Below are positions 1 to 35,746 of a DNA stretch of 35,746 bases, in pieces; position 1 is the stretch's first letter; the number at the start of each line of letters is the position of its first letter. The DNA comes from Thermoplasmata archaeon (GTDB lineage: Archaea; Thermoplasmatota; Thermoplasmata; Thermoplasmatales; Thermoplasmataceae), in assembly GCA_021820245.1 (NCBI GenBank), contig JAKADT010000008.1, positions 1-35,746 on the forward strand, given 5' to 3'. The position numbers were made by a program, and so were the translations under genes. The notes under the pieces were generated by a model. The model was not told the origin of the DNA. It worked only from the letters and a program-made list of their open reading frames with translations, and did not search any database.

Positions 1-530
1 GATTGCTAACATATGTATCATGACCTCAGCCGATTGATACTGACGCGTCGTCAGGTTGTACCCTAAACATGATTCCCCGGCAAGATTGACAATGTAGTAT
101 CTTATCTTGTATGGGCGGATATTGCTCCTTGTCAGTATCTTGGATACAGTTCCGTTTGATATATTGCCAAGGTTGTATTCTTCCGGTGCATTTTCCCTGA
201 TGTATTTTGTCAGTAACCTGTTTGTCCATATCTCATGTGGATATCCAAGATCAGACGGTTTGGTGCATGCTGTCTTTATGATGAAAGATCTACCCTCGTT
301 TCCTATGGTTCTCTTTTTTCCTCTTCCGGAAAGATCTTTTATTGCCTTCTCCACACCAAAGGAGAGAGCCTTGTCTATGGTGAGATAGACCTTTGTCCTG
401 TTGGTGTGCAGTTCCCTTGCAATTGCATTCACTCCTTTTCCTTCGGCATCCATGAGGATTATCCTGGCTCTGTCATACTCCCTCTTCTCGGATTCAGTAC
501 TATATGCGGTTTGGTTCTTTCAAACACCAT
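1..530 (-). pseudogene. IS630-family-like transposase, N-terminal HTH part, frameshifted and running off the window edge
   Basis: Minus-strand translation MVFERTKPHIV (ATG at 530-528), then a frame change to ..TESEKREYDRARIILMDAEGKGVNAIARELHTNRTKVYLTIDKALSFGVEKAIKDLSGRGKKRTIG..., typical of the IS630 Homeodomain-like N-terminus. Reading after RYYIVN no longer looks like a transposase. Confidence 0.75.
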
Positions 531-695
531 GATTGGATAGCGTTATTGAGTATGATTTTTGGCATGTTTATTATGGAAACGATGTACTAATGTCTTCAAT
601 AGTAGTGGGTGTAAAATGTGATTTTCATTTATAACCCCTAATTTCTCACAGTTTGTTCTCAATCGTGCAGCAGTGAATATCGATACCTGGGCTAT

Positions 696-896
696 TTATT
701 TTTCAGGTATCATAAGGACCAGGCGAATGGCGAGTATTGTAAATACAAGCCATATTATTACTCCGATGTTCCAGACCGTTCCAGAAGAAGCACCTAATGG
801 GTACTGTAATATCCCCATTTGGTTAAGAAAGGATGCAAAAAATGAAATTATGATAGCTGTAGTAATGAGTTTCTTCAAAAGCGGCACTGAAAGCAT
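696..896 (-). CDS. small two-TM hydrophobic protein, unknown function
   Basis: 66-aa ORF MLSVPLLKKLITTAIIISFFASFLNQMGILQYPLGASSGTVWNIGVIIWLVFTILAIRLVLMIPEK with two hydrophobic segments. A minus-strand TATA-like TTTTTATACT (917-926) lies about 24 nt upstream of the ATG, consistent with a leaderless transcript. Confidence 0.5.
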   Translation of the reverse strand: MLSVPLLKKLITTAIIISFFASFLNQMGILQYPLGASSGTVWNIGVIIWLVFTILAIRLVLMIPEK

Positions 897-916
897 TAAA
901 TAAACATGTTAATATA

Positions 917-926
917 GTATAAAAAA
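917..926 (-). promoter_or_regulatory. putative archaeal TATA box for the small ORF 696..896
   Basis: TTTTTATACT on the minus strand, about 24 nt upstream of the start codon. Confidence 0.35.
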
Positions 927-1296
927 CTCTTGCTTTTGGATTTCTCATGTTTTAACGACCTACAGGTTTTGTGGTCTGATCAAGAAGAATGTAGAACACC
1001 TTTCTTAAATTTTCAATTAGTATCTCGCCTCAACTTCTTGATTTTCAAATCTTTCCCGGAATTCCTTGTGGTTTGGGAAATTTATAATTAACCTCAGTTG
1101 TGGATCTTTAATGGATGTATGCGGTTTATATTAGTTGTAGTCCTATGCTTTTTTTCTAATCACTCCCGATACGCCTAGAAATTTCCAGTATTGGTTTTGT
1201 TACAGGTATTCCGTCTTGACAAAGTTGTGGAAAGATTTAATATTACCATTATAACCGCTCTTTGCTTATATATATCTCAGGCTGTATTCCAAGGAT

Positions 1297-1536
1297 TTGT
1301 GGCATTTCTTATCTGGCGTTGACAGAGGTGATGATATCACATCCCATTTCCTTCACTTTGTGAAGGCACACAGGAGAGAAGTTTTTCTCTACCTTGAAAA
1401 CAGTGATGCGGAGAAGACCTCAGATCTGGCTGGACGGCACTTCTCAGGAATGCCATGGCTGTTCAAGCATCGGTTAAAGACGAAAGAGGGGGTTGTTAAG
1501 GCATCCTACTGGCATCACAGGTACCTATCAACGTAA
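1297..1536 (+). pseudogene. probable C-terminal fragment of an IS transposase
   Basis: ORF ending ..ENSDAEKTSDLAGRHFSGMPWLFKHRLKTKEGVVKASYWHHRYLST resembles archaeal IS transposase C-termini; no N-terminal part is visible upstream. Family not determined. Confidence 0.35.
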
Positions 1537-2024
1537 ATGTTACAATGTCGTATATTCGTGAGTATGTCAATGTAGTGTTAACAATACGATTTCTTACGTC
1601 TAATACGAGATATTATGAGAGTTTCCTATGAAAAGACGGGTGGAACTTCCGTTATAATACCCATGAATCTTGACTTCACTATTCCTCCGTGTTTCCCGGA
1701 GCCAATATTCTCTCCGGTTCTTTTTTCCCCTTTTCTTGTCCTTATTCCATATACTGGACATTTTGCATGAGTAATACCTCTCTCTGAGGACCCTGATCTC
1801 TAAACCACCTGTCTTGCATATTCTCATAAGGACCGAAGTATGGCCTTATTACACAGTATGGGGATTATGATGATGTGAATCTTTTGTTTCAATGTGAATT
1901 ATCCGAAATTCTATGGCAGTAAGGAATCCAGTGCAAAAATTGGCATGACCCATTATGTTAGGAACTAAGAGCCAATGGTCAATTAAAACTGCGAAGATAG
2001 AGGAGGGCGAATCTGAAAAGTGGA

Positions 2025-2786
2025 TTATCCAAAATACCCCAGATCGTCTTTAGGTTGGGTTCTTCCCTGAACGTCTTCCTGCATTTTTTCGGTTATCTGT
2101 TCAATCTGCTTGCTTCTCTCCTCAAGTTCCTTCATGTCTACGTTCACGTCCAGAAGGGATGAAAGTACCTTTACCAGTTCCCTTGCCCCTTTGGGATCAG
2201 CGAAGTAGCCTGAGGTTTCCCCCATAAGGCAGGCACCGCGGATATTGAAAAGCTCCATTGCCATACCGAGTATTACACCGGCAGATCCAACAATCCCACC
2301 ACCTGGCTCTCCCTTTGGAAATACAACCCCGTAATCCTTGAGCAGCTTCACGAATTCCACACCAGTAACTGCCCCGAGAACCCTGGGAGATTCAACTATT
2401 TTCCCCGTGCTGTAGCCACCAAGGGTATAAAGGGCAGAAACGTTCAGCCTCTGTGCAAACTCCAGGATATTGTAGGAAAGTTCATACTGACCCTCCTGCG
2501 TTGATCCCTGGAAATCACCCACGAGCACCAGCAGGTCGTTTTTACCCTTCGGTATTTTTTTGTAATATATGGAGTTCCTTACAAGGTGGACCACACCATC
2601 CTCGCCAATGAAAACCTGGGGCGGGAAATACTGCGAGAAAATATCTGCCATCTTTTCCATCTTCATTTTCTCAATGAGGTACTCTGCAGCGATCTTTCCA
2701 ACGTTACCAATGCCCGGAAGACCCCCTATTAGCACAGGGTTGTTGAGTCTGGGCCTTTTATACTGATTAACTACTATTTTTTCCAT
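2025..2786 (-). CDS. proteasome assembly chaperone (PAC2) family protein
   Basis: MEKIVVNQYKRPRLNNPVLIGGLPGIGNVGKIAAEYLIEKM..., ..TLGGYSTGKIVESPRVLGAVTG.., ..AGVILGMAMELFNIRGACLMGETSGYFADPKGA.., characteristic PAC2 motifs. Confidence 0.88.
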   Translation of the reverse strand: MEKIVVNQYKRPRLNNPVLIGGLPGIGNVGKIAAEYLIEKMKMEKMADIFSQYFPPQVFIGEDGVVHLVRNSIYYKKIPKGKNDLLVLVGDFQGSTQEGQYELSYNILEFAQRLNVSALYTLGGYSTGKIVESPRVLGAVTGVEFVKLLKDYGVVFPKGEPGGGIVGSAGVILGMAMELFNIRGACLMGETSGYFADPKGARELVKVLSSLLDVNVDMKELEERSKQIEQITEKMQEDVQGRTQPKDDLGYFG

Positions 2787-2946
2787 TCATCTCACTCTTA
2801 AGTTCCATTATCCTGTATTTCTGGAATCTGTCCACAGGGGAATATTTCGGTGGTATGGCAGGATCGGTCTCCAATCCACATTTACCGCAATGATCTTCCA
2901 GCGTATAAGTATTGCATTTCCGGCATTTTCTTATGAGTGAATTCAT
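2767..2946 (-). CDS. nop10: H/ACA RNP component Nop10 (59 aa, absent from supplied ORF track)
   Basis: Hand translation MNSLIRKCRKCNTYTLEDHCGKCGLETDPAIPPKYSPVDRFQKYRIMELKSEMNGKNSS: Nop10 zinc ribbon plus P(P)KYSPxDxFxKYR motif. Lies between aIF2alpha and PAC2 as in many archaea. Confidence 0.92.
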   Translation of the reverse strand: MNSLIRKCRKCNTYTLEDHCGKCGLETDPAIPPKYSPVDRFQKYRIMELKSEMNGKNSS

Positions 2947-2949
2947 CCC

Positions 2950-3708
2950 TCACGGCTTCCTTACGAATTCAACCACAACGCCATTCTTTTTTGAACTGTC
3001 GGTAACTGCCTGAACAGCCCTTTTCAGTGAATCCTCAGCGGCCTTATAATCCTTGTCTGTCACGGTTATCCTGTATCTCGGAGCACCCGCATACTGTATT
3101 TCAGCCCCCTGTTTTTCACCCTCTTCCATGGAATCCTTGATCAGTTCAACTCCGTTGGAAGCAAGGGAATACGCCTCTATGAATCCTCCGATCTTGACGT
3201 AAGGAACCACGATGTTTTCCCGGGCAATTCTCTGGAAAACTGTTTTCCATTCAGCTTTGACCTCTGGAAGCCAGTCCTCTGAGGCTGCAGCCTCTTCGAA
3301 TGCATTGTAAAGATTTAAAAACTTCTTTTCCAGTTCAATCCCAAATTCATTGTAGCATTCCTCTGGGGATTTTTTAAGCGCCTTTGCAACTATTTCAAAC
3401 AGTTTCTGGGATTTCTGTTCATTCTTCCATTCAGATATCTTCTCTCTTCTCTGGTGTTCATTTGCCCTTTTCAGGGAGAGATCAACATAACCTCTTGCAT
3501 TATCAACATTGAGGACCTTGCATACTGTTCTCTGACCTTCCCTCAGGTAATCCTTGATGTGTTTGACCCAACCGGTGGCTACCTCAGCTATATGAATAAA
3601 CCCCTCTTTTCCGGGATATTCATCAAGTTTCACATTGGCACCGAAATTCCTTACCTCTTTTATGGTGACCACAACAAGGTCCCCGACTTCAGGCAAATTC
3701 TTTCTCAT
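2950..3708 (-). CDS. translation initiation factor aIF2 subunit alpha
   Basis: S1 domain MRKNLPEVGDLVVVTIKEVRNFGANVKLDEYPGKEGFIHIAEVATGWVKHIKDYLREGQRTVCKVLNVD and the aIF2alpha C-terminal domain. Confidence 0.95.
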   Translation of the reverse strand: MRKNLPEVGDLVVVTIKEVRNFGANVKLDEYPGKEGFIHIAEVATGWVKHIKDYLREGQRTVCKVLNVDNARGYVDLSLKRANEHQRREKISEWKNEQKSQKLFEIVAKALKKSPEECYNEFGIELEKKFLNLYNAFEEAAASEDWLPEVKAEWKTVFQRIARENIVVPYVKIGGFIEAYSLASNGVELIKDSMEEGEKQGAEIQYAGAPRYRITVTDKDYKAAEDSLKRAVQAVTDSSKKNGVVVEFVRKP

Positions 3709-3905
3709 CAGAGAACTCCTGTTACCTCAGAAGTTGTTTCCAGTGTTCCGCCAGTTGGCCTGGCCATGGTCGATCCACAGATGTTACAGACCACGACGCT
3801 GGAAATCTTCGTATAGGTAATCTGCTCGTTCCCACAGTCCTTGCACTTGAGCTTTATGAATTTGTTACCTATGCTCTTCAGTTTTACAAATTTCTGTTCC
3901 ACCAT
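3708..3905 (-). CDS. rps27e: 30S ribosomal protein S27e
   Basis: KLKCKDCGNEQITYTKISSVVVCNICGSTMARPTGG zinc ribbon typical of S27e. Confidence 0.95.
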   Translation of the reverse strand: MVEQKFVKLKSIGNKFIKLKCKDCGNEQITYTKISSVVVCNICGSTMARPTGGTLETTSEVTGVL

Positions 3906-3906
3906 A

Positions 3907-4200
3907 TTACTGAACCTCCACGAGTTCGAATTTCTTTGCCCTTATTCCCTTTGGAGTGGTTGCCTTTTTACATACGAGGCATCTCAGTCTCAGGGGAACC
4001 CTCTTTGTAGGTTTTTCCCTTCCCTCGTACTTTGGTCTTGGAAAACCTCCATATCCTGACGTCGCTCTTCTGAATCTTCTCTGTCCCGCCTTGAACTCAC
4101 TTGCCTTTTTCTTACGTACTCTTTCGACCTCATGTACTGTGTGTTTCTTGCATCTTGGACAGTAAGCTTTAATCTCCTTTGGCATTTTCAATATTTTCAC
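3907..4200 (-). CDS. rpl44e: 50S ribosomal protein L44e
   Basis: [74 protein letters not shown]. Confidence 0.95.
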
Positions 4201-4390
4201 CTTTTGTATGACATTGACCGGCTATTTGCATTTCTGGTGAATTTTATGCATAATAACTACGGCAAAGTAAAAACTATATTGTCAGGATCAATATAAGTTT
4301 TAAGCGTATTTGCAATTCCAACATTTATGTGGACGGAAGAAATGTACACATCCTGGAAACTCTCTTAAATGTATATTGCATTAGCATGGC

Positions 4391-4906
4391 ATGCGCAGGA
4401 GATTGTTTTACATCGGGCTCGTAGTACTGGTTACAGGTATAGTGCTGATGGTGGTCGGAACTGCGCTTGTAGGCGGTAAGCTGGTAACAGGAAATACCTT
4501 TTCACAGATGGGTCCTGATGAATTTGTAACCTCAAATATGGAATTCAAGGGGAGCACTTTTCTCCTTGTGACAAATTCATCTCCCAATGTTTCTCTCGTC
4601 AGGACATCAGATCTTTCTCTTGCAGGATCTGGAAATATATCGAATTATGCAATCAATTCCACCATCTCTCTATCCACGGACAGAGCCTATGAAATGGGAT
4701 CTGGAAATTACACACTGGTGTTCTTCGGAAAGTCAGCACCTCATATAAGTTATGAATATATACCACAATCTCTTGAATATCTTGCGTCCATTGAAGTTGC
4801 CGGAATAATATTGGGGATCATTGGATTCATCATAATGATAGCAGCAGCTTTCCTGAAAGAAAAACCAAAGGAGGATGATATAATGAAACAATTTGAAAAC
4901 CTGTGA
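4391..4906 (+). CDS. hypothetical membrane protein, N- and C-terminal TM helices flanking an extracytoplasmic Ser/Thr/Asn-rich domain
   Basis: 171-aa ORF with hydrophobic segments near both ends; TATA-like AATGTATATT about 20 nt upstream of the ATG. Confidence 0.7.
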   Translation: MRRRLFYIGLVVLVTGIVLMVVGTALVGGKLVTGNTFSQMGPDEFVTSNMEFKGSTFLLVTNSSPNVSLVRTSDLSLAGSGNISNYAINSTISLSTDRAYEMGSGNYTLVFFGKSAPHISYEYIPQSLEYLASIEVAGIILGIIGFIIMIAAAFLKEKPKEDDIMKQFENL

Positions 4907-5085
4907 TCCTGTTTCATGCAGATCTTCGCTCCATTTGTTCCTTGTTTTCTTATTCCTGTTTAGAACGTTGCCATATAAGAGAAAATGGAAACCTGGTCGA
5001 TTGCCTTTATTGTGCTGAATTATTTTCCTGAAAAAAGTTAAAGATAATGTTAAATAGATTTTTACAATGCATCGCCTGAATTTAA

Positions 5086-5340
5086 ATGCCAAAACAACAG
5101 TCAAATATTGCCAGACCCATGGATGTACTGAGGGGATCCATTGACCACAATGTTCTTGTGGATGTCAAGGGAAACAGGGCCTATTCAGGCATACTTGAGG
5201 GTTACGACATATACATGAACCTTGTGATCAGGAACGCAGGGGAGACCATATATGGTGAAAACAAAGGGAATTATGATAGAATTCTGGTCAGAGGAGATAA
5301 TGTGATATTTATCTCTCCTTCTAGAGGTGACAGTCAATGA
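5086..5340 (+). CDS. Sm-like (LSm) RNA-binding protein
   Basis: RPMDVLRGSIDHNVLVDVKGNRAYSGILEGYDIYMNLVIRNAGETIYGENKGNYDRILVRGDNVIFIS: Sm1/Sm2 motifs. Confidence 0.95.
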   Translation: MPKQQSNIARPMDVLRGSIDHNVLVDVKGNRAYSGILEGYDIYMNLVIRNAGETIYGENKGNYDRILVRGDNVIFISPSRGDSQ

Positions 5341-5501
5341 GCAATGGAACTTCTGTAATGGGTAAAATGGGGAGCAAGAAGGTACACATCAGATGTAGAA
5401 GATGCGGCCATCATTCATACCATGTAAGAGAGAAGAGGTGCTCTCACTGTGGATATCCAGCCCCAAAACTCAGATCCTATAGATGGGCAAAAGCCAAATG
5501 A
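5337..5501 (+). CDS. rpl37e: 50S ribosomal protein L37e (54 aa, absent from supplied ORF track)
   Basis: Hand translation MSNGTSVMGKMGSKKVHIRCRRCGHHSYHVREKRCSHCGYPAPKLRSYRWAKAK; 4-nt ATGA overlap with the Lsm stop. Confidence 0.95.
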   Translation: MSNGTSVMGKMGSKKVHIRCRRCGHHSYHVREKRCSHCGYPAPKLRSYRWAKAK

Positions 5502-6894
5502 TCACTGCGCAGTTGTCGGCTTTATAGGCAGGACGACAGCGTATCCATACCTTATTGCCTCACTTCGTACACTACAGCACCGCGGGCAGGAAAGTGCAGG
5601 CATAGCAACCTATCATGACGAGATCATAAGTGTCAAGAAAGGAATGGGACTTGTTCACGAAGTTTTTACCGATAGGGACATGGAGCGTGGATCAATACTC
5701 GGCGGTGAGGTGGGAATTGGACATACACGTTATTCCACATCCGGTTCAAAGGGCCTTGAAAATATAGGTCCGTTCCTCGTTTCAAATTCATATGGATATA
5801 TTGCAATTTCACATAACGGGGAGATCACAAACGCAAACCAGTTAAGGGAACAGCTTAAGCGAAGAGGAGTCCCATTCTTAAGCAGTTCCGACACGGAGGT
5901 CATGCTTATGGAACTCTCCACAGAGATAAACAACCACGGCATTATAGCTGGTTTCAGGAACGCTGTGAACAGGCTCAGAGGAGCGTATTCATGTGCCATA
6001 ATGGTTGGTGACAGATTGTTTGCACTCCGTGATCCTATGGGTTTCAGGCCCCTTGTTATCGGATACGCAAACGAAGGCTACGTTGTTGCTTCGGAAAGCT
6101 GTGTAATGGATATACTCAATGGGGAAAAAATACGGGATGTCAGGCCAGGTGAACTTATTGAACTCACACCTGATGGCCCTAAAAGCATATTTGTGATGCC
6201 TTCAAGGCAGACCGCACACTGCATGTTTGAATACGTCTATTTTGCAAGACCGGACAGCGTCATAGACGATGTCGAGGTGTTTCAGACCAGGATAAGACTT
6301 GGGAGAACACTTGCCAGGGAGTTTCCTGCTGAAGCAGATGTTGTGATACCTGTTCCGGATTCCGGGAGGGCACAGGCACTTGGATATGCGCTTGAATCCG
6401 GAATCAGGTACAGTGAGGGACTCATAAAAAACAGGTTCTCGGAGAGGACGTTCATAATGCCAAACCAGAAATCCAGGCTATCAGCACTCAAACTCAAGCT
6501 TAACCCAATCGGATCAGAAATTGAGGGAAAGAGGGTTGTGCTTGTTGATGACAGTATTGTGCGTGGCAACACCATGAAACATATAATAGCCATTCTCAGG
6601 AAAGCTGGGGCTAAGGAGGTCCACGTGAGAGTGGGTTCCCCCATGATCATAGCCCCATGCTACTTCGGTGTTGATATGAAGACGAAGGATCAGTTCATTG
6701 CAACCGGTAAGACTATGGAAGACATAGGAAATGAAATCGGTGCAGACAGCATAGGGTATACATCCATTGATGGACTTGTGAAAAGCATCACCATTGAGAA
6801 AAATTCACTCTGCATCTCCTGCCTCACAGGAGAATATCCAGTACCGGTGGGGGGAGAGAAGTATTCAGGGCAGCAGGAGCTCGAAAGCTTCTGA
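5449..6894 (+). CDS. purF: amidophosphoribosyltransferase PurF
   Basis: ..DHCAVVGFIGRTTAYPYLIASLRTLQHRGQESAGIATY.., GIGHTRYSTSGS, VVLVDDSIVRGNT PRTase motif. Only upstream in-frame ATG is 5449, inside rpl37e. Confidence 0.95.
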   Translation: MDIQPQNSDPIDGQKPNDHCAVVGFIGRTTAYPYLIASLRTLQHRGQESAGIATYHDEIISVKKGMGLVHEVFTDRDMERGSILGGEVGIGHTRYSTSGSKGLENIGPFLVSNSYGYIAISHNGEITNANQLREQLKRRGVPFLSSSDTEVMLMELSTEINNHGIIAGFRNAVNRLRGAYSCAIMVGDRLFALRDPMGFRPLVIGYANEGYVVASESCVMDILNGEKIRDVRPGELIELTPDGPKSIFVMPSRQTAHCMFEYVYFARPDSVIDDVEVFQTRIRLGRTLAREFPAEADVVIPVPDSGRAQALGYALESGIRYSEGLIKNRFSERTFIMPNQKSRLSALKLKLNPIGSEIEGKRVVLVDDSIVRGNTMKHIIAILRKAGAKEVHVRVGSPMIIAPCYFGVDMKTKDQFIATGKTMEDIGNEIGADSIGYTSIDGLVKSITIEKNSLCISCLTGEYPVPVGGEKYSGQQELESF

Positions 6895-7752
6895 TTACCT
6901 TGATTTTGCCTCCTGGATCCTTTTTGTTATAAGTTTCTTCATGGATTCAGTATCTATCTTGGTGCCTAAAAAGTCCGCCCTGACTGCTATTGCCAGCTTG
7001 TTTGCAACCGTACGTGATATCTTTCCTCTTTTTGATGGCGGAAGCGATGATATACCCGGATACTTGAACAGGAAACCATGCTTTGGTGAAGGGGTTCCGG
7101 TTCTCATGTGCTTGAAGAATGCCTTTTCCGCACCAAGCACCTGAAATGTGCTGGCTGGGAATTTCACCATGTTCCTCAACCCCCCTGATCTCCATAGCAA
7201 CTCAAGGGCAAGGGAACCACCTATGAGATCCACAGTGTTTGGCATGATCTTTACAGCCATTTCACTGGTGAACTGGAAAAGTTCGGTCCTGAAAGAACAC
7301 ATAGACACACCTATGCCCGCAGATTTCGCAACCATTGAGATAGATGGGTCGGTATCTGCAATTCCAGCCATGGAGCGAAAGTAAAGGCATGGATCATCCT
7401 CACTGTACTCCACCCCTGTAAGTATACCGAATGAATCGAGCTTTTCAAGATAGAGGTTTATTATCTCGGTGATCTCCTCGTATAGAGAATAGAACTTTAT
7501 GAGAAGCCTGTCCTGGGTGAACTCATCTTTTATTCTTTTTTTTCCGTACTCCGTAAGGAGGTCGTGCAGGGAAGGTTCGTTTTTCTCCCTTATCATTTCT
7601 GTTGCGGGAGTCTCTCCCCTTCTCAGGGCGTCGAAAATCTCTGTGAAATTTGTCCTGAGATCTCTGTAAACCCATATCTCTTTTCCGTTCCTTATCTCCC
7701 CGTACCACTTTCTTGTTACTTTCCCTGAATTTTCTGTCATCTGACCTATCAA
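6895..7752 (-). CDS. nop5: Nop5/Nop56-type C/D box RNP core protein (NOP domain), shortened N-terminus
   Basis: ..TQDRLLIKFYSLYEEITEIINLYLEKLDSFGIL.. then GSLALELLWRSGGLRNMVKFPASTFQVLGAEKAFFKHMRTGTPSPKHGFLFKYPGISSLPPSKRGKISRTVANKLAIAVRADFLG, NOP domain signature. Start uncertain (7752, 7740 or 7596). Confidence 0.85.
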   Translation of the reverse strand: MIGQMTENSGKVTRKWYGEIRNGKEIWVYRDLRTNFTEIFDALRRGETPATEMIREKNEPSLHDLLTEYGKKRIKDEFTQDRLLIKFYSLYEEITEIINLYLEKLDSFGILTGVEYSEDDPCLYFRSMAGIADTDPSISMVAKSAGIGVSMCSFRTELFQFTSEMAVKIMPNTVDLIGGSLALELLWRSGGLRNMVKFPASTFQVLGAEKAFFKHMRTGTPSPKHGFLFKYPGISSLPPSKRGKISRTVANKLAIAVRADFLGTKIDTESMKKLITKRIQEAKSR

Positions 7753-8719
7753 CCCTGTTCCTCTTCTCTTCCGGTATTGTGAACTTCCTTACTGCCTTTG
7801 CAGGCTTTTCCTGGACTTTTGATATGAAGTTGACTCTCTTAGGCTTTGGATCAAGCATTACCCGGTCAAAATCAACAACCTTTGTGTCCGTTATCCTGTC
7901 ATGGGAAACCAGCATTTTACCGCTGGCAAGTATCTCATTCGTTTCCGATATTGCAACAACCCTGTCACCACGAATCGGTGTTCCTATGATGGCCTTGATT
8001 CCCCCGGGAAAGAGGTCAGATCCATGTGCAATATTCTGGATTGCCGACGTCTTAACCACTATCTTGCCGTAATCCCTGAAGAGATAATCCATGGGAAAAA
8101 CTATTTTCCTGAGCACACTGCTGTCACCCTCATCGGCTATCTTCTTGGCGTCGCTGAGATCCTGGAGTGTTACCGAATCCTTCTCAGTGAAAATACCGCT
8201 TACCGTCCTTCTGAGATCCATGAGTTGCGCCCCTGTTCCAAGTACATAACCCATATCTGTGCACAGAGTTCTCACATAAGTCCCGGATTCTGATTTTACC
8301 CTGAACAGGATGTCTCTTCCCTTTTTCTCAATGATTTCAAGTTCGTAGATCCATCTCGTTCTGAGACTCCTTGAAACGGCAGATCTTACAGGTGGGATCT
8401 GGTATATCTCCCCCGTGAACTCTTTCATAACCCCTTTTACATCATCTTCGTTGACATCCTCATGGGTGAACATAACGCCAATGTATTCCTTCGGCATTTC
8501 GTGTGCTATCTCCACAAGCTTCACAGCCTTTCCCAGCGCCATTACCAGCACGCCAGTTGCAGATGGATCCAGGGTACCCACATGCGCCACTTTTTCTATT
8601 CCGAGGATGGATCTGACCCAGTAATCAATCTGGTGGCTTGTTGGTCCCTTGGGTTTGTCAATTACTATGAAACCGTCCAGGAAGTCAGCAGAAATTTTTT
8701 CCCTTGATTGATTCATCAA
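7523..8719 (-). CDS. cbf5: tRNA/rRNA pseudouridine synthase Cbf5 (TruB family, H/ACA RNP catalytic subunit) with basic C-terminal tail
   Basis: FIVIDKPKGPTSHQIDYWVRSILGIEKVAHVGTLDPSATGVLVMALGKA (TruB catalytic Asp motif), PUA-like region, then an Arg/Lys-rich tail overlapping nop5. Confidence 0.93.
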   Translation of the reverse strand: MMNQSREKISADFLDGFIVIDKPKGPTSHQIDYWVRSILGIEKVAHVGTLDPSATGVLVMALGKAVKLVEIAHEMPKEYIGVMFTHEDVNEDDVKGVMKEFTGEIYQIPPVRSAVSRSLRTRWIYELEIIEKKGRDILFRVKSESGTYVRTLCTDMGYVLGTGAQLMDLRRTVSGIFTEKDSVTLQDLSDAKKIADEGDSSVLRKIVFPMDYLFRDYGKIVVKTSAIQNIAHGSDLFPGGIKAIIGTPIRGDRVVAISETNEILASGKMLVSHDRITDTKVVDFDRVMLDPKPKRVNFISKVQEKPAKAVRKFTIPEEKRNRVDRSDDRKFRESNKKVVRGDKERKRDMGLQRSQDKFHRDFRRPEKGRDSRNRNDKGEKRTFPARPPYGVRKKKNKR

Positions 8720-9218
8720 TTTTATTCACCACTTCTTCAACCGAAAGAGTATCGGTGTCAATTACAAGATCATAAATGCCTGTAAGGCTATAATCTATTC
8801 CATAGAATTTACGGTACCTGAGACACTCTGATTCCTCCCTCATTTTTACCATTTCGCCGGTTTCGTTGTTCTGGTCACGGTAACTGACCCGCTGGACTCT
8901 TGTGTTGAATGAAGCATTCAGGAAAATCTTGAATGCATCCAGACTGTTCCTGACACAGAGCCACCCGGCCAGTCTTGATTCCAGAACTATGTTGTCGTTG
9001 TCCCGCAGGAACTCAAGAATCATATTATCCTGCTTTTGATCAATCTCAGGCCTGGTTTCAGCATATCTGTTGAATTCTTCTATGGTCATGCCATGATCCC
9101 TGGCAAGTGACCTGAAAAACACCCCTCCTGAAATGAATTTGTATGATAACCTGGAGGCAAGCTGTCTTCCAACAGTGGACTTGCCGCTGCCAATAGGCCC
9201 GCTAATTGTTACCCGCAT
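8685..9218 (-). CDS. cmk: cytidylate kinase (archaeal type)
   Basis: MRVTISGPIGSGKSTVGRQLASRLSYKFISGGVFFRSLARDHGMTIEEFNRYAE...ESRLAGW; P-loop and CMK family motifs; syntenic position. Confidence 0.92.
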   Translation of the reverse strand: MRVTISGPIGSGKSTVGRQLASRLSYKFISGGVFFRSLARDHGMTIEEFNRYAETRPEIDQKQDNMILEFLRDNDNIVLESRLAGWLCVRNSLDAFKIFLNASFNTRVQRVSYRDQNNETGEMVKMREESECLRYRKFYGIDYSLTGIYDLVIDTDTLSVEEVVNKIDESIKGKNFC

Positions 9219-9915
9219 TGTATTCTATCTGCCCCGGATTTTCAGACTGGTACTTTTTCAGCCTGTATGAAAAGTCAAAGAATTTTATTATCATGCTGAC
9301 GAAGTATCCAATTACAAGACTGGCAATGAACTCCACCTCAATCCATGCCGGGAAAACCCAGAGATGTGATGTTGCAATGTTCACGTTGAATGACCAGGGA
9401 ACAGATATCATCTGGTATGGAAGTGCGCTGATAAAGTAGAAAAGCCATATGACAATGAGGAAAGTGAATATGCTCAGAACCATGAGGGGTTTCATCTGAT
9501 TCATCTGAACCATGTTCTGTTCCATCATCATGCTCGACTGCATCTTGCTCAGCTTCTGAATCTTATCTTTCTGGCCGCTCCTGTAAGCTTCCCTCATGAC
9601 CTTCTGGAAAGCTCTCATCCTGAGCTGTGCTTTCCCCATCCTTATCCAGTCGGTGAAGAAATATCTTGGAATGGATGTAATGAGACCGATGATAATTCCA
9701 CTGATCAGGATGCTGATAAGCGGATACGCATAATTGAACCCGAAAACGGGCATGAAAACATCATTCAGTGCTCCACCTATCACACTTCTCAAGGATGGAT
9801 TTGCAATGATTATCAGCAGAACAAAACTCATGAGCATGGGAAGCATCTGGTAGCCCATCATCTTCTTCATCTGGTCTGCCTGCTGTTTTTGTGTGTCTAT
9901 CTTATTTTCAACCAA
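9202..9915 (-). CDS. EMC3/TMCO1 family (DUF106) membrane protein, YidC/Oxa1-superfamily insertase homologue
   Basis: Three hydrophobic regions with a Met-rich cytosolic coiled segment ..KMQSSMMMEQNMVQMNQMKPLMVLSIFTFLIVIWLFYFISALPYQMISVPW..; position between adkA and cmk as in many archaea. Confidence 0.87.
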   Translation of the reverse strand: MVENKIDTQKQQADQMKKMMGYQMLPMLMSFVLLIIIANPSLRSVIGGALNDVFMPVFGFNYAYPLISILISGIIIGLITSIPRYFFTDWIRMGKAQLRMRAFQKVMREAYRSGQKDKIQKLSKMQSSMMMEQNMVQMNQMKPLMVLSIFTFLIVIWLFYFISALPYQMISVPWSFNVNIATSHLWVFPAWIEVEFIASLVIGYFVSMIIKFFDFSYRLKKYQSENPGQIEYNAGNN

Positions 9916-10462
9916 CGAACATCAACCTTCCCACAATTTTCTCGGCTGCCACTTCCGGTTTGCCTTCAACATTTGTTATGTAGTTTACAGTGGCACCGGT
10001 ATATACCGAATAAGCAGCCGCATAATACCTGTTTATCTCCTGATGCTCTCTTATTTCATTAACCTTGTCCTCATCCCTGGATCTTGTGCCATCAAGCTCT
10101 CTTCTCGCCTTTATGGTTTCAGGATCGGCTTCCAGTACAAAGTATGATGAAACTTTCAATTCCCTCAAAACCCATTCAGGCAGTCCCGGCAGGTATCCTC
10201 TGGGAGATTTAATGGACATATGGGTGTCTATTATTACATCATTCATATGACCGATTGCTGATGACGCTTTCTTCTGGAGGTTTATCTGGGTGTCAATATT
10301 CAGTTTCCTGAGTTCATCCCTGTTGCTCACCAGCTTGATATCTCTGGCCATCTCATACATAAGAGTCCCAAAATTTATGATGTCATAGTTGGAGCGTTTT
10401 TTAACAATTTCAAGAACCGTGGATTTTCCAACCCCGGCCACACCTGATATGACAACCCGCAT
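9908..10462 (-). CDS. adkA: adenylate kinase (archaeal AdkA)
   Basis: MRVVISGVAGVGKSTVLEIVKKRSNYDIINFGTLMYEMA..; immediately downstream of secY. Confidence 0.93.
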   Translation of the reverse strand: MRVVISGVAGVGKSTVLEIVKKRSNYDIINFGTLMYEMARDIKLVSNRDELRKLNIDTQINLQKKASSAIGHMNDVIIDTHMSIKSPRGYLPGLPEWVLRELKVSSYFVLEADPETIKARRELDGTRSRDEDKVNEIREHQEINRYYAAAYSVYTGATVNYITNVEGKPEVAAEKIVGRLMFVG

Positions 10463-12223
10463 TTAACCACCAACAAAGAACTGCCTTATGACGGGATGCA
10501 TCTCCATCAGCTGTTCTCTTCCCATGGCTTCATAGAACTGGATAACTATACCTACGGCAAGCAGGAGACCTGTTCCGCTTGTATTACCAACAGTTCCTAT
10601 CAGATCAGCTCCCGCAGCAAGAAGTCCCACAGTCAATCCGCTGAATACTGTTATTGCGGGAATGTATTTTTTCAAAACGCGTTCCATGACCTTCGGGTCT
10701 CTCCTGAATCCAGGAATCTGCATACCGCTTGACCTTATCTGTTTGGCAACAGATGCAGGACCCATATTTGTGGTTTCAATCCAGAACTTCGCAAACATAA
10801 CGCTCGCAATTGCCATAAATCCAACAAATGCTATTATGTGTACGAGCTCCTGCATTGATGAATGTCCAAGGAGAATGTTCTGGTATATGCTTGGCTGGAA
10901 TAGCGGGAAAAACCAGTCTGAAAGTCCACTGGGCGTGAACAGGTAAAACGCCAGACCTCCGGTGGGAGTAGTGCTGGATATGCCAAGCTGCGATATCTGT
11001 GTGGCAGTGGGATAGGACCCTAAAAGGGCATCGTGCCCGAGAATTGGAACATGACTCAGAACAGGGCTACTCCAGAACAATAATGTCCACATTGATATAT
11101 TGGCAAGAAGAGCTGTGGCAAGTATGACCGGTATATTTGAGGCATAGAGCAGCTGGAGTGGATAACGTCCCCTTGCCCCACGCACACGTTCATGCGATAT
11201 GGGCAGTTCTATCTTGCTGCTCTGGAAATATGCCACAATGAAGAATATGAAAAGAGTTCCTATGAGTGCTATAATTGGGTTTGGCTGCTGGAACAGTATC
11301 TGAAGGTAACCAGTGCTGAGAAGGTATCCTGATGTGGCATGGCCAAGTATGAAAAACATCTTCGGAAGCGCCCCGGCTGGAGGATTAATCAGTGAAAGTG
11401 CAGAACCGGCTGTGGATGGGAGCCAGCTGAAAGTACCTGTTACAAGCTGCTGAGATACTCCTGCAGCTATGAACAGCGATATTCCCGATCCTATCCCATA
11501 TTTTGAAACAACCTCATCCATGAGGAAGACCAGATATGAACCGAAGAATAGCTGGAGTATTATGATGGACTCTGAGAGGAACTGCCCGTAACCTGGGATT
11601 GCTGAGTTTATACTGCTTACCAGTGCCGCGTCCGGAACCAGGTAACCAAATGCCTGTGGAATTGCCTCCACGAATATCATGACTATTACCAGGAGTTTCT
11701 GGACTCCCTGATATATGGCCTTGTCCTCTGAATTTGTAAGGTCTATGTTGAATATTTTCGCACCTGCAAACAGCTGCATGACTATACTTGCAGTGACAAT
11801 AGGCCCTATTCCAAGGTCCATCAGGGATCCTGAAGCCCCTGCGAAAATTGCCCTGAATGAGGCAAAAACGTCAACCGTCTGTGTGGTGTTCAAACCATAG
11901 ATGTAAATGTTTGTAAGTATGAAGTACAGGATAACAACAGATGCAGTCCATATTATTTTCCACTTGAACTCCACGTGTCCCTTTGCCTTCTTTACTGCCG
12001 GTAGTTTGGCTGTGAAATTTTCAAGTCCGTATAATTTGCTGGATTTCGGACCGGCATAACTCACTATGAGATATCCGATCAGAAACAGTGGAGCAGTTAT
12101 AGCCGAGGCTATTATGAGTTTTATCAGTCCCAGATGCCCAAAGTACCAGAACCCCAGTACAACCAGGGCAAAGACAGCAATTATGGGTATTGCTGCTCTC
12201 TTATTCCTTTTTATTTCCACCAT
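10463..12223 (-). CDS. secY: preprotein translocase subunit SecY
   Basis: Multi-TM ORF with ..GSLMDLGIGPIVTASIVMQLFAGAKIF.., ..GIGSGISLFIAAGV.., ..YFQSSKIELPISHERVRGARGRYPLQLLYASNIPVILATALLANI.. Confidence 0.97.
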   Translation of the reverse strand: MVEIKRNKRAAIPIIAVFALVVLGFWYFGHLGLIKLIIASAITAPLFLIGYLIVSYAGPKSSKLYGLENFTAKLPAVKKAKGHVEFKWKIIWTASVVILYFILTNIYIYGLNTTQTVDVFASFRAIFAGASGSLMDLGIGPIVTASIVMQLFAGAKIFNIDLTNSEDKAIYQGVQKLLVIVMIFVEAIPQAFGYLVPDAALVSSINSAIPGYGQFLSESIIILQLFFGSYLVFLMDEVVSKYGIGSGISLFIAAGVSQQLVTGTFSWLPSTAGSALSLINPPAGALPKMFFILGHATSGYLLSTGYLQILFQQPNPIIALIGTLFIFFIVAYFQSSKIELPISHERVRGARGRYPLQLLYASNIPVILATALLANISMWTLLFWSSPVLSHVPILGHDALLGSYPTATQISQLGISSTTPTGGLAFYLFTPSGLSDWFFPLFQPSIYQNILLGHSSMQELVHIIAFVGFMAIASVMFAKFWIETTNMGPASVAKQIRSSGMQIPGFRRDPKVMERVLKKYIPAITVFSGLTVGLLAAGADLIGTVGNTSGTGLLLAVGIVIQFYEAMGREQLMEMHPVIRQFFVGG

Positions 12224-12641
12224 TAACTTCTACCGTTGACCCCTGAGCGGAAAGCTTGTTTATGGACTTTTCTGTTGCCTTATTCACCTTTATTAAAGAT
12301 TTCTCCCTGAATTCCCCACTTCCAAGTAATTTATCATAACCAGCAGATACCAGATCGATCCGGTATATCTTTCCTTCCTTCTTTGCAAACCCCTTTTTTT
12401 CAAGGTTGGGAAGAATGTTTGAAAGCTCTGATAATGTAAGTGGAACCTCAACCTTTACGGGGTGGTGACTGGTGAATCCTTTCCCTCCAAAATGAAGTGG
12501 ATCGTTAATGAGTGTCCTTACCCAGTGATGCTTGTGCAATCCTGCATTTCCGGATCCTCCTCTCTTTCCTTTTCCTCTTCCGGATTTCATCCCTCTTCCG
12601 TAATGTCCTCCTCTCTGTTTCTTTGTTCTAGTTCTCACCAT
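12201..12641 (-). CDS. rpl15: 50S ribosomal protein L15 (uL15)
   Basis: [40 protein letters not shown].. Confidence 0.96.
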
Positions 12642-13119
12642 TCAGGTCAACCCCCGGTTTTATCATTCTTTTTATGAGTTCGTTAATCTCCTTTCCCCGA
12701 TATCCAGCAGAACCACCCATCTGATAAGGCTTGCGAATTGCCTCATACCCCTTTCTTGGTGGATTCAGTCTTAGCACCGGGACCACATCCTTAATATCCC
12801 TGTACTTCACTTTTCCGTCAATAAGGGACTTTGCGAGGGCTTTGTAGGTTGCGAAACCTGTATTTTCCTTGAGACTCTTCTCCTCGATTTTTTTCCTTCC
12901 CTTGAAGAGAGTCCTGTTTTCCAGAAGTACTGTAAGGGTTTCCTGGTCAATTTCCCCCCATGTGAGATAGTCCTTGGCTTCCTGAAGCATTCCCTTTATA
13001 ACGGGATCCTCAGGCATGAGAACAAGATGATTTATCTTGTGCAGCCTGAGCAACTCTGTAGTTTTCTGTGCCTTTGGCCTGATTCCGGTTGATCCTCTAA
13101 TCCTGATTATCGCTAGCAT
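12628..13119 (-). CDS. rpl30: 50S ribosomal protein L30 (uL30)
   Basis: [46 protein letters not shown]..; start taken at the third Met of the listed ORF (13119). Confidence 0.95.
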
Positions 13120-13765
13120 TTCCAACACTCCCCACATAAATTGGCGTACTGAGCTGAATTGCGGAATTTATCTTCATTCTTGAGGTATTCCTCATTGCAT
13201 CAAAACTTGCAAGTGCATAGTTAACCGTGGTTTTGGTATGCCCCTTGGCAAATCCCCATGCATCGTCTATTCCAGCCATTCTCAGTATTATCTTGGCAAC
13301 GTCTCCAACTGCTCTTCCGACTCCCTGTGGAGCCGGTTTGAGTGTGACCTCAACAGAACCTGATTTCCCTATTACCTCAAATGGTAGTGAATGTGCTCTT
13401 CCACATCCACATTCCCATGAACCGCATCCCCTTCTGATCTCTATGAGATTTATCTTCGCATTGTTGATAGCTTTCCTTATTGCCGGAGCAGCTTCCTTGG
13501 CCTTGCCTCTGCCCAGTCCTATAAAACCGTCGCTGTTCCCAACAACAGCAGTAACTGAATAATTCATCCTTCTTCCTGAATCTGTCATCCTCTGTGCCCT
13601 CTCAACATCCACAACCTCATCGACTATGTTTGGGAGAAGGTAGTCCACTATCTGGTATTCCTTCAGTGGAAGTTTTGTTCTCAATGCCTCTGACATTGTC
13701 TTAATTTCGCCGGCAGCAACCAGCTTTCCCAGTTGTGTTTTAGGGATCCATGTCTCATCGCTCAT
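13097..13765 (-). CDS. rps5: 30S ribosomal protein S5 (uS5)
   Basis: ..[84 protein letters not shown].. Confidence 0.97.
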
Positions 13766-14247
13766 ATTTTCTCCTCCATTATTGGAATTGTTGCCTTAAT
13801 GTCCACCTTGTTCTTAAGGTGCTTACCGGCAAGCCTGTCCTTGCTTGGGAATACAGATTTCTCGTGTGGTACCTTAAGACCTGCGTCCGTAACACCCTTG
13901 AGGACGGAGGCAATTCGCCCACCTTTTATGATGTTGAATCTTCCTGTGTCAAGTATGGCCTGGTGAATCTTGTGTTTCTTAGCTTTCAAACCCAGATTGT
14001 AACCCACAAGATACGCAACCTGCGTGTTGTTTCCCTCAAGATTTATTCCCAGCTTGGTCAGTGTCTTTTCAGTAACTGTCAGGGCTATTCTGTCACCTGC
14101 AGGATCATAATCAACAAGCTGCGCAACTATACCCTTTCTTGATACTCTTATAACCAGCCTGTGCTGTCCTGACTTGAGAAGGCTCAGCCTCTTCTTGTAG
14201 TTGGTTACACCAAGCCTCTTTCTCTTCATTACGCTTGGTCTGTTCAT
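13762..14247 (-). CDS. rpl18: 50S ribosomal protein L18 (uL18)
   Basis: ..KRKRLGVTNYKKRLSLLKSGQHRLVIRVSRKGIVAQLVDYDPAGDR.. Confidence 0.96.
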   Translation of the reverse strand: MNRPSVMKRKRLGVTNYKKRLSLLKSGQHRLVIRVSRKGIVAQLVDYDPAGDRIALTVTEKTLTKLGINLEGNNTQVAYLVGYNLGLKAKKHKIHQAILDTGRFNIIKGGRIASVLKGVTDAGLKVPHEKSVFPSKDRLAGKHLKNKVDIKATIPIMEEKI

Positions 14248-14699
14248 TGATTACCCACCTTTTCCAGTTTGGATGTTATGTGTGATCTCAGCTGGGCCCT
14301 TGACTTTATGGAACCACCTTTTATTTCTCTGTAGAACTTTCTGTATGTCTTTGAATCCAGATTCTTCTCAACCCTTATTTTTCTCAGTTCATCCCTTAGA
14401 GCCCTGATGGTCTTTACCCACCTGTCTTTTCTTGGAAACCTGGCATATTTTGTTCCTTTGACTGAACCCTCTCCACGCCTTCTTTCCTTTCCAAGCTGCT
14501 GTATCCTCTTTTTAAGTCTGCTGTTTGAATTTCCTTTTTTCTGTTTTACCTGTATTACTTTCCTGTCGATCAGGGTCCTTATGTCAGCTCTGGAAGCGGC
14601 GTCAAGAATCTCCTCGATGCTGTTTGTATCAATCCAGACGCGTGAGATACCTGACTTGAATTGCTCCGCGGCCACCCTTTTGGCCGTCTCTATTCTCAT
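14244..14699 (-). CDS. rpl19e: 50S ribosomal protein L19e
   Basis: ..AKRVAAEQFKSGISRVWIDTNSIEEILDAASRADIRTLID..; RxxGxGSxKGxxxAR-like motif. Confidence 0.96.
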   Translation of the reverse strand: MRIETAKRVAAEQFKSGISRVWIDTNSIEEILDAASRADIRTLIDRKVIQVKQKKGNSNSRLKKRIQQLGKERRRGEGSVKGTKYARFPRKDRWVKTIRALRDELRKIRVEKNLDSKTYRKFYREIKGGSIKSRAQLRSHITSKLEKVGNQ

Positions 14700-15107
14700 T
14701 TAGTTTTCACCCCTGTTAAGTAACTTTACCCCAAGTTCGTCTGCCTTTTCAAGAATCATGATTCTCTTCCTGGATCCCACCCTTGAAGATATCCTTCCAG
14801 CCTCTTTTTCCACATCTATTTTTTCAAGGTCAGCTGGATTGTACACCATAACTTCCCTGAAACCTGATGGATGAAGACCTCTGACAGCCCGTGGGGATCT
14901 ATAACCCGCGTCCACGTTCGGTGGCCTCCAGGAAAGATGTTCCCTGAGTTTGGAGTGCATACCTCTTGGTTTTCTCCATACCTCGTCGAACTTCTTGTAC
15001 CTGAACCATTCCTGTCTCCTGAAAGCAGGTCTTTTCCTTCCCTGCTCGTTCTTGATCTTCAGCAGCCTTTTTTCTTCCTTTGTTAGTGAAGGTTTTCTGT
15101 CGCTCAT
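14700..15107 (-). CDS. rpl32e: 50S ribosomal protein L32e
   Basis: ..[64 protein letters not shown].. Confidence 0.97.
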
Positions 15108-15646
15108 ATCTGGCTACCTCCCTTTAGAAGATAGATGCCATCCTGAAACACCCTGAGATCGAATCCCTTGATCTTGGTTGCTCTTTCGATATTTGATGCT
15201 GTTTCTCCCAGCTCCCTCTTGTCTATTCCGTTCAGGAAAACTCTGTCCCCTTTTATTGAGACTTTGGTGTTTCCGATGATCTTTGCCATCCTTGGTGCCC
15301 TTTCTCCAAGGAAATTTTCAATTAGAACGGTATTACCTCTTACTGAAACCCTTGTTGGAAAGTGTGTGTAATCTATTTTCATCTCGTATTCAAATCCTTT
15401 CATGACTCCCTGGAACATGCTCTTGATTTCTGATTCCCACGTTCCAGTTATACCGTGGGACCTTCTGTTTTTCTTGCTTGATTCAACTTTTATTTTCCCG
15501 TCTTCCAGCCTCACTCTCACATAGTTGTCCCTGAGTGTTCTTGAAACCTGTCCCAGTTTGCCCGAGACGTGAACCACATTGTCTTCGATTGAAAGTTTAA
15601 CGTCCTTCGGGACATCGAATGAAGAGACCTCTTCCCATTTTATCAT
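15104..15646 (-). CDS. rpl6: 50S ribosomal protein L6 (uL6)
   Basis: ..[28 protein letters not shown].. and ..[31 protein letters not shown].. Confidence 0.97.
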
Positions 15647-15656
15647 TTTTCATCAC

Positions 15657-16046
15657 CTAATATACATACGCCAGAAGTCTTCCACCAAGGCCCTGTTTCC
15701 TGGCCTCAATGTGGCTCATGACGCCTTTTGTTGTCGTGAGTATGAGTATTCCGAAATCCTGTGCCGGAAGATATCTCGCCTCATATTTCTCAAGCAAAGA
15801 GTTCTTTACCGGAAATCTGGGCTTTATCACTCCGCAGTTGTTAATGGTATCACTCAATACTATCTTGAATTTCCCGCCCTTGCTTTCATCAACAACCTCA
15901 AAGCTTCGGAGATAGTTGTAATCCTGCATCACCTTAAGCACCCTGCCTATGAGTCTTGCTGCAGGCTCTGCCTCAATTGTTCTGTTTCCTGTTCTTGACG
16001 CACTTTTTATACTGTTTATTATATCATTCAACGGATCGTGTCTCAT
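15657..16046 (-). CDS. rps8: 30S ribosomal protein S8 (uS8)
   Basis: MRHDPLNDIINSIKSASRTGNRTIEAEPAARLIGRVLKVMQDYNYL..GILILTTTKGVMSHIEARKQGLGGRLLAYVY. Confidence 0.97.
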   Translation of the reverse strand: MRHDPLNDIINSIKSASRTGNRTIEAEPAARLIGRVLKVMQDYNYLRSFEVVDESKGGKFKIVLSDTINNCGVIKPRFPVKNSLLEKYEARYLPAQDFGILILTTTKGVMSHIEARKQGLGGRLLAYVY

Positions 16047-16055
16047 TGTATCACC

Positions 16056-16217
16056 TCAACTGTATTTACGGAATCCAAGCTCTGGTGCTGTTTCCCTGAA
16101 GCACTGCCTGCATAGCCTTAGCCCGTACCGCCTGATCATTCCTCTCTTCCTGCCGCACCTAAGGCACCCGTTCTTCCTTCCAAAGTTCTTCTTTGGTTGT
16201 AATTTAATCTGACTCAT
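16056..16217 (-). CDS. rps14: 30S ribosomal protein S14 (uS14, zinc type; 53 aa, absent from supplied ORF track)
   Basis: Hand translation [53 protein letters not shown] with CxxC..CxxC zinc motif. Confidence 0.96.
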
Positions 16218-16226
16218 ATTTCCACC

Positions 16227-16745
16227 TTAAAGTATTGTTACTCCGAATTTTTCTTTCAGGTATTCCATGGATTCCTCTTTTTTCACTCTGATTTTGTCAG
16301 GTAATCTCTTTGTCCTGATTTTTCTTCTGGAAAGCCTGTATCCTCCTCTTCTCTTGAATACTATGGCTACGTCCATCCCGAATATACCGATATCCGGGTC
16401 GTATTTCATACCCTTGAAATCAGTGTAATCTGGAATCCCCATGTATGCATTCCCCTGTTTGTCGAATGAATAATTCTGGATCTTGTAGTCCCTGGCAAAG
16501 AATGCCCTTTTCAGGAAATCTTCTGCGTCTTCCCCCCTGAGTGTAACCTTTGTTCCAATGGTGAGTCCCTTTCTTATGTTGAAATCCCTCACGGTTTTCT
16601 TGGATGTTGTGACCACAGGCTTGTGGTTTGTGAGCATTTCAAGAACCTTCTGTGCTTTTATGAGTCGATCTCCAGCTGACCCTGCACCTATATTCAGGAC
16701 AACTTTTTCTATGGAAATTTCCTGCATCTGGTTTTTATCTGCCAT
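16227..16745 (-). CDS. rpl5: 50S ribosomal protein L5 (uL5)
   Basis: ..SIEKVVLNIGAGSAGDRLIKAQKVLEMLTNHKPVVTTSKKTVRDFNIRKGLTIGTKVTLRG.. Confidence 0.97.
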   Translation of the reverse strand: MADKNQMQEISIEKVVLNIGAGSAGDRLIKAQKVLEMLTNHKPVVTTSKKTVRDFNIRKGLTIGTKVTLRGEDAEDFLKRAFFARDYKIQNYSFDKQGNAYMGIPDYTDFKGMKYDPDIGIFGMDVAIVFKRRGGYRLSRRKIRTKRLPDKIRVKKEESMEYLKEKFGVTIL

Positions 16746-17452
16746 TACAAAGCCACCTCATTGAATTCAAAGGTGAATTTCGGAGTACCTATTATGAACA
16801 CGTAATCTGTCACTGTTGAGAACCCCTCCTCGAAATGAATCATGTTGGCATGTGAGGATTCCTTGATCTCGATCTTCTTTACAGTTGCAACTTTACCGAC
16901 GTGTGATCCACCTGTGAGAAACGCCTTGTTTCCCGCCTGGAATTTAAGAATCTGAAGTATTTCCTTCCCTGGAAGTTTTAATACAAGTACATCTCCTGAT
17001 TTTATGGATTTATCTTCTGTAATTATGTTCTGCCCGTCATGTAGGACCAGTTGAATCTTTCCTCCCTTTGTGGTCTTTTTATCTTCAACCTTTGCCAGTT
17101 TTGTTCCTGAATTTCCCTTCATGTCCTGAGTGAGAGTAAGCCTCCCCTTGCTGTCGTAAAGTACCCTGTAGTCATGCTCATGCCCCTCCACCGATACTAC
17201 ATCCATGAAACCTATGGGATATCTTCTCTCCTTGACTGTATTTCCGTCGACCTTGACCAGTTTGTTGTTCAGTATCCTTGTAATTTCCCTCTCCTTGTCA
17301 CCAAGTTTAAGGTAATCCCTCAGTGCTGTCAGCATGGGTAAGCTATCAGCAGCATTGTGTTTTCCAGGAGTCGGGCTGACCCCCCAGAAATGAACCTTTC
17401 TCGGTATTTTTACCGCCCTTGATACCATCTGTCGTTTAGTTTTTGTTATCAT
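16745..17452 (-). CDS. rps4e: 30S ribosomal protein S4e
   Basis: MITKTKRQMVSRAVKIPRKVHFWGVSPTPGKHNAADSLPMLTALRDYLKLGDKEREITRILNNKLVKVDG..; start taken at 17452. Confidence 0.95.
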   Translation of the reverse strand: MITKTKRQMVSRAVKIPRKVHFWGVSPTPGKHNAADSLPMLTALRDYLKLGDKEREITRILNNKLVKVDGNTVKERRYPIGFMDVVSVEGHEHDYRVLYDSKGRLTLTQDMKGNSGTKLAKVEDKKTTKGGKIQLVLHDGQNIITEDKSIKSGDVLVLKLPGKEILQILKFQAGNKAFLTGGSHVGKVATVKKIEIKESSHANMIHFEEGFSTVTDYVFIIGTPKFTFEFNEVAL

Positions 17453-17960
17453 CAGTCTCATCCTCACTGTCTTTTTCGTCAAGATCATCCAGTGTCAGTT
17501 CATCCTTGTCCTCCTCTGGACCTTCTTTTCCTGTATCTTCATCTGAATCTTTTACCTCATCTTCTCCTCCGAGTGAGCTGGATTCGTCCTCGAGTGCAGG
17601 GGCCGATTCGGTTGCTGTGGTGTCAACGGGTTCGGGTACATCCTCAACCTGTATGTTTTTCTGTCCTGCAAGGAACTTAAGTCTCTGAAGTCTTTCCGGC
17701 TTTGAAAGATCCAGCCTTGTTATGCGGATGTTTCTTGGATCCAGGTAATATTCCTTCTGCTTTCCGTCCGCTTTTGCTATTGTGATGCCCTCAATTGAAA
17801 TTTTACCGGCAACTCGATCAACATCCACTACCTTTCCCCCTTCCGATTTTTTGCCTCCAGATTTCACTGTGACAATATCGCCTTTAACCACGGCAAAGTT
17901 CCTTATTCCGTATTTTTTCCTCAAATCCTTGCTCAATGATACATTTAATTTTGATTTCAT
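17436..17960 (-). CDS. rpl24: 50S ribosomal protein L24 (uL24) with a 68-residue acidic C-terminal extension
   Basis: KOW core ..LRKKYGIRNFAVVKGDIVTVKSGGKKSEGGKVVDVDRVAGKISIEGITIAKADGKQKEYYLDPRNIRITRLDLSKPERLQRL.. followed by an Asp/Glu-rich tail. Confidence 0.95.
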   Translation of the reverse strand: MKSKLNVSLSKDLRKKYGIRNFAVVKGDIVTVKSGGKKSEGGKVVDVDRVAGKISIEGITIAKADGKQKEYYLDPRNIRITRLDLSKPERLQRLKFLAGQKNIQVEDVPEPVDTTATESAPALEDESSSLGGEDEVKDSDEDTGKEGPEEDKDELTLDDLDEKDSEDETDDNKN

Positions 17961-17969
17961 GTCTTACAC

Positions 17970-18368
17970 CTAAACTATTGTTGAAGCTATTGCAGCTATC
18001 CTGGGCCACCTTTCGGCCGCTTCTCTTGCAACCGGGCCCTTTATTTCTGAACCTCTCACTTCACCTTCCGGAGTGACCAGAACCGCAGCGTTCTCCTCGA
18101 ACTCTATCATTGTCCCGTCGGACCTTCTGTAGGGTCTTCTCTGTCTTATTACAACAGCATAGACGACCTTTGCCCTCATCTCAGGGGTACCTTTCTTTAC
18201 AGCAGCGATGAACATGTCACCCACTCCTGCCGCGGGTATCCTGCTGGCCACCCCATGGTACGCTTTCACATCTATGAGGCTTATTATTTTGGCTCCGCTG
18301 TTGTCGGCGCATGGCATTGTAGCCCCAAGGGGTAATCCCCTTTGCTGTCTTCCTGCAATTCCTCTCAT
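17970..18368 (-). CDS. rpl14: 50S ribosomal protein L14 (uL14)
   Basis: ..LPLGATMPCADNSGAKIISLIDVKAYHGVASRIPAAGVGDMFIAAVKKGTPEMRAKVVYAVVIRQRRPYRR.. Confidence 0.97.
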   Translation of the reverse strand: MRGIAGRQQRGLPLGATMPCADNSGAKIISLIDVKAYHGVASRIPAAGVGDMFIAAVKKGTPEMRAKVVYAVVIRQRRPYRRSDGTMIEFEENAAVLVTPEGEVRGSEIKGPVAREAAERWPRIAAIASTIV

Positions 18369-18691
18369 TGGGACATCCTCTCCACGACCACAAATGAGAT
18401 TGTCTTAGCCAGTTTCCTGCATTCAGCTATCTTCACCATATCTCCCGGCTGCAGTTTAATGCAGTCTGGGACATGGACATGGTATTCAGAAAACTGTGTC
18501 ATCTTCCTTTCGTATTTCTTTATGCTCTTCCTGTAAGTTCTTCTGATGACTGCACTTTTAAGCATTGATGCTGACTCAACCTCGCCGGTAATGATCTGTC
18601 CTCTGATGGAGAGATCACCATGGAAAGGACAGTTGCGATCCTTGCATTCCTCGGTGGGTGGTTTTACATCAAGTCCTATATTTCTACTCAT
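18365..18691 (-). CDS. rps17: 30S ribosomal protein S17 (uS17)
   Basis: ..CPFHGDLSIRGQIITGEVESASMLKSAVIRRTYRKSIKKYERKMTQFSEYHVHVPDCIKLQPGDMVKIAECRKLAKTISFVVVE.. Confidence 0.96.
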   Translation of the reverse strand: MSRNIGLDVKPPTEECKDRNCPFHGDLSIRGQIITGEVESASMLKSAVIRRTYRKSIKKYERKMTQFSEYHVHVPDCIKLQPGDMVKIAECRKLAKTISFVVVERMSQ

Positions 18692-18990
18692 TATCTTCTT
18701 CCTCCTAACATTTTCTCAATTCTTCTAATTTCTTTAATTCTGTTCTCTGGCCTGAGGGCAATGATATCGCCTCTCAGGATCTGATAGTTCCCGTTTTTTC
18801 CCTTGATCCTGAACTCTGTGCCTTTTTTGGGTATGACATATTTCCTGTCATTCCTGAGCACAAAAGTGTTCTTTGTCTCCATCACCACAATGCCACTTAT
18901 ACCCAGATTGCAGGAGTTGCTGCTTTTTACCACTTCAAGGGTTTCTCCCATGAATTCCTGTGTATGCAGTTGTAGTGACGTATTCATCAT
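18691..18990 (-). CDS. rnp1: ribonuclease P protein component 1 (Rpp29/Pop4 family)
   Basis: ..LHTQEFMGETLEVVKSSNSCNLGISGIVVMETKNTFVLRNDRKYVIPKKGTEFRI..GDIIALRPENRIKE; classic position between S17 and SUI1. Confidence 0.93.
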   Translation of the reverse strand: MMNTSLQLHTQEFMGETLEVVKSSNSCNLGISGIVVMETKNTFVLRNDRKYVIPKKGTEFRIKGKNGNYQILRGDIIALRPENRIKEIRRIEKMLGGRR

Positions 18991-19286
18991 ACCACTTCCG
19001 TCTTGAAGCCCATCTCATCCAGATATCTTTTCACGGAATCCCTGTGATCACCCTGCAGCTCAATTGTCTTTCCGTCTTTCACGGTCCCACCGGATGCTAC
19101 TTTACGTTTCAGTATTTTTGCTATATCGTCAACATTTTCCAGTTTGGGATCTATCCCCTCGATTATTGTAACATTCTTTCCATATCTTCTTTTGTCAACG
19201 CTAACTTTTACTGATTGAGTATCCCTGTTGAAACCTTCCCATGGCTGGAGTTCTTTTGGTATCCCTGTGAAATTTTTATCCTTCAT
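18987..19286 (-). CDS. translation initiation factor aIF1 (SUI1 family)
   Basis: ..VKVSVDKRRYGKNVTIIEGIDPKLENVDDIAKILKRKVASGGTVKDGKTIELQGDHRDSVKRYLDEMGF.. Confidence 0.96.
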   Translation of the reverse strand: MKDKNFTGIPKELQPWEGFNRDTQSVKVSVDKRRYGKNVTIIEGIDPKLENVDDIAKILKRKVASGGTVKDGKTIELQGDHRDSVKRYLDEMGFKTEVV

Positions 19287-19486
19287 TAATTCTTTTCCCC
19301 CTCGCCCAGTACAGTATATATCCTGGCAAGCTGCCTCCTTATGGACCTTATCTTTCCTGGGCTTGCAGGAGCTCCTCCCATTGCTACAGCTGATCTTTCC
19401 CTGAGAAGAGATTCCTCAAGTGATTTCTGCCTCTCCATTATTTCATCCTTACTCATTGTTCTCAGTTGTTTCGCCCTTGTTTCCAT
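19286..19486 (-). CDS. rpl29: 50S ribosomal protein L29 (uL29)
   Basis: [60 protein letters not shown]. Confidence 0.95.
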
Positions 19487-20105
19487 CTTTTTCCTCCTTC
19501 CTGGATTGTATGATTCTGTCCGGCACCTTTATGTCGTCTGGCAACCTGTAATCATTTTTCAATATTCTCACGTTCACACCTATGATTCCCTGCTTTAGCT
19601 TGGCAGCCGAGAAACCAATGGCCATTCCGCTTCTTGCGGGTTCCCCGGAATATTTAATTGAACCGTACATGAACTTCTGGCTTCTTGCTCTTTCGCCGGA
19701 TATCTTTCCTCCGATCTTTATCATCACTCCACGTGTTCCAGAATCGATTATCCTTCTCAGTGTAGTGTTTCCCGCTTTTCTGTATGCCCATCCCTTTTCC
19801 AGTGAAATTGCTATCTTCTTTGATATGATTTGGGGATTCAGATCTGGATTATCCACTTCTTTAACCTCAATCTGTGGAGATTCCACCTTATACTTTTTTT
19901 CAAGAGTCTCAGTGATTTCTGCAACCTTACTTCCGTGCCTTCCTATTACCAGCCCGGGTTTGTTGACCTGAAGAGTCAGATTGGTGCCGAAGGGAGTTCG
20001 TCTCATTTCAAGTCCTCCAAAACCGGCAGTGTCAGTCTCTCTTTTTATATATTCAGTGACCAGAAGTTTCTTTACTGAGTCACCAACAAATTTTCTCTCT
20101 TTCAT
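19449..20105 (-). CDS. rps3: 30S ribosomal protein S3 (uS3)
   Basis: [72 protein letters not shown].. KH domain. Confidence 0.97.
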
Positions 20106-20554
20106 GCTTCCTCCTCCTCTTCAACTACGACTTCCAGATTTATAAGATCCTTAAAATTTGCACCGGCTCTCCCATAGGCCTTGGGTGTGAATTTTTTAAT
20201 CATTCTGCCCTTTGTAGCGGCAATGTGAACTATTTTCAGGTTATCGGTATCAAGACTCTTGAATTCGGCGTTTGCCTCAACGTTCAGAAGGAGCTGGTTA
20301 AATGCTTTTGCCGCCTTAATTGGGTATCGTCCTGGACCCTGCCCCTTCCTGTGCGACACTGAATCGAGATATCTGAAGTATGGTACTGGGATCTCCTTCT
20401 TCATTACACCCTCTATGGTCGTTTTTGCCCTCTCAAGGTCCATTCCCCTCAGGAAATGGGCTATGTTTATTGCATCTTTTGCAGATATGTCTGTTTCCCT
20501 GATCTTGGCAATTGCACTTTTCTCAGGAATTTTTTCAATTGAATATCCTTTCAT
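20102..20554 (-). CDS. rpl22: 50S ribosomal protein L22 (uL22)
   Basis: ..[39 protein letters not shown]...[32 protein letters not shown].. Confidence 0.97.
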
Positions 20555-20560
20555 TTTAGA

Positions 20561-21016
20561 TCACTTCAACGGCATGAACTTTGACGAACGTGTTGCCCCA
20601 ACACCAGGTCCGGAGTGCTTGACCTCTTTTCTTGTCATTGCAAATTCCCCCAGGTAATGTCCTATCATTTCAGGCTTAATTTCGAATTTAATGTAGCTGT
20701 TCCCGTTATATACCTCCACAACCTTTCCGACCGCCTTTGGGAGTATTATCACATCTCTAACATGTGTTTTAAGTTCCTGATCATCATTTTCAAGTTTCTG
20801 GTAGACAAGGTTCTGTTCATAGTTCTTCTCCCTCAGAAGTGACCTTCTTGACCTGGAAGGGAGTATTTTTATTATCTCATCCAGTGACATCTTCTGTAAT
20901 TCTTCAAGAGAAAGACCTCTGAACATAAACTCTTTCGATCTTCCCATTATTACTTTCTGTGACTTCCGTGCCTTTCTTTTGATAGACTTAACGGATGCCT
21001 GTTTTTTTGTTGCCAT
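20561..21016 (-). CDS. rps19: 30S ribosomal protein S19 (uS19)
   Basis: ..KEFMFRGLSLEELQKMSLDEIIKILPSRSRRSLLRE..KVVEVYNGNSYIKFEIKPEMIGHYLGEFAMTRKEVKHSGPGVGATRSSKF. Confidence 0.97.
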   Translation of the reverse strand: MATKKQASVKSIKRKARKSQKVIMGRSKEFMFRGLSLEELQKMSLDEIIKILPSRSRRSLLREKNYEQNLVYQKLENDDQELKTHVRDVIILPKAVGKVVEVYNGNSYIKFEIKPEMIGHYLGEFAMTRKEVKHSGPGVGATRSSKFMPLK

Positions 21017-21708
21017 TAATTCTTCCTCCTTTGGGGTGATAGCCTTCCGACTTTCCTACCGGGTGGTGTTCCTCTTCCCACTGTGCTGGGACGCCCAACG
21101 TGCTGATGGTTTCCTCCTCCATGTGGGTGATTGATTGCATTCATAGCCACTCCCCTCACGCTGTATGGTCTCTTTGCCTTACTCTGGAAGTAGTGTGCAG
21201 TTCTTCCTGCTTTCAGCACAGGTATATCCTTTGCTCCGGAACCAGACACCACACCAATTGTTGCCCTGCACTGTGGGTTGAATGACTTCATTTTTCCTGA
21301 TGGGAGCTTTACAGTAACCATGGCACCATGACTGACAATGAGAGATGCTGAACCTGCTGTCTTGCAGAATTTTCCACCATCACCAGGCATACTTTCGATA
21401 TTGAATATGTAAGACCCGTCTGGAATCTGACCGATGAATGTAGTGACTCCGGGAAGATTTTCACCTTCTTTTCCCACTGTGACTGTCTGGCCGCAATATG
21501 CTCCATTGAAAGCTATCTGGTAGTCCTTGGTGAGATTTTCACTTTCAAGTACAAGCAAAGGTGCATTACGTCCTGGTGCATGTATTATATCCTTTATTGT
21601 ATATTTCCCATCCTTTGGATGTTTTATGTCTCTTACATGCCTATGGCTTGGACTCCTGTATACAAGTCCCCCTCTTCCTCTTCTTTGCGGTATGATTCGT
21701 TTTCCCAT
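21016..21708 (-). CDS. rpl2: 50S ribosomal protein L2 (uL2)
   Basis: [62 protein letters not shown]. Confidence 0.98.
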
Positions 21709-21717
21709 TTTAATCCC

Positions 21718-21969
21718 TCAGAATATTCCTATCCTGCCGGCTATTTCGTCCGCAGAATATTCCTTGTCCAGTTTCACGATGGCCCTCTTTCCTGATCTTA
21801 CTATTAGTATATTGATGTCTACCACCTTTACATTCAGTCTCCTTTCAACTTCTTCTTTAATCGCTTTCTTGGTTGCATTTTTATAGACCGCAAACGTAAT
21901 TTTGTTCTCCTTTTCCATAAGCAACATGCTTTTTTCAGTTGCTATTGGACTGTAAATAATCTGATGCAT
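21718..21969 (-). CDS. rpl23: 50S ribosomal protein L23 (uL23)
   Basis: MHQIIYSPIATEKSMLLMEKENKITFAVYKNATKKAIKEEVERRLNVKVVDINILIV.. Confidence 0.96.
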   Translation of the reverse strand: MHQIIYSPIATEKSMLLMEKENKITFAVYKNATKKAIKEEVERRLNVKVVDINILIVRSGKRAIVKLDKEYSADEIAGRIGIF

Positions 21970-22727
21970 TAATTCTGCCTCCCTATCTTTGATATTGCTG
22001 ATTTTGTGTAAATTGTAAGTCTGCCACCGTTTCCACCTGGGGCCAATTTTCTCAGGCTCAGGCTTTCAGCGGTTGCAACTTCCACACCTGGAAGTGATTC
22101 GAAGGGCCTTAGGGCTGATCTGTCCGTGCCAACCACAAGTATGCTTCTTGGTTGTTTGTATCTTCTTCCCCTCATTTTCCCTCTTCCTGCCCTGATCTTT
22201 TTCCCAAATTTTGATCTTTCAACATCTTCGTCAAGACCGAGATTCTGGAGAAATTTCATCGCCTGTGCAACCTTGCTGAATTTCTGTATATCGTCGGATG
22301 CTACAATCGGAAACTTTAGTTCGTCAGGGACTTTATGGCCCCTCTTCTTTACATGTTCTGGAGAAGCTGTAAGGGCTATTGCACTTTTCAGTGCTATTTT
22401 CCTTTCATTATCGTTGATCTTCTTGAACAGTACCTTGTTTGATCTTGGCGCATGTGCACTTCTTCCCTTAACCACATGGGCCAGAAGAACTGCAGTTGAT
22501 GAACCGGATGTTCTTGGTAATCTTGAACTTCCATGACCTGGTCCAGCGTTATGTCCCACCCTCCTGGTTCCAGCCAGAGGAGAGGCCCCATAAGGTTGTC
22601 TCAGTGTTAGAGAAATGGCCCTGAATGCCTTCCTGATAAGATCTTCCCTTGGTACAAACTGGAAGACCTCGGGAATGTCAATCTCTTCAGACAGTTCCCC
22701 TTCCAAATTATAAAGTTGAGTTTTCAT
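21969..22727 (-). CDS. rpl4: 50S ribosomal protein L4 (uL4)
   Basis: ..QPYGASPLAGTRRVGHNAGPGHGSSRLPRTSGSSTAVLLAHVVKGRSAHAPRSNKVLFKKINDNERKIALKSAIALTA.. Confidence 0.97.
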   Translation of the reverse strand: MKTQLYNLEGELSEEIDIPEVFQFVPREDLIRKAFRAISLTLRQPYGASPLAGTRRVGHNAGPGHGSSRLPRTSGSSTAVLLAHVVKGRSAHAPRSNKVLFKKINDNERKIALKSAIALTASPEHVKKRGHKVPDELKFPIVASDDIQKFSKVAQAMKFLQNLGLDEDVERSKFGKKIRAGRGKMRGRRYKQPRSILVVGTDRSALRPFESLPGVEVATAESLSLRKLAPGGNGGRLTIYTKSAISKIGRQN

Positions 22728-22729
22728 TT

Positions 22730-23719
22730 TTAATCACCCTGTTTTGATTCTTTGGATATGTAGCTTACTACTAGATTCTCCACATCGGATGTCTTCTGTC
22801 TTGCTGGATCCCTGAATTTTATGAGTCTCTTTGACGGACCCGGGATTGAACCATGCACAAGGACATAATCGTTCCTCACCAGGCCATAGCCTGGGAATCC
22901 ACCGCTGACATTGATATCCTCGTTTTCTTCCTTCTTAGAATACTTGATTACCCTGATATTGTGAGCCGTTCTCTGGTGCGTACCCATCTGTCCTGCCTGG
23001 GGTACTGTATTTCTAACCCAGTCCGGGTGCCACGGTCCCAGGGTACCTATCATCCTTCTGTGCTTCCTGTTTTTTCTTGGGAGAAGTTTTACACCGAACC
23101 TTTCAACATGTCCGGTAAACCCCTTGCCTTTTGTAACCCCAATGGCATCTACAAATTTCCCTGGCTTAGAGAACTCATCGAACCTTATCTCTTTCCCAAG
23201 TTTTTCATCAGCGTATTTCATCTTATCTTCCAGTTTAGATCCACTTAGCTTAATTTCAAAAATATCTGGAACCTTTGACGGTACTCCCGTCAGTAAAGAG
23301 GGATTTGTGTGTACTATGAGTCTTACCTCTGAAACACTTTCAGGCTTTGGCGTCTCCTTTCTGGCTTTTGGAGTTGTTATTCTTTTGAGAAGATTTTTGT
23401 CAAGCTTTTCTGCCCATTTCTCATATACCACAGCAAGTCCCGTGTCATCCTCATCATAATATCTTATTCCTGCCACCGTTAATGGAGGTACTTCAACAAC
23501 TGTTACAGCTGAGGCTATAGTCTGCCCGGCAGTAACGCTGGTTTTTCTGTAATCTACCATCTCCACGTGTGTCATTCCAACCTTGTAGCCTGCAAATGCC
23601 TGGATCTTCGTCTGGTTATCTACTTCCGGCCATGATCGTATAGACCCCTGCATTTTCTTAGCGCGTACCCTAGGGTAATATCCCATTGACCCCCGTCTGG
23701 GGTGATGTGGCGTTGCCAT
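22730..23719 (-). CDS. rpl3: 50S ribosomal protein L3 (uL3)
   Basis: MATPHHPRRGSMGYYPRVRAKKMQGSIRSWPEVDNQTKIQAFAGYKVGMTHVEMVD..GVTKGKGFTGHVERFGVKLLPRKNRKHRRMIGTLGPWHPDWVRNTVPQAGQMGTHQRT. Confidence 0.98.
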   Translation of the reverse strand: MATPHHPRRGSMGYYPRVRAKKMQGSIRSWPEVDNQTKIQAFAGYKVGMTHVEMVDYRKTSVTAGQTIASAVTVVEVPPLTVAGIRYYDEDDTGLAVVYEKWAEKLDKNLLKRITTPKARKETPKPESVSEVRLIVHTNPSLLTGVPSKVPDIFEIKLSGSKLEDKMKYADEKLGKEIRFDEFSKPGKFVDAIGVTKGKGFTGHVERFGVKLLPRKNRKHRRMIGTLGPWHPDWVRNTVPQAGQMGTHQRTAHNIRVIKYSKKEENEDINVSGGFPGYGLVRNDYVLVHGSIPGPSKRLIKFRDPARQKTSDVENLVVSYISKESKQGD

Positions 23720-23838
23720 TTTATTTCACCATTCCAACCGTTACACCTTGGTTTTTGCCATAACACAGCAAAACAGCAGGGTTGCCTTATAGCATTGCCC
23801 TTAGATGTATGGTTTTAAGTAAGCAGTAAACTTAAGAA

Positions 23839-23852
23839 GATATTTAAACCTT
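23839..23852 (-). promoter_or_regulatory. putative TATA-box region of the S10 superoperon promoter
   Basis: Minus-strand AAGGTTTAAATATC about 120-130 nt upstream of the rpl3 ATG (23719). Confidence 0.35.
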
Positions 23853-23960
23853 TATTAGATGCTTAGGCCTGATGGAAACTCATTCCAGTTAAGTGCAGTA
23901 AGCAGGGATCAGCTTTCGTCTGATCCCTTTATCAGAATCATGTTTCACTTCAAATGACCC

Positions 23961-25136
23961 TTAAAACAATACATTCAGAACAATGCCAGAATGAACTTTA
24001 GGATGGAAATATGTTGATTTCTGAGGCAATACCCCATCGGACAGGACTATTCTAAAAAGGTTCTCACGGTCCCAATCAGGCATTATGAAGGCTGCTGTTG
24101 CCCTCCCTTTCCTTACTTCATCAACTGCGTATTTTTCGTCGTGAGTGAACTCCATTTCCGTGTCCATCCCTTCTGAATCAATTCCCATAATCTCATTGAA
24201 AATGACAGTATTGAGGGCATGAATCGGGGACTGGAAATTGGTTTTGTAGCCTTCATTGCTTTCGTTTTCTGGAGGCAACAGATAATAATATCTGTCCAGA
24301 TAAACTGTAATGAAATCTTTACCTGATACTGGTGGATTATCATTAACAAGAAAATATTCTGCTAACCTGTTCAGAAAAGAATCGATTTCAATGTTGGTTT
24401 TAACTATCCTGTGAATGCCTGATACAAAAAGCCCAGGGCTGTTCATGGAGGTTATGTATGCCATAACTGAACTCCAGAAATTCTTTTCGGTTCCAGATCT
24501 CTCGCCTGCCAGCCTCCTGGATGCTTCAAGCCGATGGTGCCCATCTGCCACCATTGCAGAATCGTTTTTCAATAGTTTGACTATCCTATCTAACTGTTCT
24601 TCTTCGTCTAAGAAATATACCGAATTTGAAACTCCATTTCCGTCAGTGAATGAAAACATTGCTTCCCTTTCTGCCACCATGCCCTGAAGAAGAGGTTCCA
24701 GTTCCCTGTCATTCACTGCAAGGAATATTGGCTCTGGCTGAGTCCTCATCTCACCAAGAACTTTCATCCTTTCCTTTACTGGACCTATGAATGTTTTTTC
24801 GTGAGGTTTTACATATCCGTCATCAGGGAATACATCGACGAGAGATATTATTCCTGTTCTTCTGAGTATTTTTCCAGAATGATTGAATGACTGATCAATT
24901 AAGACAAGAACTGGCTTTTCTGCCCTCTTTAAAACCCCGGAATCTACCCACTCGAGTATCTTTACTCTGGCATAGGTATAGTTTTCATTATCAGGCAGAG
25001 TTAAGTGTGTTACATTCTCACTGCACCTCTTCAGGTTTTTCTCCATTTCTTTATTGATTGAGTCAAAGGGCGGGGAGGTAACCTCACAATAGTTTCCGTT
25101 AAAATAAACTGGTTGAAAGGGACTTATTTTTACCAA
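23961..25136 (-). CDS. DUF1015 family protein
   Basis: MVKISPFQPVYFNGNYCEVTSPPFDSINKEMEKNLKRCSENVTHLTLPDNENYTYAR..; ..SAMVADGHHRLEASRRLAGE.. typical DUF1015 motif; divergent neighbour of serA. Confidence 0.88.
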   Translation of the reverse strand: MVKISPFQPVYFNGNYCEVTSPPFDSINKEMEKNLKRCSENVTHLTLPDNENYTYARVKILEWVDSGVLKRAEKPVLVLIDQSFNHSGKILRRTGIISLVDVFPDDGYVKPHEKTFIGPVKERMKVLGEMRTQPEPIFLAVNDRELEPLLQGMVAEREAMFSFTDGNGVSNSVYFLDEEEQLDRIVKLLKNDSAMVADGHHRLEASRRLAGERSGTEKNFWSSVMAYITSMNSPGLFVSGIHRIVKTNIEIDSFLNRLAEYFLVNDNPPVSGKDFITVYLDRYYYLLPPENESNEGYKTNFQSPIHALNTVIFNEIMGIDSEGMDTEMEFTHDEKYAVDEVRKGRATAAFIMPDWDRENLFRIVLSDGVLPQKSTYFHPKVHSGIVLNVLF

Positions 25137-25503
25137 TTAATGAACCCCCAGGACTTCTTCTGAAGAAATGGGAAATGGCCTACAGTTGAATGGTGCTATC
25201 TGTTTCAATGGATAAAGATGCATGTTTAAATTGATAGATTTAACTTTTGATTTCGATCCCCTTGAGTGGTGTTCCCTCATAATCATAACCGGATATGGTT
25301 AGTCAGGATAAACTACTTTTCAGTTTCTTTCCGTCAAAACGTCATAAACTCAAAATTTTTTTTAAATCTGCAAATTTAATTACCAAAGCTTGTTTTGACA
25401 GGGATTATTAAACATCGGCCTTATTTTATCCTGATATATTCAACCGACGTTTTGAGCAGAAATGCAGCGCCATCATTAAATAAAAATTATACCTCCCGCA
25501 GGT

Positions 25504-26451
25504 ATGCCAAAGAATGAAGGAGCCGCCTTAAGAGTGCTTGTGTGCGATCCTGTGGACACCATTATGTTAGAAATGTTAAAGTCAAAGGGTTTCCATGTTT
25601 CATATGAGCCGTCAATAGATAATGCCACCCTTAAAGACAAAGTCAGTGACTTTGAAATCCTTGTTGTCAGGAGCCGTACTAAGGTTACCTCAGACGTCCT
25701 TAAAAAAGGTCAAAATCTGAAGGTAATAGCAAGAGCAGGGATTGGTACTGACAACATAGACATCAAATTTGCAGAGACAAAGAATATTCAGATAGTCACG
25801 GCTGCAGGATCATCCACCCAATCTGTTTCTGAATTGAGCATTGCCCTTGCGGTGGACCTTAGCAGAAAAATCACCATTCTTGATAGAAAATCCAAGGAAT
25901 ATATCTTGAAAAAAGACACGGGAACCGAACTATTCGGAAAGACGGCCGGAATTGTAGGTTTTGGGCGAATTGGATATGCCACTGCGAAGGTGTTGAACGC
26001 CATGGGTATAAAGGTGATAGCATATGATATCCAGGAAAACCACGCACTGATGGATGAGATAGGTGGTTCTTATGTTTCACTGAGGAAGTTGCTTGAAAAC
26101 TCCGATATTATATTCGTTCAGGCTACTCTTTCAGATGGCTCTGTAAATCTTATTTCCCAGGACGACTTAAAGCTCATTAAAACCGGCGCATACATAATAA
26201 ATACAAGCAGATCAGAATTTATAAATGGCCCCGCTCTGTTAATGGCCCTTAAGGAAGGAAGAGTTGCAGGTTATGCTGCCGATGTGCTATGGCACGAACC
26301 ACCGGTTGATGAGTGGGAAAAGGAGATAATTTCCATGGATAACGTTATCATAACTCCCCATATAGGTGCGCAGACTGTGGAAGCTCAGCAGAGGGTAGCC
26401 CATTATACTGTTTCCAATCTTTTAAAGAAGTTACAGGAGATGGGAATATGA
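25504..26451 (+). CDS. serA: D-3-phosphoglycerate dehydrogenase (2-hydroxyacid dehydrogenase family)
   Basis: ..KVIARAGIGTDNIDIKFAETKNIQIVTAAGSSTQSVSELSIAL.., GFGRIGYATAKVLNAMGIKVIAYD.., ..INTSRSEFINGPALLMALKEGRVAGYAADVLWHEPP... ~315 aa short form. Confidence 0.88.
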   Translation: MPKNEGAALRVLVCDPVDTIMLEMLKSKGFHVSYEPSIDNATLKDKVSDFEILVVRSRTKVTSDVLKKGQNLKVIARAGIGTDNIDIKFAETKNIQIVTAAGSSTQSVSELSIALAVDLSRKITILDRKSKEYILKKDTGTELFGKTAGIVGFGRIGYATAKVLNAMGIKVIAYDIQENHALMDEIGGSYVSLRKLLENSDIIFVQATLSDGSVNLISQDDLKLIKTGAYIINTSRSEFINGPALLMALKEGRVAGYAADVLWHEPPVDEWEKEIISMDNVIITPHIGAQTVEAQQRVAHYTVSNLLKKLQEMGI

Positions 26452-27572
26452 TGCTCATTCCAGGCCCTGTGGAAGTCCCCAAATCCGTTTTGAGATCATC
26501 CGCCTACGTCGTGAATCACAGATCTCATGAATTTAAGGAACTTGTAGAGGAATCCGAGTTGATGTTGAACAAATTTGCAGAGGCATCAAGGTCTATCATG
26601 ACTACAGGTTCTGGAACAACCGCCGTGGAATCTATGATTTATTCATTTACAGAACCAGGAGAAAAGGTTTTGGCGGTAACGTTTGGGGAATTTGGAAACA
26701 GGATGATAGAAAGTATTGAAAGGAGGGGTTGCGATATAAATGTTTTAAGAAAAGATCATAATTCCATTCTTTCGAAAGAGGAGATATCAGATTACATATC
26801 ATCCCATCAAAAAGCAACGTCTCTGTTTCTGGTGCATAATGAAACTGGGAATGGTACCTCCATAAGAAATCTGGAAGAAATAACAATGGAAACAAAAAAA
26901 CTTGGATTGAAAGTTTTGGTTGACAGTGTTTCGGGATTTGGTGGCATTCCCATTAAGGTCAACGGGTGGGGAATAGATGCTATGGCAACTTGCAGCCAGA
27001 AGGGTCTCGCTTCAGTCCCTGGACTTGGAATTGTCTGTATTGGTAGTGAATTTTCTGAACAAACGCCGGCTAGGAAGTCCATTCCACAATATCTGGATCT
27101 TAATGTTTCACTTAAATTCCTGAACAAACATGAAACACCATATACACCCTCTACAGGAAGCTTTAATGCCTTGTATTCGGCTTTGAATATACTGAGTGCT
27201 GAAACTTTGGAAAAACGCTGGATCCGGCATAGAGCAAATGCTGAATTCCTCAGGAAAAATCTTGAAGGTACAGGGACCGAAATTCTGGGTAAAGATTACA
27301 ACTATTCAGACACTGTCATTGCATTTAAGCCTCCCATTGCGGTAAGTGATTTACAATCAAAACTCAAAGCTTCTGGTTATGAAATTGCCAAGGGAATGGG
27401 AGAATTATCTGACAAAATAGTCAGATTAGGGAATCTTGGAATTGTAGATGGTGAAAAACTTGCGGGATTCCTGAACGAATATTTCAGGATTATTGGAATA
27501 GAGAGAAATATCGATATTTCCGAAGTTCCGGAGGATGCTAAACTACATATCCAGAAAAATATACTCGTATAA
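26448..27572 (+). CDS. class-V aminotransferase (serine-pyruvate/alanine-glyoxylate/phosphoserine aminotransferase-like)
   Basis: MMLIPGPVEVPKSVLRSSAYVVNHRSHEFKELVEESELMLNKF.., ..LFLVHNETGNGTSIRNLEEI.., ..ATCSQKGLASVPGLGIVCIG.. (SxK PLP Lys). Confidence 0.9.
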   Translation: MMLIPGPVEVPKSVLRSSAYVVNHRSHEFKELVEESELMLNKFAEASRSIMTTGSGTTAVESMIYSFTEPGEKVLAVTFGEFGNRMIESIERRGCDINVLRKDHNSILSKEEISDYISSHQKATSLFLVHNETGNGTSIRNLEEITMETKKLGLKVLVDSVSGFGGIPIKVNGWGIDAMATCSQKGLASVPGLGIVCIGSEFSEQTPARKSIPQYLDLNVSLKFLNKHETPYTPSTGSFNALYSALNILSAETLEKRWIRHRANAEFLRKNLEGTGTEILGKDYNYSDTVIAFKPPIAVSDLQSKLKASGYEIAKGMGELSDKIVRLGNLGIVDGEKLAGFLNEYFRIIGIERNIDISEVPEDAKLHIQKNILV

Positions 27573-27653
27573 TTTTAGGTGCTTTACTGTAAACACAGTT
27601 GGTGTAAAAATCATGAAAAGATATAAATTGTCTCTTTGTATGCACATCGACAC

Positions 27654-27727
27654 GGGTCCGTAGCTTAGCTAGGTAGAGCGATGGACTCTTAATCCATAGG
27701 TCGGGGGTTCGAACCCCCTCGGACCCG
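27654..27727 (+). tRNA. tRNA-Lys (anticodon CTT)
   Basis: GGGTCCG..TAGCTTAGCTAGGTAGAGC..ATGGA CT CTT AA TCCAT..GGGGGTTCGAACCCCC..CGGACCC + G; complete cloverleaf by eye; TATA-like ATATAAAT at 27621-27628. Confidence 0.96.
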
Positions 27728-27757
27728 CTAAATTGGGTTCGGACGCATTTGGACCCG
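27705..27757 (+). repeat. imperfect tandem duplication of the tRNA-Lys 3' end (27705-27727 vs 27735-27757)
   Basis: GGGTTCGAACCCCCTCGGACCCG versus GGGTTCGGACGCATTTGGACCCG, 18/23 identities by hand alignment, 30-nt offset. Confidence 0.5.
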
Positions 27758-27797
27758 AATTTATTCTCGTTTCTGGAAAAAATTTCTTCATTACCTA

Positions 27798-28472
27798 TCA
27801 GTCCAGTAGAAGGCAGGCGTATTGATTGGATTTTCCGGAATTTAACCCTGATGTCCCGTCAGGACGGATAAGACCAATTCTATTTCCAGCTCCCCCTCTA
27901 AAATTCCGGAATGCGAGATTTCCCCGTTCCCGCTTCAAACACAGTGCCTCCACGATTGCCCCACCCCTTCCGGCTACCTCATTATACACGCATGCCCTTG
28001 CTTCTGGAGGATTTCCGTTTGAGTATGGCTTATCTGCAGTCCGCTTGTTCGGCTCTTTCCCCTCATCTCCATACAGAAATGAGGTTTGTCCCCTGTACCC
28101 CTTTCGGATAAAAGGACGTTCCCTTCCACTTCCTGCAGTCGTTGTGTCCACAGGTCCTTTCTTCTTTCCCTTTATTATCAGGGATATCATAGGTACTATG
28201 ACCTGATCCGAATCTCCGTTTCCTGATGCAGAGTTGGCATTTCGCATTCCTCCTCTGACGCTGATGGAAGATGTTCCATACCTGTTTTCAACCAAGTCTT
28301 TTCTACCGTGCTGTTGTCTGTACGCCAGAGAGCCCTGAAGGTGCCAATACCCAAACTTGCCCTCAGATACTGCCTTGACCCTGGAGAGACGGGTTAGGCA
28401 CTCCCCTTCATCCGCAAATCGTATTCTCGCGGAGTTTAACTTTTGACACTTAAGACAATTCCAACCAGGCAT
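27798..28472 (-). other. GC-rich segment with a single open minus-strand frame (224 codons); possible decayed mobile-element end or non-coding RNA-like region
   Basis: Open frame with unusual Gly/Arg/Asn/Ser composition; no recognisable domain beyond a single CLKC. Flanked by transposase remnants. Confidence 0.35.
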
Positions 28473-28623
28473 ACGCCAGCTCGTTGCGGCTCGGTAGATC
28501 GCTAGCCCTCCTGTACGATCCTTACTGCGAGGGCGAGGACATTGTCCATGGAGCTTTCGCAGGATATGTTACCATATTCCTGTGTCCAGTTCGCTGCTAT
28601 GTTCTTAGGTTCTTGCATAGATT

Positions 28624-29290
28624 GGTCCTTCCCCAATTAGACTTGGATGGTTTCAGGCTGCCACTCTCCATGACAAGGCTGAGATTTATCTGTTCAAGTT
28701 CCTGGTGATCCTTTGCATGGCCATATTCGGATATTGATGCGGATGAATATGACGGTATGGGTGTGATGTCATAGAGAAGGGAGTTGCCGGGATGCAGCTT
28801 CTTTATGAGATCATGCTAGAATCTGCGGTAGAGATCCGAAGAACCTATCTTGTCCATGAGATCGCTGTTTCTCTGTGAGTCCATACCGACAGGAAAAAGG
28901 GTGGAAAGATATGTCCCCTCATACCATGTCTTCACAGATGACATGGGCAACGGCCTCACAACCTTTAATATTGCCAGTGCCAGGATCTTCTGGCTTTCCT
29001 CATTGGTCAGGTAAGATTTCAGGATGTCCTGGATACCAATATGGTTTACAATGTCCAGGATGGGGATGAACTGGCCATAGATCAGTGATCTCTTTGGCAG
29101 CACTGAACTCACCTTCCTGACATCCCCGTCAGTTTCCTTCCCTGCGTATTTGTAATGATATTTGGTGTTCTTGATCACCGGGTCATAGTACGGCGTTCGA
29201 TCATAGACGTAAACAGAATTCTTGACCGGCTTACTGATCCTCTGAACCTTTGCTGTAATGGTGGTAAAAGGCGGGAAATCAGGGATAAAT
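28624..29290 (-). pseudogene. decayed DDE transposase resembling the IS1634/IS4 group (N-terminal part)
   Basis: ..ITAKVQRISKPVKNSVYVYDRTPYYDPVIKNTKYHYKYAGKETDGDVRKVSSVLPKRSLIYGQFIPILDIVNHIGIQDILKSYLTNEESQKILALAILKVVRPLPMSSVKTWYEGTYLS...SDLYRRF*HDLIKKLHPGNSLLYDITPIPSYSSASISEYGHAKDHQELEQINLSLVM, with one in-frame stop and a lost C-terminus. Confidence 0.7.
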
Positions 29291-29359
29291 ATTCAATTTT
29301 AGTTACGTCAATTTTCTAGAACAATTTGGTTTTTCTCAAGTTCTTCAGAAGAGTTACGC

Positions 29360-30547
29360 TTATTGATTTACATTGGGTCGGGTGAGTCTCGAATAGTTAG
29401 CCTCAATTGAATATCTCAGTTTCGGGGCATAAAAGAACAGCGCTCCGCTGGTGACAAATATAACCGGTGCGACGACAAAAAAAGGAAAAGAAAACCCATA
29501 CATCTGTCCAAGAAAACCTGCAAGTATAGGAGCAATTGCAGCACCGGCCCAGCGGAGAAAATTATATGCTGCTGACGACACTGACCTTGAAAATGGTGAT
29601 ACCTCCATTGCAAGAGAAGTGAATGACGCATTCGAAATACCGCAGAGAAGGCCTGACACGACTACTGCTTCGAGCCTGTAGGCAGGAAATTCCCCCATAA
29701 TTATGAAAAGCAGAGCAAATACGAAGAGATTTATCTCCAGCAACTTCAGTCTTTCAATTACCCTAATGAGTCTGGGAACAAGAATCACTGAGGAAAATGC
29801 CACCAGAATTCCCCACAGGAAGTAAGTAATTCCAAGCTCAATAGTAGTAAGACCAGAAAGCGTTAAGGGGGTGTAGGCAAGGATAGTGAAAAAACCAAAG
29901 TTATATCCAAGAGCTATGAGGGAATTTGTTCTGACACTGCTGTTGCTTAAAGCCTCAACAACCTCAACCGGAGTCCTGGGCTTCTCCTTATTCTCGGGCT
30001 CTCTGACAAACATCATAGTAACGACAAAGCCGATGGCCATCAATGTTGCAGTCCCGAAGAATGGATAACGCCAGTCAAACGTACCAAGGAAACCACCAAG
30101 GAGGGGACCTGATGCAATTCCGAGGCCCAGGGCTGCTTCATAAATCGTAATGGATTTTTCAAGTTTTCCGGCTGAGATGCCCACTATTATGGAAAGTGCG
30201 GTTGATGTAAAGAAGGCATTTCCCAGCCCCCATCCTCCACGGAATATGGCAAATACAGAAATGTTAGGCGAAAGTCCCGACAACGTAGCAAAGAGAACTA
30301 CCACTAGAAGACCTATGATCAGGGTTTTCTTGCTGCCAAATCTCGTTGAAAAATATCCTGAAATAAACATTGAGAGAGACATCACGGCTATGTAGCTCGT
30401 GAAAAGCCATTCCACCTGAAATGGAGATGCGCCCATCTCCCTCCCGATCAAGGGGAGGAGTGGATCTACGACACCAATACCCATGAAAGCAATAAAAGTT
30501 GAAAAGGCAATAGCACTTGTCCCACCGAATTTCCTGGATATGACCAT
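29360..30547 (-). CDS. MFS transporter (DHA-type)
   Basis: 12-TM-like; ..FIAFMGIGVVDPLLPLIGREMGASPFQVEWLFTSYIAVMSLSMFISGYFSTRFGSKKTLIIG.. Confidence 0.9.
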   Translation of the reverse strand: MVISRKFGGTSAIAFSTFIAFMGIGVVDPLLPLIGREMGASPFQVEWLFTSYIAVMSLSMFISGYFSTRFGSKKTLIIGLLVVVLFATLSGLSPNISVFAIFRGGWGLGNAFFTSTALSIIVGISAGKLEKSITIYEAALGLGIASGPLLGGFLGTFDWRYPFFGTATLMAIGFVVTMMFVREPENKEKPRTPVEVVEALSNSSVRTNSLIALGYNFGFFTILAYTPLTLSGLTTIELGITYFLWGILVAFSSVILVPRLIRVIERLKLLEINLFVFALLFIIMGEFPAYRLEAVVVSGLLCGISNASFTSLAMEVSPFSRSVSSAAYNFLRWAGAAIAPILAGFLGQMYGFSFPFFVVAPVIFVTSGALFFYAPKLRYSIEANYSRLTRPNVNQ

Positions 30548-31050
30548 TTTATGGGGAATTCCGACAGAATATTTTAACTGAATGGTCTGCTCCCTGTAAG
30601 GATTCAGTTACCTGAAGTTGTCCCGGATTAGCCCTGAGCGGAAGTTTTCCCCTCTTTCTGTACGATTCAAGAACACTCTAAACCCCGGTAAGGTCTCTTG
30701 TATCTCTCTCTGATCGGGACCCGCTGAATCCAGCGTTGGTTCTGTGAAGACTTTTGATACATAATTTTCGTTGAATAATAAAGAGACATCTATCTTTTGA
30801 TTTTCGTTGTAGGACAAAATAGGATAGCGCCTGCATAAAACTAATTCTTGTATTACAGGTACTACATTTAAACAATTTTGAAAGTGAATTTCTATGAGAA
30901 CTTATCAATTTTTGTCCAACCGAAGAAATAACAGTTTAAACAACAATCAAATATGATTTAACATGTCAAGAGTAAATCCTGAAAATAAGGAAGAAACACA
31001 AGAATCGATAGCCATAAGAAATGAAATAATGGAGAATGGTTAACAAAGAA

Positions 31051-31058
31051 TTTATACT
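31051..31058 (+). promoter_or_regulatory. putative TATA box for vapBC-like operon
   Basis: TTTATACT centred ~25 nt upstream of the ATG at 31079, consistent with a leaderless transcript. Confidence 0.4.
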
Positions 31059-31078
31059 GTGTAAACATGCGAAAGCAT

Positions 31079-31330
31079 ATGGTAACAAATGTTATCGCAC
31101 TGAGAATAGATGATAACACAGCTGAACTGATTGATAAGTTAATAAAATATAGGTTTGCCACTAACAGGACGGATGCCTTGAGATGGATTATGGAGAACGG
31201 TATGCATAGTGCAAAAAAAACCATAGAGAAAAAGGAAAAAAGTCAAGCCATTATCAAGAAATGGAAAGAAAAAGGGCTTCCTGAACTACCTCGTGACCTT
31301 TCAGAGATTTCAATTCGAGAGAGGGATTAG
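31079..31330 (+). CDS. VapB-like ribbon-helix-helix antitoxin
   Basis: MVTNVIALRIDDNTAELIDKLIKYRFATNRTDALRWIMENGMHSAKKTIEKKEKSQ..; RHH fold pattern, directly upstream of a PIN-domain gene. An alternative ATG lies at 31067. Confidence 0.8.
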   Translation: MVTNVIALRIDDNTAELIDKLIKYRFATNRTDALRWIMENGMHSAKKTIEKKEKSQAIIKKWKEKGLPELPRDLSEISIRERD

Positions 31331-31331
31331 A

Positions 31332-31742
31332 GTGAATTATATTGATACAAATGTCATAATTTCATTCCTTAACAGGGGTGACGTTAATCATGCAAAAGCA
31401 TCTAAAATTTTAGGCCATTGTGGTAAAATGGTAACGTCCTCCATCACTATTTTGGAATTGAAGTCCGTTCTTCCTAGGACAACAAAATTGGGCGCGGATG
31501 AAATAGAAGCTTTTGTCGACTATTTACCTGAAATTAATGTTGATGTTCCAGAGGTGGACATGAATAAAGTAGTTAACAAGGCCGGCGAGATTGCATTCGC
31601 CATAAGAATGAAAACCCTGGACACACTGCATCTATCAGCAAGCATGGTGCTCGAGGCATATGACTTTGTGACTTTTGACCATGAATTCGCTGAAAAGGAA
31701 AGAGAAATAGCAAATATTGGGATAAAAATCAAGTCTGGATAA
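31332..31742 (+). CDS. vapC: PIN-domain toxin (VapC-like)
   Basis: (GTG start) MNYIDTNVIISFLNRGDVNHAKASKIL..SSITILELKSVL..TLDTLHLSASMVLEAYDFVTFDHEFAEKE; PIN acidic residues D-T-N, E, D..H, TFD. Confidence 0.87.
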   Translation: MNYIDTNVIISFLNRGDVNHAKASKILGHCGKMVTSSITILELKSVLPRTTKLGADEIEAFVDYLPEINVDVPEVDMNKVVNKAGEIAFAIRMKTLDTLHLSASMVLEAYDFVTFDHEFAEKEREIANIGIKIKSG

Positions 31743-32273
31743 TAGAAAAGCTGCCACCTATCCATGATCCGTTAGTTGAATTACTTACCATAAGGCTCGG
31801 TGCCCGTACCTCTCTGGAGTCACCTAATTTCTGTTTACATCTGTGAGTATTTTCTATTGCTAACTTCTTTGAAACTTGAAGACGATATTCATATTTCAGT
31901 TTGAACATGAGAGAAACTTGCATTAGTTCCCCTTGAAAGTAACTCCTGTATTACATAGATAATACTCATAATCTTAGTTGGTTATTAACACTACACTCTT
32001 TCACCCATAACCTGTTTCACATCTTTAGTTCTCTTTGCCCTGTGGTCTGTCACGCAGTAAACATGGATGCTTTTTTCCTTTTGAGAGCCTTAGAATGAAT
32101 GTCGTTGTAGTGATACATACAATACAAAGTATAAGAATCTTTTATTCTGCAGACAGTGTAAAACAGGTTATTCAAGAGAAAACGTAGTGTTAATTATGGG
32201 AAAGATAGGACAACACACCCATATTTGCATATAAATTCAATGAACGTCATTCGATTCCTGGGATTTTGTTACC

Positions 32274-33755
32274 TTACTCCCATTCATTGTTGATGACATG
32301 GTACTTATGTGGTAGTTCCTTCCTGCCGAGTACTGGTATTGGAAGATTCAGTGATTTGAACGTCACCAGTGCAAATCCAAGAAGTGTCAATGTAGGAATA
32401 TAGTTTCCAGACATGAACATCATGCCAGAGAGGATGAAACTGGAGGCGCAAACAAAGATTTCGAAAACGAACAGTGGCTTATCTCTTCTTTCAAATAATT
32501 CCCTTGCGCCAGACTCGTTCTTCCCGTTTCCCATCTTTGGAGTACGGTAAAAATATCCAGATTTCCCAAGAAGACCACTTATAAATCCATATGCTCCCAG
32601 AACTACAGTGCATGCGCCTATATATGAAAGGGCGGGTATCATTATGATGTCCCTGGGCTTGAAGAGACCCTCAAAGTATAGTGCATATGCCCCGGAAATG
32701 AAGAATGGTATGGATGGAACCGTCAGGAAAATAGTATAGAAGGGTCCCCCCAGATCAAATGGTATCTTTAAGATAAACGCCCAGAAAGTGAAGACAGATG
32801 ATAGAATATTAACCACTATCCAGCTTACGTTTGAAAATGGAAGTAGAAGCAGCAGAAACAGCCCCGCCTTCTCAGATAATGTCATCCTTTTTGATTTTAT
32901 TATCTGTTTGCCGTGGTTTCTTACAATAAGCCCCCAACCCTGTGATACCCTAAGGCTCTGCTTTTTCCAGATCTCAAGGTCAAAAGGGCATTCGCTCAAT
33001 ATCTTGGAATAACTGAGATAAAGACCTTTGAGCCCCGATACGCTCATCAGTACGGATAATTCGGTGTCTTCAGTTATTGATTCCAGATCTGACACTATTA
33101 TTGTCTTAAGAACGTCAGTCCTGATAAGCGTAAACCCTCCCTGAATGGAGAATGGTTTTCCGAGAAAAGACGAACCTTTCTTGATGGATGTGTCCATAAG
33201 ATCCTGTGATAATGCAAAAAGCCGGGTGGTGAAATTGTATGATCGATTGTAATACCCCACCCTGAACTGGACAAATGATGCCTCTGGTTTTTTTTCCAGA
33301 GCAACCACCCCATCCATGAGGGTGTTTTCCCGCAGAACTGAATCAGCATCCAGAAGCATTACCAGATCGTTTTTTACATACTTCATGGCATTCTTTAAAG
33401 CACCTATCTTGAATTTTTCACGATCTTTTCTCCTTGATACAGTTATGTCAATGCCTCTTTCTTTAAGATCATGAACTTTCCTGTCCAGTATGCCAGTAGT
33501 TTCATCACTGGAATCGTCGGCCACTATGACCTGCAGTTTTTCCTTTGGATAATTTATCTTCATTATGGCTTCAAGTGAGTTTTCAATTACATATTTCTCA
33601 TTGTATGAAGCAAAAAGAACTGTCACCCCAGGTATTATCTTAGGTTTTAATTTTAGAAGATAATCATTTCGTCTATTTTCCCTGATTGAATAAAGTGAAA
33701 GTATAATCCAGTAAACGGCCGTGGCAAATACTGGAATCTCGAATGCTACGTTCAA
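32274..33755 (-). CDS. membrane glycosyltransferase family 2 (cellulose synthase-like)
   Basis: ..VTVLFASYNEKYVIENSLEAIMKINYPKEKLQVIVADDSSDETTG.., ..LVMLLDADSVLRENTL.., ..ITEDTELSVLMS.., C-terminal TM segments. Confidence 0.88.
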   Translation of the reverse strand: MNVAFEIPVFATAVYWIILSLYSIRENRRNDYLLKLKPKIIPGVTVLFASYNEKYVIENSLEAIMKINYPKEKLQVIVADDSSDETTGILDRKVHDLKERGIDITVSRRKDREKFKIGALKNAMKYVKNDLVMLLDADSVLRENTLMDGVVALEKKPEASFVQFRVGYYNRSYNFTTRLFALSQDLMDTSIKKGSSFLGKPFSIQGGFTLIRTDVLKTIIVSDLESITEDTELSVLMSVSGLKGLYLSYSKILSECPFDLEIWKKQSLRVSQGWGLIVRNHGKQIIKSKRMTLSEKAGLFLLLLLPFSNVSWIVVNILSSVFTFWAFILKIPFDLGGPFYTIFLTVPSIPFFISGAYALYFEGLFKPRDIIMIPALSYIGACTVVLGAYGFISGLLGKSGYFYRTPKMGNGKNESGARELFERRDKPLFVFEIFVCASSFILSGMMFMSGNYIPTLTLLGFALVTFKSLNLPIPVLGRKELPHKYHVINNEWE

Positions 33756-33979
33756 TGCCAGTGCCAGTAACTCTGTATTTATTGTCTTCCCCCTCTGAGA
33801 TAGTTAGTTCATGCAAGAAAGAAACTGTTAGCATTTAAATTTATTCCCCATTGCTGTAATAATTTCACTTCAAAATACTTGGTACACTGCACTTAAGATG
33901 TACCTAATTAACCTTATGTAGTTAAGAAATAATCAACGGAAATATAATTCCCAATCTTGCAGGTGCTTACAATTCCTGA

Positions 33980-35197
33980 CTATCTGGAAAGCCACCTGGA
34001 AGTTTTCCAGAATGTTGCCAACCCGTATATTGTGGTCACAAAGATGATCGCCATGGCCAGCGCCCCGTATACCAGTGTCTTCAGCCTGTCAGTCTTTATT
34101 CGATCAACTATGCCCATTACAAATATCCCAGTACCAAACAGGTCGACGAACTCCATCCCAATTCTTGAATAGAGGAAATAGCCCACATGCTCAAAATGTC
34201 TGGGTGTGAAAATACCCATTATATTGAAGGAGACCAGATAAGAGTAGTTTATTTCCAGGAAATGATAGCCCCTGAAAATGATGAAAGCCAGTGCAATAAG
34301 TGGGATCATGTATGTGTACACCAGTTCAAATGTGTAAAATTTTCCAGCTTTAGCAGCGGTTCCGTTTGTAAGTTCCTTTCCGAACCTTCTCCATCCGGAT
34401 CTAGACCATCTTACATTCTGTTTCACAAATTTTCTAAAATCTTTAGGTGGATAGCTCTCAACCCTGGTTTCGTAGTCCTTCACTGCAATGTAACCACTCC
34501 TGATTACATATCCCGTAAGAAGCCAGTCTTCTCCCAGAACATTTGTTTTACCTCTCTTATTGACCCCAAGAAACTCTTCTGAAGAGATAAATGGCCTTAT
34601 AAGAGCTGTCCGGTATGTTGAACATGCACCGTCGAGATTCATCACATTTCCATGTGCGGACATCGCCCTGAAAACCACCTCCCTTGACCTTTCCACAAAT
34701 TCCGAGCAGTAGGATACCGGAGAACCAGTTCTCTTAATGCCTATGTTTGCGCCCACCCCTCCTACTTTTTCATCAAAGTGAGAGAGCATGCTTATTACCG
34801 CATTTTCAGGGAGAATAGTATCACTGTCCATCAGTACGACGAATTCTGTATTGACATGTTTCATTGCCTCCTGCATGGCCTTCTTTTTTCCTCCATGGTC
34901 TTTCATGTGAATGAAAATTCCACCTCGTTCCTCAACAATGGTTTTGTAGGGTTCAAGTGATGAATCACCAACCACAATATATCCACATCCCTGCATCTTT
35001 ACGGCGTCTATGCATTCCCTGAAAATCTCGGGGTCTTCATTGTAAACGGGAATAGCGATTGTAACCGTGTTCAGATCCACGTTCTTATTCCTGATCTCCC
35101 TGGAATATTTCATAGACCAATAAGAATTCACCACATAATACACAAAAGAAACCACGGATGATGCTATGAGAACAGCGTATATTATTAGGTAGAGCAC
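33980..35197 (-). CDS. membrane glycosyltransferase family 2 (hyaluronan/chitin synthase-like)
   Basis: ..VTIAIPVYNEDPEIFRECIDAVKMQGCGYIVVGDSS.., ..FVVLMDSDTILPENAV.., ..GEDWLLTGYVI.., QNVRWSRSGWRR (QxxRW), multiple TM helices. Confidence 0.9.
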   Translation of the reverse strand: MLYLIIYAVLIASSVVSFVYYVVNSYWSMKYSREIRNKNVDLNTVTIAIPVYNEDPEIFRECIDAVKMQGCGYIVVGDSSLEPYKTIVEERGGIFIHMKDHGGKKKAMQEAMKHVNTEFVVLMDSDTILPENAVISMLSHFDEKVGGVGANIGIKRTGSPVSYCSEFVERSREVVFRAMSAHGNVMNLDGACSTYRTALIRPFISSEEFLGVNKRGKTNVLGEDWLLTGYVIRSGYIAVKDYETRVESYPPKDFRKFVKQNVRWSRSGWRRFGKELTNGTAAKAGKFYTFELVYTYMIPLIALAFIIFRGYHFLEINYSYLVSFNIMGIFTPRHFEHVGYFLYSRIGMEFVDLFGTGIFVMGIVDRIKTDRLKTLVYGALAMAIIFVTTIYGLATFWKTSRWLSR

Positions 35198-35324
35198 AAT
35201 TATGAGATTGAGCCTGTATATTAACGTTTATTGGTACAAATAATCCGAAAATAAAATTGGCAGTTTTAATTTTCCGGAAAACCGTTAACAATGAATTACG
35301 AAAAAATACACAGATCTCTTTCTG

Positions 35325-35746
35325 TCATTCAGGATTCAGTTCTGTTCTTGCACTTTTCACTAATTTATCAAGAATTTCCCGTATGAATTTTACGGCGTTT
35401 TCATCTTTCAGGCGTCCATTGTCATCAAATTTTGTATGTGCGAAACTGATAAACACTTCAGGTTTGTTAATTACCCTGGCACCTAGAAACACAAGAACCT
35501 GCCTCAGGTGGTACTGTGCTCTTGAACCACCAAGCATGCTCATTGAGGCACTCATTATTGCACCGGGTTTGCCTGCAAATGGATTCAGGTTGGATGGCCC
35601 GGATATTGAATCTATGGCATTTTTCAGAAACCCGGGAATCGAGAAATTATATTCCGGTGTGACTATCAGGAAACCGTCTGAATTCTTGATTGAATTCCTG
35701 AACTTTTCTATGTAAGGGTTCTTTTCATCTAACTCCCAAGGATACC
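35325..35746 (-). CDS. NADPH-dependent FMN reductase family protein (5' end outside the window)
   Basis: ..KNSDGFLIVTPEYNFSIPGFLKNAIDSISGPSNLNPFAGKPGAIMSASMSMLGGSRAQYHLRQVLVFLGARVINKPEVFISFAHTKFDDNGRL..; TPEYN motif. Confidence 0.9.
   Translation of the reverse strand, partial: YPWELDEKNPYIEKFRNSIKNSDGFLIVTPEYNFSIPGFLKNAIDSISGPSNLNPFAGKPGAIMSASMSMLGGSRAQYHLRQVLVFLGARVINKPEVFISFAHTKFDDNGRLKDENAVKFIREILDKLVKSARTELNPE

Follow-up and report, generated by a model that had tools for sequence, protein, structure and literature searches.

Can two conserved housekeeping genes of an archaeon share DNA on the same strand, so that the end of one protein and the beginning of another are read from the same nucleotides in different frames? 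This question is raised by a contig of 35,746 nt from a Thermoplasmata archaeon (assembly GCA_021820245.1, contig JAKADT010000008.1; we call this whole stretch of DNA the window), where the open frame of cbf5, encoding the H/ACA RNP pseudouridine synthase, runs far into that of a gene encoding a short protein of the Nop5/Nop56 type. Long same-strand overlaps in microbial genomes are usually annotation errors, which makes the cbf5/nop case unusual. In one survey, all 715 co-directional prokaryotic overlaps of more than 60 bp were found to be misannotations (Palleja et al. 2008, PMC2478687). The overlap described here has the same geometry, co-directional and longer than 60 bp, but differs from the surveyed cases by its presence in 12 genera and by the traces of selection in both frames. 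We estimate at roughly 0.86 the probability that this same-strand, protein-coding overlap is genuine and old. We found no earlier report of it in the literature searched, which misses most subscription journals.

The cbf5-nop locus

The two frames share exactly positions 7523-7752 of the minus strand, i.e. 230 nt if Nop is counted from the TTG at 7752 where its frame opens. These are the coordinates of the preliminary description of this DNA, which had drawn attention to the overlap of two open frames, and they are exact. The Cbf5 frame (7523..8719, minus strand) ends with a TGA at 7525-7523. The Nop frame contains an ATG four codons after the TTG, at position 7740. Counted from this ATG the gene spans 6895..7740 on the minus strand, the protein has 281 aa (285 aa if it starts at TTG 7752) and the dual-coding stretch, which holds the end of the Cbf5 tail and the Nop N-terminal domain, is reduced to 7523..7740 (218 nt). 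The third position of Nop codons is the first position of Cbf5 codons.

The identification of the two genes as cbf5 and nop, also made in the preliminary description, is borne out by profile matches above the respective cut-offs. Cbf5 scores 381.6 bits with the equivalog profile NF003280 (cut-off 242) and 309.8 bits with TIGR00425 (cut-off 238), and its PUA domain matches PF01472 with 41 bits. Its catalytic motif (H46 G48 T49 L50 D51 P52) is invariant in 51 sequences, including the conserved aspartate. The Nop protein matches the Pfam Nop profile PF01798 with 111 bits (cut-off 25.4), the match covering its C-terminal half. It does not reach the cut-off of the aNop56 equivalog NF011121, scoring 149.9 of the required 452 bits, and neither does any of the 201 genomes in our sample of the class. 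Hence, the low score reflects class-wide divergence, and we file the protein as a short Nop5-type protein rather than as a certified aNop56 equivalog. Its best sequence match in the PDB is the aNop56 of entry 3id5 (E = 8.4e-50), and the best fold match of the whole AF2 model is the Nop5 of S. solfataricus (3pla_A, TMq 0.74 over 261 columns). Throughout the order, Nop proteins are short and have a reduced N-terminal domain.

The nop gene is present in a single copy in the assembly, the genome being about 80% complete. In archaea nop and the fibrillarin gene are usually neighbours. Here, fibrillarin is encoded on another contig (G000:C7:3058-3624), unlinked to nop, and the usual neighbourhood is therefore absent. 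Read along the minus strand, the genes come in the order cmk, cbf5, nop. The CMP kinase gene cmk (8685..9218, minus strand; TIGR02173, 155.5 bits, over the cut-off) lies directly upstream of cbf5 and overlaps the start of its frame by 35 nt; the two genes are likely in the same operon. An EMC3/TMCO1-like gene is found upstream of cmk and, as read by eye from the open reading frames, the genes of adenylate kinase and secY are upstream too; purF faces the three genes from the plus strand. Elsewhere in the window, reading by eye also picked out a candidate PIN-domain protein of the VapC type (31293-31742) and a short, probably truncated, frame resembling the start of a transposase (28816-29178).

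Distribution of the overlap in the family

A genuine long co-directional overlap should be conserved across species. Of 77 genomes searched in the GTDB family to which this one belongs (Thermoplasmataceae), 73 have a Nop homologue. After adding flanking DNA, 68 loci with cbf5 directly upstream of nop could be compared. The overlap is present in 42 of these 68 loci and in 12 of the 18 genera (g1, g2, g3, g5, g7, g8, g10, g12, g13, g15, g18 and g19), always in the same phase, and in these loci the Cbf5 frame extends 179-233 nt beyond the W of the WYG motif of Nop. The remaining 26 loci, from six genera (g4, g6, g9, g11, g16 and g17), keep the gene order, but their Cbf5 frame stops around or before this W. 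Assembly errors are not the cause of the overlap, since it is found in seven single-contig genomes (G004, G020, G021, G029, G034, G057 and G061). Hence, two conserved housekeeping genes overlap by roughly 180-250 nt across most of an archaeal family, always in one phase, and the sister genera lacking the overlap provide a built-in control.

Two minor observations concern the Nop homologues themselves. Genome G071 has a second copy (G071:C99:14573-14968) that closely resembles sequences of family f4, and for this reason the contig carrying it probably represents contamination of the assembly. In the search of the class, the Nop profile matched twice, at separate places, in most genomes of family f11, a pattern that a split gene or paralogues may explain.

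The start of nop

The extent of the overlap depends on where Nop begins. If translation started further downstream, e.g. at ATG 7596, most of the shared stretch would be lost and the N-terminal domain would be a product of annotation inflation. The preliminary description had raised this alternative, and its estimate that 74 nt of overlap would be left is arithmetically correct. Mispredicted starts were the commonest cause of long co-directional overlaps in the published survey, where about 57% were attributed to them (PMC2478687). Yet, the N-terminal domain bears the marks of a genuine one. Among 61 sequences W12 is invariant and G14, L39, G42, P56, L58 and R59 are nearly so. The domain aligns in every genus, whether or not the genes overlap, and related stretches are present in the outgroup families f2 and f3. 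In the AF2 model of Nop (mean pLDDT 92.5) it is a short folded domain, mostly at a pLDDT of about 90, with a beta-beta-beta-alpha-beta order, and it may correspond to the fibrillarin-binding domain of aNop5/Nop56. ATG 7596, for its part, shows no conservation. In all genera the homology among Nop sequences starts with the WYG motif, which precedes the cbf5 stop by 185 nt; we therefore rejected the start at ATG 7596, and downstream starts of this kind appear very improbable. Naturally, this result also calls for caution in annotation: rules that trim starts could remove a genuine Nop domain or mark a genuine Cbf5 tail as erroneous.

Between the two candidate starts upstream of the motif (7738..7752, minus strand), ATG 7740 is most likely the right one, giving an overlap of 218 nt rather than 230. 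It is preceded in the window by a weak and partial Shine-Dalgarno (SD)-like sequence, AGGT (4 nt). Among the overlap loci as a whole, 62% have an SD match of at least 5 nt upstream of the best Nop start, against 16% of background positions.

A further possibility is that the overlap is there to allow a frameshift or slippage event producing a Cbf5-Nop fusion protein. The window contains a run of eight A close to where the Cbf5 frame ends, and a +1 shift would lead into the frame of Nop. However, the run is not conserved and in many overlap loci the shared stretch lacks any homopolymer of more than 4-5, whereas Nop has its own start codon, often with an SD-like sequence. We thus discarded programmed frameshifting, to which we give next to no credence.

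Selection on both frames

If the two frames are genuine, each should show the action of selection. For Nop this is visible in the conserved domain. For Cbf5, we shuffled the synonymous codons of Nop following each locus's own codon usage and scored how long the Cbf5 frame stayed open. In the window it runs on without a stop for 60 codons beyond the WYG anchor, while the mean of the null is 8.9 codons (P = 0.003). Open runs in overlap loci range from 58 to 76 codons, with null means of 6 to 24 (P < 0.03 in 40 of 42), whereas those of the 26 non-overlap loci (5-24 codons) equal the null. Within the first 58 codons, the overlap genera have 0 stops in the Cbf5 frame where the same shuffles give 4.09, although, like the open runs, this count holds partly by definition because loci were sorted on whether the Cbf5 frame was open. 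The third frame shows 4.5 stops in the same stretch for 2.83 expected, and stop avoidance is therefore specific to the Cbf5 frame.

Given the way loci were sorted, we put more weight on two other tests, synonymous divergence and charge. The ratio of synonymous divergence in the overlap to that downstream, computed for nop within genera, is 0.39-0.81 in nine overlap genera and 0.75-1.31 in six controls (one-sided p = 0.0004), and in overlap genera the divergence in the overlap is about 0.55 of the downstream level. Avoidance of stops explains only part of this drop, since stops represent 7% of the opportunities for transitions and 27% of those for transversions. In each of the 12 overlap genera, the Cbf5 peptide has a higher net charge than Nop-synonymous shuffles would give it (p = 0.00024). 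The corresponding excess in non-overlap genera and in downstream stretches has a mean below zero (p = 5e-5 for overlap versus non-overlap). In the equivalent stretch of the six non-overlap genera we found neither stop avoidance, nor synonymous drop, nor charge bias.

A low synonymous divergence might also arise from an RNA element, such as a guide RNA or a structured or regulatory site lying inside nop, instead of from Cbf5 coding, because such elements can reduce synonymous change. But Rfam gave no match, stops are avoided in the Cbf5 frame alone and are in excess in the third frame, and the bias in the Cbf5 frame runs towards basic residues. We set this explanation aside as having very little chance of being correct.

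Selection on the Cbf5 tail does not appear to act at the level of individual residues. Counts of substitutions in overlapping frames (OLGenie-like) give a median dNN/dNS of 0.92 for Cbf5, against 0.79 in controls (p = 0.61), and charge-changing substitutions show no site-by-site depletion in the tail, where only the total charge is biased. For these reasons, the tail appears to be selected for openness, disorder and an overall basic composition, not for particular residues. One might argue instead that Nop alone has a function in the shared DNA and that the Cbf5 tail is meaningless read-through, its openness being a by-product of Nop composition. The lack of measurable conservation at individual sites and the predicted disorder of the tail agree with such a scenario. 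Yet, Nop composition does not keep the frame open, as shuffles put stops within a few codons and the equivalent stretch of non-overlap genera does contain stops; moreover, synonymous suppression and charge bias are limited to overlap genera. We thus regard mere read-through as distinctly unlikely.

The comparison of orthologues proposed in the preliminary description hence reveals signs of selection in both frames, the Cbf5 frame being kept open and basic in the overlap genera alone. It had also supposed that both frames are translated. The results support this in so far as both frames are under selection, and they suggest translation of both; they modify it in that the Cbf5 part is a disordered tail and the shared stretch is likely the shorter one.

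The Cbf5 tail and its possible roles

Cbf5 consists of a folded core (TruB and PUA domains, about residues 10-290) followed by a basic tail of about 104 residues. Most of the core has a pLDDT above 90 in the AF2 model, while residues 319-383 and 394-398 are below 50, and the tail is predicted to be disordered, with a pLDDT of about 40-60. In overlap genera the overprinted peptide is rich in Arg and Lys, and codon choice gives it a net charge of +10 to +20. The part of Cbf5 encoded in the overlap thus appears to be a disordered tail under compositional selection rather than a conserved domain, an example of a new protein segment selected for charge and openness atop an older folded domain. Judging from its composition and its position beside the PUA domain, the simplest role for such a tail would be to provide further contacts with RNA in the H/ACA particle, and it might be kept as a useful basic, disordered extension whose composition, not sequence, is selected.

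Eukaryotic Cbf5/dyskerin also has charged C-terminal extensions, which archaeal Cbf5 is described as lacking (PMC7991803). The tail described here is likewise charged, probably partly unstructured and placed after the PUA domain, but it has a separate origin, in most genera from overprinted nop DNA. A closer parallel in terms of gene arrangement is the nested overlap of rnpA and rpmH in Thermus (Feltens et al. 2003, as cited in PMC9841429). As summarised there, it also involves two RNA-related proteins encoded in different frames of one strand over a long stretch in a prokaryote. The Thermus rpmH, following the same summary, is wholly contained in rnpA and a single initiation site serves both start codons, whereas in cbf5/nop a 3' end lies on a 5' end, with about 1 kb separating the starts.

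How might the two proteins be made? The arrangement suggests a single mRNA on which cbf5 would be translated through to its far stop, while nop would be initiated separately at an ATG within the cbf5 reading frame, often after an SD-like sequence. With the cbf5 stop placed about 200 nt beyond the nop start, termination-reinitiation is implausible. One might speculate that ribosomes elongating cbf5 cross the nop initiation site and thereby set the ratio of H/ACA to C/D proteins, in which case the overlap would be kept partly for this function and not only as a frozen accident. Translational interference would then link two RNA-guided modification machines. We consider this unlikely.

Origin and history of the overlap

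Most Cbf5 open frames in the outgroup families of the order are 284-318 aa long, too short to include a tail (lengths of 384 aa in f27 and 340 aa in f28 were set outside this comparison). Family f3 also has cbf5 directly upstream of nop, with open frames that range from 33 nt apart to 32 nt overlapping; this set excludes L131/L154, where the Nop frame is broken near the match. The Nop N-terminal domain is therefore the older of the two and the tail, absent from outgroup Cbf5, is the overprinted frame. The simplest route to overprinting would be that cbf5, placed just before a nop5-type gene, lost its stop codon. In an ancestor of most of the family, probably the Thermoplasmataceae, cbf5 would thus have been extended by about 60-75 codons into the nop N-terminal domain, in another frame. 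Such a scenario fits the model of Fonseca et al. (PMC3887535), in which 3' elongation of the upstream gene is predicted to be the commoner origin of unidirectional overlaps. The same model holds that very long overlaps are selected against, and cbf5/nop differs in this respect, as a long overlap has persisted through most of a family.

Was the overlap gained once and kept, or gained and then lost? In the outgroup-rooted tree, g4 and g6 fall outside the rest with weak support (80/41), the non-overlap genera g9, g11, g16 and g17 form a monophyletic clade (99.9/99) and the backbone is weak. Given this backbone, the tree is compatible both with one gain followed by one loss and with a single gain.

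The distance between the end of the PUA domain and the Nop anchor is 16-40 nt in ten overlap genera, so that nearly the whole tail is encoded in the overlap in these genera, whereas it is 119-841 nt in the non-overlap genera. The latter encode a basic tail in DNA of its own, with a net charge mostly of +9 to +19; in g11 the tail is short and its charge is +6 to +7. Own-DNA tails and overlap are thus largely mutually exclusive. Intermediates with both exist: in addition to the overlap, the genome of the window has an own-DNA stretch of 130 nt and g7 one of 112 nt. We rejected a duplicated 5' end of nop as the source of the own-DNA tails of non-overlap genera, since a profile search gave no match. 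In g6 (L063-L065), the tail is a basic, low-complexity stretch of about 275 residues encoded in its own DNA and carries a net charge of +32 to +37.
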